A stretch of 64,000 nt of DNA from Fodinibius sp. Rm-B-1B1-1 (GTDB lineage Bacteria; Bacteroidota; Rhodothermia; Balneolales; Balneolaceae), in contig NZ_JBCFYD010000002.1 of the NCBI RefSeq assembly GCF_038594945.1, positions 1,054,001-1,118,000 of the forward strand. The letters run 5' to 3'. The notes under the pieces are model-generated. The model searched no databases and was not told the DNA's origin. It saw only the letters and a list, made by a program, of their open reading frames with translations. The position numbers were made by a program, and so were the translations under genes. Positions 1 to 64,000 of this stretch are shown piece by piece; within the stretch, counting starts at the first letter, position 1, and every line of letters starts with the position of its first letter.

Positions 1-79
1 AACATTGTTAGATATCTCGTTTTAATCCCTTACCTTTACATATCTCAGTTAGATATATTTAAGATGTCTGTTTCTATCC

Positions 80-1030
80 ATGAACTTGCGCCAGCGAACA
101 CAAAAAGTACGAGAATTTGCCCTCCGTTTAGGATTTAATGCTTGTGGGTTCGCCAAAGCCGGTCGTCTTGAGAAAGAAGAACGTCGACTGCGCGAATGGC
201 TTAACCAAGATCGCAACGGTACCATGGGCTGGATGGAAAATCACTTCGACAAACGGGTAGACCCTACCAAGCTTGTGCCCGGTTCAAAGTCGGTCATTTC
301 TGTTATTGGCAGCTATTATCATCCCGATCATGAACGGCAACAAGATCGTTATGGAAACAAGCCGAAGATTGCCAAATATGCCCAGGGACGTGATTACCAT
401 AAGGTTTATAAAAAGAAGCTCAAAAAACTTTTCGCACAAACAAAAGAACTCCTCGGCGGGTTAGAAGGACGCGTTTTTGTGGATTCGGCCCCCGTTTTGG
501 ATAAAGCTTGGGCCGTAAAATCAGGACTGGGATGGATGGGCAAAAATTCTAACATCCTTAACAAAAATATGGGATCGTTCTTTTTTATCGGGGAGATGAT
601 TGTAGATGCTGAATTCAATTACGATACCCCTGTTACCGATCATTGTGGCAGCTGTACACGTTGTATCGATGCCTGTCCGACCAATGCAATTTACGAGCCC
701 TACCGTGTTGATGCCACAAAATGCATTTCGTATTTGACCATAGAGTTAAAAGATCAAATTCCAGAGGACTACCGGGATGACCTTGAGGGATGGATGTTTG
801 GCTGTGATATTTGCCAGGATGTGTGTCCATGGAATCGTGATGCGACCTATGGAAAAATGGAAGACCTTTCCCCGCGCCAAAAGCTATTGGATCACGACAT
901 CAATTTCTGGGAAGAACTGGATATTCCTCAATACGATGCTCTATTCGAAGGCAGTGCGATGCGGCGAGCCAAATTTGAAAAGTATAAAGACAATGTTGCC
1001 GCTGCCGCTCAAAGTTTACAAAAGAATTAG
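80..1030 (+). CDS. queG: epoxyqueuosine reductase QueG
   Basis: QueG catalyses the last step of queuosine synthesis, the cobalamin-dependent reduction of epoxyqueuosine to queuosine in the wobble base of GUN tRNAs, in the cytosol. The 316-residue product has the family layout: an N-terminal cobalamin-binding half with the conserved Asp (D135 in VDSAPVLDK), followed by a ferredoxin-like part with two [4Fe-4S] motifs, CGSCTRCIDACP (C189, C192, C195, C199) and CDICQDVCP (C242, C245, C249) plus C215. Length is normal, although the C-terminal HEAT-like extension of longer homologues is short. The ATG at 80 gives the family N-terminus. The gene converges on the sigma-factor gene with only 7 bp between stops, and no terminator hairpin is visible there. 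The call is secure. Confidence 0.95.
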   Translation: MNLRQRTQKVREFALRLGFNACGFAKAGRLEKEERRLREWLNQDRNGTMGWMENHFDKRVDPTKLVPGSKSVISVIGSYYHPDHERQQDRYGNKPKIAKYAQGRDYHKVYKKKLKKLFAQTKELLGGLEGRVFVDSAPVLDKAWAVKSGLGWMGKNSNILNKNMGSFFFIGEMIVDAEFNYDTPVTDHCGSCTRCIDACPTNAIYEPYRVDATKCISYLTIELKDQIPEDYRDDLEGWMFGCDICQDVCPWNRDATYGKMEDLSPRQKLLDHDINFWEELDIPQYDALFEGSAMRRAKFEKYKDNVAAAAQSLQKN

Positions 1031-1037
1031 TAAACCG

Positions 1038-1676
1038 TTAAAAACGGTGCCTCTTATCTTTGAGAGTTTTATAAAGAAGTTCACGAGCCCGAAAAATATG
1101 AGCCTTTACCGTACCCAGCGGCTTATCTAATACCTTGGCAATCTCTTGATAACTTTTCTCTTCCATGTGACGCAATTCGATCACCTTTCGATATTTCTCT
1201 GGAAGATCATCAATCGCATTTTGTACAATTTGCTTTCGCTGCTTTTTTATAATATCACGATCAGTACTTGCCGATTCGTCTGGAAGCTGCATTTCCATCT
1301 CTCCATCTTTCGTCTTCATGGGTTTATCGATAGAGAGCGTTTTTAACTTCTTCTTCCTCAGGTAATCAATGGTATTATTAGTGGCAATCCGATATAGCCA
1401 TGTAGAAAAAGCATAAGAATTGCTATAGGTATTCAGATTGTCAAAAGCCTTCACAAACGCTTCCTGCACTAAATCTTCAACCTGCTCCCGATCTTTTACC
1501 ATCTTTAAGATATGAAAATAAAGGGCGCGCTCATATTTGTCGACAAGCTTTTTATAAGCCTTTTCGTCCCCTCCCTTTGCCTTTTTTACAAGGACATCAT
1601 CTTCGAGACTACTTTCTGATGCATTTTCTCGAGGAGAATCGGATGTTTGTGAGTTTGAAGCTTTTGAATCAGACAT
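1038..1676 (-). CDS. RNA polymerase ECF-type sigma-70 factor
   Basis: This protein directs core RNA polymerase to a regulon-specific promoter set. Its 212 residues contain a disordered Ser/Glu-rich N-terminal tail of about 25 residues, then sigma region 2 (DLVQEAFVKAFDNL, followed by FSTWLYRIATNNTIDYLR) and sigma region 4 with a helix-turn-helix (YRKVIELRHMEEKSYQEIA, then LGTVKAHIFRARELL). Regions 3 and 1.1 are absent, as expected for group 4 (RpoE/ECF) factors. No anti-sigma gene lies next to it: downstream is the converging queG and upstream is a 308-bp gene-free stretch. Control by an anti-sigma encoded elsewhere, or at the level of transcription, is therefore likely. The subgroup cannot be told by eye. 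Confidence 0.92.
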   Translation of the reverse strand: MSDSKASNSQTSDSPRENASESSLEDDVLVKKAKGGDEKAYKKLVDKYERALYFHILKMVKDREQVEDLVQEAFVKAFDNLNTYSNSYAFSTWLYRIATNNTIDYLRKKKLKTLSIDKPMKTKDGEMEMQLPDESASTDRDIIKKQRKQIVQNAIDDLPEKYRKVIELRHMEEKSYQEIAKVLDKPLGTVKAHIFRARELLYKTLKDKRHRF

Positions 1677-1984
1677 TTCCAGTTACGACAGGAAAATATT
1701 TACTAAGATTAATTTCGGTTCAAACTTAGTAAAACTGTCGCTTTATTCCCATCACAATTTGAAAACATAAAGTCATATAACCAACTGTTACATTATTATT
1801 CCAAATAGGAATATCGATATTGTATTAATAATATATTTCTCCTTTTAAGGATTAAAAAAATATGAACCGATTTTAAAAAAAAAATCGTATATATTTTGTA
1901 AGGATTACTTGGTAAAAGTGTCTTACTAACGATAGAAAATCATTTCATCAAATAATAACTACTCTTAACCAAATAAAAACAACT
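1677..1984. other. AT-rich gene-free region between divergent genes
   Basis: This 308-bp stretch separates the divergently read sigma-factor gene and the small outer-membrane barrel gene, so it must carry both promoters. It is strongly AT-rich, especially around 1840-1900, where long A and T runs occur. I see no ORF, no long inverted repeat and no RNA-like structure. I could not choose a promoter with confidence. Confidence 0.5.
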
Positions 1985-2467
1985 ATGAAAAAACTACTAA
2001 CATTAGGATGCTTAATATTGGGGATGATATTCTTTTCTAATTCTAATGCATATGCCCAGGCAGAAACATTTAAAGCTGGCGGAGGGTTAGCTTTCGGTAG
2101 CGAAGTAGAAGCAATTGGTATTCAGGCTGGAGCCGTTTATGGCTTCACTGATGAAATTAATGGTGCTGCCGATTTCATTATTTTCTTTCCAGACAACTAT
2201 GACTGGTGGGAACTTAATGTAAATGGGCACTATAATTTTATGGCTGAAGACGGTGTACGACTTTACGGCTTAGCTGGCCTCAACTATGCTAACCTATCGG
2301 TAGATTTGGGGCAATTTGGATCAACTTCAGACTCTGAAATTGGACTAAACCTCGGAGGGGGTGCTGAATATGGTTTGGATTTTGCCAATCTGTATGGTGA
2401 ATTAAAATATGTGTTAGGCAATGCTGATCAATTGGGTATATCAGCAGGACTACGTTTTGACCTGTAG
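1985..2467 (+). CDS. small outer-membrane beta-barrel protein
   Basis: The 160-residue product begins with a classical signal peptide (KK, a hydrophobic core, then cleavage after AYAQA near residue 25). The rest alternates polar and aromatic residues in short strands (VNGHYNFM, VRLYGLAGLNYANL, LYGELKYVLGN, ISAGLRFDL), as in eight-stranded OmpA/OmpX/OmpW-like barrels. The C-terminus LRFDL resembles the terminal BAM-recognition strand. The specific role is unknown; such proteins are often surface or porin-like proteins. It is monocistronic, with an upstream AT-rich promoter region and a clear terminator 26 bp after the stop. Confidence 0.75.
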   Translation: MKKLLTLGCLILGMIFFSNSNAYAQAETFKAGGGLAFGSEVEAIGIQAGAVYGFTDEINGAADFIIFFPDNYDWWELNVNGHYNFMAEDGVRLYGLAGLNYANLSVDLGQFGSTSDSEIGLNLGGGAEYGLDFANLYGELKYVLGNADQLGISAGLRFDL

Positions 2468-2492
2468 GAATTCACCACTATTATCAAAGAAT

Positions 2493-2530
2493 AAAGGGCG
2501 TTCCTTCTTTTTGAGCGCCCTTTATTTTTT
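2493..2530 (+). terminator. intrinsic terminator between convergent genes
   Basis: AAAGGGCG (2493-2500) pairs perfectly with CGCCCTTT (2516-2523), and a T-rich tract follows on the + strand. It ends the outer-membrane barrel transcript. The hairpin sits only 9 bp from the stop of the converging ppx gene and may partly serve both directions. Confidence 0.85.
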
Positions 2531-2531
2531 T

Positions 2532-3488
2532 TTAAAAAGTTGTCAAAATAGCTCCATGCCGTATCCCGCCCGTAGAAGTAATCAGTTCCTTAAATCCATA
2601 CATCTCCATGAATCCGTCAAGGATAAGCAATCCGGCTAAAAATATATCCGCTCTCCCTTTCATAACTGCTGGATATTTTTCCGCAAGCTCATCCGCCGAT
2701 ATTTCTGAAAATTGATCGATATATGTGTTAAGTGTAGATCGATTTATAAGATGGCCCCGCAAGGCTTTACCGTCATATTCGGTTAACCCCTGATCTATAA
2801 AAGCCAGTGAAGTGACCGTCCCCGCTACGCCAATTAATACCGCATCTTCAGCAATATTAACTTTATAATCCTGCAACATATGTTGAATTGCGGCACGACA
2901 ATCAGAGATCTGAGACATGGACGGAGGCTTATTTTTCAAAAACCGTTCGGTAAACCGCACGCATCCCATATCATACGAATAACGGTCCTGCAACTGACTA
3001 CTGCCATAAGCAATCTCCGTGCTCCCCCCTCCTATATCAAGCACCAATTGGGATTTATCACTATCAATACCACTTAACACACTCTGGGCTCCCCAAAAAG
3101 TATATTCTGCCTCTTCCTCTCCACTCAAAATTTGAATATCAAATCCGGTTTTAAGCTTTGCCAAATCGATGAGCACACTTCGGTTTTCTGCATCCCGAAC
3201 CGCACTGGTCCCTGTCACAACAACCTCATTATTCGAGATATCAGGATATTTTTCTTCAAGGATATTTTTGTACTCAGCCAAGCAAGCGATAACGCGATCT
3301 ATCGCATTAGTCGACAAATAACCTTGCTCATCTACCCCGGCCCCAAGCCGTGGAATACGCTGTTGCTCTTCCAATACCTCAAGAGTACCATCATCCTGAT
3401 TATTTGCTACCAGTAACAGCGCTGTATTCGTACCTATATCTATAGAAGCTTTCACGAGACTATTTTCGTTGCTTGAATAGCGATCCAT
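2532..3488 (-). CDS. ppx: Ppx/GppA-family exopolyphosphatase
   Basis: This is a member of the ASKHA-fold Ppx/GppA phosphatases, which remove phosphate from polyphosphate and/or convert pppGpp to ppGpp. Visible motifs are the phosphate-1 loop SIDIGTNTALLL, the phosphate-2 loop LVLDIGGGSTEIAYG and the conserved EEEAEYTFWGA segment. The protein has about 318 residues and only the two catalytic lobes; the C-terminal HD-like domain of long Ppx is missing, as in short Ppx/GppA. The ATG at 3488 overlaps prmA by 37 bp. A GTG at 3455-3453 gives a 4-bp GTGA overlap with the prmA stop and places the start just before the IDIGTNT motif, so it is an equally good or better start. This is the last gene of the tatA-gatA-SDR-M28-prmA-ppx run. 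Confidence 0.9.
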   Translation of the reverse strand: MDRYSSNENSLVKASIDIGTNTALLLVANNQDDGTLEVLEEQQRIPRLGAGVDEQGYLSTNAIDRVIACLAEYKNILEEKYPDISNNEVVVTGTSAVRDAENRSVLIDLAKLKTGFDIQILSGEEEAEYTFWGAQSVLSGIDSDKSQLVLDIGGGSTEIAYGSSQLQDRYSYDMGCVRFTERFLKNKPPSMSQISDCRAAIQHMLQDYKVNIAEDAVLIGVAGTVTSLAFIDQGLTEYDGKALRGHLINRSTLNTYIDQFSEISADELAEKYPAVMKGRADIFLAGLLILDGFMEMYGFKELITSTGGIRHGAILTTF

Positions 3489-4294
3489 TCGTTTTCTTGT
3501 GGTATGCTTGTAATACGATAATCTCCTTCAAGACGCTCTTCCATTGCAAGCTGGTTACTTTTCAAAAGCCCTGAAAGAACAAGCGTCCCCTCTTCTTTTA
3601 GTACCTTATGTAGATCATCAAAGATATCTAAAATAGTATTCCGCTCAATGTTTGCCAGCACTACATCGGCCTTTTGATGATTTTCTATAACTTCTGATGA
3701 TCCCTTTTCCACTGTTATACTATCAGAGACCTCATTGAGCAAGATATTCTCTTCCGTATTTTCAATACTCCATTCATCAATATCGAAAGCATGAACCTGT
3801 GCTGCGCCAAGTTTTATGGATGCTATAGACAAAATTCCAGTCCCTGTTCCGGCATCAATAACCTGATCTCCCTCCGAAATAACATTGGGAAGCAACTTTA
3901 AAATTAATCGTGTAGTCTCGTGGTATCCCGTACCAAAGGACATTTTGGGATCAATCTTAAGTAATATTTTGTCATCGGGAACAGATTCATTCGACCAAGT
4001 GGGTTTGATAAAAAATTTACCAACCGCCTGTGCCCTAATTGTTTCTTCCCATTTCTGATTCCAATTCTGATCTGCTACCACTTCTTCGGATTCTATAAAT
4101 CCATTCCCAGGATATGCCGCAAGCAGGGTATCGATCCGTTCTCGATCATTAATGCCAAACCGTTCTTTTTGAATATAGGTGATGATTTTCTCATTACGCT
4201 GTTCAAAACCGTTAAAATCCATATCGAAAAGTTCAGCAATCAAACCCTCTTGGTATTGATCATCAATTTGAATAACCAATTTCAAATACTTCAT
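3452..4294 (-). CDS. prmA: ribosomal protein L11 methyltransferase
   Basis: PrmA trimethylates ribosomal protein L11 using S-adenosylmethionine. The 280-residue protein has a small N-terminal L11-recognition domain (about residues 1-95), then a Rossmann methyltransferase domain with motif I DAGTGTGILSIAS, the acidic motif II strand VHAFDIDEWSIENT and the NIERN motif that replaces NPPY in this family. MDPKMSFGTGYHETT-like residues (KIDPKMSFGTGYHETTR) are the typical PrmA loop just before motif I. The start lies 20 bp after the M28 peptidase stop, so co-transcription is likely. Length and motifs fit the family fully. Confidence 0.95.
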   Translation of the reverse strand: MKYLKLVIQIDDQYQEGLIAELFDMDFNGFEQRNEKIITYIQKERFGINDRERIDTLLAAYPGNGFIESEEVVADQNWNQKWEETIRAQAVGKFFIKPTWSNESVPDDKILLKIDPKMSFGTGYHETTRLILKLLPNVISEGDQVIDAGTGTGILSIASIKLGAAQVHAFDIDEWSIENTEENILLNEVSDSITVEKGSSEVIENHQKADVVLANIERNTILDIFDDLHKVLKEEGTLVLSGLLKSNQLAMEERLEGDYRITSIPQENEWIAIQATKIVS

Positions 4295-4314
4295 AAATAG
4301 CTATACTAATACCT

Positions 4315-5301
4315 TCAATTTGAACCTTCGATACGGTTATAAATAAGTTCAACCAATATTTCGCCAACTCCGTTTAATGTTTTTTTACTTATGATCGACA
4401 TATCATCATTATGTGTATGCCAATAAGAAGCAAACTGGGCACCGTTATTGCTGGGACTATAATGAATAATATTGATAGTCGGTATTCCCAAAATACGATT
4501 TATAACCAGATGATCATCAGATACCCTATTCCCCTGCTCACTAATAAATAAATTACTATATCCTTTATCTTCAGCAACATCCCATATTCCCTCTACCAAA
4601 CCAGGTGCAAACTGCATGGAATATCCCTCTTTGGGAAACCGAGCATTTTTACCTCCAACCATATCCAGTAAAATACCAAAACGCGGGCTGTATCCTTTTA
4701 CCGGTGGATTTTCGGACCAATGCCTTGACCCAAGAAAATATTTCGAGAAATCACCTTCCCTTCCATAATCTTCCCCATCAAACAAAACAATATCTACTCC
4801 TATCGGTGGAGGATTATCTTTAAATATTCGCGCCAACTCAAGCAGAACTCCTACACCACTACCTCCATCATCAGCCCCTAAAATAGGTTTATCCTGATTA
4901 AGAGAATCCTTGTCTGCACGTGGACGTGTATCCCAATGGGCACAAAGAAAAATACGATCACTACTCTGTGGATTAAACGAAGCAATAATATTTGAAAGCG
5001 CAAGGCTATCGCCGTCGTATCCCTGAGCCGTAAACTGCTGCGAAAATACATATCGCTGACCGGCATAATCCTGAAGCCTATTTAGCAAATACTCTTTGGT
5101 TAACTTATGCCCTTCCGCATTGGGGTTTCGTGGCCCATAAGACAGTTGTTGACCAATAAACTGATAAGCGCTATCAGCACTAAATTCAGGTACTTCTTGG
5201 CCCTGCTCTTCAAATGAAAACTGTTGTTGATCCCCTCCTTCACAAGAAATAAGGAAAAATAAAAGTCCGCTAAGAAGTAATAAAATCCGCAATTTAATCA
5301 T
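4315..5301 (-). CDS. M28-family zinc peptidase, lipoprotein (glutaminyl cyclase-like)
   Basis: The N-terminus is a lipoprotein signal ending in LLFFLISC (lipidated C20), so the protein is anchored in the envelope. The 328-residue product carries the M28 di-zinc signature: H122 in CAHWDTR, D144 in LGADDGGSG, the catalytic/ligand Glu in LFDGEDYG (E177) and a late His in the IIHY segment. Members are aminopeptidases or glutaminyl-peptide cyclotransferases; the insert after GEDYGREGDFSKYFLGSRHW resembles bacterial glutaminyl cyclases, but the substrate cannot be decided. The ATG lies inside the end of the upstream SDR gene (8-bp overlap), which points to translational coupling. Confidence 0.9.
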   Translation of the reverse strand: MIKLRILLLLSGLLFFLISCEGGDQQQFSFEEQGQEVPEFSADSAYQFIGQQLSYGPRNPNAEGHKLTKEYLLNRLQDYAGQRYVFSQQFTAQGYDGDSLALSNIIASFNPQSSDRIFLCAHWDTRPRADKDSLNQDKPILGADDGGSGVGVLLELARIFKDNPPPIGVDIVLFDGEDYGREGDFSKYFLGSRHWSENPPVKGYSPRFGILLDMVGGKNARFPKEGYSMQFAPGLVEGIWDVAEDKGYSNLFISEQGNRVSDDHLVINRILGIPTINIIHYSPSNNGAQFASYWHTHNDDMSIISKKTLNGVGEILVELIYNRIEGSN

Positions 5302-6067
5302 TGTCCCGAGACACCATCATTGACGAAGACTGCGCTACAGGAAAAACGATTGTATCCATAATATTTACGTGTGGAGGGCGATTAACAATAAAATGGACAA
5401 TTTCTGCTATATCTTCGGCAACGAGTGGTTCCATATCTTCATACACTTCATCAGCACGGTCTGCATCTCCTTTAAAACGAACTTCGCTGAATTCAGTCTC
5501 TACTAATCCCGGAGAAACCATACTAACTCGAACATTGGTACCATGCAGATCTTTTTTCGTAGCTTCAGTAAAAGCTTTTACCGCATGTTTCGTAGCACAA
5601 TAAACAGATCCCCCCGGATAGCTTTCATGTCCGGCGATGGAGCCGATATTTATAATATGTCCGACATTACGCTCTTTCATTCGTGGCGAAATAAGCCGCG
5701 TCATATTAAGCACTCCCTTAATATTCGTATCTACCATCGTATCCCAGTCATCATATTGAGCATCAAAAACAGCATCAACCCCTTTGGCTAATCCGGCATT
5801 ATTGACTAAAATATCGATCGGCTGTTCCAAAAAACTTAAAAACTGCTTAGCTGCATCCCGATCTCTGACATCAAAAGCGGCTAACTTTACGTTGATATTA
5901 TAATCCGCTTCCAACGTACGTTTTAACTCCTTAAGGCGATTTTCTCGTCGTCCGTTCAGGATAAGATGACAACCGGCCTCAGCAAATAGTTCAGCCGTAG
6001 CTTTGCCAATACCTGCCGTTGCCCCCGTAATAAATGCCCAGTTTCCCTCAATCCTATTTTTCATCAT
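5294..6067 (-). CDS. short-chain dehydrogenase/reductase (YdfG-like)
   Basis: This is a classical SDR of 257 residues. It has the cofactor motif TGATAGIG (residues 14-21), NNAG at 89-92, and the catalytic Ser143, Tyr156 and Lys160 (YCATK). The NGRRENRL segment after strand 2 has basic residues typical of NADP(H) preference. Sequence style (GGSVYCATKHAVKAFTEA) fits the YdfG/serine-3-dehydrogenase subgroup, which oxidises 3-hydroxy acids, but the substrate is uncertain. It starts 15 bp after gatA and overlaps the M28 gene by 8 bp, so it is in the same operon. Confidence 0.9.
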   Translation of the reverse strand: MMKNRIEGNWAFITGATAGIGKATAELFAEAGCHLILNGRRENRLKELKRTLEADYNINVKLAAFDVRDRDAAKQFLSFLEQPIDILVNNAGLAKGVDAVFDAQYDDWDTMVDTNIKGVLNMTRLISPRMKERNVGHIINIGSIAGHESYPGGSVYCATKHAVKAFTEATKKDLHGTNVRVSMVSPGLVETEFSEVRFKGDADRADEVYEDMEPLVAEDIAEIVHFIVNRPPHVNIMDTIVFPVAQSSSMMVSRDND

Positions 6068-6082
6068 TAAAATAGTACGTGA

Positions 6083-7615
6083 TTAATCCAATTGTTCTAC
6101 GAGTTTTGCCGCATTAAAAAGCTTACCCTCTTCAAAGGTGTCAGCCATAAACTGCATCCCGTAGGGCAAACCATCCGAATGCGTTCCGGCTGGTATATTA
6201 ATGCCACAAATTCCCGCTAAATTAGCTGATATTGTATAAATATCATTCAGATACATCTGTACAGGATTATCCTGATTTGCCCCCAGATCAAATGCCGTGG
6301 TCGGTGCTGTTGGAGAAACAATAACATCGACTTCTTCAAATGCTTCCGTAAAATCCTGCTTGATTAGTCGGCGCACTTTTTGAGCCTTAGCATAATATGC
6401 ATCATAATAACCTGCGCTAAGCACATAGGTACCCAGCATAATTCGGCGTTTAACTTCAGGACCAAAGCCTTCGGTTCTGCTCTTTTTATATAGGCGGATA
6501 AGTGATGAATCCATATCATTAAGCTCATCAACGAGCTTCTGTTTTTCCTCTCCCTTAGCCTGCTTTATTTGCTTTTCTAACGCCTCTTGCTCGGCCTTTA
6601 AATCCTGTTCAACATCTTTAATATCGGCCCGATGTCCGTAGCGAATACCATCATAACGAGCCAAATTACTGGATGCTTCTGCGGTTGCTAAAATATAGTA
6701 GGTTGCAATACCGTATTTCATGTGTGGAAGGTGGATCGGTACCAACTCCGCTCCGGCTTCTTCAAGCTCAGACAATTTATCCTTTATCCCTTTTCGGATT
6801 TCCTCATCCAATCCTTCTCCAAAATATTCCTCCGGGACCCCAATCTTAATATTGGAATCCGGATTCTTGAGTCCTTCTGTATAGTCGGGTACTGTTCGGC
6901 TTGATGATGTATTGTCATTGGGATCGGGTCCGGCAATGGTTTCAAGAATAAGCGCTGCGTCATCAACGCTATGGGCTAACGGCCCGATACAGTCAAACGA
7001 AGACGCAAAAGCCACCAATCCGTGACGTGAAACACGTCCATAGGTAGGTTTTACGCCTACAACCCCACAAAAAGAAGCAGGCTGACGAATAGAGCCTCCC
7101 GTATCGGAACCGAGCGAAGCTGTACAAAAATCAGCAGCCACAGCAGCAGCACTTCCTCCCGAAGATCCACCGGAAACCTTGGACGTATCTATGGGATTTT
7201 TTGTTGGTCCATAAATAGAATTTTCGGTTGATGATCCCATGGCAAACTCATCCATGTTCAAGCGTCCCAACAAAATAGCATCTTCATCTCTTAAACGCTC
7301 AACAACCGTAGCATCATAAACACTTTCAAAATTGGAAAGGATATTTGAAGCACAGGTCGCCTGTTTATCCTTTTCACAAATCAAATCTTTTATTCCTATT
7401 ACCATACCGGCCAGTTTTCCGGCGGTACCATTGTCGATCCGTTCCTGGATTTGTTGTGCCCTTTCGAGTGCTCCTTTCTCATCAATACTTACAACAGCAT
7501 TCACTTCTTCATTTTGCTGCTCAATATTATCGATGTATGATTGTACAATATTTGAAAGTGTGGTATCACCAGACTGAATTGCCTGTTGTATCTGGCTAAA
7601 ATTTGTAAAACTCAA
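6083..7615 (-). CDS. gatA: Asp-tRNA(Asn)/Glu-tRNA(Gln) amidotransferase subunit A
   Basis: GatA is the amidase subunit that releases ammonia from glutamine for transamidation of mischarged Glu-tRNA(Gln) or Asp-tRNA(Asn). The amidase-signature triad is intact: K76 (GIKD), S151 (cis-Ser in SGGSSGGS) and S175 (nucleophile in DTGGSIR). The 510-residue length exceeds the usual roughly 485 because of a charged helical insert of about 35-40 residues (around 320-360, rich in E/K/Q) between the NLARYDGIRYG segment and LYKKSRTEGFG. gatB and gatC are not in the window. It lies 27 bp after tatA and heads the housekeeping part of this leftward operon. Confidence 0.95.
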   Translation of the reverse strand: MSFTNFSQIQQAIQSGDTTLSNIVQSYIDNIEQQNEEVNAVVSIDEKGALERAQQIQERIDNGTAGKLAGMVIGIKDLICEKDKQATCASNILSNFESVYDATVVERLRDEDAILLGRLNMDEFAMGSSTENSIYGPTKNPIDTSKVSGGSSGGSAAAVAADFCTASLGSDTGGSIRQPASFCGVVGVKPTYGRVSRHGLVAFASSFDCIGPLAHSVDDAALILETIAGPDPNDNTSSSRTVPDYTEGLKNPDSNIKIGVPEEYFGEGLDEEIRKGIKDKLSELEEAGAELVPIHLPHMKYGIATYYILATAEASSNLARYDGIRYGHRADIKDVEQDLKAEQEALEKQIKQAKGEEKQKLVDELNDMDSSLIRLYKKSRTEGFGPEVKRRIMLGTYVLSAGYYDAYYAKAQKVRRLIKQDFTEAFEEVDVIVSPTAPTTAFDLGANQDNPVQMYLNDIYTISANLAGICGINIPAGTHSDGLPYGMQFMADTFEEGKLFNAAKLVEQLD

Positions 7616-7642
7616 TGGATTAGAAATGGATTTTAATTAATC

Positions 7643-7855
7643 TTACTGCTTTTGTTCGGTATTTTGGTCAGAGCTTTTCTCAAACCCTTCTTCTTGGCCT
7701 TCTTCCAGCTCTTTTTTAATCTCATTGGAAGCCTTTTTGAATTCCTTCATTCCTTGTCCCAAGCCTCGAGCAAGTTCGGGAATCCGTTTAGCACCAAAGA
7801 AAAGAAGAATAGCCAGGCCGATAATCAAAATCTCCATTCCGCCGAAACTTCCCAT
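7643..7855 (-). CDS. tatA: twin-arginine translocase subunit TatA/TatE
   Basis: TatA forms the pore-like assembly of the Tat system, which exports folded proteins. The 70-residue product shows the full family plan: a short N-terminal membrane helix ([15 protein letters not shown]), the hinge [12 protein letters not shown], an amphipathic helix and a charged, disordered Glu/Gln-rich tail. tatC is not in the window. It is the first gene of the leftward operon; its promoter must lie in the 193-bp region shared with the divergent DUF2795 gene. Confidence 0.95.
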
Positions 7856-8048
7856 AATAAATTCCTTAGTTTGTAGTTAGAATTATGACTCAGGAAGATA
7901 ACAATAATTTATTAGACCTTTGAGTGATAAAATGGAAAAAATAATTGCATTTTCCTTAAAAATTGTATTGAATTTAATGTGACAAACCTTCAAAAAGGTT
8001 TTGAAGATTGTATTTTGAACTTTAAAAAATAAAACCGAACTACTTTTT

Positions 8049-8303
8049 ATGATTTGGACTGTTGAATTAGCAGCCGTTTTAGATGATGCACCTTTTCCCG
8101 CAACGCGCGATGAACTTATAGAATGGGCTGAACGCAATGGGAGTCCCCAACAGGTGCTCGATAATTTATATGAACTTGAAGAAATTGAACAAGGCGAAGA
8201 TGTTGTTTACGAGAGTATAGAAGATATCTGGCCAGACTACATCGGAAAAGAAGATTTCTTCCATAATGAAGACGATGAAGGCTTCGATTACGATGATGTT
8301 TAA
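8049..8303 (+). CDS. DUF2795 domain protein
   Basis: This is an acidic 84-residue protein. Residues 1-65 match the small DUF2795 fold (a VELAAVLDDAPFPATRDELIEWAERNGS-type start followed by an alpha-helical VLDNLYELEE segment), and the tail is almost entirely Asp/Glu/Phe (NEDDEGFDYDDV). Family members are small proteins of unknown function, often linked to stress or unclear regulation. The ATG at 8049 is preceded by an AT-rich region. A strong terminator follows 28 bp after the stop, so this is probably a one-gene transcript. Confidence 0.8.
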   Translation: MIWTVELAAVLDDAPFPATRDELIEWAERNGSPQQVLDNLYELEEIEQGEDVVYESIEDIWPDYIGKEDFFHNEDDEGFDYDDV

Positions 8304-8331
8304 TATTTGACGAAAAAAGAATGTATTTTTG

Positions 8332-8367
8332 CGGTTGCATGATTTTCTTCATGCAACCGTTTTTTTT
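8332..8367 (+). terminator. strong intrinsic terminator
   Basis: CGGTTGCATG (8332-8341) pairs perfectly with CATGCAACCG (8350-8359), with one further A-T pair, a short loop and eight T residues from 8360. It ends the DUF2795 transcript. It also covers all in-frame ATG codons (8321, 8339, 8351) that could otherwise begin the Omp85 gene, which bears on that gene's true start. Confidence 0.92.
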
Positions 8368-8401
8368 GAATGCCACAAGTCAATTGCTAATTACATTTCC
8401 A

Positions 8402-10825
8402 TTGAAGCTTTATCTCTCTCGTTCTCTTGTAGCAATATTATTATTTGCCGGCCTTGTATTGACCTGCCCTACAAAAGGTATGTCTCAAAATTTGGCGGTA
8501 GAAAATGATACAACTAATAACGTTATTCGTGTTGTTCGTTTTGTGGGCAACGATAACGTCAAAGATAATACCCTTGCAACGTTAATTCGTACACAGACGA
8601 ATAGAGAGTTTTTAGGCATTCCACGCTTCACCCCTTGGTATTTTATTTGGCAGCTCACCGGCCGTTTTGGGGAAGAACCTTCGTATCTGAACCGAGCAAC
8701 CGTAGCCAATGATATTGAACGAATTAAACAGTATTACAAAACCGTTGGCTTTCTTGAAGCCGAGGTCGATACAAACATTGTAGAGTTTAAAAAAAATCGG
8801 GTTGAGGTTTCTTTTCTGATTAATGAAGGACCTGCCTTTTCCATTAAAACATTAGGGTATACCGGACTTCCTGCGTTCGAGGACTCCACTAAGAAAGAAA
8901 CATTTCTTAGAAATAGCCCCCTTACTCATGAGCAAATCAATGACTCAACATTTAGCGTTGGGCAACAATACTCCGAAAATAAACTAAACACCGAGCGTAC
9001 CAGGCTTATTAACTTTTTAAAGAATAATGGATATGCTGCGGTACAGCGAGATTCTGTCAATTTGCTGGTGAAAAGGGATACAACAAACCCACATCAGCTG
9101 GATGCTCTTTTTACTATCAATTCCGGCGATAAGTACCGATTCGGAGACCTTCACATAAGCTTATCCGGGCCGGGCGATTCTTTACGATACAACCAAGCCG
9201 ATACCCTCCAAGGCTCTCCCTTTACGATCAATAACAAAAGCATTTTCCTGCGGAAGGAAGATGCCGCTCAAACAAAATGGAGCCTACTCACCGATCAGAT
9301 ACTTTTTGAACCGGGTGAAACCTTTGATAACTCTCTCTATATCCGAACAGTCAATGAATTCCAAAACCTGGGCATGTTGAATATTCGTCAATTTGGCCTC
9401 AGTGAGGATGGCTCCCTATCCGATTATTCCAAAGAAGAGATACCCGTGATGTTTTCTCTGCAAACCCAGCCTAAACATTCGGTTAACTTAAACCTATTTG
9501 GAATGCGCAGGTATGGGTATGGATCAGGAGCCGGTCTCACCTACACCAATAACAACCTTTTTGGCAAGGCTGAGAACTTTCAAATTGGGGTCAATGGAAG
9601 CTTTGAATATGTGCGGTCGGAAACAGTGCGCGATATCGCTTCAGATACCGATACGACTTCACAATCGTACGATGGACGCTTTTTTCGTAGTTTTGAAACT
9701 CGGCTCCAATATTCTCTGCCACGACTGATATTCCCTTTTTCCTCGCTTGATAACAATGTCTTTTTCTCAAATGGTTTAACACGATACTCTCTCACTTTCA
9801 CCCGATCGAACCAACTGCTCTTTGATATTAACTCTGATATCCGGTTCAACCTTCGATACGAGGTACAGCATAGCGATCGCTTTTCAAGCTTTTTAGATCT
9901 TATTGAATTAGATCTCCTTGATACTGATCCTTCTCCTGAGTTTGAAAATGCTCTGCGTAATCGTTTTGGGGAAGACTCCTTTCAATACCAACAGATTCAA
10001 GAAGACTTTCGTCCGCAGGTATCATCTATTATTCGCTACACCTTCCGTAGCCAACGCACGGATCTCATCAAAAGGAATCAGGGATATTTCAGTGAATATT
10101 CTATTGCTTCAGGAGGTAACATTCCCTATTTGACAGACCGATACATTGTTACGCCGGATACCCTTGAAGAAAACTTACCTGCAATTTTTCCCGGCAGCCA
10201 AAACAGTCTTGCTTACAGTCGTTTTGTGAAGGGAACAGCCGATTATCGTCGGTATATTCCCCTCTCCAATAATGCGGTATTTGGTTACCGAGGATTTATG
10301 GGCGTAGCACTTCCCTATGGTAAAAGCACGAACATCCCGTTAAATCAACGGTTTTATGCCGGTGGCGCCAATGATATTCGGGGATGGGATATTTATAGCT
10401 TGGGTCCTGGTGGAATTTCAAGAGATGACCTTACCATTACAGGCGGACAAATTAAACTACTTTCTCAAATAGAAGTACGTCAACAAATTATTGGCAACTT
10501 TTTATCCTCAGATTGGATTGCTGCACTATTCACCGATGCCGGTAATATTTGGTATGGCCCACGAACCGAACTACCAACATCAGCTCCCGAAAATAATGAA
10601 CAGACAATATCTGCAGGAGAACGTGAGCAACTTGTTGAATTGGGGCGTTTCCGTTTTGATGAATTCTATAAGCAAATTGCCGTTAGTTCGGGGCTTGGCC
10701 TTCGGTTAGATTGGGATTACGTCGTCATTCGATTTGATTTTGCTTTTCGAATCCACGATCTACAAAATGGATGGTTTAACAATAATTCCCCCTATTTTAC
10801 TTTTGGGATCGGGCATTCTTTTTAA
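8402..10825 (+). CDS. BamA/TamA-family outer-membrane protein (Omp85)
   Basis: This Omp85-superfamily protein inserts or exports proteins at the outer membrane. It has a signal peptide (KLYLSRSLVAILLFAG, cleavage near MSQN), POTRA-like repeats over roughly the first 330 residues (VRFVGNDNVKDNTL; YYKTVGFLEAEVDTNIVEF; FLKNNGYAAVQRD), and a 16-strand barrel with the IRGW form of the VRGF/Y lid-lock motif (FYAGGANDIRGWDIYSLGPG) and a terminal F in FTFGIGHSF. It resembles the BamA/TamA-like proteins of Bacteroidota rather than the essential BamA. The open frame extends back to ATG 8321, but that ATG and two later ones lie in or next to an intrinsic terminator. I therefore place the start at the TTG at 8402 (or TTG 8384), which gives a clean signal peptide. 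No convincing Shine-Dalgarno is visible at either. Confidence 0.85.
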   Translation: MKLYLSRSLVAILLFAGLVLTCPTKGMSQNLAVENDTTNNVIRVVRFVGNDNVKDNTLATLIRTQTNREFLGIPRFTPWYFIWQLTGRFGEEPSYLNRATVANDIERIKQYYKTVGFLEAEVDTNIVEFKKNRVEVSFLINEGPAFSIKTLGYTGLPAFEDSTKKETFLRNSPLTHEQINDSTFSVGQQYSENKLNTERTRLINFLKNNGYAAVQRDSVNLLVKRDTTNPHQLDALFTINSGDKYRFGDLHISLSGPGDSLRYNQADTLQGSPFTINNKSIFLRKEDAAQTKWSLLTDQILFEPGETFDNSLYIRTVNEFQNLGMLNIRQFGLSEDGSLSDYSKEEIPVMFSLQTQPKHSVNLNLFGMRRYGYGSGAGLTYTNNNLFGKAENFQIGVNGSFEYVRSETVRDIASDTDTTSQSYDGRFFRSFETRLQYSLPRLIFPFSSLDNNVFFSNGLTRYSLTFTRSNQLLFDINSDIRFNLRYEVQHSDRFSSFLDLIELDLLDTDPSPEFENALRNRFGEDSFQYQQIQEDFRPQVSSIIRYTFRSQRTDLIKRNQGYFSEYSIASGGNIPYLTDRYIVTPDTLEENLPAIFPGSQNSLAYSRFVKGTADYRRYIPLSNNAVFGYRGFMGVALPYGKSTNIPLNQRFYAGGANDIRGWDIYSLGPGGISRDDLTITGGQIKLLSQIEVRQQIIGNFLSSDWIAALFTDAGNIWYGPRTELPTSAPENNEQTISAGEREQLVELGRFRFDEFYKQIAVSSGLGLRLDWDYVVIRFDFAFRIHDLQNGWFNNNSPYFTFGIGHSF

Positions 10826-10890
10826 CGAGGGTAATTATTACCTTTTACAGTAATAAATTCTGAAAAACGTTAACCTAATTCTTAGGGATT

Positions 10891-11439
10891 ATGTTCAATT
10901 CTGAGCAGTTTAAGAAACTCAAGAATAAAACAGATATTATTTTTAAGTCCCGGTTTTTAAAGAACCTGACGATGCTCGAACGGTCAGAGTTTCTCCAATA
11001 CTGCCATCGCAGAAACTACAAAGAGGAGGAACATATCTACTATCAGGGAGATCCCGGTACGGGAATGTATTTTGTTGAAGAAGGAAAAGTTGAACTTATT
11101 GTCGAACCCGAACCTGAAAATAAGGATGAGGAAACACAAAGCTATATTATTGAATCTCCTGAAAGCTTTGGCGCCCTCTCTATCGGGTACGAACTACGGC
11201 GGATCTCAAGTGCAAAGTGTTTAACTGATTGTACCCTCTTGGGATTTTTTAAACCTGACTTTGAAACGCTCAAAAAACGGCATCCTACCATTGCCGTAAA
11301 ATTCATGGAAACCCTGGCTATGATTGCCATGAAGCAACTTGAGATAACTACAAATGAGCTTAAAAAAGTAAGCTCTGCCGAACGGGCATTTTCTCTTCAG
11401 TTCGAAACATATATGAATCAGGATAATGAAGAAAACTAA
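10891..11439 (+). CDS. cyclic nucleotide-binding domain protein without DNA-binding domain
   Basis: The 182-residue product is one Crp-type cNMP-binding beta-barrel (about residues 25-150): HIYYQGDPGTGMYFVEEGKVEL at the start of the barrel and ESFGALSIGYELRRISSAKC in the phosphate-binding cassette region. There is no helix-turn-helix afterwards, only a helix (AIMAMKQLEIT-like) and a charged end. It is therefore not a Crp/Fnr transcription factor; it may be a sensor subunit of unknown partner. It follows the Omp85 gene by 65 bp and precedes rlmD by less than 20 bp, so it is probably transcribed with rlmD. Confidence 0.82.
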   Translation: MFNSEQFKKLKNKTDIIFKSRFLKNLTMLERSEFLQYCHRRNYKEEEHIYYQGDPGTGMYFVEEGKVELIVEPEPENKDEETQSYIIESPESFGALSIGYELRRISSAKCLTDCTLLGFFKPDFETLKKRHPTIAVKFMETLAMIAMKQLEITTNELKKVSSAERAFSLQFETYMNQDNEEN

Positions 11440-11457
11440 TTTTGATTATTGAGCAGT

Positions 11458-12867
11458 ATGGCATTTAAAAAAGGTGAAGATGTTGAGCTTACTATCGACT
11501 CGGCAGCCTACAAAGGTAAAGGTATTGGTAAAATTGATGGATTAGCCGTTTTTGTACCGAATACAGCTCCCGGCGACCGGGTAAAAGCGCGTATCATCAA
11601 AAAGAAAAAGAGCTATCTCGAAGCGAAATTGCTCGATGTTTTGGAGCCAGGACCACATCGTATTGAACCTAAATGTCAGCATGCCCAGCACTGTGGCGGC
11701 TGTAACTGGCAGCATGTCTCTTATAAGCATCAGCTTGAATTTAAGCGCGACCAAGTTGAGGATCACATGCATCGCATTGGCGGGCTAACTCATATGGAAG
11801 TAACCCCTACTATTGGCTGTGACAATGCCTTCCATTATCGCAACAAGATGGAATACTCCATGGGTCACAAACGCTGGCTGAGCCGTGAGGAAATTAATCG
11901 TGATGAATATGTTGATGATCGATGCTTTGCTGCCGGCCTGCATGCCCCGGGACGGTTTGACAAAATTTTGAACATCAATGAGTGCTATCTTCAGCACCCT
12001 ATCTCCTACAACATTTTGGATTTTGTTCGCTCTTGGTGTATCGAGCATGATATTGCTCCCTACAATCGCATTGACCATGAAGGATTTATGCGCAATCTGG
12101 TAATTCGCAAGGCTTGGCATACTGATGATCTAATGGTCAATATTGTTACGTATAAGGATAACCAGGATGTAGTTGAGGCACTTTCTTATGCCCTTCAAAA
12201 TGAGTTTCCAGAAATAACGACTATCGTCAATAACGTAAATGATACGCGGCGACCTACTGCCGAAGGCCGATACGAAAAAGTGTTATATGGCTCCGGCAAT
12301 ATCACAGACAAAATCGGGAAGTATCATTTTAACATTGGAGCGAATGATTTTTTCCAAACAAATACCGCCCAGGCAGAACGTCTTTATGAGGTCGCAAAGT
12401 CTTTCGCCGAGCTATCCGAAGATGACGTTTTATATGATCTATACTGTGGCGTAGGAACACTTAGCCTTTTTCTAAGTGACAGCTGTAAAAGCGTTTTGGG
12501 TATTGAATTAGAAGAAGTTGCTGTAAAAAATGCACAGAAAAATATCCAAGAGAATAATGTCGGAAATGTCTCTTTTGTTGAAGGAGATATGAAAGATGTA
12601 TTTACAGAAGAAATTACTTCCGAGCATGGAACGCCGGACTGCCTTATCACCGATCCTCCGCGAGCTGGCATGCACCCCGATGTGGTGGAGAGACTGAAAG
12701 AACTTCAAGTACCCAAGTTGGTATATGTAAGCTGCAACAGTTCAACGATGGCGCGTGATCTCGAAGAGCTAAACGAAGTATACAATATTTTAGAAGTCCA
12801 GCCGGTAGATATGTTTCCGCAAACCTATCACATTGAAACAGTCGCAAAACTTCGGCTAAAAGAATAA
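11458..12867 (+). CDS. rlmD: 23S rRNA (uracil-C5)-methyltransferase, RlmD type
   Basis: This enzyme is a SAM-dependent m5U methyltransferase of 23S rRNA. It has an N-terminal TRAM domain (residues 1-65), a [4Fe-4S] site (C73, C79, C82 in KCQHAQHCGGCNW and a later Cys in NINECYL), the methyltransferase motif I LYDLYCGVGTLSLFL, the ITDPPRAGMH motif and the catalytic Cys in VYVSCNSSTMARDL. RlmD and RlmC/TrmA-like paralogues are hard to separate by eye, so the target uridine is inferred. The ATG at 11458 is preferred over a TTG 9 bp upstream. A terminator follows directly. Confidence 0.9.
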   Translation: MAFKKGEDVELTIDSAAYKGKGIGKIDGLAVFVPNTAPGDRVKARIIKKKKSYLEAKLLDVLEPGPHRIEPKCQHAQHCGGCNWQHVSYKHQLEFKRDQVEDHMHRIGGLTHMEVTPTIGCDNAFHYRNKMEYSMGHKRWLSREEINRDEYVDDRCFAAGLHAPGRFDKILNINECYLQHPISYNILDFVRSWCIEHDIAPYNRIDHEGFMRNLVIRKAWHTDDLMVNIVTYKDNQDVVEALSYALQNEFPEITTIVNNVNDTRRPTAEGRYEKVLYGSGNITDKIGKYHFNIGANDFFQTNTAQAERLYEVAKSFAELSEDDVLYDLYCGVGTLSLFLSDSCKSVLGIELEEVAVKNAQKNIQENNVGNVSFVEGDMKDVFTEEITSEHGTPDCLITDPPRAGMHPDVVERLKELQVPKLVYVSCNSSTMARDLEELNEVYNILEVQPVDMFPQTYHIETVAKLRLKE

Positions 12868-12870
12868 TTA

Positions 12871-12904
12871 AAAAGCCCGGGGGTAAAACCCCAGGCTTTA
12901 GTAT
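12871..12904. terminator. terminator between convergent rlmD and S10 peptidase
   Basis: AAAGCC-C-GGGG (12872-12882) pairs with CCCC-A-GGCTTT (12889-12899), with one mismatch. T and A tracts flank both sides, and the hairpin sits between two converging stops, so it probably works in both directions. Confidence 0.75.
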
Positions 12905-12927
12905 TTACAAAAATATTCTTCTCCCCT

Positions 12928-14436
12928 TTAGTACTTTGCAGGCGCACCCTCTTCAGGGATTGACTGTCGAATAAACTCCCGGATATCTTGATTGGAGGTG
13001 CTCAGATCCTCTTTCCGTAGGTACATCATATGTCCGCTTCGATATCCTTTAAACGACATGCGATCTTGCAACTTACCGCTGGGATCCATATTCCACATCG
13101 TATATTTCGCATCGAAATACGGGGTACCGCCGTCATAATAACCCGACTGCACCAGTACATTTAGATAAGGATTCTCTGCCATCGCTGACCGCAAGTTTTC
13201 GCCCGTACGGTTGCCGTCACGATCCCAGGGATGAACCGGACCAAACATCCAGTATTGAAGGTCAGTATCATAACCCAAATCGCTGCGCAAATAATCATTA
13301 ATGGCAGGCGTAAAAGCATGGTTCCAGGCTGTTAAAGCCGGATCATAATCGTAGCGATTCCCGGCATTATCCCGATCTTGACCACGGTATCGTGAGTCCA
13401 GACGTCCAACGGTCAACTCTTTATTATCCCGCAACAACTCTTTCCCAAAAAAGGAAGTAGACATTCTTAGGTTATGATTAAGCACTTTCTGCTTATCAAT
13501 TCCTGAATAATAGGCCACCTTCTCAGCAATCTCCTGTTTCCTTGAATCACTCAAGGTTCCGCCACGCGTTAAAGCTGATATGTATTCATTTACGGTAAAC
13601 TCCTCAGCTTCAGGTAAAATTTCACTTAAATCTTGTTGCTGTAACTCCTGCGGCAATGCATCGTGATACCAAGCCGTAGCCGTAAAATATGGCAGCGTCA
13701 GTGCATCATCTACGGGACCATCACGATCGACTCCAAGTCCTGTAGGTGAAACTAATATCACACCATTTAGGAACATCCACTGCGAGGACTGCAGCTCATC
13801 AGCCAAACCTGCCACTCGCGTGGTACCATAACTTTCCCCAATCAAAAACTTTGGCGACTTCCAGAGATCGTTACGAGAAATAAAGGTATCAATCCAATCA
13901 GCTAAATATCCGATATCTGCATTGACACCAAAAAACGTCTCACGTTCAACCTCTTCATCAACAATCCGCGAAAAACCGGTATTCACCGGATTGACATACA
14001 GAATATCTGCCACGTCAAGAATAGAATGGGGATTCTCTTCCACACCGTAAGGCTGCACCGGATGGCCTTCATCACTAATCTTCACCTTCTTGGGACCTGT
14101 ATAACCAATATGCATCCAAACCGACGCCGAACCAGGTCCACCATTGAATGAAATAACCAATGGACGCCGTTTATTATCCTCCACATCCGTTCGCTTGTAA
14201 TACGTATAAAACAAACTGGCAATGGGCTTACCATCATCATTCCAAACGGGTTGATTGCCGACTGTTGCCGTATACTCAACATCTTGCCCGTTAATGGTCT
14301 GTTCATGTTGTGTGGTGATTGTAGTATCAACCTTGCTTTCTATAGATTGTGCAAGTGCCATTTCCGTTTCCCCTATTAAAAGGAAACTACATACAAAGAG
14401 CACTGCAGTCGTGCGAATTATTGATAGAAATTTCAT
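12928..14436 (-). CDS. S10-family serine carboxypeptidase-like protein, secreted
   Basis: This 502-residue alpha/beta-hydrolase has an N-terminal signal peptide (cleavage after MALAQ, about residue 30) and the S10 signatures: the oxyanion region VISFNGGPGSASVWMH, the nucleophile S202 in FLIGESYGTTR, the acid in VLVQSGYYDGGTPYFD and the catalytic His in KGYRSGHMMYL. Bacterial members act in the periplasm or outside the cell as carboxypeptidases on short peptides. It stands alone between a shared terminator and the 189-bp region divergent from the desaturase gene. Confidence 0.92.
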   Translation of the reverse strand: MKFLSIIRTTAVLFVCSFLLIGETEMALAQSIESKVDTTITTQHEQTINGQDVEYTATVGNQPVWNDDGKPIASLFYTYYKRTDVEDNKRRPLVISFNGGPGSASVWMHIGYTGPKKVKISDEGHPVQPYGVEENPHSILDVADILYVNPVNTGFSRIVDEEVERETFFGVNADIGYLADWIDTFISRNDLWKSPKFLIGESYGTTRVAGLADELQSSQWMFLNGVILVSPTGLGVDRDGPVDDALTLPYFTATAWYHDALPQELQQQDLSEILPEAEEFTVNEYISALTRGGTLSDSRKQEIAEKVAYYSGIDKQKVLNHNLRMSTSFFGKELLRDNKELTVGRLDSRYRGQDRDNAGNRYDYDPALTAWNHAFTPAINDYLRSDLGYDTDLQYWMFGPVHPWDRDGNRTGENLRSAMAENPYLNVLVQSGYYDGGTPYFDAKYTMWNMDPSGKLQDRMSFKGYRSGHMMYLRKEDLSTSNQDIREFIRQSIPEEGAPAKY

Positions 14437-14625
14437 AACAAATGTATTTATGATGAATTACGTTTTTACCTTGATTATGCCCTTAAAATAGCTTTCCAGC
14501 TTTCAGATACAAGTGCTGCTGCCAATCAGGACGTGAAAAGTTGTTAAACAATGTTGCAATCTATAATGAAATCATAAATGTAATTGTTATTATAGCGCTC
14601 AAACAGGCTTATACTCACGTATGAT

Positions 14626-16101
14626 ATGGATATAAAAATAATTGGCGCGGGACTTGGTGGACTTGCAACCTCTTGCCTTTTAGCACATCAGGGGCACAAC
14701 GTAACTATTCTCGAAAAAAACAGTGCACCGGGCGGTAAAATTAACGAGCATTCAGCCAACGGTTTTCGGTTTGATACCGGTCCCTCTCTGCTTACCATGC
14801 CATTTATCTTGGAAAAGCTCTTTGAGTATTGTGATGAGGATATTGCTAATTTTCTCGATATTCGCCCCCTTGATCCTATTTGCCGGTACTTTTTCCCCAG
14901 TGGCGTACAATTCGATTGTTATCAGGATACCGGACTCAATGTAGCGCAGATCCAAGAATTTGCTCCCAATGATGTTCAACCCTATAAAAAGTTTTTAACC
15001 TATGCCGAGCAGCTGTACGAACACACCAAAGAGGCTTTTTTATTTAATCCCTTATACGGGCTGTCGGATTTGAGCTCTCTTAACCTCACAGATTTCTTTA
15101 AAATTGATGCGTTTACGACCGTATCCAACCGGGTCAATGATAACTTCAAGTCCCAAGAACTGCGTAAATTTTTCAAACGTTTTACCACGTACAACGGCTC
15201 TTCTCCCTTTCAAGCACCGGCAACACTTAATGTTATCCCCCATGTTGAACTTTCTATGGGTGGCTACTACATCAACGGCGGTATGTATTCACTCATTGAA
15301 GGACTCACCTCACTGGCTCAAAGCCAAGGGGTGGCCATTCATTACGAAACCGAGATCACAAAAATCAACAGCTCAGATAACGTTATCTCTGGCATTACGG
15401 ACGTTGATAACAACGTATGGCCGGCAGACATCGTGGTCTCGAATTCGGATGCCTCCGAAACCTATCTCCACCTTGTCAACCGAGACGACCTTTCGAGTTT
15501 TAAACGCAAAAAAGTAGCCAGCGTTGAGCCTTCCTGCTCAGGGTTTGTGCTTATGCTTGGGACCGACAAAACTTACAATGCGCTCAGTCACCATAATATT
15601 TTCTTTTCGGAGGATTACGAAAAGGAGTTCCAACAGATTTTCGACGCGAAAATAATGCCCGAAGATCCCACCATCTATATTGCCAATACTTCGCACTCGA
15701 ATCCTGATCATGCTCCGAAAGGCGGATCAAACTTATTTCTATTAGTCAATGCCCCCTACCTTTCTGATACAATTGATTGGTCTAAAGAAAAAAGTACCTA
15801 CTCAAAGAAAATCATTCAAAAACTACAAGAACGAGGGTTAACGGATTTAAGTGATCATATAACATATTCGCAAACCATTACGCCCAGAGATTTCTACCAG
15901 AAATACCGGAGCAATAAAGGTAGTATTTACGGGACTTCATCCAACAGCAAGTGGTCAGCCTTTATGCGCCCAAAAAATAAATGTCGTTCTATAAAGGGAT
16001 TATACCTTGTGGGCGGCAGCACGCATCCCGGCGGCGGCATTCCACTGGTTACGCTTTCGGCCTTTCATGCCGTAGAGCTTATCAACAGATTTGAGAATTA
16101 A
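14626..16101 (+). CDS. phytoene desaturase-family carotenoid oxidoreductase (CrtI/CrtD-like)
   Basis: This is a FAD-dependent carotenoid desaturase or isomerase of 491 residues. The N-terminal dinucleotide fold reads IIGAGLGGLATSCLLAH, followed by VTILEKNSAPGGK; FDTGPSLLTMP and the C-terminal GLYLVGGSTHPGGGIPLV are the CrtI family signatures. The sequence looks closer to CrtD (hydroxycarotenoid 3,4-desaturase) or CrtO-like members than to the primary CrtI, but that is a judgement by eye. No crtB, crtY or other carotenoid gene lies in the window, so it works apart from a cluster. It is divergent from the S10 peptidase gene and convergent with the phosphoesterase gene. Confidence 0.85.
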   Translation: MDIKIIGAGLGGLATSCLLAHQGHNVTILEKNSAPGGKINEHSANGFRFDTGPSLLTMPFILEKLFEYCDEDIANFLDIRPLDPICRYFFPSGVQFDCYQDTGLNVAQIQEFAPNDVQPYKKFLTYAEQLYEHTKEAFLFNPLYGLSDLSSLNLTDFFKIDAFTTVSNRVNDNFKSQELRKFFKRFTTYNGSSPFQAPATLNVIPHVELSMGGYYINGGMYSLIEGLTSLAQSQGVAIHYETEITKINSSDNVISGITDVDNNVWPADIVVSNSDASETYLHLVNRDDLSSFKRKKVASVEPSCSGFVLMLGTDKTYNALSHHNIFFSEDYEKEFQQIFDAKIMPEDPTIYIANTSHSNPDHAPKGGSNLFLLVNAPYLSDTIDWSKEKSTYSKKIIQKLQERGLTDLSDHITYSQTITPRDFYQKYRSNKGSIYGTSSNSKWSAFMRPKNKCRSIKGLYLVGGSTHPGGGIPLVTLSAFHAVELINRFEN

Positions 16102-16183
16102 TACATCCTTCTTATAGATGGGATCTTTTCTTTATACTATCCGACGGCAAGTTCAGCCGCGGGATGGGAATAATAAAACCTTA

Positions 16184-16690
16184 TTACCCCTCTCCCCGTT
16201 TTCCTAAATTTATTACTTCCATATCCTGAATACTTCCATCATCAATCGAAAAGCGGACACATGTTCGATATACTTGGAAGCCATATCGTCCGGCGGCCCC
16301 GGGATTGAGAAAAAGCATCTTATCTTTTTCCTGGTCCCGACCAATTTTTAAGATGTGCGAATGCCCGCAAATAAATACATCCGGCGGATCTTTCTCCATC
16401 TCTTCCCGAATAGGGATACAATAGCGTCCTAAGGTGCCGCCAATATGTGTCATCCAAAAATTGATGCCATCACGTGAAAAACGCTGGTGTAGCGGGTATT
16501 CCTGACGAATATCCTGTCCATCAATATTCCCATACACTCCTGTCAACGGAGCCACATCGCTCAGCGTATCAGCAATTTCCAGCGTTCCAAAATCTCCCGC
16601 ATGCCAAATTTCATCGCAATCCTCAAAATACTCCAGCACTTGCGGGTCAAGATACGAATGGGTGTCTGATATTAATCCTACTTTGATCAT
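16184..16690 (-). CDS. YfcE/MJ0936-family metallophosphoesterase
   Basis: This small 168-residue calcineurin-like phosphodiesterase has the expected metal motifs: GLISDTHS (motif I), WHAGDFG (II), GNIDG (III), the FICGHSH motif and the NPGAAGRYG end. Family members hydrolyse phosphodiesters with Mn2+ and their physiological substrate is usually unknown. The gene converges with the carotenoid desaturase gene and is divergent from the glycosyltransferase gene, so it is probably monocistronic. Confidence 0.92.
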   Translation of the reverse strand: MIKVGLISDTHSYLDPQVLEYFEDCDEIWHAGDFGTLEIADTLSDVAPLTGVYGNIDGQDIRQEYPLHQRFSRDGINFWMTHIGGTLGRYCIPIREEMEKDPPDVFICGHSHILKIGRDQEKDKMLFLNPGAAGRYGFQVYRTCVRFSIDDGSIQDMEVINLGKRGEG

Positions 16691-16797
16691 AGTTGATTCT
16701 TTATCATCTTCAGCTCCTTAGCAACGTTTGTCACTGCTATCTTATGATTCCAGGAAAAACTTAAGAAAAACAATTTATCGATCATTCAAAATCGAAT

Positions 16798-17823
16798 ATG
16801 CCCTTTTTTAGTATCATTATTGTCTCATGGAACGCCCTGCATCATCTAAAAAATTATTTGCCGAGCGTAGTCGGAACAACCTATCCCCATTTTGAAATTA
16901 TTTTAGCAGATAATGCCTCTACAGACGGTTCCAAGAAATGGGTAAAAAAACATTATCCCAACGTAAAAATTGCCGAGCTGGATAAAAACTACGGTTACTG
17001 TGGCGGCAATAACCGGGCTGTGCCCTATGCAAAGGGTGATATTCTCCTTTTTTTAAATAATGATGTGCGCGTGGAACCAAGCTGGCTTGATGGACTGGCA
17101 AATTGCTTTCAGAAATATCGCGATGTTGCTGCAGCCCAGCCAAAAATGCTCTGGGATTCTGATCCTCAATATTTTGAATATGCCGGTGCTGCAGGCGGAT
17201 TTTTGGATCGTTTTGGCTATCCCTTTTGCCGAGGACGCATTTTTGATACACTCGAAAAAGATGAAGAACAGTATGATTTTGATTCAGATATTCTCTGGGC
17301 CAGTGGTGCAGCATTAGCGGTTCGAAAAGAGCAGTTTATCGAGGCTGGTATGTTTGATGAAGACTTCGAATTCCATATGGAAGAAATTGACCTCTGCTGG
17401 CATCTCTGGAACCTGGGATACAAGGTACGCTATTGCCCTGAAAGCACTGTCCATCATCTCGGGGGCGGCTCATTACCAATGGATTCTCCCCGTAAGCTCT
17501 ATTATAACTATCGCAATAACCTACGCATGATCTGGAAAAATGGAAGTCCTCATTCGTTGTCCTGGCAATTTATTGGGCGCTACCTGCTCGACATCGCTGC
17601 AGCTGCCAAAACACTTTTCGAAGGCGATGGGGACTCGTGCAAAGCCATATGTCGAGCCCATCTTGATTTTTGGAAAGGATTTCACAACACCTACCAGAAA
17701 CGGCATAAGCGACTACAACAGCGGACTGTTACTGATAACCCTGCGACGATGCTCCCAAAATCCATCGCCGTAGAATACTTCCTCAAGGGAAAACAGAAAT
17801 TTACTGAGATATTTGGAGTATGA
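16798..17823 (+). CDS. glycosyltransferase family 2 (rhamnosyltransferase-like)
   Basis: This 341-residue GT-A protein contains SIIIVSWNALHHLKNYL at the N-terminus, LADNASTDGS for nucleotide-sugar binding, LFLNNDVRVEP as the DxD-type metal site, and FDEDFEFHMEEIDLCWHLW followed by VHHLGGGS as the acceptor/catalytic region. It resembles the WbbL/rhamnosyl branch of GT2, so a role in polysaccharide or cell-surface glycan synthesis is likely. It is coupled by an ATGA overlap (17820-17823) to the next membrane protein gene, so the two probably act together. Sugar donor and acceptor are unknown. Confidence 0.88.
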   Translation: MPFFSIIIVSWNALHHLKNYLPSVVGTTYPHFEIILADNASTDGSKKWVKKHYPNVKIAELDKNYGYCGGNNRAVPYAKGDILLFLNNDVRVEPSWLDGLANCFQKYRDVAAAQPKMLWDSDPQYFEYAGAAGGFLDRFGYPFCRGRIFDTLEKDEEQYDFDSDILWASGAALAVRKEQFIEAGMFDEDFEFHMEEIDLCWHLWNLGYKVRYCPESTVHHLGGGSLPMDSPRKLYYNYRNNLRMIWKNGSPHSLSWQFIGRYLLDIAAAAKTLFEGDGDSCKAICRAHLDFWKGFHNTYQKRHKRLQQRTVTDNPATMLPKSIAVEYFLKGKQKFTEIFGV

Positions 17824-18446
17824 ATTTTTCAGCTATAGATCGAGACCAGCTTAAAGGTCAGTTCATCTCATTTTTAAAACGATGGTGGGCATCCCTGATT
17901 ATGCTGCCATTTATGTTCTATTCGATCCATCAGGTCTACTGGGCGCTTAATTATAACATTTTCTTTGCCGTCAATTATAGTTACCCGTTTCCCCTCGATA
18001 TTATCTATCTCTTTGTGGATACCTTTATTTTGATTGTCCACGAGGCAGGACATACTTTTTTTGGTCTACTCGGCTGGCGGTTTTTGACCATCCTTGGTGG
18101 ATCTCTTTTTCAAGTATTGTTACCACTGGCCATTGTTCTCTTTTTCTGGATCAATAGGAAATCTATTGGGCTCCAGTTTTCTTTTCTGCTGCTTGGTTTT
18201 AGCTGGCTGGATGTAGCAACCTATGCCGCTGATGGCAGTGCGCGCCAATTGCCTCTCATTGGTGGACTGGGAAAAGAATCTCACGACTGGTATAATTTGT
18301 TGGTTCGGATGGATGCCCTCGAATACGATATGACCTATGGATTAACTTTTATTGCCATAGGAATAGCCTGTTACCTTGCAGCAATTCTCATCCCCTTCTT
18401 CTATCGCAATTATAAATCAGTTGATCTCGACCTACAATTAGATTAA
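17820..18446 (+). CDS. integral membrane protein with HEAGH motif (M50B-like)
   Basis: The 208-residue protein has about five hydrophobic segments. The third starts with LIVHEAGHTFFGLLG (H74, E75, H78), the HExxH zinc site in a membrane context used by M50/M50B peptidases. A later segment, FSWLDVATYAADG, offers acidic residues that could complete a metal site. It is not certain that it is a protease. It overlaps the glycosyltransferase gene by 4 bp, which suggests a common job at the membrane. I do not recognise a named family beyond the M50-like motif. Confidence 0.65.
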   Translation: MNFSAIDRDQLKGQFISFLKRWWASLIMLPFMFYSIHQVYWALNYNIFFAVNYSYPFPLDIIYLFVDTFILIVHEAGHTFFGLLGWRFLTILGGSLFQVLLPLAIVLFFWINRKSIGLQFSFLLLGFSWLDVATYAADGSARQLPLIGGLGKESHDWYNLLVRMDALEYDMTYGLTFIAIGIACYLAAILIPFFYRNYKSVDLDLQLD

Positions 18447-18527
18447 CATTTTGATAGTCCCACAAACGTAACTCTGGCATATTCTGTTATTGCATTGAAT
18501 TATTCCTGCTAAAACACTCACTGTTTT

Positions 18528-19454
18528 ATGAATTTTATTCGAACGATATTGTCCCCAATTATCGGAATATTTGTTCTGGCATTTATTGTTCTGTCCTGTA
18601 ATTTTGAACCAAATCCTTCTTCCGAGTACGTAAAAGAAGTTAATGACTGGCACCAGAAACGAATCAATAATCTTAAAGGCCCCGAAGATTGGCTAAAGCT
18701 GGCAGGATTATTCGAGATTCACGAGGGAACTCATACCTTTGGTTCCGACTCTACCAATGATATTATCTTTCCTTCCAAAGCGGCTCCTGAAATTGGGACA
18801 ATTACAAAAAATGACACAATTGTTACTGTAGAAATAAATGATGATGTTACCGTCACCCAGCAACAGGATACCGTTACTAAGATAACAATGACACCTGGTA
18901 ATGCTCGTTCAGGCACGGTATTAGCACATCAATCATTTCGCTGGTACCTCCTTGACCGACGAGGCATGCATTACATCCGGCTTGTGGATGAGAAACATCC
19001 TAATATTAGAAATTTTGATGGAATTGAACGCTTTCCAATAAAGCCAACATGGAAGATCAAGGCTCAATTTAATGCTTTTGATGAGCCTCGTTCCATTATC
19101 GTTCCCGATGTATTAAACGAAGGGATGCCAGATACCCTTTATGGCATGCTTGAATTTACGATTGATGGCAAAGAATACAGCCTGGCTCCACTCAATCATC
19201 CCGAAAAAGACGATAAGTTTTTCATCATCTATGGGGATAAAACAAATGGCGAAACGACCTATGGAGGTGGCAAGTACATCTATATCCCCACACCAAATGA
19301 AGACGGTATAACGTATCTCGATTTCAACAAATCCTATAATCCACCGTGTGTGTTCACCGAATTTGCCACCTGTCCCCTGCCGCCGGCACAGAACCGTTTA
19401 CCAATAGCCATTCCTGCGGGAGAAAAAATGTTTGAAAACGCTCAAAGCTATTAA
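18528..19454 (+). CDS. DUF1684 lipoprotein
   Basis: The 308-residue product starts with a membrane segment ending in FIVLSC, a lipobox, so it is likely an envelope lipoprotein. The remainder is the DUF1684 fold: EDWLKLAGLFEIHEGTHTFG near the N-terminus and the family's conserved C-terminal block DFNKSYNPPCVFTEFATCPL, then PPAQNRLPIAIPAGE. Function is not established. It lies 81 bp after the M50-like gene and 1 bp before the methyltransferase gene. Confidence 0.85.
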   Translation: MNFIRTILSPIIGIFVLAFIVLSCNFEPNPSSEYVKEVNDWHQKRINNLKGPEDWLKLAGLFEIHEGTHTFGSDSTNDIIFPSKAAPEIGTITKNDTIVTVEINDDVTVTQQQDTVTKITMTPGNARSGTVLAHQSFRWYLLDRRGMHYIRLVDEKHPNIRNFDGIERFPIKPTWKIKAQFNAFDEPRSIIVPDVLNEGMPDTLYGMLEFTIDGKEYSLAPLNHPEKDDKFFIIYGDKTNGETTYGGGKYIYIPTPNEDGITYLDFNKSYNPPCVFTEFATCPLPPAQNRLPIAIPAGEKMFENAQSY

Positions 19455-19455
19455 G

Positions 19456-20196
19456 ATGTCGGAAAAACGATTCTCCAAACAGGCTGATCTCTATGCAAAG
19501 TATCGTCCCACCTACCCGGAGGAGATGTACCAATACATTTTTAAGCATCTTAACGACCAACGGGCTGCCTGGGACTGTGCTACCGGCTCCGGACAAGTGG
19601 CTGGTTACTTATCTGATTATTTTGATAAGGTTTGGGCAAATGACATAAGTGAAGAACAGCTCCAGTTTGCTCCCCAAAAAGAAAATATCACCTATTTAAA
19701 TACACCTGCTGAAACGTCTGGATTGCCCAAGAATACGTTTAATCTGATCACCATTGCCCAAGCTATCCACTGGCTCGACTTTAAAGCCTTTTATAAAGAA
19801 GTCCGTAGAACTGCTCGCGAAAACGCTCTTTTAGCAGTTATTGGTTATGGGATGATTCGCATTTCGAATGAGCTTAATCCCATTATTGACCAATTATACG
19901 AGCATGCATTCGGGCAATATTTTAACGAAAACAGAACGTATCTCGACCAGCGATACCAAACAATTCCCTTCCCTTTCGATGAGATTAAAACGCCAAAATT
20001 TTCCAGAACCTATAAATGGACTATTGATCAGTTAGCAGGCTACTTCAACAGCTGGTCTGCCGTTCAAAAAATTAAATCTGAGCACGACTATAATCCAGTT
20101 GATAAAACTATTGCACAATTAAAGTCACAATTAACTAATATGGAAGCCATTAATGTAACATTTCCCATTTTTATGCGGTTGGGTCGAATCCACTAA
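19456..20196 (+). CDS. class I SAM-dependent methyltransferase
   Basis: This methyltransferase of about 246 residues has motif [19 protein letters not shown] and the acidic strand [14 protein letters not shown], followed by [20 protein letters not shown], a pattern typical of the trans-aconitate/small-molecule methyltransferase group. The substrate is unknown. The open frame begins at an ATG inside the DUF1684 gene (19432), but the ATG at 19456, 1 bp after that gene's stop, is the more likely start. The 3' end overlaps endonuclease IV by 4 bp in the convergent orientation. Confidence 0.85.
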
Positions 20197-21035
20197 TCTA
20201 TCATATCATAAAGCATTGCAATCTCTTGGGGCCATCGTTCAGTATTGGGCGTTTCAAGAATCATTGGAATGTCATCAAATCGCGGATCATTCATCAGCAG
20301 TTCAAATCCTTTTAAACCAATTTTTCCTTCACCGATATTGTCATGGCGATCTAAACGACTACCCAACGGTTTTTGAGAATCGTTTAGATGTATTCCCTTC
20401 AGATATTCAATCCCAATCATGCTCTCAAATTCATCAACCATCTGCCTAAATCCCTCTTCCGTTGAGAGATCATAGCCAGCTGCAAAAGCATGGCATGTAT
20501 CAATACATACGCCAACCCGACTTTTATCTTCAACGCCATCAATAATTCGAGCAAGGTATTCAAACCTAAACCCCACGCTGGTCCCCTGACCCGCCGTATT
20601 TTCAATAACAGCGGTGACCCCGCTGGTTTTATCCAATGCCCAATTTAATGATTCTGCATTACGATCCAGGCAATCTTCTACACTCATTTTATCTAAGTGG
20701 TTACCCGGATGAAAATTAAGCAACCTTATTCCTAACTGCTCACACCGCTGCAGCTCATCCAGAAAAGCATTACGTGACTTCTGCAACTGTTTTTCTTCTG
20801 GGTGGCCAAGATTGATCAAATAGCTGTCATGTGGCATTACCTGATCCATCGTGTAACCAAATTCTGCGCAGGCTTCCTTAAATCCCTCAATATTCTCTTT
20901 GGTAAGTGGTGGACCTTCCCACCGGCGCTGATTCTTCGTAAACAAAGCAAATGCTTTAGCTCCTATATCATGAGCACGCTTTGGTACATTTTCAACGCCA
21001 CCGGCAGCACTAACATGCGCTCCAACATATTTCAT
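20193..21035 (-). CDS. nfo: deoxyribonuclease IV (AP endonuclease)
   Basis: Endonuclease IV cleaves DNA 5' to abasic sites in base excision repair. The 280-residue TIM barrel shows the zinc-site series: [73 protein letters not shown] (as two adjoining motifs) and MILETPN. All metal ligands appear present. Upstream is a 120-bp gap to DUF1761; the gene may have its own promoter there. Confidence 0.95.
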
Positions 21036-21155
21036 ATCTAAACTATTTCACTTCGACTTATAACCTTAGTAAATAGCCGATAAGAAAAGAAAGATTCCCG
21101 AAAGAGCAAACCCTCAGACATTTTAACATCCTAAGGACTTACGAAAACTATTTTA

Positions 21156-21575
21156 TTATGTCCAAGCTCCTAAAATTAGTCCCATTATTGTAAAAGCAAT
21201 CGTCCAATATCCCCCGTTTATGAAAATATATTTCCACGATTTCCTCTCATATAAACTATTTACTGCAAGAGCAAAGAATATCCATCCAAATCCAGTCAAA
21301 AAACCATAAAAGGCTCCCGTTGTGGCTGTCATTGTTTCAGCTGCCTCCGGCGACCCAGTTAAAAACATGGCCAGGTTAAAGGCCATGATGAATTCAAAAA
21401 TAAAAGCTAACCCGAAAATCTTAGCCATATTTCCCTCTTGCAGATCCTCTTCTGTAAACCCTACGGCAGCCATCCACGCCTTGCCAAATAATGGTCCATA
21501 CCAAAGCCAACCGACCAAAAATGTTGATAGTGTTGCGACCAGTACTGCCAATAAATTAATACTTGAAAAGTCCAT
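21156..21575 (-). CDS. DUF1761 small membrane protein
   Basis: This 139-residue, four-helix membrane protein has the DUF1761 hallmark FLVGWLWYGPLFGKAWM near the N-terminus and GFLTGFGWIFFALAVNSLYE later. No function is known for the family. The start at 21575 is the family-typical position. It heads a leftward unit with nfo (gap 120 bp); upstream lies the gene-free region with the structured RNA. Confidence 0.82.
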   Translation of the reverse strand: MDFSSINLLAVLVATLSTFLVGWLWYGPLFGKAWMAAVGFTEEDLQEGNMAKIFGLAFIFEFIMAFNLAMFLTGSPEAAETMTATTGAFYGFLTGFGWIFFALAVNSLYERKSWKYIFINGGYWTIAFTIMGLILGAWT

Positions 21576-21800
21576 AGTTGTATCCCCTTTATTTAATGTT
21601 ATTAACCAATTAAATATTACTCAACCTGCAATAAAATTTATAATAATTTTTATTAACCCCATAACAGCCAGTTGATTAACAAAATATTCAACACAAGTTA
21701 TAAGGGATAATCACTCTTCTTTTCCATGTAAGATAAACCGCTACAGCTCATTAATCTTTTCACTTACTTACAAATGTTTTCTAATCAGTTATACTTTTAA
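21576..21800. other. gene-free region with a possible RNA-gene promoter
   Basis: These 225 bp contain the promoter region of the leftward DUF1761 gene and, at the right end, a possible rightward promoter: CTTACA (21767-21772), 17 bp, TATACT (21790-21795). The second box also fits the Bacteroidota -7 pattern TAnnTTT loosely. It would start the structured RNA described next. No ORF is convincing here. Confidence 0.35.
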
Positions 21801-21824
21801 CAGAGAGAGATTGACATATTGAAA

Positions 21825-22064
21825 TTGCACGGCCTGACAATTGCTACGGCAAGAGAAGGGCAAGCTTAAAATAACCGTAAGCTTCTTCTTAGAGATTAAC
21901 CTGACTAAGGCGACTCAAGTGGCGTGCAACGGTTTTAAAACTGTCGGTATTTATATACCGACATAAAGCCAACAGTTGAGGGTGCTTCGAAATATCGGAG
22001 TTGAGATTATACCTCCATTACTTTTTTTGGGGAATTCCAAAAGAAGGAAACTGTTGGCTTTTTT
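21825..22064 (+). ncRNA. candidate structured non-coding RNA with intrinsic terminator
   Basis: A series of helices follows in order. TTGCACG (21825-21831) closes with CGTGCAA (21923-21929) around a hairpin, AGAAG..AAGCTTA / TAAGCTT-CTTCT (21854-21889). TGTCGGTAT (21942-21950) pairs perfectly with ATACCGACA (21955-21963) over a TTAT loop. GCCAACAGTT (21968-21977) pairs perfectly with AACTGTTGGC (22049-22058) and encloses two more hairpins, then six T residues (22059-22064). The last domain is therefore a three-way junction whose closing stem doubles as an intrinsic terminator. There is no ORF and the next gene is convergent, so this is more likely a free small RNA than a leader. It matches no RNA family I can name with confidence; the 3' domain partly resembles a TPP riboswitch. 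Confidence 0.6.
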
Positions 22065-22165
22065 ATTTGCCATATCCAACCTTCCGAGATACGCTGCTTC
22101 TTGATAGTACACAATGACAAGGCTCTTGATAGGATAAAAATGTTACGGTCAAAAATCTTTATCCC

Positions 22166-23299
22166 CTAAAAAATAAAGTTGGTCGCCTGTTTTGTGTCCT
22201 CTTCCGCTTTTTTACCTGATGATGATACAGATAAGCTTGTCAACGCCCGGGCGATATCTTCGGATGGATAATAGGCCTTAACAATTCCTTTCATCATAGC
22301 CTTTAGTGGTAGGATGGGAGCAATAGCTGTTCTCGGATCCTCCACAATCACTTGTCCACCCTGCTTGTGGATTGCCTCCATACCCGCCAGGCCGTCTCTA
22401 CCGCATCCACTCAGCAACACTCCCATCACCTTGCTACCTCCTGCACGTGCCGCAGATCGAAAAAGCACATCGATAGAGGGACGCATACTATGTTCTCTGG
22501 CTCCACGATACACTGTTGCTACATATTTGTTGAGGCCAGACTTTGACACCTCACACTGATATCCTCCGGGCGCAATATATACAGATCCTGGTAACAGCTG
22601 CGCTCCATCCTCCATCTCCTGCACCGAAATAGCACAAGCTCTATCAAGATTTGTTGTTAAATATTTGGTAAATACCCGGGGCAAATGCTGGACTATTACA
22701 ATGGGAAAATCCAAATCAACAGGTAAGTTACCCAACATGTTAAACAGTGATTGCACACCTCCTGTACAACCTCCCATCACTGTTATTTCAATTGACTGAT
22801 CTTCTAAAGAACCACTATGAAGATCTTCAAAACTTTTTTGTGGATGGATATATGACTCCAAAATGCCTTTATTCAAATTATCATAGGTTCCAATTTTACG
22901 GATGGCTTTTAACAACGGCTGAAGTCGCTTTTCGAGATGTCGTTCAGCAAACAAAATTAGATTTTCCGTTTCTGGCTTTGTGATAAAGTCAATAGCACCA
23001 AGTCTTAATGAGGTGATCGCGGCCTGTGCCCCCTCTTCATCACGGGGACTTAACACCACTATTGGCAACTGTGCAAATGCCGATTTCAATCGCTGCAATT
23101 TGTCAAGTCCATTCCCTTCAATACTCTGGATACTCAGCAAAACAATATCGGGCTGTTTTTCTTTAGTGCATGTCACGACATCCTCACATTCACCATCTGA
23201 CCAAAACACGCGGAACTCTTGATGCTTTTGTAAAATGGTGGTAATTGCCCTTCTAACTAAGATATCGTTATCAATGATAAGAACAGTAATTGGCTCCAT
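22166..23299 (-). CDS. CheB-like protein with pseudo-receiver and Cys in place of catalytic Ser
   Basis: The 377-residue protein has the CheB layout: receiver domain (about 1-120), linker, then the methylesterase domain (about 170-360). The receiver keeps the acidic pair D10/D12, but the phospho-acceptor Asp is replaced by S56 (IVLLSIQS). In the esterase domain the GASTGG nucleophile motif reads GGCTGG, with C178 where CheB has Ser; H205 (VQHLP) and D302 (GCGRDGLAG) of the triad remain. It could be a thiol esterase, a deamidase or a non-enzymatic regulator. No cheR, cheA or chemoreceptor gene is near. It follows the glucan synthase gene by 120 bp, so it is probably not a chemotaxis protein. 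Confidence 0.85.
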   Translation of the reverse strand: MEPITVLIIDNDILVRRAITTILQKHQEFRVFWSDGECEDVVTCTKEKQPDIVLLSIQSIEGNGLDKLQRLKSAFAQLPIVVLSPRDEEGAQAAITSLRLGAIDFITKPETENLILFAERHLEKRLQPLLKAIRKIGTYDNLNKGILESYIHPQKSFEDLHSGSLEDQSIEITVMGGCTGGVQSLFNMLGNLPVDLDFPIVIVQHLPRVFTKYLTTNLDRACAISVQEMEDGAQLLPGSVYIAPGGYQCEVSKSGLNKYVATVYRGAREHSMRPSIDVLFRSAARAGGSKVMGVLLSGCGRDGLAGMEAIHKQGGQVIVEDPRTAIAPILPLKAMMKGIVKAYYPSEDIARALTSLSVSSSGKKAEEDTKQATNFIF

Positions 23300-23420
23300 A
23301 ATGTGGGGAAATGGGGATGTATATATTGCAATTCAGTTGTAAATGTATCTATTGCATTCTCCAACCTCTGTACGTTCAGCGAGCATGGCAATGTAGTAAT
23401 TTCTACCACCCCAACATTAT

Positions 23421-26400
23421 TTAAGTTCCTCCTTTTATCGATGGATGAACGTCAATCTTTAAAAGATGTTGGCCCGGAGTATTTGGGATTTTACACTGCA
23501 CCGTCCGCTTATTAGCAGATATAGATTTTCCATCAAGAGTCACCACAAAATCACCCTCCGATAATTTATCAGGGTTATGAACTTGTACCACCAATTCAGA
23601 ATCCGGGAATATATTTTTAATACAACACTCATAACGTTTCCAATTGGGGTGCAAACAAGGCGTAATATTTAAACGGTCTCCTCCTACAATTTTTATTCCC
23701 AAAATAGACTCCAGGATCACACGATACATCCACCCAGCCGACCCGGTGTACCACGTCCAACCGCCCATCCCGATCAAGGGAGGCTCTCCATATATATCAG
23801 CAGCAACAGTATAGGGCTCAACCTGATAACGTTCGACATCTATTTTTTTTCGAGCATGATTTATGGGTAGTAACATTTTCATAAAAGAAATTGCTTTCTC
23901 CATTTTACCTGACTCGGCAAACGCCTTTATCAACCACAATGCCGCATGCGTATATTGTCCACCGTTCTCCCGCACCCCGGGAATATAGCCTTTAATATAT
24001 CCCGGATTTTTATCAGTCTGATCGAAGGCCGGCGTTAATAGTTTGATCATTCCCTCTTCTTCGAAAACAAGTTCCTGTTCAGCTGATTGCAATGCTTTTG
24101 CAACTTTTGATGGAGTTCCCGCGCCAGAAATTACCGACCATGCTTGAGCAATGAGATCAATACGGCATTCGTCGTTTTGGGCAGATCCGAGGGGCGTCCC
24201 ATCATCATAGTAAGCCCGACGGTACCAGTTTCCATCCCAACCTTCGTTATTCAATCTTTTTCTTAACTTTTTTTGATAGGCCTGATACTTGCGAAGCCGT
24301 TTACTGTCCTCTTTACTTTCTACAAACGGGATGAAATCGGTGAGAATAGCATATAGGAAAAATCCAAGCCATACACTTTCTCCCTTCCCCTTTAAGCCAA
24401 CACGGTTCATCCCATCATTCCAATCCCCTCCTCCAATAAGTGGCAACCCATGCGGACCTTCGGTTAATGATCGATCAATCGTCCGGCAGCAATGCTCATA
24501 TAAACTTGCCTGTTCGCCGGACACTTCTGGATGTAGGTAGGCTTCATGCTCCCCTTCATACAATGATCGACCAGTCAGAAATGAAACCTCCTCCTCTAAC
24601 ACAGCCTCATCCCCCGTATGAGCAATATAAAAAGCAGTTACATAGGGTAACCACAACAGATCATCCGTTATTAGCGAACGAATTCCCCGATCTGTTGGTG
24701 GATGCCACCAGTGCAGCACATCTCCCTCCTCAAACTGATGTGCTGCATGCAACAAAATCTGCTCCCTCGTTAGCTGGGGAGCAAGATAGCAGGCCGCCGT
24801 AGCATCCTGCAGCTGGTCGCGAAACCCAAATGCTCCACCCGCTTGGTAAAAGCCCGAGCGTCCCCACATGCGGCAGGCAATATTCTGATATTCCAACCAC
24901 CCATTCATCAATATATTGATATCTGGCTCGGGTGTTTTTACCTGTACCCCTTCTAACATTGTTCGCCAAAACGCTTTAACATCAGATAGTGAGCTTGTCA
25001 CCGCATTTTGTGACTGCAATCCTGAAATAATTTTCTGGGCTTCTTCTTCACTTTCGACTTCTCCCAAGTAAAAAGTAAGGGCTATTGACTCACCCGATTT
25101 TAAAGTAAACGAACACTTTGAGGCCCCACAAGACTCAAAGCCAATCCCGAAACGGGCATTGAGTTCCTCTCCATGCACTACCGCCTCAGGATGAGCTAAA
25201 CTATTATTACGCCCTATAAATCCACTCCGATCAGCAGAGAAACTTATATTCTCAACGCCTTTATTAGCAAAAAATCCAGCAAAAGCCACGCGCCCAGCAA
25301 ACTCATTATTGTAGTAATTACGGGCGAAAATGGCATGAAGCGACTCATCAACAGTAGTAAAAATATGTCGGGTCGCATCTTCCCTGAAAATACCGAGCAC
25401 CCAGTCAATATACCGGAAGAGGGTTAGCTCTTTATCCATCAAGTCCTCATTAACAAGCTGCAATCGCATAAACTTGATCGGCTTATCTTTATCAACCCAC
25501 GTGGTAAGCTCTTGGCTGATATTAAGGGTCTTACTGCTATATGTGGAATAGCCGTGTCCATGGCAAACTTTATAAAATGAACTTCCTGGAACGGGTTGAG
25601 GCAATGGCGACCAAAACAGTTGCTCCTTTTCATCACGCAGATAAATAGCTTCGCCCGAGGGATCTGTAATTGCATCATTCGACCACGGAGTGAGCTTATT
25701 CTCCCTGCTGTTACGACTCCATGTGTAGGATGATCCCTTCTCAGTTGTTAAAAAGCCAAATTGCGGATTTGTAATCACATTAATCCATGGAGCAGGTGGA
25801 AACACCAAGACTCCCGAATCAGGATCTGAACAAATGGTGATAATATATTCTTTACCATTGGCTGAAAATCCTCCATAATCATTATAAAATAGCAAGTTAT
25901 CAGCTATCTCGCTTGAACCATTCTTGGATGCCACAGTTGTTACAGGGTGATAAATCTTATCTGTAGTGGTGGGCTTTACGCTAATCACCCGCTTCAATTG
26001 TTGCAGGCTGGGCAATTTTCCTTTAAGGACTACATGTGCAACAGTATCAATCAAAATTTGATCCTCCCTGCTCATCTCATCCCCGCGAAGAATAAAAATG
26101 CCTCCCTTATCTCTATTTGCGTAATGCTCAGAGGTATGTTGAATCTGCTGATGTATTAATTCTTGCAGTTCATTAACGTATGATGGCGGATGATCATTAA
26201 TAAATACCAAATCGATTTTTAATCCTCGTTGACGCCAAAATTGATGGGCCTTAAGCAAGAGTGTTACCTCCCGGATAAATTTCTTGTCATCAATGTGGTA
26301 GGCTAAAATTGGCACATCCCCTGAAAGGCCATGCGCCCAAAGGGCAGATTGTGTTTTCCTGTTTTGCTTTAAGATGTTTTCATCGGCCCGCAATAATTCG

Positions 26401-29400
26401 CAGTTATAGATAAGATAACCGGTGAGTTCCTGGATAAACTGCGCCTGTTCACCGCTCAAGTTCAGATGCTCCAGCTCTACATTGCCGTAAATAGCAGCCA
26501 ACTCAAACACGCGATCGGTAGCATAGGGATTATCATATCGATCCCCCATGGCAACAGCCTCCTCACGACTGTGAGCCTTTCCAAGGCCAAAAGTAAGCTC
26601 TTTCTTTTCCCCCGGTCCTAACGTAACCACCCTACGTATGCTCACAATAGGATTTTTAACATTTCCCACAGATCCACTCAAGGTAACTCCCGGATCCATG
26701 GCAGCTGGATTTTGCAATGATCGGTTGCGCCCAATAAACCGACCGCGATCGGTTTCTATCTGAAGGTTATGCGTACCCTCTTCCGATCCATTGCTGGCAA
26801 CGGTATGTACTAACCACATCACCTCCTCCTCTTCAGATCTGGGCCGTCGCTTAGCCAATATAGAATGATGCTCTGGAATAAACTCAGTCTGTACAAATAG
26901 ATTCGAAAAAGCCGGGTGTGCCCGATCTCCCTGCTGGGTATTTAGAACTACTTCAGAATAACTTGTTATTTCTATGCGTCGCTTATTATTAAAGTAATTA
27001 GTTAATGTAATTTTACGAAGCTCGATATCATCTTCAGGCGATACACAAGCCTCCATAAATGATTCGATCCAGTTGTCTACACGGGCTAACTGAATTTTTC
27101 CTGCATGGTACCAAGAATCATAGCGGTCAGCCTTCCGCTTGACCGGTTGATGCCCGACCGACCAATACTCTCCATTATCCAAATCACGGACATAAAAGAA
27201 CAACCCATATGGATCGGTTACTATATCAGAACGCCATCGCGTGAGCATGATATCTCCAGAATAAGAAAACCCGGTACCGGAATGGGTTAACAAAGTCGAA
27301 TAATTACCATTAGAAAGTATATGAGTCCGTGGAGGCGAAGCATCTAAATCCTCAATCCCAGCATGATCAATAATGGAAACCGGGCGTTCCTCTTCTGTGG
27401 GTTCCAACTCAACATCAATCGGACGAGGTTCTTTAATAGGAATACCCCGTGGAATTCGCTCTTGGAGCAGTAACTCACATGCTTTCACCAAGGGATGATC
27501 ATGAAACAGGTGCTGAATAACTTGTTCCTGCAATACATTGGTGAGAGCCAATAAACTCATCCCCTGGTGATGAGCCATATACATTTTTACCAACGCTTTC
27601 TCCCTATCAGTTTCATCCGTTAGCCGACGGGAGGTATAATCTACAGCTTCATAAAAACCATTACTACCCAGAACCCCCTCAGAGCGTAATTTATAGAGAT
27701 TTTCAAAAGCTTCTACCGGCTCTACCATAAGCGCAAGCATACCGGCATATGGTGCCACAACGTAATCCTCAGCCAACCCGCGTCGTAATCCTAATCCCGG
27801 TACCCCAAATGCACGATATTGGTAGTGTAATTCCATATTCAGTACATTATATGCACTCTCTGAAAATCCCCACGGCTTATTTTTCAAAGAGCCATAATTA
27901 CGTTGCCACAAAACAACATTGTCATAGGTATTACTAAGCAGCGTATTTTCATAACGCGACATAAAGAGAAGAGGCATCAGGTATTCAAACATAGTGCCGC
28001 CCCACGACAGTAAAATCTCATTCCGCTCAATACTGGTTAACCGCCTGCTTAACCTAAACCAATGCTCAGGTGACACTTCCCCCTTGGCAATAGCAATGAA
28101 CGACGCCAGCCGAGCCTCACTGGCTAATAAATCATAATAACTATTATCTTGTTGGGCGCGATCAACATTGAACCCAATGCTAAATAGTTCCCGGTCATCG
28201 TCATAAACCAGCGAAAAGTCCATCTGCATCACCAACTTCCTGCAGGTAGCGCTGATGGCAGAAGCCCTGTTTAGCAAGTCGAGATAATGTGTATTTCGTG
28301 GCGATGGATTACTTGTCGGGTTTTCTACAAAAGTATGCTCTTTCTCCGCCCCCTTAAACGCATTAAGTTCTTTAAGTTGATGCTCAATCTGCTGGTTTGG
28401 TCGTTTTAGCCAATCGCTCCATTCCTGATATTTTTGATCTTCAAACGAAATCTCTAATACAACCGGAGCCAATTCGCTAAGCTGATTTGCTTTAAATCGA
28501 AGATCTAAAAGCAATCTTTTCCATTCTGACAATGTATCCGGTGGCCGGTTAGGAATATGTTTACGTAGATCAGCAATTAGACCATCAATTTCTTGAAACA
28601 AAGCATCATACTTGGGAAGATCTTCCAACTCATCCTCCATATCACTTAACACCTGGATCGTATCATTAAGCCCCTTCCAAAATTTAGGGTTGGGATATGG
28701 CAGTTTCGCCAGTTGATTCATAGCCTGTTCAATAACTAATAGCGAAGCCGCTAAATTTCCCGAATCAACGGTTGATATGTAATGAGGATCTAAAACCTCC
28801 CCTATTTGAGTGCTGTACCAGTTATAAAAATGTCCACGATAGCGGTCTAATCGCTCCATCGACTGCATCATATTTTCGAGTTTATCTATCATTTCCGTAA
28901 GAGTCAGGTAGCCCAACTCATAAGCAGCAAAAACAGATGTTAAAGCTAACCCCATATTTGTGGGAGAGGTACGTCCCACGGCTCCTATAAACGGCTCTTC
29001 TTGTACATTATCGGGCGGCAACCACGCATGCTCTTCGTTTAAGTGCTGCTCAAAGAAATGCCATGTTCTCCGTGCATAGTTACGTAATTCGTATTGCTGT
29101 TTTTTAGAAAGAGATTTTTGGGATGATGTTATCGGTCGGCTCAAATAATAATCGAAATATGGAGCTGCCAGCCAGCCCAAACAAACGGGACCGGCAATGA
29201 ACAAAACAGCTTTTGAAAACACCGATACCAACACCAAACAAAACACACCCCAAAATATATTGGGCCACATTTGCTGCCAGTAATCCCAAACTGAACCATT
29301 GGCATGTTTCTTCTCGACCTGGGTTGCTGTCTTCCACTCCAATAGGTTCTTTTGGGTGACAAATAATCGATAAAGTGTTCGGGCTATGGCATCCAGCGAG

Positions 29401-32069
29401 ATATACGCCTGGTGCGGCAAGTTGAGGAAACTCGTAACTGACTGGACGGTATTCATCTTTAAATCAGCACGGATTTTATCCAGATACAAACGCCAACCTA
29501 CGCGCTGTGGTCGTCGAAAAATATCGGTAGAAAAGCTGGAGTAGATCGGGAAAGCCACAATTCCGAATACCGCGGCAGTCCATATTAAAGCTGATCCCGG
29601 CAAGAACAACCATCCTGCCAACAGGAAAATAAGTATCGCTGCAGGAGTTATTGATCGACGAAGATTATCAAAAATCTTCCATTTTGAGAGCCCTGAAATT
29701 GGGTTAATCACCTTTTTACCGTCAACGGATGGAACCTTCCCAAAAAGCCAAAACAATATTTGCCAATCGCCTCGAATCCAGCGGTGCTGTCGTTGTACAT
29801 AACTCAGGTAGGTTGTAGGAAAATCATCGAACAACTCAATATCAGTCAGCAGTGCGGTACGCAGGTAGGTACTTTCCAATAAATCGTGGGACAAAATTCT
29901 ATTATCAGGAAATCGGTTATCGAGTACAGTCTCGAAGGTTTCCAGATCATACAATCCCTTGCCGGTATATACCCCTTCGCCAAATAGATCTTGGTAAATA
30001 TCAGAGACGGCCGTTGTGTAGGGATCAAGTCCCACATTGCCAGAATAAATTTTAGCAAACCTACTTTTATTTGCTGATTTAGGCGGAATAGAAATGCGCG
30101 GCTGCAAAATGCCATATCCGCCGGTAACCATATTTTTCTGGGAATCAATTTTTGGGCGGTTCAAAGGATGAGCGGCTGTACCTATGAGCATTCGTGCACT
30201 GCCTGGCGGCAGCTTCGTATCCGCATCAAGCGTAATAACAAAGGTGACCGGAACTTTCTTTACTGACGCCAGGAAATCTTCATCTGTAACCTTGAAGCTT
30301 GTTTCTGTATCCAGATTTTTTAGCAATCGATTAAACTCTTCGAGCTTTCCACGCTTTCGCTCCCACCCCATCCACTGCTGCTCTGATTCGTTCCACAATC
30401 GCTTACGGTGAAAAAAAAGAAACTTATTTCCATACTTACTGTCATATTGAATATTGAGGCGATTGATCTGCTCGTGGGCGGCTTTCAAAACAGCCTCATC
30501 ATTTTCTTTGCTTTCTGTTTTCGAATCGTGAAAATCCGACAACAGAGCAAACTGAATCGACTCGTTGGCATTCGCCAAGGCACGAATCTCGAGCAGCTCA
30601 AACTGATTCTCAACATCTTTGGGAGAATTGAGTATAGTTGGTACTACCACCACCGTCCGGTATTCATCAGGTATAGAACCTTTAAACTCGAGCTTAGGCA
30701 AAATACGTGGCGGAATAAAAAATGACAGTATCCTGTTCGTCGATACAATCGAAAGTTCTAATGCTGGAAATAGCGCCACTAAAATTGTGAAGAAAATAAC
30801 CCAATGGGGACGATCAATTAAATTTGTAGCAAGACCCACAATACTAATAAGGGCAATAAAATGAATAGCTACCATCGAAAAATAGATAGTAGGATGCTCT
30901 TGAAATTGCTCATGCATCCATTCTGACACCGGTTTTTTGTAGTTGATTCTACGACAAATCTCTTTGTACCCATCACCAATCAAATAATAACCGATATGCA
31001 TTTTTTTGCTACGTTCTGCCGTACCATTTTGAGCAGCACTTTCGGCCAGCATTAAAACATGTTCAGCCACTTCCTGTTCGCTATGTGACGAATAGGTGCT
31101 CAGTTTCTCAACCTTTTTTCGATAGGAATCTCGGGTACTGAAATCCATTTGTGGATATTTATCCGCTGGATCAAGCCGGAGAATACGTTCCACTATTGAA
31201 CAGCTTTCTACAAACAAGGCCCAATCGGTTTCTGAAACTTCGCGCAATGAGGATATTGCATTCTGGATACTAAGATGGAGTCGAGAGGTCTGTTGCGTTC
31301 GACTGCGTAGCTGTTCTTCGAGGTTAGATTCCCAGCGAGAAAATTTATACTCGAACCAACGACGTTCATTTTCAGTCAGCATTCCACGAGCTTGTAATCG
31401 CTGAGCCAATATAATCAAGAAGCGCATGGAATCAGGTTGCTGATCTACAATTTCGGACAGCTTCCGAAGAATGAAACCGGGCTCATCCGTATCCCCGGCA
31501 ATTTTTTCAGTAATTAGGCTATCAATATCATCCTGCATGTTGCGATCCCGGAGCAGTTTTTTACTGCTTTCGGCCAACCTGACGATCAACACCATTCTGT
31601 TCATCAGCGGAACCGACCACATTTCAGCCAAATTTAAAATGTCTACCTCCTGGTAGGCTCTGATTGTATCAGTTGTATTCTCACGGTCAATTGTATTATC
31701 ACTAATCGAAGCCAATAGTTGTATAATTTCGTACGTCCGTGGATAACCTTTGAACTCTCCCTGCGTTAAGCGCGGCAATTTCTTGTAATATGATTCGGGA
31801 AGGTCAGCCTTTAACTGTACAATTTGCTCCTGAATAATGTAGAAATTATCAATAAGCCACTCTGCTGCTGTGCTCAATTCTCGATTTTTTTTGGCTGCTC
31901 GCGCCAATACTCGATAGGTTTCGGTCAGCGTCTCTTTTGCTGAGGAAAGCACACTCCCAATAGGCTGCATAGGTTCAGCCTCAAGCGTAGATTGCTGTAA
32001 TTTAGCAAGTTGGGTAATCTCCTCTTTTAAATATTGTTTATTGAAATGGACCTGCGTTTCAGTTGCCAT
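23421..32069 (-). CDS. cyclic beta-1,2-glucan synthase (NdvB/ChvB-like, GT84-GH94)
   Basis: This giant 2882-residue inner-membrane enzyme makes cyclic beta-1,2-glucans from UDP-glucose. In order it has: a helical N-terminal region; membrane helices near 400-450; a processive GT84 domain with TLDADTKLPPGSARML and RQHRWIRGDWQILF (QxxRW); more membrane helices near 810-870 and 960-1010; a glycoamylase-like middle region (about 1300-1550); and tandem GH94-type phosphorylase modules ending with the catalytic PLIGGGDWNDGMNRVGLKG region. In Brucella and Agrobacterium such C-terminal modules control glucan length. No ndvA/chvA ABC exporter is adjacent. The gene sits in the stress block between DUF5335 and the CheB-like gene, so osmotic or stress control is a reasonable inference. 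Confidence 0.9.
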   Translation of the reverse strand: MATETQVHFNKQYLKEEITQLAKLQQSTLEAEPMQPIGSVLSSAKETLTETYRVLARAAKKNRELSTAAEWLIDNFYIIQEQIVQLKADLPESYYKKLPRLTQGEFKGYPRTYEIIQLLASISDNTIDRENTTDTIRAYQEVDILNLAEMWSVPLMNRMVLIVRLAESSKKLLRDRNMQDDIDSLITEKIAGDTDEPGFILRKLSEIVDQQPDSMRFLIILAQRLQARGMLTENERRWFEYKFSRWESNLEEQLRSRTQQTSRLHLSIQNAISSLREVSETDWALFVESCSIVERILRLDPADKYPQMDFSTRDSYRKKVEKLSTYSSHSEQEVAEHVLMLAESAAQNGTAERSKKMHIGYYLIGDGYKEICRRINYKKPVSEWMHEQFQEHPTIYFSMVAIHFIALISIVGLATNLIDRPHWVIFFTILVALFPALELSIVSTNRILSFFIPPRILPKLEFKGSIPDEYRTVVVVPTILNSPKDVENQFELLEIRALANANESIQFALLSDFHDSKTESKENDEAVLKAAHEQINRLNIQYDSKYGNKFLFFHRKRLWNESEQQWMGWERKRGKLEEFNRLLKNLDTETSFKVTDEDFLASVKKVPVTFVITLDADTKLPPGSARMLIGTAAHPLNRPKIDSQKNMVTGGYGILQPRISIPPKSANKSRFAKIYSGNVGLDPYTTAVSDIYQDLFGEGVYTGKGLYDLETFETVLDNRFPDNRILSHDLLESTYLRTALLTDIELFDDFPTTYLSYVQRQHRWIRGDWQILFWLFGKVPSVDGKKVINPISGLSKWKIFDNLRRSITPAAILIFLLAGWLFLPGSALIWTAAVFGIVAFPIYSSFSTDIFRRPQRVGWRLYLDKIRADLKMNTVQSVTSFLNLPHQAYISLDAIARTLYRLFVTQKNLLEWKTATQVEKKHANGSVWDYWQQMWPNIFWGVFCLVLVSVFSKAVLFIAGPVCLGWLAAPYFDYYLSRPITSSQKSLSKKQQYELRNYARRTWHFFEQHLNEEHAWLPPDNVQEEPFIGAVGRTSPTNMGLALTSVFAAYELGYLTLTEMIDKLENMMQSMERLDRYRGHFYNWYSTQIGEVLDPHYISTVDSGNLAASLLVIEQAMNQLAKLPYPNPKFWKGLNDTIQVLSDMEDELEDLPKYDALFQEIDGLIADLRKHIPNRPPDTLSEWKRLLLDLRFKANQLSELAPVVLEISFEDQKYQEWSDWLKRPNQQIEHQLKELNAFKGAEKEHTFVENPTSNPSPRNTHYLDLLNRASAISATCRKLVMQMDFSLVYDDDRELFSIGFNVDRAQQDNSYYDLLASEARLASFIAIAKGEVSPEHWFRLSRRLTSIERNEILLSWGGTMFEYLMPLLFMSRYENTLLSNTYDNVVLWQRNYGSLKNKPWGFSESAYNVLNMELHYQYRAFGVPGLGLRRGLAEDYVVAPYAGMLALMVEPVEAFENLYKLRSEGVLGSNGFYEAVDYTSRRLTDETDREKALVKMYMAHHQGMSLLALTNVLQEQVIQHLFHDHPLVKACELLLQERIPRGIPIKEPRPIDVELEPTEEERPVSIIDHAGIEDLDASPPRTHILSNGNYSTLLTHSGTGFSYSGDIMLTRWRSDIVTDPYGLFFYVRDLDNGEYWSVGHQPVKRKADRYDSWYHAGKIQLARVDNWIESFMEACVSPEDDIELRKITLTNYFNNKRRIEITSYSEVVLNTQQGDRAHPAFSNLFVQTEFIPEHHSILAKRRPRSEEEEVMWLVHTVASNGSEEGTHNLQIETDRGRFIGRNRSLQNPAAMDPGVTLSGSVGNVKNPIVSIRRVVTLGPGEKKELTFGLGKAHSREEAVAMGDRYDNPYATDRVFELAAIYGNVELEHLNLSGEQAQFIQELTGYLIYNCELLRADENILKQNRKTQSALWAHGLSGDVPILAYHIDDKKFIREVTLLLKAHQFWRQRGLKIDLVFINDHPPSYVNELQELIHQQIQHTSEHYANRDKGGIFILRGDEMSREDQILIDTVAHVVLKGKLPSLQQLKRVISVKPTTTDKIYHPVTTVASKNGSSEIADNLLFYNDYGGFSANGKEYIITICSDPDSGVLVFPPAPWINVITNPQFGFLTTEKGSSYTWSRNSRENKLTPWSNDAITDPSGEAIYLRDEKEQLFWSPLPQPVPGSSFYKVCHGHGYSTYSSKTLNISQELTTWVDKDKPIKFMRLQLVNEDLMDKELTLFRYIDWVLGIFREDATRHIFTTVDESLHAIFARNYYNNEFAGRVAFAGFFANKGVENISFSADRSGFIGRNNSLAHPEAVVHGEELNARFGIGFESCGASKCSFTLKSGESIALTFYLGEVESEEEAQKIISGLQSQNAVTSSLSDVKAFWRTMLEGVQVKTPEPDINILMNGWLEYQNIACRMWGRSGFYQAGGAFGFRDQLQDATAACYLAPQLTREQILLHAAHQFEEGDVLHWWHPPTDRGIRSLITDDLLWLPYVTAFYIAHTGDEAVLEEEVSFLTGRSLYEGEHEAYLHPEVSGEQASLYEHCCRTIDRSLTEGPHGLPLIGGGDWNDGMNRVGLKGKGESVWLGFFLYAILTDFIPFVESKEDSKRLRKYQAYQKKLRKRLNNEGWDGNWYRRAYYDDGTPLGSAQNDECRIDLIAQAWSVISGAGTPSKVAKALQSAEQELVFEEEGMIKLLTPAFDQTDKNPGYIKGYIPGVRENGGQYTHAALWLIKAFAESGKMEKAISFMKMLLPINHARKKIDVERYQVEPYTVAADIYGEPPLIGMGGWTWYTGSAGWMYRVILESILGIKIVGGDRLNITPCLHPNWKRYECCIKNIFPDSELVVQVHNPDKLSEGDFVVTLDGKSISANKRTVQCKIPNTPGQHLLKIDVHPSIKGGT

Positions 32070-32164
32070 ATTCGACTACATTATCCCGACAGTAAATAAC
32101 GATGAGATGTGACTTAAATACACACATCTACAAACTATTTCTGCCCGTTTTTTAAGGTTGATAT

Positions 32165-32491
32165 TTATCGTATGTCGATGATGCTTCGTTCCCCATCTTT
32201 CCGGATGACCATCATCCCTGTTAGCCAACCACCCTTCTCCTCATTTACATAGATTTCTTTGGGGTGCGAGATGAGGTGATCCATGTTATCAACCTGAATC
32301 TCCAAGATATCGCTTTTGGGGTCGTACGTAATACCTCTCAGCGGCGTCCACCGAATCTCTTGTTGGGCTCCCATATCTTCTGACAGCAACTGAATTTCAA
32401 TATATTCAGGCTGTTCATCTTGAAGATACTTCATTGAAAAGGTATCAAAATACTTTTGCCACTGTTCTTTTGTAATTTTCTTCGACTTCAT
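32165..32491 (-). CDS. DUF5335 family protein
   Basis: This is a small 108-residue protein starting MKSKKITKEQWQKYF. The W..YFD.FS start and the pattern IQLLSEDMGAQQEIRWTPL fit DUF5335. Function is unknown; relatives often sit beside Hsp20 and universal-stress genes. I chose the ATG at 32491 because GAGGGAGT lies just upstream at Shine-Dalgarno distance; the open frame extends 8 codons further to 32515. It lies 116 bp after the P-type ATPase gene and 95 bp before the glucan synthase gene. Confidence 0.75.
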   Translation of the reverse strand: MKSKKITKEQWQKYFDTFSMKYLQDEQPEYIEIQLLSEDMGAQQEIRWTPLRGITYDPKSDILEIQVDNMDHLISHPKEIYVNEEKGGWLTGMMVIRKDGERSIIDIR

Positions 32492-32607
32492 AGTACTCCC
32501 TCTATGACTTAACAATTACCGGATTTCAAAAGATGCGAAAAATCCACCCTTCTTTGTTAAAAGGTGATACCCCTCTGAAATGTCAGTATTTCCACTACAA
32601 CCAACAG

Positions 32608-35337
32608 TTAACCAATGAAGCTTTTTCTCCATTTATTAATCAGTTTGTCAAACTCTCCGCCAATAATCACAAAAGATCCCACGAAAAAAATCATTACCCA
32701 CTGCTCTACTGCAAGTGGAACAGTCCTGAAAGTAGCCTGCATGAAGTCAACATAAAGTAGCGATATATGAGCAAGTAGTGCGGAAAATAAACTCAAGAAC
32801 AAAAATTTGTTAGAAAAGAAATTAAGCGTAAACAAACTCCGATCTAACGAACGACAGTTAAGAACATGGAAAAACTGAAAAACAACCATCTGCGTCATGG
32901 CAACGGTTCGTGCCATATCTAAATTATTGGTTTGTTCCATAGCCCACCAAAAACTATAGAGTGTACCAACCGCTAAAACAAGACCAACACCCCCAAGCCT
33001 TTCCATCAACCGAACCGTTAAAATACCTTCTTTGGGAGGACGTGGTCTACGTTTCTGAATATCCGGTTCACCTGGTTCAAAGGCCAATGCAACATCCTGT
33101 AATCCACTCGTGACCAAGTTAATCCACAGAATCTGAACGGCAATAAAGGGCAGCGGCCAGTTCATCAAAATAGCAACAAAAATAACGATAAGCTCTCCTA
33201 CAGCCGTTGAAAGCAAAAAAAAGGTGACCTTGCGAATATTTGAAAATACAATGCGTCCCTCTTCTATTGCTGCTGTAATCGTAACAAAGTTATCATCCGA
33301 AAGTACCATATCGGATGCTTCTCGTGCTACATCGGTCCCCCCTTTGCCCATTGCAACACCGATATGGGCTGCCCGCAGCGCTGGCGCATCATTAACCCCA
33401 TCGCCAGTAACAGCAACTATATGGTCAACTTGTTTAAGCCGTTTAACAATCCGATACTTATGCTCCGGCGTCACGCGAGCAAATATATTTATGTTCCTTA
33501 GCTTGCGATCAAATTCTTCATCGGAAAGCTGACCCAGCGTCTTTCCTTCCAGTGCCCCCTTCCCATCTGGATCCAGACCAAGCTGGCGACCAATGGCAAC
33601 AGCTGTTTCCTCATGGTCTCCGGTAATCATTATTACCCGGATTCCTGCTTCATGGGCAATTTGTACCGCCTCTATAGCTTCTGGTCGGATGGGATCTTCC
33701 ATACCCTGTAAGCCCGCCAAGACAAAACATTGTTCTTGCACATCTTTTTCAGAAAGCAAATTACTACTACTCCTGCGGTATGCCATTGCCAGCACCCGAA
33801 GCCCTCTGCCGGCCATTTTTATAGCAGCCTTACGTGCTTTCTCCCGATCAATTGAAATTATATGGCCATCTACCACTTGGTGAGAACATTTGTTTATAAC
33901 CACCTCAGGCGCCCCCTTTAAAAAAATAAATCGCCCATCAGCATTCTTGTTTAAGGTTGCCATAAATTGCTTTTCCGGCTCAAATGGTAATATATCTATC
34001 TCATGAAATGACAAATGAACGTCAGAAAGTTGAACTCCTGCTTTAAAAGCCGATACATGCAGGGCTATTTCTGTAGGATCCCCCTGGGGTTCTCCTGACT
34101 CCAAGCCGGTTATATTAGCTTCATTAGCTAATGTGCCAGCAAGAAGAGCGTAGTATAAGCCACTTTCTTTTTTTAATTCGATAGGTCTCCCATCCCTCGC
34201 AACCATCCCCTCAAGTTGGTATCCTGTTTCTGTAGTGGCAAATAGCTGGTTATCCGCCCAAATATGGCGAACCGTCATCTGGTTTTTAGTAAGCGTACCG
34301 GTTTTATCGGAACCGATAACAGTAGTGCTTCCCAAAGTTTCTACAGCTGGTAAATAACGGATAACAGCCTGCCTTTTAGCCATCCTGCTTACACCTATTG
34401 CAAGCGTAACAGTTAACACAACCGGCAACCCCTCGGGAATAGCTGAAACCGCCATCGCAACAACAGTAACAAAGATTTCATCAGGATCCATACTGTAGAT
34501 ATTACCCAGTGCAACAATAATCAACGAAAAGGCCAAAACCAGATAGCCAATCGTATGCCCAAGGTGATCCATTTTTTCCTGTAAAGGCGTTTTTACAATA
34601 CCAATATCGCGTACAGATTTCGCTATTTTTCCTAATTCTGTGGAGCCAGCAATGCGAACTACTACGGCTTTCCCCCGTCCCTTAACCACCGTAGTTCCGG
34701 AAAACACCATATTTTTTTGATCTGCAGGCAATAGTTTTTCCTGATCCAATGGAGTGCTCGTCTTATGAATAACCGCAGACTCACCGGTAAGAGCCGATTC
34801 ATCTACTTCCAACCCTTTAACAGAAAGCAAACGCATATCAGCAGATACTCTGCCACCTGAACTAAGCAGTACGATATCACCGGGTACCAATTCACTACCT
34901 GGAACTTCCAGTTCTTTACCCTCACGAATGACATGGGCTTTCGGAATACCTAATTTTGTGAGGGATCGAATTGCTGATTGTGATTTCCTTTCCTGTATAT
35001 AACCTATAATAGCATTCAACAAAACAGCAATCACAATTATGATAGAATCAAAATAATCCTGCAAAAGTAGTGTCACAAATGCCGCCCCCAATAAGATATA
35101 AATCAGGGGGTCTTTGAACTGATGCATGGCTATCTGCCATCGTGTAACCTCCTTTTCAGTCTCAATAATATTAGGTCCCCAGTAACTCACCCTCTTTCGT
35201 ACTTCTTGCCGGCTAAGACCTTGTTCGGAAGAAGTCTCTAATAGATTGCATAACCGATCTGGTTCCAATTTATACCACTGCTGATTGATGTCCCCTTCCA
35301 CCGGTTTCTCCATCTCGTTTTTATCTATACCATACAT
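32608..35337 (-). CDS. P-type (P2A/CtpF-like) cation-transporting ATPase
   Basis: This inner-membrane pump of 909 residues has a cation-ATPase N-terminal domain, the actuator motif VDESALTGESA, phosphorylation motif SDKTGTLTKNQM, hinge VTGDGVNDAPALRAAHIG and about ten membrane helices. M4 keeps the Ca-pump motif AIPEGLP, but M5 reads STAVGE (SERCA SSNVGE) and M6 reads NLVTSGLQD (SERCA NLVTDGL). The classical Ca-binding Asn768 and Asp800 are therefore Ala and Ser. The ion is therefore uncertain (Ca2+, Na+, K+ or Mg2+); CtpF-like is the closest label. The gene follows hsp20 beyond a terminator and has its own upstream inverted repeat. Confidence 0.9.
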   Translation of the reverse strand: MYGIDKNEMEKPVEGDINQQWYKLEPDRLCNLLETSSEQGLSRQEVRKRVSYWGPNIIETEKEVTRWQIAMHQFKDPLIYILLGAAFVTLLLQDYFDSIIIVIAVLLNAIIGYIQERKSQSAIRSLTKLGIPKAHVIREGKELEVPGSELVPGDIVLLSSGGRVSADMRLLSVKGLEVDESALTGESAVIHKTSTPLDQEKLLPADQKNMVFSGTTVVKGRGKAVVVRIAGSTELGKIAKSVRDIGIVKTPLQEKMDHLGHTIGYLVLAFSLIIVALGNIYSMDPDEIFVTVVAMAVSAIPEGLPVVLTVTLAIGVSRMAKRQAVIRYLPAVETLGSTTVIGSDKTGTLTKNQMTVRHIWADNQLFATTETGYQLEGMVARDGRPIELKKESGLYYALLAGTLANEANITGLESGEPQGDPTEIALHVSAFKAGVQLSDVHLSFHEIDILPFEPEKQFMATLNKNADGRFIFLKGAPEVVINKCSHQVVDGHIISIDREKARKAAIKMAGRGLRVLAMAYRRSSSNLLSEKDVQEQCFVLAGLQGMEDPIRPEAIEAVQIAHEAGIRVIMITGDHEETAVAIGRQLGLDPDGKGALEGKTLGQLSDEEFDRKLRNINIFARVTPEHKYRIVKRLKQVDHIVAVTGDGVNDAPALRAAHIGVAMGKGGTDVAREASDMVLSDDNFVTITAAIEEGRIVFSNIRKVTFFLLSTAVGELIVIFVAILMNWPLPFIAVQILWINLVTSGLQDVALAFEPGEPDIQKRRPRPPKEGILTVRLMERLGGVGLVLAVGTLYSFWWAMEQTNNLDMARTVAMTQMVVFQFFHVLNCRSLDRSLFTLNFFSNKFLFLSLFSALLAHISLLYVDFMQATFRTVPLAVEQWVMIFFVGSFVIIGGEFDKLINKWRKSFIG

Positions 35338-35358
35338 AAGTTAGCGCTCTGCTATCTC

Positions 35359-35381
35359 TGATAGTATTAACTATACTATCA
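35359..35381. promoter_or_regulatory. inverted repeat upstream of the cation ATPase gene
   Basis: TGATAGTA (35359-35366) and TACTATCA (35374-35381) are perfect 8-bp inverted arms with a 7-bp AT spacer, starting 22 bp before the ATPase ATG. It may be an operator or a 5'-UTR hairpin. It differs from the GGGA..TCCC palindromes found elsewhere in this block. Confidence 0.4.
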
Positions 35382-35445
35382 AATTATCACATCCCAATAG
35401 TTTAAATGTATACATTCCTTCATTATTGACCTATATACACATCAA

Positions 35446-35480
35446 ATAAAAAAGGGCCGCGTTTTAACGCAGCCCTTTAA
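35446..35480 (-). terminator. intrinsic terminator of hsp20
   Basis: On the minus strand AAAGGGC-t-GCGTT pairs with AACGC-g-GCCCTTT (35451-35478 on the + strand), followed by a run of T residues. It lies 18 bp after the hsp20 stop and separates hsp20 from the ATPase gene. Confidence 0.85.
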
Positions 35481-35497
35481 AAGTCACGAAAAAATTC

Positions 35498-35950
35498 CTA
35501 TTCAATGGGAACTGTTTTTCTCTTGCTCTTTTCGGCTTTGGGAACCGTTATTTTCAATATTCCATCTTTAAATGTGGCTTTTACCTTGTCTTCCAAAATA
35601 GAAGTAGGTAAAATAATAGACCGTTTAAATGCACCGTATGAACGCTCGCTTCGCAAGTAACCCGGGCGCTCTTCTTTTTTGTCATGCTTACGTTCCCCCT
35701 CAACTGAAAGGACATTATCCTGGCAATTGATTTGAATATCCTTCTTGGTTAGTCCGGGAAGCTCAACTTCAAGTAGGTATTCATTGTCAGTTTCCATCAT
35801 ATCCGTAATGGGAGTCCACATTGACATACCTGTTTCTGGTTCATCAAGTCGCCAGCTAAAGGGAATTAATTCATTAAAAATACGGTCCATTTCTCTTCGC
35901 AAATTACTTACCGGGGCAGCAGATGGTTGATATCGGGTTAGTTGCTTCAT
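35498..35950 (-). CDS. Hsp20/alpha-crystallin small heat-shock protein
   Basis: This 150-residue ATP-independent holdase binds unfolding proteins in the cytosol. The alpha-crystallin domain covers about residues 45-140: NEYLLEVELPGLTKKDIQ, NVLSVEGERKHD, RSERSYGAFKRSIILP and FKDGILKITVPKAE. The tail KRKTVPIE carries the IxI-like end. The ATG at 35950 has a strong AGGAGT Shine-Dalgarno. A GGGA..TCCC palindrome (35985-35998) sits in the promoter region, matching sites upstream of the two-component genes. It has its own terminator, so it is a single-gene transcript. Confidence 0.95.
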   Translation of the reverse strand: MKQLTRYQPSAAPVSNLRREMDRIFNELIPFSWRLDEPETGMSMWTPITDMMETDNEYLLEVELPGLTKKDIQINCQDNVLSVEGERKHDKKEERPGYLRSERSYGAFKRSIILPTSILEDKVKATFKDGILKITVPKAEKSKRKTVPIE

Positions 35951-35984
35951 AGTTACTCCTATTTTAAATTTTATATTTGTTATT

Positions 35985-35998
35985 CAGGGAAATCCCTG
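35985..35998. promoter_or_regulatory. palindromic operator candidate upstream of hsp20
   Basis: CAGGGA-AA-TCCCTG is a palindrome with 6-bp arms about 35 bp before the hsp20 ATG, where a promoter is expected. It shares the AGGGA..TCCCT core with the sites at 38345-38363 and 39457-39475, although the spacing is one base different. It is a possible binding site for the adjacent NarL-type regulator. Confidence 0.5.
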
Positions 35999-36103
35999 AC
36001 ATCCAACATAAAATTTGTCGCTCTACATCAATGCAATAGCCTCCTTTTTATCTATGTAGGACATCAACAAAATCATAGATAGGATTTTATCTTACATCCG
36101 TAT

Positions 36104-36775
36104 TTACTTAATACTTGAATGCTCATTTTCAACCCATTTAACCGCATGAACCATAAGCTCGGTGGCATTCTCTAAATTTAGTTTTGTCTTTATCCGCGCT
36201 CTGTATGATTCAACGGTTTTAACTGAAAGATGCAGTTTTTCAGCAATTTCGCGTGTACTATTGCCTTTACCGGTAAGTTCAAACACTTCCAACTCCCGAT
36301 CGCTGAGTTTTTCAATGGGCGATTCCATCACCCTCTTTTGTCCCCGTGCCATTCCCATTAATAGCCGTTCACTGACCTCGTCACTTACATAAATACCACC
36401 ATTCAAGACCTTGCGAACAGCTTTAAGCAATACTTCTCCAGCTTCCAGCTTCATGACATACCCTTTAGCCCCTGCGCGTATCACCCGTTCGGCATACAGC
36501 GATTCATCATGACGAGAAACGACCAGGATTTTTTGATCTTCTTTTTGTGAAATTATGTGTTTTACTAATTCAAGTCCGTTCATCCCAGGAAGTGATACAT
36601 CAACAATTATCAGATCGGGAGCTAACTCATCCAAACGCTGAATCAGTTCTTCGGCGCGATCAAGTTGCGCAATAACTTCATAAGCAGGGTCTGAATCAAA
36701 TATTAGAGCTAACCCTTTACGCATAACGGGATGGTCATCAACTAAAACAATTTTCTTTTTAAAGTTATTAGACAT
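36104..36775 (-). CDS. NarL/FixJ-family response regulator
   Basis: This 223-residue two-component output protein has a receiver domain (D13, D14, phospho-acceptor D59 in IIVDVSLPGMNG, and the K in GYVMK) and a LuxR-type helix-turn-helix at about residues 150-215 (LSDRELEVFELTGKGNSTREIA, then LSVKTVESYRARIKTKL). It acts as a DNA-binding dimer. It follows the PAS kinase gene by 12 bp, so the two form a cognate pair. Nearby palindromes suggest it controls itself, hsp20 and the 254-residue protein. Confidence 0.95.
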   Translation of the reverse strand: MSNNFKKKIVLVDDHPVMRKGLALIFDSDPAYEVIAQLDRAEELIQRLDELAPDLIIVDVSLPGMNGLELVKHIISQKEDQKILVVSRHDESLYAERVIRAGAKGYVMKLEAGEVLLKAVRKVLNGGIYVSDEVSERLLMGMARGQKRVMESPIEKLSDRELEVFELTGKGNSTREIAEKLHLSVKTVESYRARIKTKLNLENATELMVHAVKWVENEHSSIK

Positions 36776-36787
36776 ATTCTTTTATTC

Positions 36788-38182
36788 TTAATTGTTAAAA
36801 GGAATACTACACACGACGTTTGTTTTCTGATCCCCGGTTTCAAATATCTCGAGCCGACCCGATAGCATATTTGCGCGATAACGCATAATATGAATGCCCA
36901 TCCCACTCTCCTTTTTTTCCTCTTGAGATTTGGCAAAACCAATTCCATTATCCTTTATCGATAACTGTAACGAACCATTTTTTTTATTTAATCCTATTTC
37001 AATATTGTTCGCCTTTCCATGTTTTACTGCATTACTTATAGACTCTTGAGCTATTCGGTATAAATGCATGCCCTGCATATCATTGTTTATATTAATATCT
37101 TCTTTCATATTCACCGAACAAGTAATATTAAATAATTTTTCAACCTGGCCTGCAAGCTGCTTCAAGGCGGCATTTAACCCTTCCTTTTTCATATCAACAT
37201 ACACTAAACCCCGAGCCAATACTTTTGCATACTCATCAGCTTCTTTAACCATATCTGATATTTCTTGTATCTCTTTATGTCCCGGTAAATCATTAGTCTC
37301 CAATTTCTGTGCCAAATTCTTACTAATGAGATAAATTCCTGTCAACATTTGTCCTAAACCATCGTGCAAATCCTGGCCAAGGCTTCGGCGTTCCTCTTCG
37401 GAAATGCGTAATATTTCTTTTTCTAACTGCCTTCGATCGCTAATATCATTTACAACCACAGTATAAATCTGGCTGCCCTCCCAATCGACTTCACTTACCG
37501 ATAACTCCATAGGAAAAACCGATCCATTTTTACGCTTCCCGCTTAACTCTCTGCGATATCCAACAACCTCATTCGACTGGTATTTGTCTAAATGATTAAT
37601 CGGATCTTTCCCGTGAGGTTCGGCCACAAGGTTTTTAATATTTATTCCTGTAGCCTCATCTTCGCTATATCCAAATATTCGGGATGCTGAGTAATTGAAA
37701 GACATTATTTCCCCATATTTGTCGATAGTGATAATACCATCCACCGTTGTTTCTAAAATAGCTTGTGCCTGAGCCTTACTCTCCTCCAACTCTTTTTCAA
37801 CTGCCTTTAGCGGCCCAATGTCATGAGCCGATGCAATAACCGCCTTCGGATTCCCCTGCTTGTCAAACAGTGGCTTCGCGTGTACATCAATCCAGATAAT
37901 CTCTCCATATTTGGTAATACTTTTCCATTGCCCCCTAACTTCTTCTCCCGAACGAAGCATTTCAAGATCATGATGGAACTGTTCCTCAGCTACAAAGGGA
38001 TAAATCTTGCTCAATGACTTATTTATCATCTCCATTCGGTCGTAGCCGAATATTTGCTCACATCCTCTGTTCCAGTATGTAACAATTCCATTCAGGTCTG
38101 TAGTAATTACACACTGACTTATGTGCTCTAAAACCTCACGAGAATCAGGCCTTTCCTGTTTTGGCATGTCCTTCACAATCAC
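36788..38182 (-). CDS. PAS-domain sensor histidine kinase, NarX/HisKA_3 type
   Basis: The 464-residue soluble kinase has no membrane helix or signal peptide. PAS domain 1 (about 14-125) and PAS domain 2 (about 135-255) are followed by a HisKA_3 dimerisation helix with H273 in SLGQDLHDGLGQ and an HATPase_c domain (ESISNAVKHGKANN as N-box, DNGIGF as G1). PAS1 ends DIGPLKAVEKELEE, a coiled-coil linker. The domain order resembles DevS/DosS-like and FixL-like kinases except that GAF domains are replaced by PAS; no haem His is evident to me. It is co-transcribed with the regulator downstream. Confidence 0.93.
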   Translation of the reverse strand: MIVKDMPKQERPDSREVLEHISQCVITTDLNGIVTYWNRGCEQIFGYDRMEMINKSLSKIYPFVAEEQFHHDLEMLRSGEEVRGQWKSITKYGEIIWIDVHAKPLFDKQGNPKAVIASAHDIGPLKAVEKELEESKAQAQAILETTVDGIITIDKYGEIMSFNYSASRIFGYSEDEATGINIKNLVAEPHGKDPINHLDKYQSNEVVGYRRELSGKRKNGSVFPMELSVSEVDWEGSQIYTVVVNDISDRRQLEKEILRISEEERRSLGQDLHDGLGQMLTGIYLISKNLAQKLETNDLPGHKEIQEISDMVKEADEYAKVLARGLVYVDMKKEGLNAALKQLAGQVEKLFNITCSVNMKEDININNDMQGMHLYRIAQESISNAVKHGKANNIEIGLNKKNGSLQLSIKDNGIGFAKSQEEKKESGMGIHIMRYRANMLSGRLEIFETGDQKTNVVCSIPFNN

Positions 38183-38344
38183 TCCCTTTTTTTAGATTAT
38201 ACTCCTAATTCATATAAAAGTCACTAAATGTGACCTACAATAGAAAAATTCTAATATAAAACACTCTGCGATATACCGGATATGTGATGGTTGACAATAG
38301 TGATCTTAAAATTGAAGAACTACCATTCATTATCTCCAACAAGA

Positions 38345-38363
38345 TGTAGGGAATTTCCTTACA
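38345..38363. promoter_or_regulatory. palindromic operator candidate upstream of the kinase gene
   Basis: TGTAGGGAATTTCCTTACA is a 19-bp palindrome with a single mismatched pair (TGTAGGGAA versus TGTAAGGAA). It lies about 165-180 bp before the kinase ATG, on the promoter side of a terminator, so autoregulation of the two-component operon is plausible. Confidence 0.55.
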
Positions 38364-38433
38364 CCACGATCAGCAGCTATGCATGTATTTTCCTGTCATC
38401 ATGGGGCATAAACTTCTCAACACCATTATATCT

Positions 38434-38474
38434 TCAAAAAAATAAAAGGGAGATGAGTATTACCTCATCTCCCC
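38434..38474 (-). terminator. intrinsic terminator upstream of the two-component operon
   Basis: GGGAGATGAG (38448-38457) pairs perfectly with CTCATCTCCC (38464-38473); on the minus strand a TTTTATTTTTTT tract follows. It ends the transcript of the 254-residue protein and isolates the kinase promoter. Confidence 0.85.
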
Positions 38475-38629
38475 ATGGCGCACCCGCTTCTATGCATCTC
38501 CCTAAAACTGATCATCAAACATCGACACTTCCAACATTCAGAATTCAAAAGCAGTACTCACCATAATGTTGTGTTTCCATATATTGTACAAGCCCATAGC
38601 AAGGATGTTTCTTTATCACCTTTGTAGGA

Positions 38630-39394
38630 TTATGCCCTATACTTGTTGTTTAGATTATCCAACCATCTATCGGCCCATTCTGAATCGATTTTCTGCATAT
38701 AATTTGATGTTATAATCTTCTCCATAATAGAATTTATCGTAGCATCCTCCTCCTTAATCCACCGTTCAATCATTCGTTGGGCTTTTTCGGGATTTCGTGA
38801 AGCAGCAACTTTCCAGCTTTCTATCAACTGTTCCTGTAAAATAAGATAATCACCACTCACAATAGGTTTATCAAAAAAGGTGGCTGTCACCCAATCCAAT
38901 AGCTCAATAGCTGATTCAGCCTGTGTCCTGCTTGATAATACTTTAGCATTACAGACGGCTCCTATACAAGCACACTGTTCCAGCGGAGTGCCATTTTTCC
39001 AGTCATCAGTATATAACAGAAGCTTATCAAACTTTTTCTTAGCGATGTATTGTAACGCTTTTACCACACCCTGTGAAATTTCTAACCGGGGATCATTTGC
39101 ACGCTGACGAAGCTGCATAAATAACCCATGATCGTAATATTTTGATAGGTATCTTCCATATCCCAATACTCCACAGTACGTCAAAAAAGACTCTGACGTA
39201 CCCGTCGGTCCTTCCAAATGATCAATACCAATAAATTTTTTAAAATCCAGTACCGTACCAACGAGCGCAAAAGTCTCGGCAAGCTCTGTATTGAATTTAT
39301 TTCCCGAAATAAAAGCATGTTCTTTTAAATATGCCGGCCATTCCTTGGGGGATATATTCATCAAAGCCTCTTCATAACTCTCTAATACTTTCAC
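38630..39394 (-). CDS. uncharacterised all-helical protein
   Basis: The 254-residue product has no signal peptide or membrane segment. It looks almost wholly alpha-helical, with repeated helix pairs (RLEISQGVVKALQYIAKKK, CACIGAVCNAK, LLDWVTATFFDK, KAQRMIERWIKE) suggestive of HEAT/DNA-alkylation-repeat-like folds. I do not recognise the family. It stands alone as a transcript, with a palindrome 63-81 bp upstream that matches the other sites of this block and a terminator downstream, so it is probably part of the same regulon. Confidence 0.7.
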   Translation of the reverse strand: MKVLESYEEALMNISPKEWPAYLKEHAFISGNKFNTELAETFALVGTVLDFKKFIGIDHLEGPTGTSESFLTYCGVLGYGRYLSKYYDHGLFMQLRQRANDPRLEISQGVVKALQYIAKKKFDKLLLYTDDWKNGTPLEQCACIGAVCNAKVLSSRTQAESAIELLDWVTATFFDKPIVSGDYLILQEQLIESWKVAASRNPEKAQRMIERWIKEEDATINSIMEKIITSNYMQKIDSEWADRWLDNLNNKYRA

Positions 39395-39456
39395 TGTTCC
39401 CTCACCTTAATTCCAATTGATTAGATTACACTTTACAAAATTCTAAAACACTGTGG

Positions 39457-39475
39457 TATAAGGGATTCCCTTACA
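39457..39475. promoter_or_regulatory. palindromic operator candidate upstream of the 254-residue protein gene
   Basis: TATAAGGGATTCCCTTACA is a 19-bp palindrome with one mismatched pair. It shares the centre and the TTACA arm with the site upstream of the kinase gene. It lies 63-81 bp before the ATG at 39394 and 150-168 bp before deoC on the other side. Confidence 0.55.
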
Positions 39476-39624
39476 TACGACCCCATGTATCCAAAACATG
39501 GACCCATAGAATTACCCGTATTATTTTGGGGGAATTCTAATCTATTCTTACCTTCAAAAGGATATTTATATGTTTCCTTAAACGGTAATATCCATCACGA
39601 AGCATAAATCAAGTACAACCTATT

Positions 39625-40524
39625 TTGAATATTTCAGATATAGCAAAAACAACCCCCATCGATGAAGTGGGCGTTGAGGAGCGGGTCGCCCGACTAAATT
39701 CAAGAAGCATTAAAAAGGAGTCTAAAGTTCAAGCGCTAACGATGGCATTATCGATGGTCGACCTGACAACTCTGGCTGGAATGGATACGCCTTGCAAAGT
39801 GATTCAACTGTGTCAAAAGGCCAAAAAGCCGCACGCCGCTATGCCGGATCTACCCACCGTTGCTGCGGTTTGCGTGTATCCAAATATGGTGAGTGTAGCT
39901 AAAAAAGCACTCCGCGGTACCGACATCAATATTGCCAGCGTAGCAACAGCTTTCCCAAGCGGAATGACGACCCTCGAAGCTAAACTTGAAGAAACAAAAA
40001 AGGTAGTTGAAGACGGCGCCGATGAGGTGGATATGGTTATTTCGCGCGGTGAGTTTCTTAAGGGCAATTACAGCTATGTGTATGATGAGATTTCTGCCGT
40101 TAAAGAAGCTTGTGGTGACGCGCATCTCAAAGTCATTTTAGAAACTGGTGAGCTGCAAACGTATGAAAATATCCGGAAGGCCAGCGACTTAGCTATGCAT
40201 GCCGGAGCTGACTTCATTAAAACATCCACCGGAAAAGTGAAACCTGCGGCCACCCAACCGGTGACACTCGTAATGTTGGAAGCCATCAGAGATTATTTTT
40301 ACGATACCGGACGGATGGTGGGCATGAAACCGGCGGGCGGCATCCGAAAAGCCAAACAGGCTATTCAATACCTGGTACTGGTCAAAGAAACCTTGGGAAC
40401 AGACTGGCTGACTCCCGAATATTTCCGTTTTGGAGCCAGCTCACTAACAAACGACCTGCTGATGCAAATCGTTAAACAAAAAACAGGTGTCTATCAAAGC
40501 GCCGATTATTTTTCAAATGACTAA
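39625..40524 (+). CDS. deoC: deoxyribose-phosphate aldolase
   Basis: DeoC splits 2-deoxyribose-5-phosphate into glyceraldehyde-3-phosphate and acetaldehyde. The class I aldolase signatures are present: D136 in DEVDMVIS, the Schiff-base K199 in DFIKTSTGK and K235 in GMKPAGGIR. The 299-residue length includes an N-terminal extension before VDLTTL that is common in the longer deoC clade. The predicted start is a TTG at 39625 with no obvious Shine-Dalgarno, so the exact start is uncertain. Two aldehyde dehydrogenase-family genes follow, fitting disposal of acetaldehyde. Confidence 0.93.
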   Translation: MNISDIAKTTPIDEVGVEERVARLNSRSIKKESKVQALTMALSMVDLTTLAGMDTPCKVIQLCQKAKKPHAAMPDLPTVAAVCVYPNMVSVAKKALRGTDINIASVATAFPSGMTTLEAKLEETKKVVEDGADEVDMVISRGEFLKGNYSYVYDEISAVKEACGDAHLKVILETGELQTYENIRKASDLAMHAGADFIKTSTGKVKPAATQPVTLVMLEAIRDYFYDTGRMVGMKPAGGIRKAKQAIQYLVLVKETLGTDWLTPEYFRFGASSLTNDLLMQIVKQKTGVYQSADYFSND

Positions 40525-40586
40525 CAGAAGCGATCCTACGTAACCGTCATTTGTACTAATTAGTTTGAAATAATACGTTCAAGAAT

Positions 40587-42113
40587 ATGTCTGAGAATAC
40601 AAAAACAGCTGATCAAGAAACGATAGAAGAAAAGCCTTATAAACCGTCATCCCCCAGTTCTAAATTAAATTTTGATGGGTTATGGGAGTATGATGATGCT
40701 CCCCAAAGTGCTGACTTTGCAGAATATAAAGATCAGTATGAGCTTTTTATTGACGGCGAATTTGTGGCTCCCGAAAAAGGACGCTATTTCGACTCCTTAA
40801 ATCCGGCCACGGAAGAAAAACTAACCTCTTTCGCTGAGGCAACACAACAAGATGTTGATAAAGCGGTAAAAGCAGCACGTAAAGCTTTTGATAAACGCTG
40901 GTCTACGTTACCCGCTAAAGAACGAGGTAAGTATATTTTCCGCATTGCCCGACTCATCCAGGAACGGGCCCGTGAGTTTTCCGTTCTCGAAAGTATGGAT
41001 GGAGGTAAACCTATTCGAGAGTCCCGCGATGTGGATATTCCCTTGGCAGCTGCGCATTTTTTCTATTATGCAGGTTGGGCCGACAAACTCGATTATGCTT
41101 TCCCCGGCAAAAGGGCTGAACCTTTAGGGGTGGCAGGACAGGTTATTCCCTGGAATTTCCCCTTATTGATGTTGGCCTGGAAAATAGCTCCCGCCCTGGC
41201 AACAGGAAATACGGTTGTACTGAAACCGGCTGAAACAACATCGCTGACTGCACTAAAATTTGCAGAACTTTGTCGGGATGCCGGCCTCCCTGATGGCGTA
41301 GTTAATATTGTTACCGGGGCTGGACAAACGGGCTCAGCTATTGTCAACCACGATGATATCGACAAAATTGCTTTTACCGGTTCTACTGAGGTTGGAAAAA
41401 TTATTAAAAAATCACTGGCAGGTACCGACAAACGCTATACGCTTGAATTAGGCGGAAAGGGACCTAACATTATTTTTGAGGATGCGCCTTTAGATCAGGC
41501 GGTCGAAGGTATTATCAATGCGATCTTCTTTAACCAGGGACATGTATGCTGCGCAGGATCAAGGCTATTTGTACAGGAAGGTGTTGCTGACAAGGTAATT
41601 CAAAAGCTTCGCGACCGCATGGATACGCTTATTGTGGGCGACCCGTTAGATAAAAACACAGATATCGGTGCCATCAACTCCGAGCAACAATATAATAAAG
41701 TTAATGAGTACCTGGAGGTTGGCGTAAATGAAGGCGCTGATATGTACCAAAGTAAGTGTAAAATTCCAGAGAAAGGATATTTTTGTCGCCCTACCCTCTT
41801 TACTAATGTAGCACAATCAAATCGGATTGTTCAGGAAGAGATTTTCGGACCAGTACTTACGATCCAGACCTTCCGAACAGCTGAGGAAGGTATCCAAAAA
41901 GCCAATAACACGCCCTATGGATTGGCCGGCGGGGTATGGACTGATAAAGGTTCCAAAATATTTAAAACCGGCAGCAAAATCCGCAATGGCGTGGTCTGGT
42001 CAAATACCTATAACAAATTTGATCCCACCTCACCATTTGGCGGCTATAAAGAAAGCGGCGAAGGTCGCGAAGGTGGGCTGCAGGGATTGTATCCTTATGT
42101 GAAATTGAAATAG
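40587..42113 (+). CDS. NAD-dependent aldehyde dehydrogenase (ALDH16-like first half)
   Basis: This full-length 508-residue ALDH has all catalytic residues: N190 in PWNFPL, E287 in LELGGKGPN and the nucleophile C321 in GHVCCAGSR, with the GSTEVG cofactor motif at about 265-270. It is probably an acetaldehyde or deoxyribose-derived aldehyde dehydrogenase, given that deoC lies 62 bp upstream. An N-terminal extension of about 45 residues precedes the ALDH fold. The next gene encodes a half ALDH; together they add up to about the 800 residues of fused ALDH16. Confidence 0.93.
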   Translation: MSENTKTADQETIEEKPYKPSSPSSKLNFDGLWEYDDAPQSADFAEYKDQYELFIDGEFVAPEKGRYFDSLNPATEEKLTSFAEATQQDVDKAVKAARKAFDKRWSTLPAKERGKYIFRIARLIQERAREFSVLESMDGGKPIRESRDVDIPLAAAHFFYYAGWADKLDYAFPGKRAEPLGVAGQVIPWNFPLLMLAWKIAPALATGNTVVLKPAETTSLTALKFAELCRDAGLPDGVVNIVTGAGQTGSAIVNHDDIDKIAFTGSTEVGKIIKKSLAGTDKRYTLELGGKGPNIIFEDAPLDQAVEGIINAIFFNQGHVCCAGSRLFVQEGVADKVIQKLRDRMDTLIVGDPLDKNTDIGAINSEQQYNKVNEYLEVGVNEGADMYQSKCKIPEKGYFCRPTLFTNVAQSNRIVQEEIFGPVLTIQTFRTAEEGIQKANNTPYGLAGGVWTDKGSKIFKTGSKIRNGVVWSNTYNKFDPTSPFGGYKESGEGREGGLQGLYPYVKLK

Positions 42114-42133
42114 AATTATAATTGAACACAAAT

Positions 42134-42200
42134 AACACGGATTAGACAGATAATCACAGATTAATCTGTGAAAATTCGTTAGATCAGCTAAATCCGTGTT
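42134..42200. repeat. nested palindromic element between the two ALDH genes
   Basis: The outer arms AACACGGATT (42134-42143) and AATCCGTGTT (42191-42200) are perfect inverted repeats. Inside lies the perfect palindrome CACAGATTAATCTGTG (42155-42170). The ACACGGATT/ATCTGTG word style is common in dispersed palindromic repeats of Bacteroidota genomes. It may be a REP-like element or a regulatory hairpin that lowers expression of the downstream gene. Confidence 0.6.
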
Positions 42201-42218
42201 CTATCCAAATTTATTGTT

Positions 42219-43088
42219 ATGTCTGACAGAATAGAAGTTTCGAAAACCTATAAAACATACGTGGGCGGTAATTTTCCACGCACCGAATCGGGACGATATT
42301 ACAAAGTCTACGACGGCGATGACAATATTTTGGCCAACGCCTGCCAATGCTCCCGAAAAGACGTTCGGGATGCTGTTGTAGCTGCACGCAAAGCACAGGC
42401 CGGGTGGAATGGTCGTACCGCTTACAACCGCGGACAAATTTTGTATCGCATTGCCGAGATGCTCGAAACCCGAAAGGCACAATTTATAGAAGAGCTCGAA
42501 ACCATTGGCTATAAAACCAAAAAAGCCAAAGAAGAAGTGATCGCCTCCATCGATCGCCTGATCTACTATGCAGGCTGGTCGGACAAATATCAGCAAGTAT
42601 TCGGTACGATAAATCCTGTTGCAAGCTCACACTTTAATTTTTCAATGCCCGAACCCACCGGTGTCGTCAATATCTGGGCGCCCGAAGATCGCCCCCTTTT
42701 AGGATTGGTTTCCGTGATGGCACCCGTCATTATTGGTGGCAATACTTGTATTATTCTGGCATCCGAAAAGTATCCATTGAGTGCAGTCAGTTTTGCAGAG
42801 GTTCTTAATTCATCAGACGTACCCGGCGGAGTGGTAAACATTCTTACGGGCCATCGTGATGAGCTCTTGGAACACATGACAACCCATAAAGATGTTAACG
42901 CTTTCTTTTATACAGATCCTGATATTGATCCAGAACAAAGGAAACAAATTGATGAAAATACAACTACAAATCTTAAAAGAGTTCGGTACAAACCGATAGA
43001 TGATTGGCTTTCTGATGAAGCCCAATCGCCCTATTTCATTACTGATTTCCAAGAAACAAAAACAACCTGGCACCCTGTCGGTTACTAA
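42219..43088 (+). CDS. truncated, catalytically dead ALDH-family protein (ALDH16 second half)
   Basis: The 289-residue product covers only the N-terminal coenzyme-binding part of an ALDH (matching about residues 50-260 of the upstream gene) and ends in an unrelated tail (DDWLSDEAQSPYF). The NFPL motif reads IWAPEDRPLLG, so the oxyanion Asn is gone, and the catalytic Cys/Glu domain is absent. It is not a frameshift relic: the frame is clean, the start follows the gap normally, and the tail is long. This fits the known non-catalytic second domain of ALDH16, here as a separate polypeptide. A structural or coenzyme-binding partner role is inferred. Confidence 0.8.
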   Translation: MSDRIEVSKTYKTYVGGNFPRTESGRYYKVYDGDDNILANACQCSRKDVRDAVVAARKAQAGWNGRTAYNRGQILYRIAEMLETRKAQFIEELETIGYKTKKAKEEVIASIDRLIYYAGWSDKYQQVFGTINPVASSHFNFSMPEPTGVVNIWAPEDRPLLGLVSVMAPVIIGGNTCIILASEKYPLSAVSFAEVLNSSDVPGGVVNILTGHRDELLEHMTTHKDVNAFFYTDPDIDPEQRKQIDENTTTNLKRVRYKPIDDWLSDEAQSPYFITDFQETKTTWHPVGY

Positions 43089-43102
43089 AAAAACTGTATA
43101 CC

Positions 43103-43699
43103 ATGTTTCGCACATTTTGGATCACAATTCTTTTAACGATTGCGGTGGGACTTTTGATAAGCTGTAAAAGCACCGAAGAAACTACCCAAGAGCAGGACAA
43201 ACCTATTGTAACAGAAGAAGAAACTTCAGACTCTGAAGCTATTGCCCTTTTGGATAATACCCGCAGTCAATTGAATCATGTTTATCTTACCCAAAAGCAG
43301 GATATTCCGGAAATATATTTGAAAGCAGATTCTTCGAAAGAGGAAATAAACAGAAACCCATATGACGGATTTCGTATTCAAATTTTATCGACCCGAAAGG
43401 TAGAGTATGCTGATTCTGTTGCCAACTCATTTCGTATGTGGGCTGATACAACTATTACTGGTTACTCGGCAGATGCATATGTCTCATTCCGTCAACCCTA
43501 TTACAAAGTTCATATCGGTGATTTCCAACAGCGTAATCAGGCTAACCAATTTTCGCGCCTAATCAAGCCTAAGTATCCCGATGCCTGGGTGGTACATGAT
43601 CGTATTGAACCTGCCAACGTCCCCGCTGATACGGCAACGTTTCAAATCAAAAAACCTGAGCCACTATCGGCAGATTCGCTAAACACCGAAGATAACTGA
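43103..43699 (+). CDS. SPOR-domain lipoprotein
   Basis: This 198-residue protein has a lipobox signal (LLISC, C20 or so) followed by an acidic low-complexity linker. A SPOR domain spans about residues 90-175 (YDGFRIQILSTRKVEYADSV, then YYKVHIGDFQQRNQANQF). SPOR domains bind denuded peptidoglycan at division sites, so a cell-wall or division role is likely. It begins 14 bp after the half ALDH gene and converges with the TPR lipoprotein gene (7 bp between stops). Confidence 0.87.
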   Translation: MFRTFWITILLTIAVGLLISCKSTEETTQEQDKPIVTEEETSDSEAIALLDNTRSQLNHVYLTQKQDIPEIYLKADSSKEEINRNPYDGFRIQILSTRKVEYADSVANSFRMWADTTITGYSADAYVSFRQPYYKVHIGDFQQRNQANQFSRLIKPKYPDAWVVHDRIEPANVPADTATFQIKKPEPLSADSLNTEDN

Positions 43700-43706
43700 G
43701 CAACTT

Positions 43707-46610
43707 TTAAATTGCTTCCATGAAATCGGGACCCAATGGAACTGTAAGTTGATCACTCTCATCCATTAATTCTGATTTCTCCTCTTCCCTGCCCTCATCA
43801 TCAAGTATCGACATCAGTAAGACCCTTGCTTTCAAATGGTACGGATTTTTTGACAGGGCTTCTCTCAACACTGATTTCGCTTTTTCAACATTACCACTGT
43901 TTACGGCTAACAAGGCATTTGTATAATTAAGTGAAGCCTGCTCTACAGGTAACGTTACGTCAATGGAATTGATGATTTCTTCGGCAGTTTCCACTTGATC
44001 TAATTTCAGCAAGAGCCGTGCTTTCAATAACTGATCTTCGACATTAAGCTTATTGGTTCGTGCTTGAACCAACATCTTTTTTGCCTGCTCTCTATCATTA
44101 TTTTGCAGGTGAACATGTGCTCTACGCAACGCATAATCAGCCCGCTCGTTTCCGGCCGACTCCAAAATACGCTGCCCTTCCTGTAGTATTGATTCCGCTT
44201 TCTCCAGCTGTTTCGCTTTAATTAATGCATCGCTATACATCAAGCGGTATGAAAAATTTTGAGGATTCTGGTCCACCAGTGACTCGAAAAAACCAATCGC
44301 TTCAGCAGAATAGCCAATACCGCTTCGCATCACATAATAATCAGCTTCGGCTTCTTCTTTCCGGTCACGTAAATACGTTGAAATGGTAGGCCCCTCCTCG
44401 ACATATTGTTTAGCAACTTCCAGTGCCTTACCCATTTGTCCATATTGATAATAACGATCGCGCTGAATGCGGTTTAGTTGAGCACGCTCGGCTAAATCCT
44501 TTTCAAGCTTTTCAGCTTCATCAAACAACGAAGCCTGCCGCTCTATAGAATCATCAAAAGACAATTCTCCACGTAATCCTTTCTGATGTAACACCTCAGC
44601 CTCAGTTACATATACCGGGGCATAATTCGAATCCAACGACCTGGCCTTGGCTACTTGTTTATCAGCTATGTTAAAATTTCCTTCCTCAGCCTCTACTTCT
44701 GCATATTCTAAAATAGCCGGTATATAATCAGCGCTATAAGAAAGAGCCGTATCAAGATGAGCCTTTGACGCATCTGATGAACGTTCTGCGAGCGCCAGAT
44801 AGGTTTGCGCCCAGTTGTCATCGAAGACCTCCTCGTTACCCGACAGATACTCTTGCTGCTTGCTCAACAGAGAATCCAAAAAAGCATAAAAGTTCGGATC
44901 TTTTTCACGAATATATTCCCGAGTATTCATTGATTTGTGATTCAGTGGGTGCACCTTTTTCTCTGATAAAAATCCTGCATATCCTTGAGCAAAAAACTCG
45001 CTCTCATTGTTGGCCGCGTAATAATCGAGTGTATGATCATTTCTCATCGCATCATAGTATAAAGCTCGAATACGTCGATCTTCGCGATCCGTCAAAATTC
45101 GTCCATGATACAAATGGGCATACTCATGCGCCAACACGTTCCGCTCCAGATGAGCGCCTCGTTCAAGATACTCAATGCCCGTAGCCCCACTGCCAACACC
45201 GCGGATATCCATCCACTGGCGATTATCAAAAGTAGTACCATACCGAAAGTAGTTGTTATCCATCGCCTCGGCCAAATCAATATGTAATGGCGGAATGGCA
45301 AAGTCAGATCCAAATTTATCAATCATAGGTAAATATGCCTTACTTGGACCAATTTGCTGGGCAATCATTTTCGTTACCCGATCACCGGGATAATATTGCG
45401 CATCAGGAAACACATCATAAAAAACGCCGCCTGTAGCCGGTACCGGTGTTTGCGCTATAGAATCCTCCAGCGCTTCAAATTCATCCAGCTGCTCAAATTG
45501 CCGCTGTTTGATAACCGCCGCCAATCCATTATGGGCTGGACCATAATTCTGTTTCTCTTCTAAGACACGTTCAAAAATTGCTTGAGCTGAATCTAATCGT
45601 GTATCGCGTTCCCTATCGTAAGCCATATAATAAATAGATCCGCGTGTCATAGCCGGCAATATAGATTTGGGATATTCCCCTCCCACCGTACGGGTGATCT
45701 CAATAGCTTCTTCAAGCTGATTTTCTGCAATTAGTCCCTCACTTTTATCTAATAAGCTACGGACCGTACTGTCGGTGGGTTGTGTGTAATCTGCATACGT
45801 TAGGTTGGTATGACCGTTGCCAAAATGCCAATGCGTAAGGTAGTGCAATGGATTTACCTCCAACGCTAAATTCCATTGCGCTGCCATATTATCGAGTTGG
45901 GTAGCATCTACCCTACGCCAAATCGCGTATCCATAGCTGAAACGGGCATCGGCATCAAAAGGAGCAATAGATAACGCTTTTTGCAAGGGTGCTTCAGCCT
46001 TTTGGGGGTTTTGAGACCAAAAATGTGCTTCCGATTCAAGCCAATATCCACCGGCAAAATTGGAATCCCACCGTTGTATTTTTTGGGCCCACTGTAACGC
46101 TCCGTTATAATTGCGATTTAGTAGCGCAATCTTTCCTCGAATAAATCCAGCTTCTGGATCTTTTGCCTCTAATCCCAATAACTTTTTCGCTTTTTGATCT
46201 GCGTGATTCAGCCTCCAGGCCTGGATATCGAGCTCAGCCTGTAACAACAATGCTTCGCGGTTATCGGGCTGGTTCTGTAAAACAGATGATACAATCTGCT
46301 CAGCTTCTGTATATTGATGTTTTTTGATCAACAGACGTGCTTCTACAAGCGCCATCGGGATGTCGGTTTGCTCAACCTCCGACAGATAAGATTCGGCTTC
46401 ATCCCAAAGTCCAAGCGTAATCAACTTTTGGATACTTTCGGAAGTGACTTCTTGTTCTACCTGCTGTAACGCCTGTTCCCGCTGTTGAACTAACAGCTCA
46501 CGGGCGTCATCAACATTATTGACATGTGACTTAGGCTCGTCGGCACATCCAGCAACAAAAAGAAGTACTGATAAAAAGAGTAGTAGCTTTCGGGTAAGTG
46601 ACCAAAACAT
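43707..46610 (-). CDS. TPR-repeat lipoprotein with gluzincin (HEYAH) peptidase site
   Basis: This 967-residue envelope protein starts with a lipobox (LLFVAGC). N- and C-terminal thirds are tetratricopeptide-like helix pairs (EAESYLSEVEQ, AQKIQRWDSNFAGGYWLES, LRADYALRRAHVHL-like). Near residue 493 it has VLAHEYAHLYHG (HExxH) and some 35 residues later NNESEFFAQGYAGF, the usual third-ligand Glu of gluzincin peptidases. It is thus a candidate periplasm- or surface-facing metallopeptidase on a TPR scaffold. The substrate is unknown. It is 106 bp beyond ychF and may be the last gene of the nusB-phosphatase-ychF run. Confidence 0.8.
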   Translation of the reverse strand: MFWSLTRKLLLFLSVLLFVAGCADEPKSHVNNVDDARELLVQQREQALQQVEQEVTSESIQKLITLGLWDEAESYLSEVEQTDIPMALVEARLLIKKHQYTEAEQIVSSVLQNQPDNREALLLQAELDIQAWRLNHADQKAKKLLGLEAKDPEAGFIRGKIALLNRNYNGALQWAQKIQRWDSNFAGGYWLESEAHFWSQNPQKAEAPLQKALSIAPFDADARFSYGYAIWRRVDATQLDNMAAQWNLALEVNPLHYLTHWHFGNGHTNLTYADYTQPTDSTVRSLLDKSEGLIAENQLEEAIEITRTVGGEYPKSILPAMTRGSIYYMAYDRERDTRLDSAQAIFERVLEEKQNYGPAHNGLAAVIKQRQFEQLDEFEALEDSIAQTPVPATGGVFYDVFPDAQYYPGDRVTKMIAQQIGPSKAYLPMIDKFGSDFAIPPLHIDLAEAMDNNYFRYGTTFDNRQWMDIRGVGSGATGIEYLERGAHLERNVLAHEYAHLYHGRILTDREDRRIRALYYDAMRNDHTLDYYAANNESEFFAQGYAGFLSEKKVHPLNHKSMNTREYIREKDPNFYAFLDSLLSKQQEYLSGNEEVFDDNWAQTYLALAERSSDASKAHLDTALSYSADYIPAILEYAEVEAEEGNFNIADKQVAKARSLDSNYAPVYVTEAEVLHQKGLRGELSFDDSIERQASLFDEAEKLEKDLAERAQLNRIQRDRYYQYGQMGKALEVAKQYVEEGPTISTYLRDRKEEAEADYYVMRSGIGYSAEAIGFFESLVDQNPQNFSYRLMYSDALIKAKQLEKAESILQEGQRILESAGNERADYALRRAHVHLQNNDREQAKKMLVQARTNKLNVEDQLLKARLLLKLDQVETAEEIINSIDVTLPVEQASLNYTNALLAVNSGNVEKAKSVLREALSKNPYHLKARVLLMSILDDEGREEEKSELMDESDQLTVPLGPDFMEAI

Positions 46611-46716
46611 TTTTGTGGGCTTTAGCTTAACTGTTGATAGAACAATATTAAACTAAAGACACCACCAGAAAGCAAACCGTATGCTGTAAAAGAGCGTAAA
46701 TTATAGCCGTATTAGT

Positions 46717-47811
46717 TTATACATTAAACCGAAATAGCATCACATCGCCATCCTGCACGATATAATCTTTACCCTCCTGACGCATTTCGCCGGCATCTTT
46801 AACCGCTTTTTCGGAACCAAGCTCCTTATACGTTTCATAACTAACTGTTTCAGCACGAATAAATCCATGTTCAAAATCACTGTGAATGACACCCGCAGCT
46901 TCTGGAGCTTTGGCTCCTTTTCGAACGGTCCAGGCTCGCGTTTCTTTTGGTCCGGTTGTGAAATAAGTAATTAACCCAAGTTCTTTGTAAGCCGCTCGAA
47001 TGAGTCGCTCCAGGCCGGCATCTTCAACCCCAAGCTCTTCTAAAAACATCGCTCGTTCTTCTTCATCAAGCTCCGCAATCTCCTCTTCAATTTTGGCGCA
47101 GAATGTCACAACCTCATCATCAAAACGTGCAGCAATGTCTCTGACTTCATCTACCCATTTATTGCCCGAATTAAGATCATCCTCTGACACATTGCACGCA
47201 TAAAGCACTGGCTTCTCTGATAATAAGAAAAGCTCTTTATAAGCTTTTCGCTCCTCGTCACCGGCATCAAAAGTTCGTGCGGCATTGCCATTTTCGAGAT
47301 GTTCTTTTAGGCGTTGTACGATCTCCATGCGGCGGATATCCTCTTTTTCGCCACTTTTGGCATCGCGTTTAAGCCCTTCCAGACGCTTCTCTACCGACTC
47401 AAGATCCTTTAAAATAAGCTCGTCTTCGATGATATGTACATCACGAGTGGGATTTACATCTCCTTCGACATGAACCACATTATCATCATCAAAACAACGA
47501 ACAACGTGAACAATCAAATCGACTTCACGAATATGAGAAAGGAACGCATTGCCCTTTCCTTTGCCCTCTGATGCCCCCTTTACCAATCCCGCAATATCGA
47601 CAAACTCAACACTGGTTGGTATTTTTTCTTCCGATCCAACGATATCATAAAGGGTATCTAACCGCTCATCCGGAACGGGAACTACTCCTACATTGGGATC
47701 AATTGTACAAAACGGGAAATTTGCGGCATCAGCACCGGCATCACTTAACGCATTAAACAAAGTAGACTTTCCTACATTCGGAAGCCCTACAATTCCACAT
47801 CGTAAACTCAT
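46717..47811 (-). CDS. ychF: redox-regulated ATPase YchF (OLA1)
   Basis: This conserved TRAFAC-class P-loop protein binds ribosomes and prefers ATP. The 364 residues contain the Walker A GLPNVGKSTLFNAL, the G3-like DIAGLVKGASEGKGKGNAFL, the altered G4 YACNVSEDD in place of NKxD, a helical insertion and the C-terminal TGS-like region (GEMRQEGKDYIVQDGDVMLFRF). All are diagnostic of YchF. It follows the PPP phosphatase gene by 45 bp. Confidence 0.96.
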   Translation of the reverse strand: MSLRCGIVGLPNVGKSTLFNALSDAGADAANFPFCTIDPNVGVVPVPDERLDTLYDIVGSEEKIPTSVEFVDIAGLVKGASEGKGKGNAFLSHIREVDLIVHVVRCFDDDNVVHVEGDVNPTRDVHIIEDELILKDLESVEKRLEGLKRDAKSGEKEDIRRMEIVQRLKEHLENGNAARTFDAGDEERKAYKELFLLSEKPVLYACNVSEDDLNSGNKWVDEVRDIAARFDDEVVTFCAKIEEEIAELDEEERAMFLEELGVEDAGLERLIRAAYKELGLITYFTTGPKETRAWTVRKGAKAPEAAGVIHSDFEHGFIRAETVSYETYKELGSEKAVKDAGEMRQEGKDYIVQDGDVMLFRFNV

Positions 47812-47856
47812 GTATTACAGTAAATTAAAAATATTAGTCAATTAGTTAATAACTGC

Positions 47857-48522
47857 TCAGTCAAGGGCAGTCTGTTGTATAAATTCTTCTTCGGGTAATT
47901 TTACCGCGGTAAGTTTTCCGTATCCCACGCGGTCAAAAACGCAGCCGGTATCAATACCAATCATTTTATCTTTCTGTACTGGTTTGGGACGCGGCGTGTG
48001 TCCAAAAACCACGGTTTTTTCCCAGGGCGTTTCGAAGGCATTTAAATGTGATCGCTCCCAAAGGAATTCCTGTAGCTCCTTTTCATCTTTAATACTTTCG
48101 GCAATCGTTTTAGCTGGAGATAATCCCGCGTGGACAAAAAAGTAATTCTCCGTTTCGTAATACAGGCGTGTACTTTCGTAAAACTTTCTGTGAGACTCAG
48201 GTAACGAAAGTGTATCACCATTTGCGTTATAGGACTTAATCGTCTCCCGTCCCCCGTTCATCATCCACATACTCTTGCTGCCCTTTTGAAAGGAATCCAA
48301 AAGCATTTGCTCATGATTCCCGCGCAGAAATACACAGTCAACGTTCTCTTTAAAGTCCAACAGATAATCAACAACTTGTTTTGAACCGGGACCACGATCA
48401 ATATAATCACCAACAAAAATAAACTGCCGATCATAATACGACTCCAGTTTATCCAAGAGTGCCTTCATGCTATGAAAACAACCGTGGATATCACCTATTG
48501 CGATATATTTACGTTCACTCAC
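47857..48522 (-). CDS. PPP-type metallophosphatase (Ser/Thr phosphatase or ApaH-like)
   Basis: This 221-residue calcineurin-like protein has the PPP signatures GDIHGCFHSM, GDYIDRGPGS, LRGNHEQML and FVHAGLSP. It is similar to bacterial PP2A-like phosphatases and to symmetrical Ap4A hydrolases; length and motifs fit the former slightly better. It lies 12 bp after nusB and 45 bp before ychF, so the three are probably co-transcribed. Confidence 0.9.
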   Translation of the reverse strand: MSERKYIAIGDIHGCFHSMKALLDKLESYYDRQFIFVGDYIDRGPGSKQVVDYLLDFKENVDCVFLRGNHEQMLLDSFQKGSKSMWMMNGGRETIKSYNANGDTLSLPESHRKFYESTRLYYETENYFFVHAGLSPAKTIAESIKDEKELQEFLWERSHLNAFETPWEKTVVFGHTPRPKPVQKDKMIGIDTGCVFDRVGYGKLTAVKLPEEEFIQQTALD

Positions 48523-48534
48523 AATTCGTAGGCT

Positions 48535-48999
48535 CTATGATTTAAAAGACGACTCAATTAGTCCACGTCCTTTTTTGTTGATACGCCCATCTTCCTGCAG
48601 CTGTTCCAAAGCAGAGTCCAAAATACCGTTGATAAAATTACCGGACTTCTTAGTAGAATACTTTTTGGCAATCTCTATGGCTTCATTAATAGACACCTTG
48701 GTTGGGATCTGTTCGTAAAACAGAAACTCGGCAATTGCCATTCTAAGTAGCAGACGATCAATCGCATTTAGACGTTCCAATCGCCAGTTATTTAGATGAT
48801 TCTTAATTACTTCATCAATTTCATCTTGGTTATTAACAATCTTTAAAAAGAGACGTTCTCCAAATTTAAAGGTCTCTGAATCATCTGACAATTGGCTTTT
48901 AATAACCGATTGTATCACATCTTTCCACTTACCTTTACCAATTTCAATAGCATATAATGCTTGTAAAACTGCTTCTCGTGCTTCTCTGCGTTGGGCCAT
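48535..48999 (-). CDS. nusB: transcription antitermination factor NusB
   Basis: NusB binds NusE and the boxA RNA of rRNA leaders to prevent premature termination. The 154-residue all-helical protein has AREAVLQALYAIEIGKG at the N-terminus, the RLNAIDRLLLRMAIAEFL core motif and INEAIEIAKKYSTKKSGNFINGILD, all characteristic. The ATG at 48999 gives the family start. It is the first gene of the nusB-phosphatase-ychF run; a tRNA gene lies upstream in the same direction. Confidence 0.95.
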   Translation of the reverse strand: MAQRREAREAVLQALYAIEIGKGKWKDVIQSVIKSQLSDDSETFKFGERLFLKIVNNQDEIDEVIKNHLNNWRLERLNAIDRLLLRMAIAEFLFYEQIPTKVSINEAIEIAKKYSTKKSGNFINGILDSALEQLQEDGRINKKGRGLIESSFKS

Positions 49000-49089
49000 T
49001 GTCTATATACCAGTATCCGTTAATTCATTGTTCTCAATGTACGAAATATTTCCGGGATGCAATTTCGCAGCTGAGACCGTACTCTTAAA

Positions 49090-49129
49090 AAATGAAAAAG
49101 CCTGTAATACCCAATGGGCAACAGGCTTT
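49090..49129 (-). terminator. intrinsic terminator of the tRNA-Val gene
   Basis: AAAGCCTGT (49097-49105) pairs perfectly with ACAGGCTTT (49121-49129), and on the minus strand a TTTTTCATTTTTT tract follows. It begins 9 bp after the 3' end of the tRNA and ends its transcript before nusB. Confidence 0.85.
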
Positions 49130-49137
49130 GCTGTGTG

Positions 49138-49212
49138 TGGGTGCTACTGGATTCGAACCAGTGACCTCATGCGTGTCGGGCATGCGCTCTAAACCAACTG
49201 AGCTAAGCACCC
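49138..49212 (-). tRNA. tRNA-Val (anticodon GAC), with C33
   Basis: A complete cloverleaf is readable on the minus strand: acceptor GGGTGCT/AGCACCC, D-stem GCTC/GAGC with AGTTGGTTTA, anticodon stem CATGC/GCATG, T-stem ACTGG/CCAGT with TTCGAAT. The seven-base anticodon loop reads C-C-G-A-C-A-C, so the anticodon is GAC (Val). Position 33 is C, not the nearly invariant U. CCA is not encoded after the discriminator A. No intron is present. Confidence 0.9.
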
Positions 49213-49404
49213 ATATCTGGATTGATCAATACATCAATTCAAGAGCGCTAAATATACACATCTTTTACCATTGATAACAACCTTTATTCACCAAAATATT
49301 TGATTAACGCTACCAGTAAAAGGATTATTAATTTTGATGGTCGAACGAACTCTTACATTTTCTTTTATTGGAATGAGTATTCAAATCTTAATGAATATAA
49401 GCTT

Positions 49405-50319
49405 ATGAAGCTATCAGAAATATATCTCTCATTCACTATTGTGATTTTGTTGGCCTTTTTAACGGGATGCCAAATCGGAGATTCCTCACATATGAGCGCT
49501 TCTCAACAACAGCAAATGGCAACTGAGTTTGATGAGATGCATCAATCATTTGAGACGTTGATGAAAACCTATCAACATGATACCACCCAGATTCCCCAGG
49601 AACTGCGCACTTTATACCCTCGAATCCAAGCGATGCATCAGAAAATGAGTGAAAATCACAATCATACTATGACAAATCATAGACAAACTATGGATCATGA
49701 TGGTGAGGGGCAACAAATGACAAGACAATCCATGCACTCCAGAATACAAGACCGCATGACAGGAGAATGGTACAGCCAGATGATAAGCATGCACCAACAA
49801 ATGGAGTATGAACATCAACAAAGGGGAAATAAAGAGATAGCCCAACAGCACCGGCAACAAAGTAAACATTTAAAACAACTCTTGGAGATCATGCCTGTTC
49901 CAAAGCAATTGGAAGAGAAACCGGTCAACCAACAAGGCAATCCGAACATGCTGAATGGAGCAAATCTTTACGCCCAACACTGTGCCTCATGTCATGGAAG
50001 TAATGGGCAAGGCTTCGGCAATACCTTTCCTCCACTGGTTAATTCAAAATGGATAACCGGTGATAAATCTATTCCCGTGCGTATTGTCCGCGATGGACTA
50101 ACAGGAGATATTGAAGTTAATGGAACAACGTATCGGGGAACCATGCCTGCATTTAAGGCTCGTTTAAGTCTTGCTGAAATTGCCGCAACTATTAATTATC
50201 TAAGAGAACAAAGCACAGGCGATTATCTTGATATTACCCAAGAAGAGATTATTCAAATCTTCAACTCGTATAACGATCGAACGGATCCATGGCAACCTGA
50301 AGAGCTATTAGGTGAGTAG
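49405..50319 (+). CDS. Met/His-rich c-type cytochrome lipoprotein
   Basis: This secreted protein of about 304 residues has a lipobox signal (LLAFLTGC, C22). Residues 30-170 form an unusual helix-rich region dense in Met, His and Gln (MHQKMSENHNHTMTNHRQTM, MHQQMEYEHQQRG), followed by a class I cytochrome c domain with haem motif CASCH (C193-H197) and axial-ligand candidate in RGTMPAFK. The Met/His-rich part suggests copper binding, for example electron transfer linked to a copper enzyme. The frame extends 35 codons upstream to 49300, but the ATG at 49405 gives a complete lipoprotein signal. Confidence 0.82.
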   Translation: MKLSEIYLSFTIVILLAFLTGCQIGDSSHMSASQQQQMATEFDEMHQSFETLMKTYQHDTTQIPQELRTLYPRIQAMHQKMSENHNHTMTNHRQTMDHDGEGQQMTRQSMHSRIQDRMTGEWYSQMISMHQQMEYEHQQRGNKEIAQQHRQQSKHLKQLLEIMPVPKQLEEKPVNQQGNPNMLNGANLYAQHCASCHGSNGQGFGNTFPPLVNSKWITGDKSIPVRIVRDGLTGDIEVNGTTYRGTMPAFKARLSLAEIAATINYLREQSTGDYLDITQEEIIQIFNSYNDRTDPWQPEELLGE

Positions 50320-50345
50320 CTAAAAATTTTGTTACTTAGCTGACT

Positions 50346-50378
50346 TAAAAAAGAAAGCCGCACCTTTCACAGTGCGAC
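50346..50378 (-). terminator. intrinsic terminator of the efflux operon
   Basis: On the minus strand GTCGCAC pairs with GTGCGGC (50357-50378 on the + strand, one G-T wobble), followed by CTTTCTTTTTT. It lies about 75 bp after the TolC-family stop. Confidence 0.8.
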
Positions 50379-50452
50379 TCTCGTTAGGGATTCACAGTAG
50401 GTGGTTAAGCTACTGTGCTATAGGTTAGGTTATGAGACAAAATTACTTCAAG

Positions 50453-51931
50453 TTAGTTTTCTTCATTTTGTTGGATGATATTCTTGTTCCATCCCCCGCC
50501 CAGGGCGCGATAAAGCTCTACGCCAGCGGTTAATTGTTGCAATTGATTATTGATATCGGATAGCTGGGCTGATAAATAATTTTGTTGGGCTGTTAGTACT
50601 TCGGTGTAATTGGCTTCGCCATATTGTAACAGCTCGCGTGAGTATTCAACGGCATTTTCAAGGGCGTTAAGTTGTTTTGTAGTTAACTCTTTCTTCTCTT
50701 CGGCATTTTTAAATTTGCTTAACGCATTTGAGACCTCGCTACTGGCATTTATCACCGTGCTCCGAAGTTCCAATTTAGCCTGCTGCTGACGAGCCTTACT
50801 ACGTTTCAACTGGGCCTTGTTTTGCCCCCTGTTAAATATCGGCTGGGTAACACCGGCAATAAGATTATAGAATATGGATCCCGGCTGAAAGAGATCATCA
50901 GTTTGCAGACTTTGATATCCCCCTTCTGCTGTAAGCTGTAACGAAGGATAAAATTGTGCCCGAGCATTGTTTGTCAGCTCAAAAGCACTCCGAAAAGAAT
51001 GCTCTGCAGCAATAATATCAGGACGATTTCTGAGCAGTTGAGCCGGTACGCCGGTAGCAAGAGAATCAATAACTGTTTGCTTGTCCAAGCTACTACGCTC
51101 AATATCACCTGGAGAACGTCCCAGCAAAATGCTGAGTGCATGCTCTTGTTCTGTAATTTGTTGACGCAATTCCGGTAAGGTCACCTCAGCGGCATATCGG
51201 TTGGCAATACTTTGCTGTAACGAAACTCCCGTTACTAACCCACTTTCCTGCAAACTCCTGATGGCTTCAACATCCTGTCGGCGGTTTTCAACTGTTTCTT
51301 TGGTAATTTCAAGCTGCTCATCAAGGGCCAACAACCGGTAGTAGGTATTTGCCACTTGTGCAATGAGCCGGGTTTGCACAGCCCGACGAGTAGCCTCTGC
51401 CTGTAACAAAGCAGCATAGCTTGCTTTCTTGGCGCTTGTCAATTTTCCCCAAACATCGAGTTCCCAACTTGAACTTGCCGATACTGAATATCGTTCACTG
51501 GCTGGAATGGATCCCGTTCCCATGCCCCCCAAACTGTTGGCATTATCAGATTGTTCATTATAAGAGGCATTTGCGCCTAAAGACAAGGTTGGCAGCATAC
51601 TCATTCGCCCCTGATAGAAATCGGCCTCAGCAACTCGAATTTGCTCGATAGCACTCCGGAGTTCAAGGTTGTTTTCCAACGCTTCTTCAATAAGATCACG
51701 CAATTGGGAATCATTGAACACCTCTTGCCACGGCATATCAGCCAGCGTTGTGCTATCCATTTCTACTTGCTCGAAAGGATACAGATCTTTCGTCTGCATC
51801 TCGGGCTGCTCATACGATTTTGTGGCGATACATGACGACAGTGAAACCGTAATCACCAGCGCCGCTATGAGTGTTGAATAATGACGAGAAAGCATAAAAT
51901 CAGTTAAATAATTTTTTAGTTCGTTTATCAC
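50453..51931 (-). CDS. RND efflux outer-membrane lipoprotein (OprM/NodT family)
   Basis: This 492-residue TolC-family channel lies in the outer membrane. A lipobox (VSLSSC, about C34) follows a signal helix. Two outer-membrane efflux protein repeats are visible, each with the alpha-helical barrel segments (NLELRSAIEQIRVAEADFYQG; LYRALGGGW at the end is a family hallmark). The first codon is GTG at 51931, overlapping the RND stop as GTGA; an ATG at 51895 is an alternative. It is the last gene of the marR-adaptor-RND-TolC operon. Confidence 0.92.
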   Translation of the reverse strand: MINELKNYLTDFMLSRHYSTLIAALVITVSLSSCIATKSYEQPEMQTKDLYPFEQVEMDSTTLADMPWQEVFNDSQLRDLIEEALENNLELRSAIEQIRVAEADFYQGRMSMLPTLSLGANASYNEQSDNANSLGGMGTGSIPASERYSVSASSSWELDVWGKLTSAKKASYAALLQAEATRRAVQTRLIAQVANTYYRLLALDEQLEITKETVENRRQDVEAIRSLQESGLVTGVSLQQSIANRYAAEVTLPELRQQITEQEHALSILLGRSPGDIERSSLDKQTVIDSLATGVPAQLLRNRPDIIAAEHSFRSAFELTNNARAQFYPSLQLTAEGGYQSLQTDDLFQPGSIFYNLIAGVTQPIFNRGQNKAQLKRSKARQQQAKLELRSTVINASSEVSNALSKFKNAEEKKELTTKQLNALENAVEYSRELLQYGEANYTEVLTAQQNYLSAQLSDINNQLQQLTAGVELYRALGGGWNKNIIQQNEEN

Positions 51932-54900
51932 GGATTCAGAATTTTTTCTCTACGCTTTGTAACGACTTCCGGCGGCCCCGAAATTTTCTCCTGCAATTTT
52001 TGGAAGATGATAAAGAGCACCGGAATGACCAACAATCCTACAAATGTACCGATGAACATTCCTCCTGCAGTACCTATCCCAATTGATTGATTCGCATTGG
52101 CATTGATGCCCGTTGCTAAAGCCAGTGGCAGCAAACCAGCGATAAAAGCAAAAGAGGTCATCAAGATAGGACGCAACCGTGCCTCGGCCCCATCAATAGC
52201 AGCCTTAACAATACTCATGCCCTCTTCTCGGCGCCGCTGAAGCCCAAACTCAACCACCAGAATCGCATTCTTAGCCAACAATCCCATTAACATAATGGCT
52301 GAAATCTGCAGATAGATATTATTGGCAACGCCGAAGATATTGGCGAAGATAAACGACCCCATTAAACCAATAGGAAGCGGCAAAATAACAGCCCAGGGAA
52401 TCAAATAACTTTCGTATTGGGCACTCAACAAGAAATAGACAAACAACAGACAGAGCGCAAAAATAACGATCTCTTGTCCACTTGACTGACTTTCCTCCCG
52501 TGTAAGTCCAGAATACGCATAGGTATAATCCTCGGATATCTCTTCCGCAAAAATTTCTTCAATTGCCTGGATGGCATCTCCCGAACTATACCCAGGATTG
52601 GTAGCACCAGTCACTTCCACTGAATTAAAGAGATTAAATCGGGATACGTTTTGTGGTCCATATACCCGTTCAAGATCTACAAACGAACTCAAAGGAGCCA
52701 TCTGCCCATTTTGATTACGGACCGAAATCTGCTGCAGACTCTCTTCCGAGCCGCGATCTTCGGCATCGGCCTGAACATAAACCCGATAAAGTTTACCAAA
52801 TCGAGTAAAGTTGGATACATACAGTCCACCATAATACGACTGCATAACATTCATGATAGATTGTACCGAAAATCCGGCCCGCTGTGCCTTGGCAACATCA
52901 ACATTTACCATATATTGCGGATAATCAGTCTGAAAATAGGACGTAGCATATTGTACCTCGGGACGTTGAAACAATTCTTGCTGAACTTTTTTACTCACTT
53001 GATCCAGCTCCTCAAGCGAACCACTGGACTGATCTTGAACATTAACCGTAAAGCCACTTGTGTTTCCAAAACCCGAAATCACCGGTGGAGCAAAGAAAAC
53101 GATATCCGCCTCTTTAATACCCGATGTTTTTTGACGAAGTAGATTTATCGCTTCCTTAACATCGGTATCTCGATCATCCCAGTGCTTGAGCTTTCCAACA
53201 ATAAATCCATACTGGCTTCCCGATCCACTAATGATACCAAATCCAGAAATGGCCAATCGGGATTCGATAACTTCTGTATTAGCCATAATTTCATCAACTT
53301 CGGCCATTACCTCTTTGGTTCGCTCCAATGAAGCGGAAGCTGGCAGGCTTACATTTGCAAAAAACGTTCCCTGGTCTTCATCAGGTACAAATCCCGTAGG
53401 TGTGGTCTGGAATAGCACTCCAAAGCCCAATATGGCCCCTATTACGATCGCTACTGCAGCCCAGGCATTACGAGTAAAAAATCCCAACACCTGACGATAG
53501 CGATATTTTCCCACATCAAATGCAGTATTAAAAGCAATGGCAAAACGATCGGTAAGGGACTTATTTTCGCCGATATGTTTGTGCTCGGGTTTCAAGACTA
53601 AAGCACACAACGCAGGACTTAACGTCAAGGCATTCACTGCTGATATGATAATAGCTGTTGCCAAGGTAATCCCAAACTGCTGAAAGAATACCCCTGTAGA
53701 TCCGGTAATAAACGTTACAGGTACAAAAATAGCAGCCATCACCAGAGTAATGGAAACGATGGCACCAGCAATTTCATCCATCCCATCGATAGCCGCTTGC
53801 ATACCCGATTCGGCCCCTTCCTCAAGTTTGGCATGAATAATTTCTACCACAATAATGGCATCATCTACTACAATTCCGATGGCCAGTACCAACGCAAACA
53901 GCGTTAATAAGTTGACACTATATCCAAACAGGTTAAGAAAGAAGAAAGTACCAATAATAGACACGGGAACGGCAATGGCAGGAATTAAGGTCGACCGCCA
54001 ATCCTGCAAAAACACAAATACTACTATAAACACAAGGATGAAGGCCTCTAAAAAGGTCACAAATAATTTGTCAATGGAGGCCGTAAGAAAACTATTGGCG
54101 TCAAATACCGTCGTGTACTCAATGTCATCCGGAAAGTTTTCTGATGCAGCTTCAATTTCAGCCTTCACATTTTCGACCACTTCCTGGGCATTAGCTCCCG
54201 CTGTTTTAGATACAAACATACCCACACTGGGGCCCCCATTGGCCGTAGAGTGTACGCTATAGGTCTGCGATCCCAGCTCTACATCAGCTACGTCTTTCAA
54301 ACGAAGCAATTCTCCATTTTCTGATCCCTCACGAATAATAATATCTTCATATTCTTCTGCAGTAGAAAAACGCCCCTTGTACTTCATCGTATACTGAAAT
54401 GCTTGCCCACTGTTTTCTCCAATAGAGCCAGGAGCTGCCACAAAACTCTGATCATTCAATGCCGCTATAACATCTGAAGGAACCAAGTTGTACGAAGCCA
54501 TCTTATCTGGCTTCATCCAAATCCGCATTGAATACGTATTTGCCCCAAAGGCATCGGCTGTTCCTACACCATTAACACGCTGCAGCCTTGGAATCAGATT
54601 AATCCGGGCATAGTTCTCCAAAAAGGTGCCATCATGTGTGCCATTGGGACTATACATCGTAAAGATGAGTAACCGACTTGTCTGCTCTTTCTGAGTCGTA
54701 ACCCCTGTTTGTGTCACCTCCTGCGGGAGCAAATTGCTGGCCTGAGAAACTCGATTTTGCACATTTACCGCCGCGATATCTGGATCTGTTCCAAGCTCAA
54801 AATAAACCTGAATTTGGGCGCGACCATTATTACTCGCGGTAGAACTCATATAAGTCATCCCTTCTACCCCGTTTATCTGCTCCTCAAGAGGGGCAACCAC

Positions 54901-55080
54901 ACTATTCAGCACTGTTTCCGCATTGGCACCGGGATAGGTCGCCGACACCTGAATAGTAGGTGGAGCAATTTCAGGATACAATGAAACAGGTAATGCGTTA
55001 TACCCCAGATATCCCAAAATCACAAGAATAATAGAAATAACCGTAGATAGTACCGGTCGCTGTATAAATCGTTTAATCAT
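51928..55080 (-). CDS. RND (HAE1) multidrug efflux pump, AcrB-like
   Basis: This 1050-residue inner-membrane proton antiporter has 12 membrane helices and two large periplasmic loops. N-terminal FIQRPVLSTVISIILVILG, the TM4 proton-relay pair DD in AIGIVVDDAIIVVE, and LPEAL-like porter segments are typical of AcrB/MexB. Length matches. It pairs with the adaptor upstream (44-bp gap) and the outer-membrane channel downstream (4-bp overlap). Substrates are unknown; hydrophobic drugs, bile-like or solvent molecules are typical of HAE1 pumps. Confidence 0.95.
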   Translation of the reverse strand: MIKRFIQRPVLSTVISIILVILGYLGYNALPVSLYPEIAPPTIQVSATYPGANAETVLNSVVAPLEEQINGVEGMTYMSSTASNNGRAQIQVYFELGTDPDIAAVNVQNRVSQASNLLPQEVTQTGVTTQKEQTSRLLIFTMYSPNGTHDGTFLENYARINLIPRLQRVNGVGTADAFGANTYSMRIWMKPDKMASYNLVPSDVIAALNDQSFVAAPGSIGENSGQAFQYTMKYKGRFSTAEEYEDIIIREGSENGELLRLKDVADVELGSQTYSVHSTANGGPSVGMFVSKTAGANAQEVVENVKAEIEAASENFPDDIEYTTVFDANSFLTASIDKLFVTFLEAFILVFIVVFVFLQDWRSTLIPAIAVPVSIIGTFFFLNLFGYSVNLLTLFALVLAIGIVVDDAIIVVEIIHAKLEEGAESGMQAAIDGMDEIAGAIVSITLVMAAIFVPVTFITGSTGVFFQQFGITLATAIIISAVNALTLSPALCALVLKPEHKHIGENKSLTDRFAIAFNTAFDVGKYRYRQVLGFFTRNAWAAVAIVIGAILGFGVLFQTTPTGFVPDEDQGTFFANVSLPASASLERTKEVMAEVDEIMANTEVIESRLAISGFGIISGSGSQYGFIVGKLKHWDDRDTDVKEAINLLRQKTSGIKEADIVFFAPPVISGFGNTSGFTVNVQDQSSGSLEELDQVSKKVQQELFQRPEVQYATSYFQTDYPQYMVNVDVAKAQRAGFSVQSIMNVMQSYYGGLYVSNFTRFGKLYRVYVQADAEDRGSEESLQQISVRNQNGQMAPLSSFVDLERVYGPQNVSRFNLFNSVEVTGATNPGYSSGDAIQAIEEIFAEEISEDYTYAYSGLTREESQSSGQEIVIFALCLLFVYFLLSAQYESYLIPWAVILPLPIGLMGSFIFANIFGVANNIYLQISAIMLMGLLAKNAILVVEFGLQRRREEGMSIVKAAIDGAEARLRPILMTSFAFIAGLLPLALATGINANANQSIGIGTAGGMFIGTFVGLLVIPVLFIIFQKLQEKISGPPEVVTKRREKILNP

Positions 55081-55124
55081 TATATCTAAATTCTAAACTA
55101 ATAAAGCTTTTATGTTGTAGGCGA

Positions 55125-56312
55125 TTATTCAGAATCCTTGAGAGATTGATACAAACTATCTGCATCAACAAGATTGGGCTTAATTGTCATCCCATCATCT
55201 AATTGACCAATCCCCGATGCAATAATTCGCCCTCCTTCCGAAAGCCCCTCGTCAACTACAAACAGTTGTTTCGTATCAACAGGTAATACCGACACCTCTC
55301 GACTTTCAATCGTATTGCTGTCTGTTACAACGTATGCAAATCGTTTATTTTGAATTTCATACGTCGCTTTTTTGGGAATGACGATAGCCGAATCCTGGTT
55401 AAAAGGAATTTCAACATTTCCTGATCCACCGCTACGTAAAATCTCCTGAGGATTAGGAAAAGTTGCACGAAAAGACGCCGAACCGGTTTCTCTATCAATC
55501 AATCCACTGGCAAGCTTAAGCGTACCTTGATGCTCATATTTCGTGTTATCGGCAAGCAGAAGGTTAACCTCTGGCATTTCTGCTACACGTTGTTGAACCG
55601 TTTTATTTCCCCCATCATCAGAAACAGTTTGTGCCATCTCCAAAAGCTCGCGCTCACTCATCGAAAAATAAGCGTAAACTTCAGAAATATCCGAAACAAC
55701 CGTCATTGGTTGCGATATAGAACTATTTACTAAACTTCCGATGCGATACGGAATTGTTCCAATAATTCCATTAACCGGGCTTTTAACCTGGGTATATCCC
55801 AGATTAACCTCTGCATTTTTAAGCCGAGACTCGGCCTGTGCCAAAGCTGCTTGATTCGATTCCAATTCATTTTTGGCTGATTGCAACTGATATTGACTCA
55901 CAATCTCTTTATCAACCAAATTCTGTTGGCGCTCAACCTCATCTTCAGCCGTACTTACCCTTGCCTTGGCTGCTTGAATATCTGCTTTAGCCGAACGCAC
56001 CTCTTGTTTATACTCTTCATTATTCAGAGTGAAAAGCACCTGCCCTTTAGATACCAAGTCTCCTTCATCAACATGCATTTCAGTTATATATCCGGGCACA
56101 CGCGGACGAACTTCCACCGTCTGCTTCCCTTCCAGCGTAGCAGGATAACTGCTTTTCAATTCGATACTTCGGGGCTGAAGCTCCAAAACAGAATATTGTT
56201 CAACCTGTTGTTGTCCCTGCTGTTGATTCGTCTCCCCACAAGAAACCATGAACAGTGGTAATACAACTACAATAATGATTAATATTTGTACTGAACGATA
56301 CGTATTCTTCAT
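55125..56312 (-). CDS. RND efflux periplasmic adaptor (MFP, HlyD/AcrA type)
   Basis: The adaptor bridges RND pump and outer-membrane channel. After a lipobox (PLFMVSC) it has the beta-barrel/lipoyl half motifs (VRPRVPGYITEMHVDEGDLVS), a long coiled-coil hairpin rich in Gln/Glu (about residues 80-160), then the second lipoyl strand (VKSPVNGIIG) and the membrane-proximal domain. The reading frame extends back to a TTG at 56357, but that overlaps an operator palindrome; the ATG at 56312 gives an ordinary lipoprotein signal and is preferred. Confidence 0.92.
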   Translation of the reverse strand: MKNTYRSVQILIIIVVVLPLFMVSCGETNQQQGQQQVEQYSVLELQPRSIELKSSYPATLEGKQTVEVRPRVPGYITEMHVDEGDLVSKGQVLFTLNNEEYKQEVRSAKADIQAAKARVSTAEDEVERQQNLVDKEIVSQYQLQSAKNELESNQAALAQAESRLKNAEVNLGYTQVKSPVNGIIGTIPYRIGSLVNSSISQPMTVVSDISEVYAYFSMSERELLEMAQTVSDDGGNKTVQQRVAEMPEVNLLLADNTKYEHQGTLKLASGLIDRETGSASFRATFPNPQEILRSGGSGNVEIPFNQDSAIVIPKKATYEIQNKRFAYVVTDSNTIESREVSVLPVDTKQLFVVDEGLSEGGRIIASGIGQLDDGMTIKPNLVDADSLYQSLKDSE

Positions 56313-56355
56313 TTCAAATTTGCCTGTTAACTGATTGATAATTTTTAAAATATTC

Positions 56356-56374
56356 AAGTTGATATAATCAACTA
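56356..56374. promoter_or_regulatory. MarR-type operator, between marR and the adaptor gene
   Basis: AAGTTGATATAATCAACTA contains the perfect inverted repeat AGTTGA-TATAA-TCAACT (56357-56373). It overlaps the marR stop codon and lies 44 bp before the adaptor ATG. The same word occurs upstream of marR, so both are probably bound by the MarR protein. Confidence 0.75.
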
Positions 56375-56818
56375 TTTGCTTGTTAAAAATTTATACATCT
56401 TTGTAAGTGCATCTTCAAACTTGTCCATATCAATATTTTCAACCGTACTATTTACTTCTTCGTCAACCTGCTGGTCTACTTGACGAGCCTTTTCCAATAC
56501 CTTCATGCCCGGTTTGGTAAGCAACAACAACTTTCGCCGCTTGTCCTCCTCATCTGTTACACGTGTAACAAAGTGATTCTGCTCGAGGCCATCGATGTGA
56601 CGAACCATCGCTGATTTATCCCTATCAAGGGTATCAGCCAACTCCTGCAAAATTAACCCATCTTCGTTATCCAAAATATTTAGGATAAAAAACTGCTCAA
56701 TAGTCAACTCAATACCCTCTTCATCAAAACGCTTTCTTAACGTTTTAATAATTTCTTTAACCACATAAGCCATGCGGCAACCGGTTGTTTCGCAGTACAA
56801 TTTCTGATGTAAATCCAT
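56372..56818 (-). CDS. MarR-family transcriptional regulator
   Basis: This 148-residue winged-helix repressor has the family helix-turn-helix ILQELADTLDRDKSAMVRHI with the wing VTDEEDKRRKLLLLT. A Cys pair (C9, C14 in YCETTGCRMAY) lies in the first helix region and might act in ligand or redox sensing. It is the first gene of the efflux operon. Two identical-type palindromes flank it, consistent with autorepression and control of the pump genes. Confidence 0.93.
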   Translation of the reverse strand: MDLHQKLYCETTGCRMAYVVKEIIKTLRKRFDEEGIELTIEQFFILNILDNEDGLILQELADTLDRDKSAMVRHIDGLEQNHFVTRVTDEEDKRRKLLLLTKPGMKVLEKARQVDQQVDEEVNSTVENIDMDKFEDALTKMYKFLTSK

Positions 56819-56864
56819 AATACATTTTCTGTTTAACAGCAGGACCCGTGAAGATAAATATATT

Positions 56865-56883
56865 TAGTTGATATAGTCAACTA
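56865..56883. promoter_or_regulatory. MarR-type operator upstream of marR
   Basis: TAGTTGATATAGTCAACTA is a perfect inverted repeat with 7-bp arms and a TATAG spacer, 47 bp before the marR ATG. It matches the site at 56356-56374 in 17 of 19 positions. Confidence 0.75.
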
Positions 56884-56950
56884 TTAACCTATAAAAATAT
56901 TTATTTTAATATATTTTGCATTTGAACAGGTAAGATTTACTTGTTTTAAA

Positions 56951-56984
56951 AAGAAAAAGCCCGGTAGTTACCGGACTTTTAAAA
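56951..56984 (-). terminator. intrinsic terminator of the galactose operon
   Basis: CCGGTA (56961-56966) pairs with TACCGG (56969-56974), with flanking AAAAG/CTTTT pairs; on the minus strand a CTTTTTCTTTTT tract follows. It sits about 125 bp beyond the galT stop and separates it from marR. Confidence 0.8.
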
Positions 56985-57107
56985 GAAACACCGACGAGAA
57001 AATACCCCCCCTACCCAAATTGGGGGCATATTTACTTTGGAAAGCTAATCAATCGCCCTAAACCCCTGTTTTGCCAAAAGTTTTTCAAGCAAAACAGTTA
57101 CCTATAA

Positions 57108-58151
57108 CTACCTCTCTTTATAATGAACATCTGAAAGATCTTTAATTAGTTCAGCACTGGCTTCGGGTGTGATGTCGCGTTGTGGAGTACCCAACATCTC
57201 ATATCCGACACGAAACTTTTTAACCGTTGCCGAACGCAGCAATGGCGGATAAAAATGCATGTGAAAATGCCACTCGGGATGATCTTTGCCGTCCGTTGGT
57301 GCTGGATGAAAACCTGCGGAATACGGAAAAGAAACTTCAAAAATGTTATCATACTTGACCGTAATCTGTTTTACGATATCAGCCAGCGCATCTTTCTCCT
57401 CCTCAGTCATATCTGTAAATCGGCCAAAGGGTCGACGACTGATGAGCAAGGTTTCGAAAGGCCAGAATGCCCAATATGGCACAACCACAGCGAAATGATC
57501 ATTGGAGACCACAACACGTTCATCAAGCTCAAGCTCTACATCCAGATAATCCAATAACAAAGTTTTGCCATGCTCCTCGAAGTAGCTAATTTGTTGCCTT
57601 AACTCTTTTGACGCTTCATCGGGAATGGTCTGTTGTGCCCAAATCTGTCCATGCGGATGCGGATTACTACATCCCATAATTTCTCCTTTATTCTCAAAAA
57701 TTTGTACGTAATTGATGTAATCCCGATTGCCCAGCTGTGTATATTCATTAACCCAAAGATCAACCACATCGCGAATTTGGGACATCTCCATCTCGGGCAA
57801 TGTTAAATCATGGCGCGGCGAAAAACAGATAACTCTGCAAATACCCTTCTCCCCTTTTGTGACCAACAGATCATCAGTATTCAACTCCTCGGATGGTACA
57901 TCTGGCTTAAGAGCACTAAAGTCATTCGTAAATACAAAAGTGGAATCATACTCCGGATTACTGGCATCCCCGGCTCGGTCGTTACCGGGACACAAATAGC
58001 ACTCAGGATCATACTCTGGCTTTTCACTGCCCGGCGTTTCTTCCTCCTGTCCCTGCCACGGACGTTTTGCCCGATGCGGCGATACCTGTACCCATTCTCC
58101 TGTTAATGGATTCCATCTGCGGTGTGAGTGATTATCAAGGTCTAACGACAT
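57108..58151 (-). CDS. galT: galactose-1-phosphate uridylyltransferase
   Basis: GalT exchanges UMP between UDP-glucose and galactose-1-phosphate, the third Leloir step. The 347-residue HIT-superfamily protein has the zinc/substrate Cys pair CYLCPG, the catalytic [10 protein letters not shown] (HxHxQ) motif and the second-half [14 protein letters not shown]. Both halves of the tandem HIT fold are present. It is the last gene of the operon; galK lies 30 bp upstream. Confidence 0.95.
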
Positions 58152-58181
58152 AAATCAATACGTATATTTAAGATCAAACAA

Positions 58182-59366
58182 TTATTTAGAAGCCAGTTCC
58201 GACTGTTTCACTAAGTCTGTTCCCGCCGAAACTTTCGTCTGATAGATTTTAATTTCTTTACCCAGTTGTTTGTGATATTGCTCTTTTATCTGATCAGCAA
58301 ACGATTCAACATGTTCTTCCTGCACCAAGTTGATGGTACAGCCGCCAAACCCACCACCCATCATGCGGGCGCCAAATACCCCTTCTAAATCGCGGGTAAT
58401 ACTCACTAACACATTTAACTCCTCGCAGCTCACCTCATACTCCAATTGTAACCCCGCATGCGACTGGTACATACGCTGACCAAAAGATTTCAAATCCCCT
58501 TTATGCAGATCTTCGCAAGCCTGAACTACGCGCTTATTTTCTTCCACCACAAACTTACAGCGTTTAAAGATAATTGGATCCATATCTTCCTCGTGACTCA
58601 GTAAAAACCGAAGTTCAACATCTCGCAGACTGGCAATATCGGAATCCCACTGCTGCAACGTTTCAATACCTTGTTCGCACTGTTTGCGGCGGACATTATA
58701 TTCCGACGAGGCCAGCTCGCGGCGTACCTGGGTATCACACAATACAATCTGAAGATCATCCCTGTTAAAAGGAAAATATTCATAATCCAGTGTCCGACAA
58801 TCCAGTTTTAAGGCATACCCTTCTTTCCCATTCAGGCTTGCAAACTGATCCATAATTCCACACTGTACGCCCACAAATTCGTTCTCCGCTTTTTGAGCAA
58901 TTTTAGCCATCTCCACTGGTGGAACTTCCCACCCATGAAGTTTGGCCAATCCAAAAAGTACACCACCTTCCAGTGCTGCCGAAGACGACATTCCGGCCCC
59001 AATGGGTACATTTCCACCAAAGACGCAATCAAATCCCGAAACATCGTAGCCACTTTTATTAAGCTGATCTACTACCCCCAGAAGATAGTTCGGCCAACCT
59101 TGACCTGATTTCTCAATCGAATCAGAAATATCAGTTTCAAACTCCTCCTCTTTATCAATGGCATAAAACCGGCACGTATTGGTACCGTTAACATTAATTG
59201 CCAAATAAATAGCTTTATCCACCGCTGCGGGAAGTACAAATCCATCATTATAATCCGTGTGCTCCCCAATCAAGTTAACGCGCCCCGGTGACTTAATAAG
59301 GTTATATTCCTCACCAAAACGATCTTCAAATTCCTGTTTAATTCGCTGAATCAACTGCTCCATCAA
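58182..59366 (-). CDS. galK: galactokinase
   Basis: GalK phosphorylates galactose at C1. The GHMP-kinase motifs are intact: SPGRVNLIGEHTDYNDGFVL at the N-terminus, GNVPIGAGMSSSAALEGG (ATP-binding loop) and MMGGGFGGCTINLV (motif 3); the catalytic Asp is in GVQCGIMDQFASLNG. The 394-residue length is normal. It lies 22 bp after the symporter gene and 30 bp before galT, so it is co-transcribed. Confidence 0.96.
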   Translation of the reverse strand: MMEQLIQRIKQEFEDRFGEEYNLIKSPGRVNLIGEHTDYNDGFVLPAAVDKAIYLAINVNGTNTCRFYAIDKEEEFETDISDSIEKSGQGWPNYLLGVVDQLNKSGYDVSGFDCVFGGNVPIGAGMSSSAALEGGVLFGLAKLHGWEVPPVEMAKIAQKAENEFVGVQCGIMDQFASLNGKEGYALKLDCRTLDYEYFPFNRDDLQIVLCDTQVRRELASSEYNVRRKQCEQGIETLQQWDSDIASLRDVELRFLLSHEEDMDPIIFKRCKFVVEENKRVVQACEDLHKGDLKSFGQRMYQSHAGLQLEYEVSCEELNVLVSITRDLEGVFGARMMGGGFGGCTINLVQEEHVESFADQIKEQYHKQLGKEIKIYQTKVSAGTDLVKQSELASK

Positions 59367-59388
59367 TCCTTAACTTTTATTATTTCAC

Positions 59389-61026
59389 TTACCAAAATAC
59401 GGCGTACAATACAGCAACGATGACTAAAATAACATAGGCCCCAATATTAAACGCCGGACTTGTTTTAAACATTTCGGATGTTGTATGTATCGCTTTTGGA
59501 TCTTCATCCTTAGGATTGGTCGTTAAACTTACACCCATAATAATTACAATTGTAATGATGAGCGTATACAACATCTGATCCAAAAAGGGTAGCTGAACAG
59601 CCGGTGTTTTTAGGAACACTGCAACAACAATAGAAGATAAGACCCCGTAAATTGCCCCTTTTGATGTCGTTTTTTTCCAGAATAATCCCATCAAAAAGAC
59701 AGCTAATATCCCGGGACTTACCATTCCTGTATATTCCTGAATGTACTGAAACACCTGGGGCACATTATCGAGCTGTGGCGCAACAATAATAGCTGTAATC
59801 AATGCAACCCCCGCTGATATCCGTCCCATGTTTACGGTCTGTTTATCCGTCGCATCTTGGTTAAAGTATGGAATATAAATATCCATCGTAAATATCGTAG
59901 CCACCGAATTGAGCATTGAAGCCATAGACGATACAATAGCCGCCGCAAGCGCTGCTACTACTAACCCCAAGAACCCCGGCGATAGAAAAACCTTCATAAG
60001 CCAAGGGTAGGCGTTATCATATTTAATGCTTCCATCGGCCTGAGTGAATACATCTACTACTCCCGAAATTTGGGTAGTTCCTTCGGGCTGGTTAAACAAC
60101 ACATAAACAATAATGCCGGGGATAACCACGATTAAAGGGATAATTAGCTTCAAAAAGCCTGCGAAAATAATACCCTTTTGTGACTCCTTCAATGATTTGG
60201 CAGCCAACGTACGCTGTATGATATATTGATTGAATCCCCAATAATATAAATTGGCCACCCACATACCACCAATTAGGACCGCAATACCAGGCAGATTACT
60301 AAATTCAGGATTCGATTGTTCCAAAATCATATCAAACTTATCGCCAGCCACGTCATAAAGGTGAGTAATGCCATTGATCAAACCGCCTTCGGGCGTAAGA
60401 TTATAGAGGCCTGCAAACGTAACCACAAAACCTCCCAAAACCAGTAATCCAACCTGTAAAACATCCGTCCATGCTACCGCCGCAAGTCCGCCATATAGCG
60501 AATAAGCAGCTGCAATAACTGACAATCCAATAAGTGCGTACATCATCAGACTTCCATCGCCGGTACCCATAATGGTATCGAGCGCCAAAGCCCCTAAATA
60601 GAGCACAGTAGTCAGATTCACAAAGACAAACAGAGCAATCCAGAAAACGGCCAAGATCGTTTTAAGCGTAGTATTAAAGCGCTGTTCAACAAATTCCGGA
60701 ATGGTGAAAATTTCTTTTTCGATAAAAATGGGCAACAGATACTTACCAACGATAATCAATGTGACCGCTGCCATCCATTCGTAAGAGGCAATAGCTAATC
60801 CCACTGCAAAACCGGAGCCGGACATTCCAATAATCTGCTCAGCCGAAATGTTGGCAGCAATCAGGGAAGCCCCAATAGCCCACCATGGCAAGGATTTCCC
60901 AGCCAAAAAATAGTCCTCAGCTGTTTTTTGATGTCCTTTTTCATCCCTCGAAACCCAGAGGCCAATAGCAACAATTGTTAAAGCGTAGGCACAAAAAACA
61001 ATAGTATCAATTACAGAAAACTCCAT
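59389..61026 (-). CDS. sodium/solute symporter (SLC5/SGLT family), probable galactose importer
   Basis: This 545-residue inner-membrane protein has about 14 membrane helices of the LeuT-fold SSS family. Signature segments are AEDYFLAGKSLPWWAIGASLIAANISAEQ in the TM1-TM2 region, GGLAAVAWTDVLQ and GFNQYIIQRTLAAKS. These are the vSGLT-like sugar motifs. The place between galM and galK points to galactose or another sugar, but glucose or xylose transport cannot be excluded. Confidence 0.9.
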   Translation of the reverse strand: MEFSVIDTIVFCAYALTIVAIGLWVSRDEKGHQKTAEDYFLAGKSLPWWAIGASLIAANISAEQIIGMSGSGFAVGLAIASYEWMAAVTLIIVGKYLLPIFIEKEIFTIPEFVEQRFNTTLKTILAVFWIALFVFVNLTTVLYLGALALDTIMGTGDGSLMMYALIGLSVIAAAYSLYGGLAAVAWTDVLQVGLLVLGGFVVTFAGLYNLTPEGGLINGITHLYDVAGDKFDMILEQSNPEFSNLPGIAVLIGGMWVANLYYWGFNQYIIQRTLAAKSLKESQKGIIFAGFLKLIIPLIVVIPGIIVYVLFNQPEGTTQISGVVDVFTQADGSIKYDNAYPWLMKVFLSPGFLGLVVAALAAAIVSSMASMLNSVATIFTMDIYIPYFNQDATDKQTVNMGRISAGVALITAIIVAPQLDNVPQVFQYIQEYTGMVSPGILAVFLMGLFWKKTTSKGAIYGVLSSIVVAVFLKTPAVQLPFLDQMLYTLIITIVIIMGVSLTTNPKDEDPKAIHTTSEMFKTSPAFNIGAYVILVIVAVLYAVFW

Positions 61027-61055
61027 AAAAACAGTTTATTTATTTTCAAATAAAG

Positions 61056-62123
61056 CTATTTATTACTCGACAGCTTATATACGGAAAGTGAATGATAAAC
61101 GCTATCTGGTTCTAAAATGGTGGATGGAAAATTATTTTGATTGGGAGAGTCGGGAAAATGTTGCGGCTCAAGGCAAAACGCTGTTCGGTACTTGTAGGGT
61201 TCACCTTCTTTGCCAACATCAGAACCATCCATAAAATTACCACTATAGAATTGTATTCCGGGCTCTGTTGTATAAATTTCCATTGTCCTTCCGGAGTTGG
61301 GTTCATGAACTTTGGCCGCCCGTGTTAGCTTACCATTATTTTCTTTATCAAGTACAAAATTGTGATCATATCCTTCTCCAAAATCGAGCTGTTCACTTTT
61401 GTTATCAATATCTTTACCCATGGATTTTGCATTTGTAAAATCAAATGGTGTTTGTTCCACAGAAGCTATCTCTCCAGTGGGAATGAGCGTCGAATCAACG
61501 GGCGTATAATAATCAGCCTCAATTAATAGTTCATGATTGTTTATAGTACCACTGGCTGCTCCACCCAAATTAAAGAAAGCATGATTGGTCAGATTAACCG
61601 GCGTTGCTTGATCGGTGGAGGCGGTGTAATCTATTTTTAATTCGTTGTCATCAGTAAGAATATACTGGACTTTCACTTTGAGATTCCCAGGATACCCCTC
61701 TTCCCCCTCTTCAGAGAAATAAGTCAACACTAAGTGCTGATCATCCAACTGCTCAGCATCCCACACCACATTATGAAATCCACCAGGACCACCATGCAAG
61801 TGATTGGAACCGTCATTCGTAGCCAGCTCATAATCCTCACCATTGAGGCTAAATTCGCCCTCATCAATACGGTTGCCAAAACGTCCAATCAAAGCACCAA
61901 AATAAATCTCATCGGCATTGAGGTATCCATCAATACTATCAAAACCAAGCACGATATCGTCGAACTCCCCGTTTTTATCGGGCGCCAACCAGCTAACTAT
62001 GCGTCCACCATAGTTAGTAATGGCTATCTGCATGCCTTTTTCATTTTCGAGTTGAAAAAGGCGTGCATCAATGCCGTTAACAGCAGATTGAAATTCCTCT
62101 TGTAGTGGGATCTCGTTATACAA
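61056..62123 (-). CDS. galM: aldose 1-epimerase (mutarotase)
   Basis: GalM converts beta- to alpha-galactose before galactokinase. Key features of the 355-residue beta-sandwich are the catalytic His in NLTNHAFFNLGG, the YFGALIGRFGNRIDEGEFSLNG region, GSNHLHGGPGGFHNVVW and the catalytic Glu in the late LEPQHFPDSPNQNNFPS motif. No signal peptide is present, so it acts in the cytosol. It lies 29 bp before the symporter gene. Confidence 0.95.
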   Translation of the reverse strand: MYNEIPLQEEFQSAVNGIDARLFQLENEKGMQIAITNYGGRIVSWLAPDKNGEFDDIVLGFDSIDGYLNADEIYFGALIGRFGNRIDEGEFSLNGEDYELATNDGSNHLHGGPGGFHNVVWDAEQLDDQHLVLTYFSEEGEEGYPGNLKVKVQYILTDDNELKIDYTASTDQATPVNLTNHAFFNLGGAASGTINNHELLIEADYYTPVDSTLIPTGEIASVEQTPFDFTNAKSMGKDIDNKSEQLDFGEGYDHNFVLDKENNGKLTRAAKVHEPNSGRTMEIYTTEPGIQFYSGNFMDGSDVGKEGEPYKYRTAFCLEPQHFPDSPNQNNFPSTILEPDSVYHSLSVYKLSSNK

Positions 62124-62291
62124 ATATGACTGTTTTTATTAAAAAACTGATTCCATCAAATTTAATTATGATGGTAGTGGCACTTTGATAGAATAACTAC
62201 AAAACGCCATGCTAATGTTAGCGATAACAAAGCTATATTACAAGTACTGAGTCCAAGCATATACGTTTTTTTAATAGGCCATATACCATAT

Positions 62292-62646
62292 TTAAATTGC
62301 TTCAAAAGAATGCTTTAATCGGATGTCTTTAGAAGATCGCCCGACTGCACGACTATCAGAAACCACCCCATCGCTGGTCGCAGGCAATATCCAAAATTGG
62401 AGAATAAATATTAGTATATCCCAGTGCTTTAGCTTCTGAGCCTGTTACTTGTCCAATTTTAGATACCAGATCATCTACACGTTGTACTATATTTTTATTC
62501 GGATCTTCATAGATATCTTTCTCTCCATTTTTATTAAAATCGATCCATCTTTCATGACATATATCGCTACTTTGTCCCATCGCTGAAATGGATAGGACAA
62601 AGAGCAATACAAATGCGAAAACAAAGGTTTGGGCATTATGAATCAC
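62292..62646 (-). pseudogene. relic of a GH3 beta-glucosidase
   Basis: Only four separated pieces of a normally roughly 750-residue GH3 enzyme remain, spliced together. They are: (1) signal peptide and RWIDFNKNGEKDIYEDPNK with RVDDLVSK, the mature N-terminus; (2) EAKALGYTNIYSPILDIA with DQRWG, from the catalytic barrel; (3) in another frame VVSDSRA, the SD nucleophile motif; (4) VGRSSKDIRLKHSFE, the last strands of the C-terminal FnIII domain. The first frame stops at the GGF after RWG. The gene therefore decayed by at least three internal deletions and a frameshift. It stays between lacZ and galM, so it once belonged to the sugar operon. Confidence 0.8.
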
Positions 62647-62661
62647 AATTAGATTACCTAT

Positions 62662-64000
62662 CTATTGATTCTTTATGGGCTGAAGGACGAAATCATAGTG
62701 ATATTCATCTTCTAACAAGCGATATTTATCTAAAGGCATATTCCCCCAACTATTATCACCACCAACTCCACGCTGTTTATAATCGATGTGAAGTTCGACC
62801 AAATCACGTGTTGGTACTTGGTAATAGTAATCGAGTTCTCCTTCCAGATCTTCTGTTCTATAGTGGTGAGCATTTATATTAAGAGGTTCAGACAAGCTAT
62901 TTACTATTAAACCCATGTCATCCTCATTTTGCAATTTTGCCCATCGTACGCCCGTTTTATTCCCATTTTCCTGGGGAGTCATATAAGGGACAAATTGTTC
63001 TAAAACAGTGCCTGAATATTCTCCCACAAAGGCGCTGGTTTTGCGATCCGGATAATTCTCATGAGGACCCCTCCCGAACCATTTTATGTTTTTAAATTCG
63101 CCAGGCAGTTCCATACTCATTCCGAACCTGGGAAGCTCCGGCAATGTATCATTAGCTGCTTTGAATGAAGCATTTACCTTTATAGCTCCATTGCCATAGA
63201 TAGTATAATCAGCATTGAAAGATGATTGACTCTTTTCAAATATTGATTCCGTGGAAATAAATATTTCGCTTTCTGACCTAATCGTGGATTCCATTGCTTT
63301 AAGCTCCCATTGATCAGCCAAATTCTTCCAGATTGCAGCACGTTCGGGTAACCCATCTCCAGCATCATTACTTGTAGGTGCTCTCCAGAAATCAGGTTTG
63401 AGCCCTCTTTTTATCAAATGTTGCCCATCAACAATATACGTCTTTAGAAAGCCGCCTTTCCGATCAAAGATAATGGTGAAATTGTCCCCTTCAATCCGAA
63501 AATCTTTATCGGATTTAAATAGCGTGATTTTTTCTGACTGTTTATCTGCAATTTTCTTCGAACTCTGCTCAAAAGGAAGTTTAAACTGCTCTTTTGCTAC
63601 GATATGTCCTTTTTCCAACAAACCGGTATCTTCTTTCATCCGGGCATAGACGTTTATGAAATATTCTTTGTTAGGGTTGATTTCTATATCCCCGATCGGA
63701 ATACCTACCTTGCGATTTTCTCCGGGTTCTATAGCATTCCCTATAAGCTCATCACCTTCTTTTATTTTTTGTGTATCTTCGAAAACCTCCCAATTGAATG
63801 TAAATCTATCCGTATTAACAAACTCATACTGATTACTGATAGTAATAACGCCATTCTGAAGATCTTTTGGCTCAAATTTGAGATATTGATACACTTTCTT
63901 GACTTCTTTAAGGGCTGGCGTAGCAGTACCATCGGTAAATAATAGTCCATTAAAAGCAAATGGTCCATCAGTTGGGGTATCTTCGGGTCCAAAAGCCCCA
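62662..64000 (-). CDS. lacZ: beta-galactosidase (GH2, LacZ-type), 5' end outside the window
   Basis: The readable 446 codons are the C-terminal part of a GH2 beta-galactosidase. FGPEDTPTDGPFAFNGL-type residues (after the catalytic barrel) are followed by the Bgal_small (domain 5) region with LKPDFWRAPTSNDAGDGLP, FGRGPHENYPDRKTSAFVGEY and a C-terminal GGDNSWG. The frame continues to the window edge without a stop; the GTG at 63894 is only an internal codon. Hydrolysis of lactose or galactosides would feed the Leloir genes downstream. A short gap (15 bp) separates it from the GH3 relic. Confidence 0.93.
   Translation of the reverse strand, partial: GAFGPEDTPTDGPFAFNGLLFTDGTATPALKEVKKVYQYLKFEPKDLQNGVITISNQYEFVNTDRFTFNWEVFEDTQKIKEGDELIGNAIEPGENRKVGIPIGDIEINPNKEYFINVYARMKEDTGLLEKGHIVAKEQFKLPFEQSSKKIADKQSEKITLFKSDKDFRIEGDNFTIIFDRKGGFLKTYIVDGQHLIKRGLKPDFWRAPTSNDAGDGLPERAAIWKNLADQWELKAMESTIRSESEIFISTESIFEKSQSSFNADYTIYGNGAIKVNASFKAANDTLPELPRFGMSMELPGEFKNIKWFGRGPHENYPDRKTSAFVGEYSGTVLEQFVPYMTPQENGNKTGVRWAKLQNEDDMGLIVNSLSEPLNINAHHYRTEDLEGELDYYYQVPTRDLVELHIDYKQRGVGGDNSWGNMPLDKYRLLEDEYHYDFVLQPIKNQ

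Follow-up and report, generated by a model that had tools for sequence, protein, structure and literature searches.

Thiamin-pyrophosphate (TPP, vitamin B1) riboswitches, a common class of metabolite sensor, are known as cis-acting leaders, chiefly of thiamin genes, in which the UGAGA motif contacts the thiamin side of TPP, while UGA in J4/5 and CG in J5/4 make up the pyrophosphate-arm consensus. According to a review, some RNAs classed as TPP riboswitches prefer thiamin or thiamin monophosphate (PMC9481103). The HMP-PP (thiS) riboswitch is described as a compact cis switch with mutually exclusive aptamer and terminator (PMC6478431). In the small RNA Rli55 of Listeria, a 5'-terminal B12 aptamer ends transcription early, and the RNA sequesters a protein (PMC8079631).

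The locus considered here lies in a window of 64,000 nucleotides, the whole stretch of DNA that was analysed, and to judge from comparative analysis it combines an undescribed pseudoknotted 5' domain with a TPP-derived 3' domain, with no gene placed for leader control (Table 1). The host of this small structured RNA is a salt-loving bacterium. The original prediction had singled out a gene-free gap of 590 bp (21576-22165) as holding an independent structured RNA gene; the size of the gap and the lack of a plausible gene in the ORF list were both borne out, and homologues, covariation and gene orientation back an independent gene over a leader. That the region holds a genuine RNA gene is very probable. 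The reading that we prefer, and consider somewhat better than evenly supported, is a stand-alone regulatory RNA with a predicted length of ~260 nt and a built-in TPP or TPP-derived sensor. ARAGORN's one tRNA/tmRNA gene in the window is elsewhere, and protein-coding small ORFs in the gap are unlikely because the length of the 5' domain varies (128 to 136 nt across eight sequences).

Table 1. Features of the RNA locus and its borders, in window coordinates.
Feature	Position	Strand	Basis or remark
DUF1761 gene	21156-21575	minus	left border of gap
Presumed promoter	21740..21795	+	boxes assigned by eye
Promoter boxes	GCTACA 21740; CTTACT 21763 (overlaps CTTACA 21767); TATACT 21790-21795	+	by eye, homologues
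Leader	21802..21824	+	GAGAGAG and TTGACATATTGAAA; conserved in several TPP-linked genus copies
5' domain, pseudoknotted	21825..21934	+	comparison, covariation
5' domain P1	21825-21831/21923-21929	+	
5' domain P2	21832-21835/21858-21861	+	
5' domain UACG tetraloop hairpin	21841-21852	+	
5' domain P3	21862-21868/21878-21884	+	
5' domain pseudoknot	21873-21877/21930-21934	+	
Spacer hairpin joining 5' and 3' domains	21944..21961	+	fold, comparison
TPP-riboswitch-derived (3') domain	21966..22060	+	homology via relatives, motifs
3' domain P1	21966-21977/22049-22060	+	holds the originally predicted closing stem
3' domain P2	21978-21981/22012-22015	+	
3' domain P3 arm	21984-22001	+	
3' domain UGAGA	22002-22006	+	
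3' domain rebuilt P4/P5 arm	22021-22046	+	
Six T's at end of extended P1	22059..22064	+	P1 and U tract are the presumed terminator
CheB-like response-regulator gene	22166-23299	minus	right border of gap; convergent to RNA

The plus strand folded at -84.4 kcal/mol (z = -5.7), and none of 200 shuffles was as low. The helices had been assigned to one strand, and the plus strand does beat all of its shuffles, but so does the minus strand (z = -4.8, likewise 0 of 200), and fold stability thus leaves the strand unfixed. What suggests the plus strand is the U tract, together with conservation of the -10 side and of the leader. The 10-bp closing stem (21968-21977, GCCAACAGTT, with 22049-22058, AACTGTTGGC) and the six T's after it (22059-22064) are exactly as originally predicted, and two further A-U pairs extend the stem to 12 bp. 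A run of six or more T's comes immediately after P1 in the window and in five of the seven other loci compared, while several other loci carry a separate hairpin with T's past the aptamer, often preceded by a AAGAGAGAG-like motif (by eye, uncounted). A simple terminator scan of 801 bp found none, the stem enclosing ~70 nt, which is over the loop limit of the scan. Loci with the AAGAGAGAG-like motif, placed after the TPP aptamer and before the following hairpin, are L015, L101, L123, L146, L147 and L150.

The proposed promoter, CTTACA-17-TATACT, survives in part. The sequence is present and homologues back its -10 box, but over the 801 bp scanned the number of promoter-like sites is at chance level (2 observed, 3.0 expected), and the homologues, compared by eye, point to GCTACA 21740 and CTTACT 21763 as the upstream boxes instead of CTTACA 21767. 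These two boxes are 23 bp apart, and CTTACT starts 27 bp above the start of the -10 box. Transcription would start near 21802, from a promoter that may be stress-regulated. GAGAGAG is found near the RNA 5' end in the window's lineage.

Homologous regions in relatives, whose absence had been named as counter-evidence, were looked for and are present, as is covariation among them. By blastn, relatives were detected in 6 of the 11 other genomes of the genus and in 7 of 58 genomes overall, the window's own included, with none outside the genus among these 58; a covariance model of the 5' domain found the region conserved in 10 of the 11, and conservation on this scale is therefore more than chance. 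Model R1 matched 32 of 92 family genomes (E up to 1), and model R2 matched 49 of 128 order genomes (E up to 0.01; 13 of 39 genera) and 26 of 394 genomes in a phylum sample (E up to 0.001), in both cases all within one family, f1; the searches beyond 40 genomes used few candidates per genome and strict filters, so these counts are lower bounds and absences weigh little. The same leader and hairpin occur in four named records, all Aliifodinibius (sequences closest to the window may be absent from this set), and this name together with a literature listing identifies f1 as Balneolaceae. Alignment A3 used 29 of 32 loci; the three left out (L074, L078, L080) are strong matches in later model searches.

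The loci fetched from these 49 of 128 order genomes contain 83 copies of the 5' domain. A TPP-type aptamer lies 3' of it in 30 (the linked copies), namely 15 of the 16 copies in the genus and 15 in 12 other genomes, spanning five genera; the other 53 have no TPP aptamer, and sensing is thus not essential to the 5' domain. Several TPP-free copies (L082, L083, L115, L145 and similar loci) have a U tract directly 3' of the pseudoknot strand. Two other TPP-free copies, which have no U tract, are leader-like: L093:4127-4255 runs into a DsrE gene and L084:7556-7698 into a hydrolase-like frame (by eye). One genome has an array of five 5'-domain matches within 0.94 kb (L085:7391-8325), where at two places two domains stand in tandem before one U tract. 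A perfect DnaA-box-like TGTGGATAA occurs within 120 nt upstream of 35 of 51 TPP-free copies (a raw count with no shuffle control), often with TTGACA beside it.

The fold of the 5' domain is supported by strong covariation. In an alignment of eight sequences, which was not fitted to a model, two-sided changes occur at 16 of 27 pairs, two of which belong to the five-pair pseudoknot, and the signal collapses in slid versions of the alignment. In the alignment of all 83 copies, which was fitted to the covariance model and leans to it, two-sided changes are found at 23 of 25 pairs, a number reached by none of 500 shuffles; on sliding, the covariation score drops from 0.568 to no more than 0.114. 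Rfam gave no match above chance for the 5' domain, nor any family overlapping it in the relatives' loci at the thresholds used. The best candidates for the whole element or the 5' domain (snR8, E 2.4) and for a TPP-free relative (FuFi-1, E 3.2) are at chance level. The 5' domain is a candidate new RNA family with an apparently undescribed fold. No account of this RNA was found among the literature matches listed, and a word search of two RNA-discovery papers gave 0 occurrences of Balneol-, Rhodotherm-, Salinibacter, TPP or Bacteroidetes.

The original view that no known family has this layout holds for the 5' half, with its chance-level Rfam matches, but not for the 3' half, which by its homologues and motifs descends from a TPP riboswitch aptamer and has diverged from it. 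The Rfam check that had been proposed gave only chance-level matches when run on the gap itself, whereas the 3' half of relatives matches RF00059 with up to 70.9 bits. The window copy had no RF00059 match at E up to 10 and so stays below the gathering score; its descent is deduced from the linked relatives, 27 of 30 of which match at 39.1 to 70.9 bits, 12 of the 30 at or above the gathering score. Among the first seven relatives fetched, six have TPP in the homologous place (67.9, 62.7, 60.5, 54.3, 53.3 and 39.1 bits). The copies without an RF00059 match (the window, copy L004 of G008 and that of G019) were counted as linked by position and motif alone. UGAGA is present in all 30 linked copies, window included, with CUUGA in 24 and CGWAAGG in 22, and the 23 genus TPP matches lacking the 5' domain, a class defined by that alone and here called unlinked, all have CCUGA, CGKAGGG and UGAGA.

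RNAalifold did not show P1 in the 30-sequence TPP alignment, and P1 was hence measured per sequence. It averages 11.8 bp in the 30 linked copies, a mean that includes at least four misread copies entered as low values (window, L117, L143, L144), against 6.6 bp in 22 of the 23 unlinked matches (L026 left out). The P4 arm also differs between the two groups, and by P1 length and P4 arm the linked aptamers are, at the level of sequence, a distinct TPP lineage. Another apparently gene-less TPP match, without the 5' domain, lies at ~1700-1850 of L178 (G009; 52.2 bits) and has a terminator-like hairpin of its own.

The pyrophosphate-side motifs in J4/5 and J5/4 (26 linked copies scored, four by eye) are both intact in 22 of 30 copies, with one changed in two and both changed in six: the window, G004, G008, G002, G019 and one of the two G014 copies. 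The window and its three sister genomes, the four genomes of its lineage, have kept UGAGA and lost the pyrophosphate-arm consensus. A changed ligand in this lineage is plausible, since some classed TPP riboswitches favour thiamin or thiamin monophosphate. It is possible, although in our estimate rather unlikely, that the RNA is a stand-alone regulator in which the 3' domain has lost sensing in the window's lineage and serves there as a structural terminator or stabiliser, a reading that overlaps one branch of the preferred one. The presumed terminator made by P1 and the U tract, the single 11-bp helix predicted for the window's P4/P5 arm and the complete absence of TPP from the 53 unaccompanied copies are in keeping with such a loss, but UGAGA is invariant and P1 and P3 of the 3' domain covary in alignments that include the window's lineage. 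Considerably less credible is a decaying TPP riboswitch remnant that lost its gene and kept the stem solely as a terminator: the loss of the J4/5 and J5/4 consensus in the window copy, and the change of both in six linked copies, would suit it, but the 5' domain and TPP layout recurs in 15 genus and 15 non-genus copies across five genera, the helices covary, and P1 exceeds that of the unlinked TPPs in length.

The neighbouring genes argue for a stand-alone role. The cis control of a downstream gene that typifies TPP riboswitches has no counterpart in the window, where a convergent gene follows. In a survey of the nearest called ORF downstream (crude ORF call, 90 aa or more), this ORF is convergent in 20 of the 30 linked copies, as in the window, making a role as leader for a downstream gene unlikely; in the remaining 10 the distance from the 5' domain to the start of the next ORF is 152 to 1681 nt. 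That the element acts in cis, as a leader or as an antisense transcript extending into the convergent gene's 3' end, is highly improbable: the tail-to-tail arrangement in these 20 copies, the presence of a P-type ATPase as that gene in three of the window lineage's four genomes and the two TPP-free copies without a U tract that run straight into a gene (L093, L084) would agree with it, but the convergent gene varies by locus, being CheB-like in the window, and the window's U tract ends ~100 bp before that gene.

Among the genes neighbouring the linked copies are those for P-type ATPase, MMPL, flavodoxin, citrate synthase, DksA-like, phosphoribosyltransferase and PPDK proteins. Upstream boxes were counted in 80 of the 83 copies, those with less than 110 nt upstream being dropped; at least one CYTACA-like box precedes 27 of 29 linked copies tested, and two boxes 23-24 bp apart precede 11 of 29 (raw counts with no shuffle control). 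In many linked copies the start of a TATAAT-like box is found 27 bp downstream of the second CYTACA-like box. Of 18 exact CYTACA-N17-CYTACA matches in 12 genus genomes, two are promoters of this RNA itself and another five are situated within 20 kb of one of its copies. The reversed control gave 23, so the motif is not enriched, and defining a genome-wide regulon by promoter-motif counting was given up. ORFs just downstream of other two-box matches belong by Pfam to Usp, DUF892 and dodecin; fragments of hydrolase-like and sensor-like ORFs behind two-box matches had no Pfam family, and the whole G010 hydrolase matches DLH. These neighbours and two-box genes presumably resemble a dormancy or stress regulon. 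Promoter boxes and neighbours together suggest a stress regulon, without statistical proof.

If the RNA is a stand-alone regulator with a built-in sensor, as we favour, the 5' domain would be the effector, a protein-binding or base-pairing module, and the 3' domain a metabolic sensor that also forms the RNA 3' end. In the 22 of 30 relatives with intact pyrophosphate-side motifs, TPP would tune RNA stability or activity, which would couple thiamin status to the stress response. The rebuilt arm of the window's lineage may form a sensor for a different thiamin compound, or the domain may be a mere terminator and 3' cap. The length of P1 points to an aptamer that is always closed. Classical switching through melting of so long and strong a stem is therefore unlikely, and any effect of the ligand would fall on formation of the 3' end, on stability or on the overall fold. 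One mechanism considered and rejected is strand exchange of P3 (AAGCC/GGCUU) with the TPP P1, which is visible by eye in some genus copies and absent in others and outside the genus. Only tentatively do we extend the model to a new RNA family, in which a pseudoknotted effector would stand alone in some promoter contexts and be fused in stress islands to a gating 3' TPP aptamer, giving a trans-acting metabolite-sensing regulator, with the window's lineage evolving a new ligand via the rebuilt pyrophosphate arm.

A well-known metabolite sensor thus seems to have moved into a free-standing RNA. If true, a recurring gene-less RNA with a TPP-type aptamer behind an undescribed, covarying domain adds a route from coenzyme levels into other regulation, and the naturally occurring gradation between an intact and a rebuilt pyrophosphate arm lends itself to the study of changing aptamer specificity; the 5' domain adds a candidate new RNA family, the TPP-free form of which often has DnaA-box-like sites upstream. 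With the TPP riboswitch (RF00059) the linked copies share the P1-P2-P3-P4-P5 layout and UGAGA, and the model matches 27 of 30, but they differ in having no gene behind, a longer P1, a lineage-specific P4 arm and a new 5' domain in front, and the window copy differs further in its missing pyrophosphate-arm consensus and lack of a model match. The HMP-PP (thiS) riboswitch, for which Rfam 15 holds a model that gave no match in the gap at E up to 10, is similar in that a thiamin-related aptamer overlaps an intrinsic terminator. Rli55 shares the principle of a metabolite aptamer within a non-coding RNA that has a regulatory output of its own, and the layout of the predicted window RNA would fit a riboswitch-containing small RNA of this kind; the arrangement is reversed, the B12 aptamer of Rli55 being 5'-terminal and the TPP-type aptamer of the window RNA lying 3' of a new domain.
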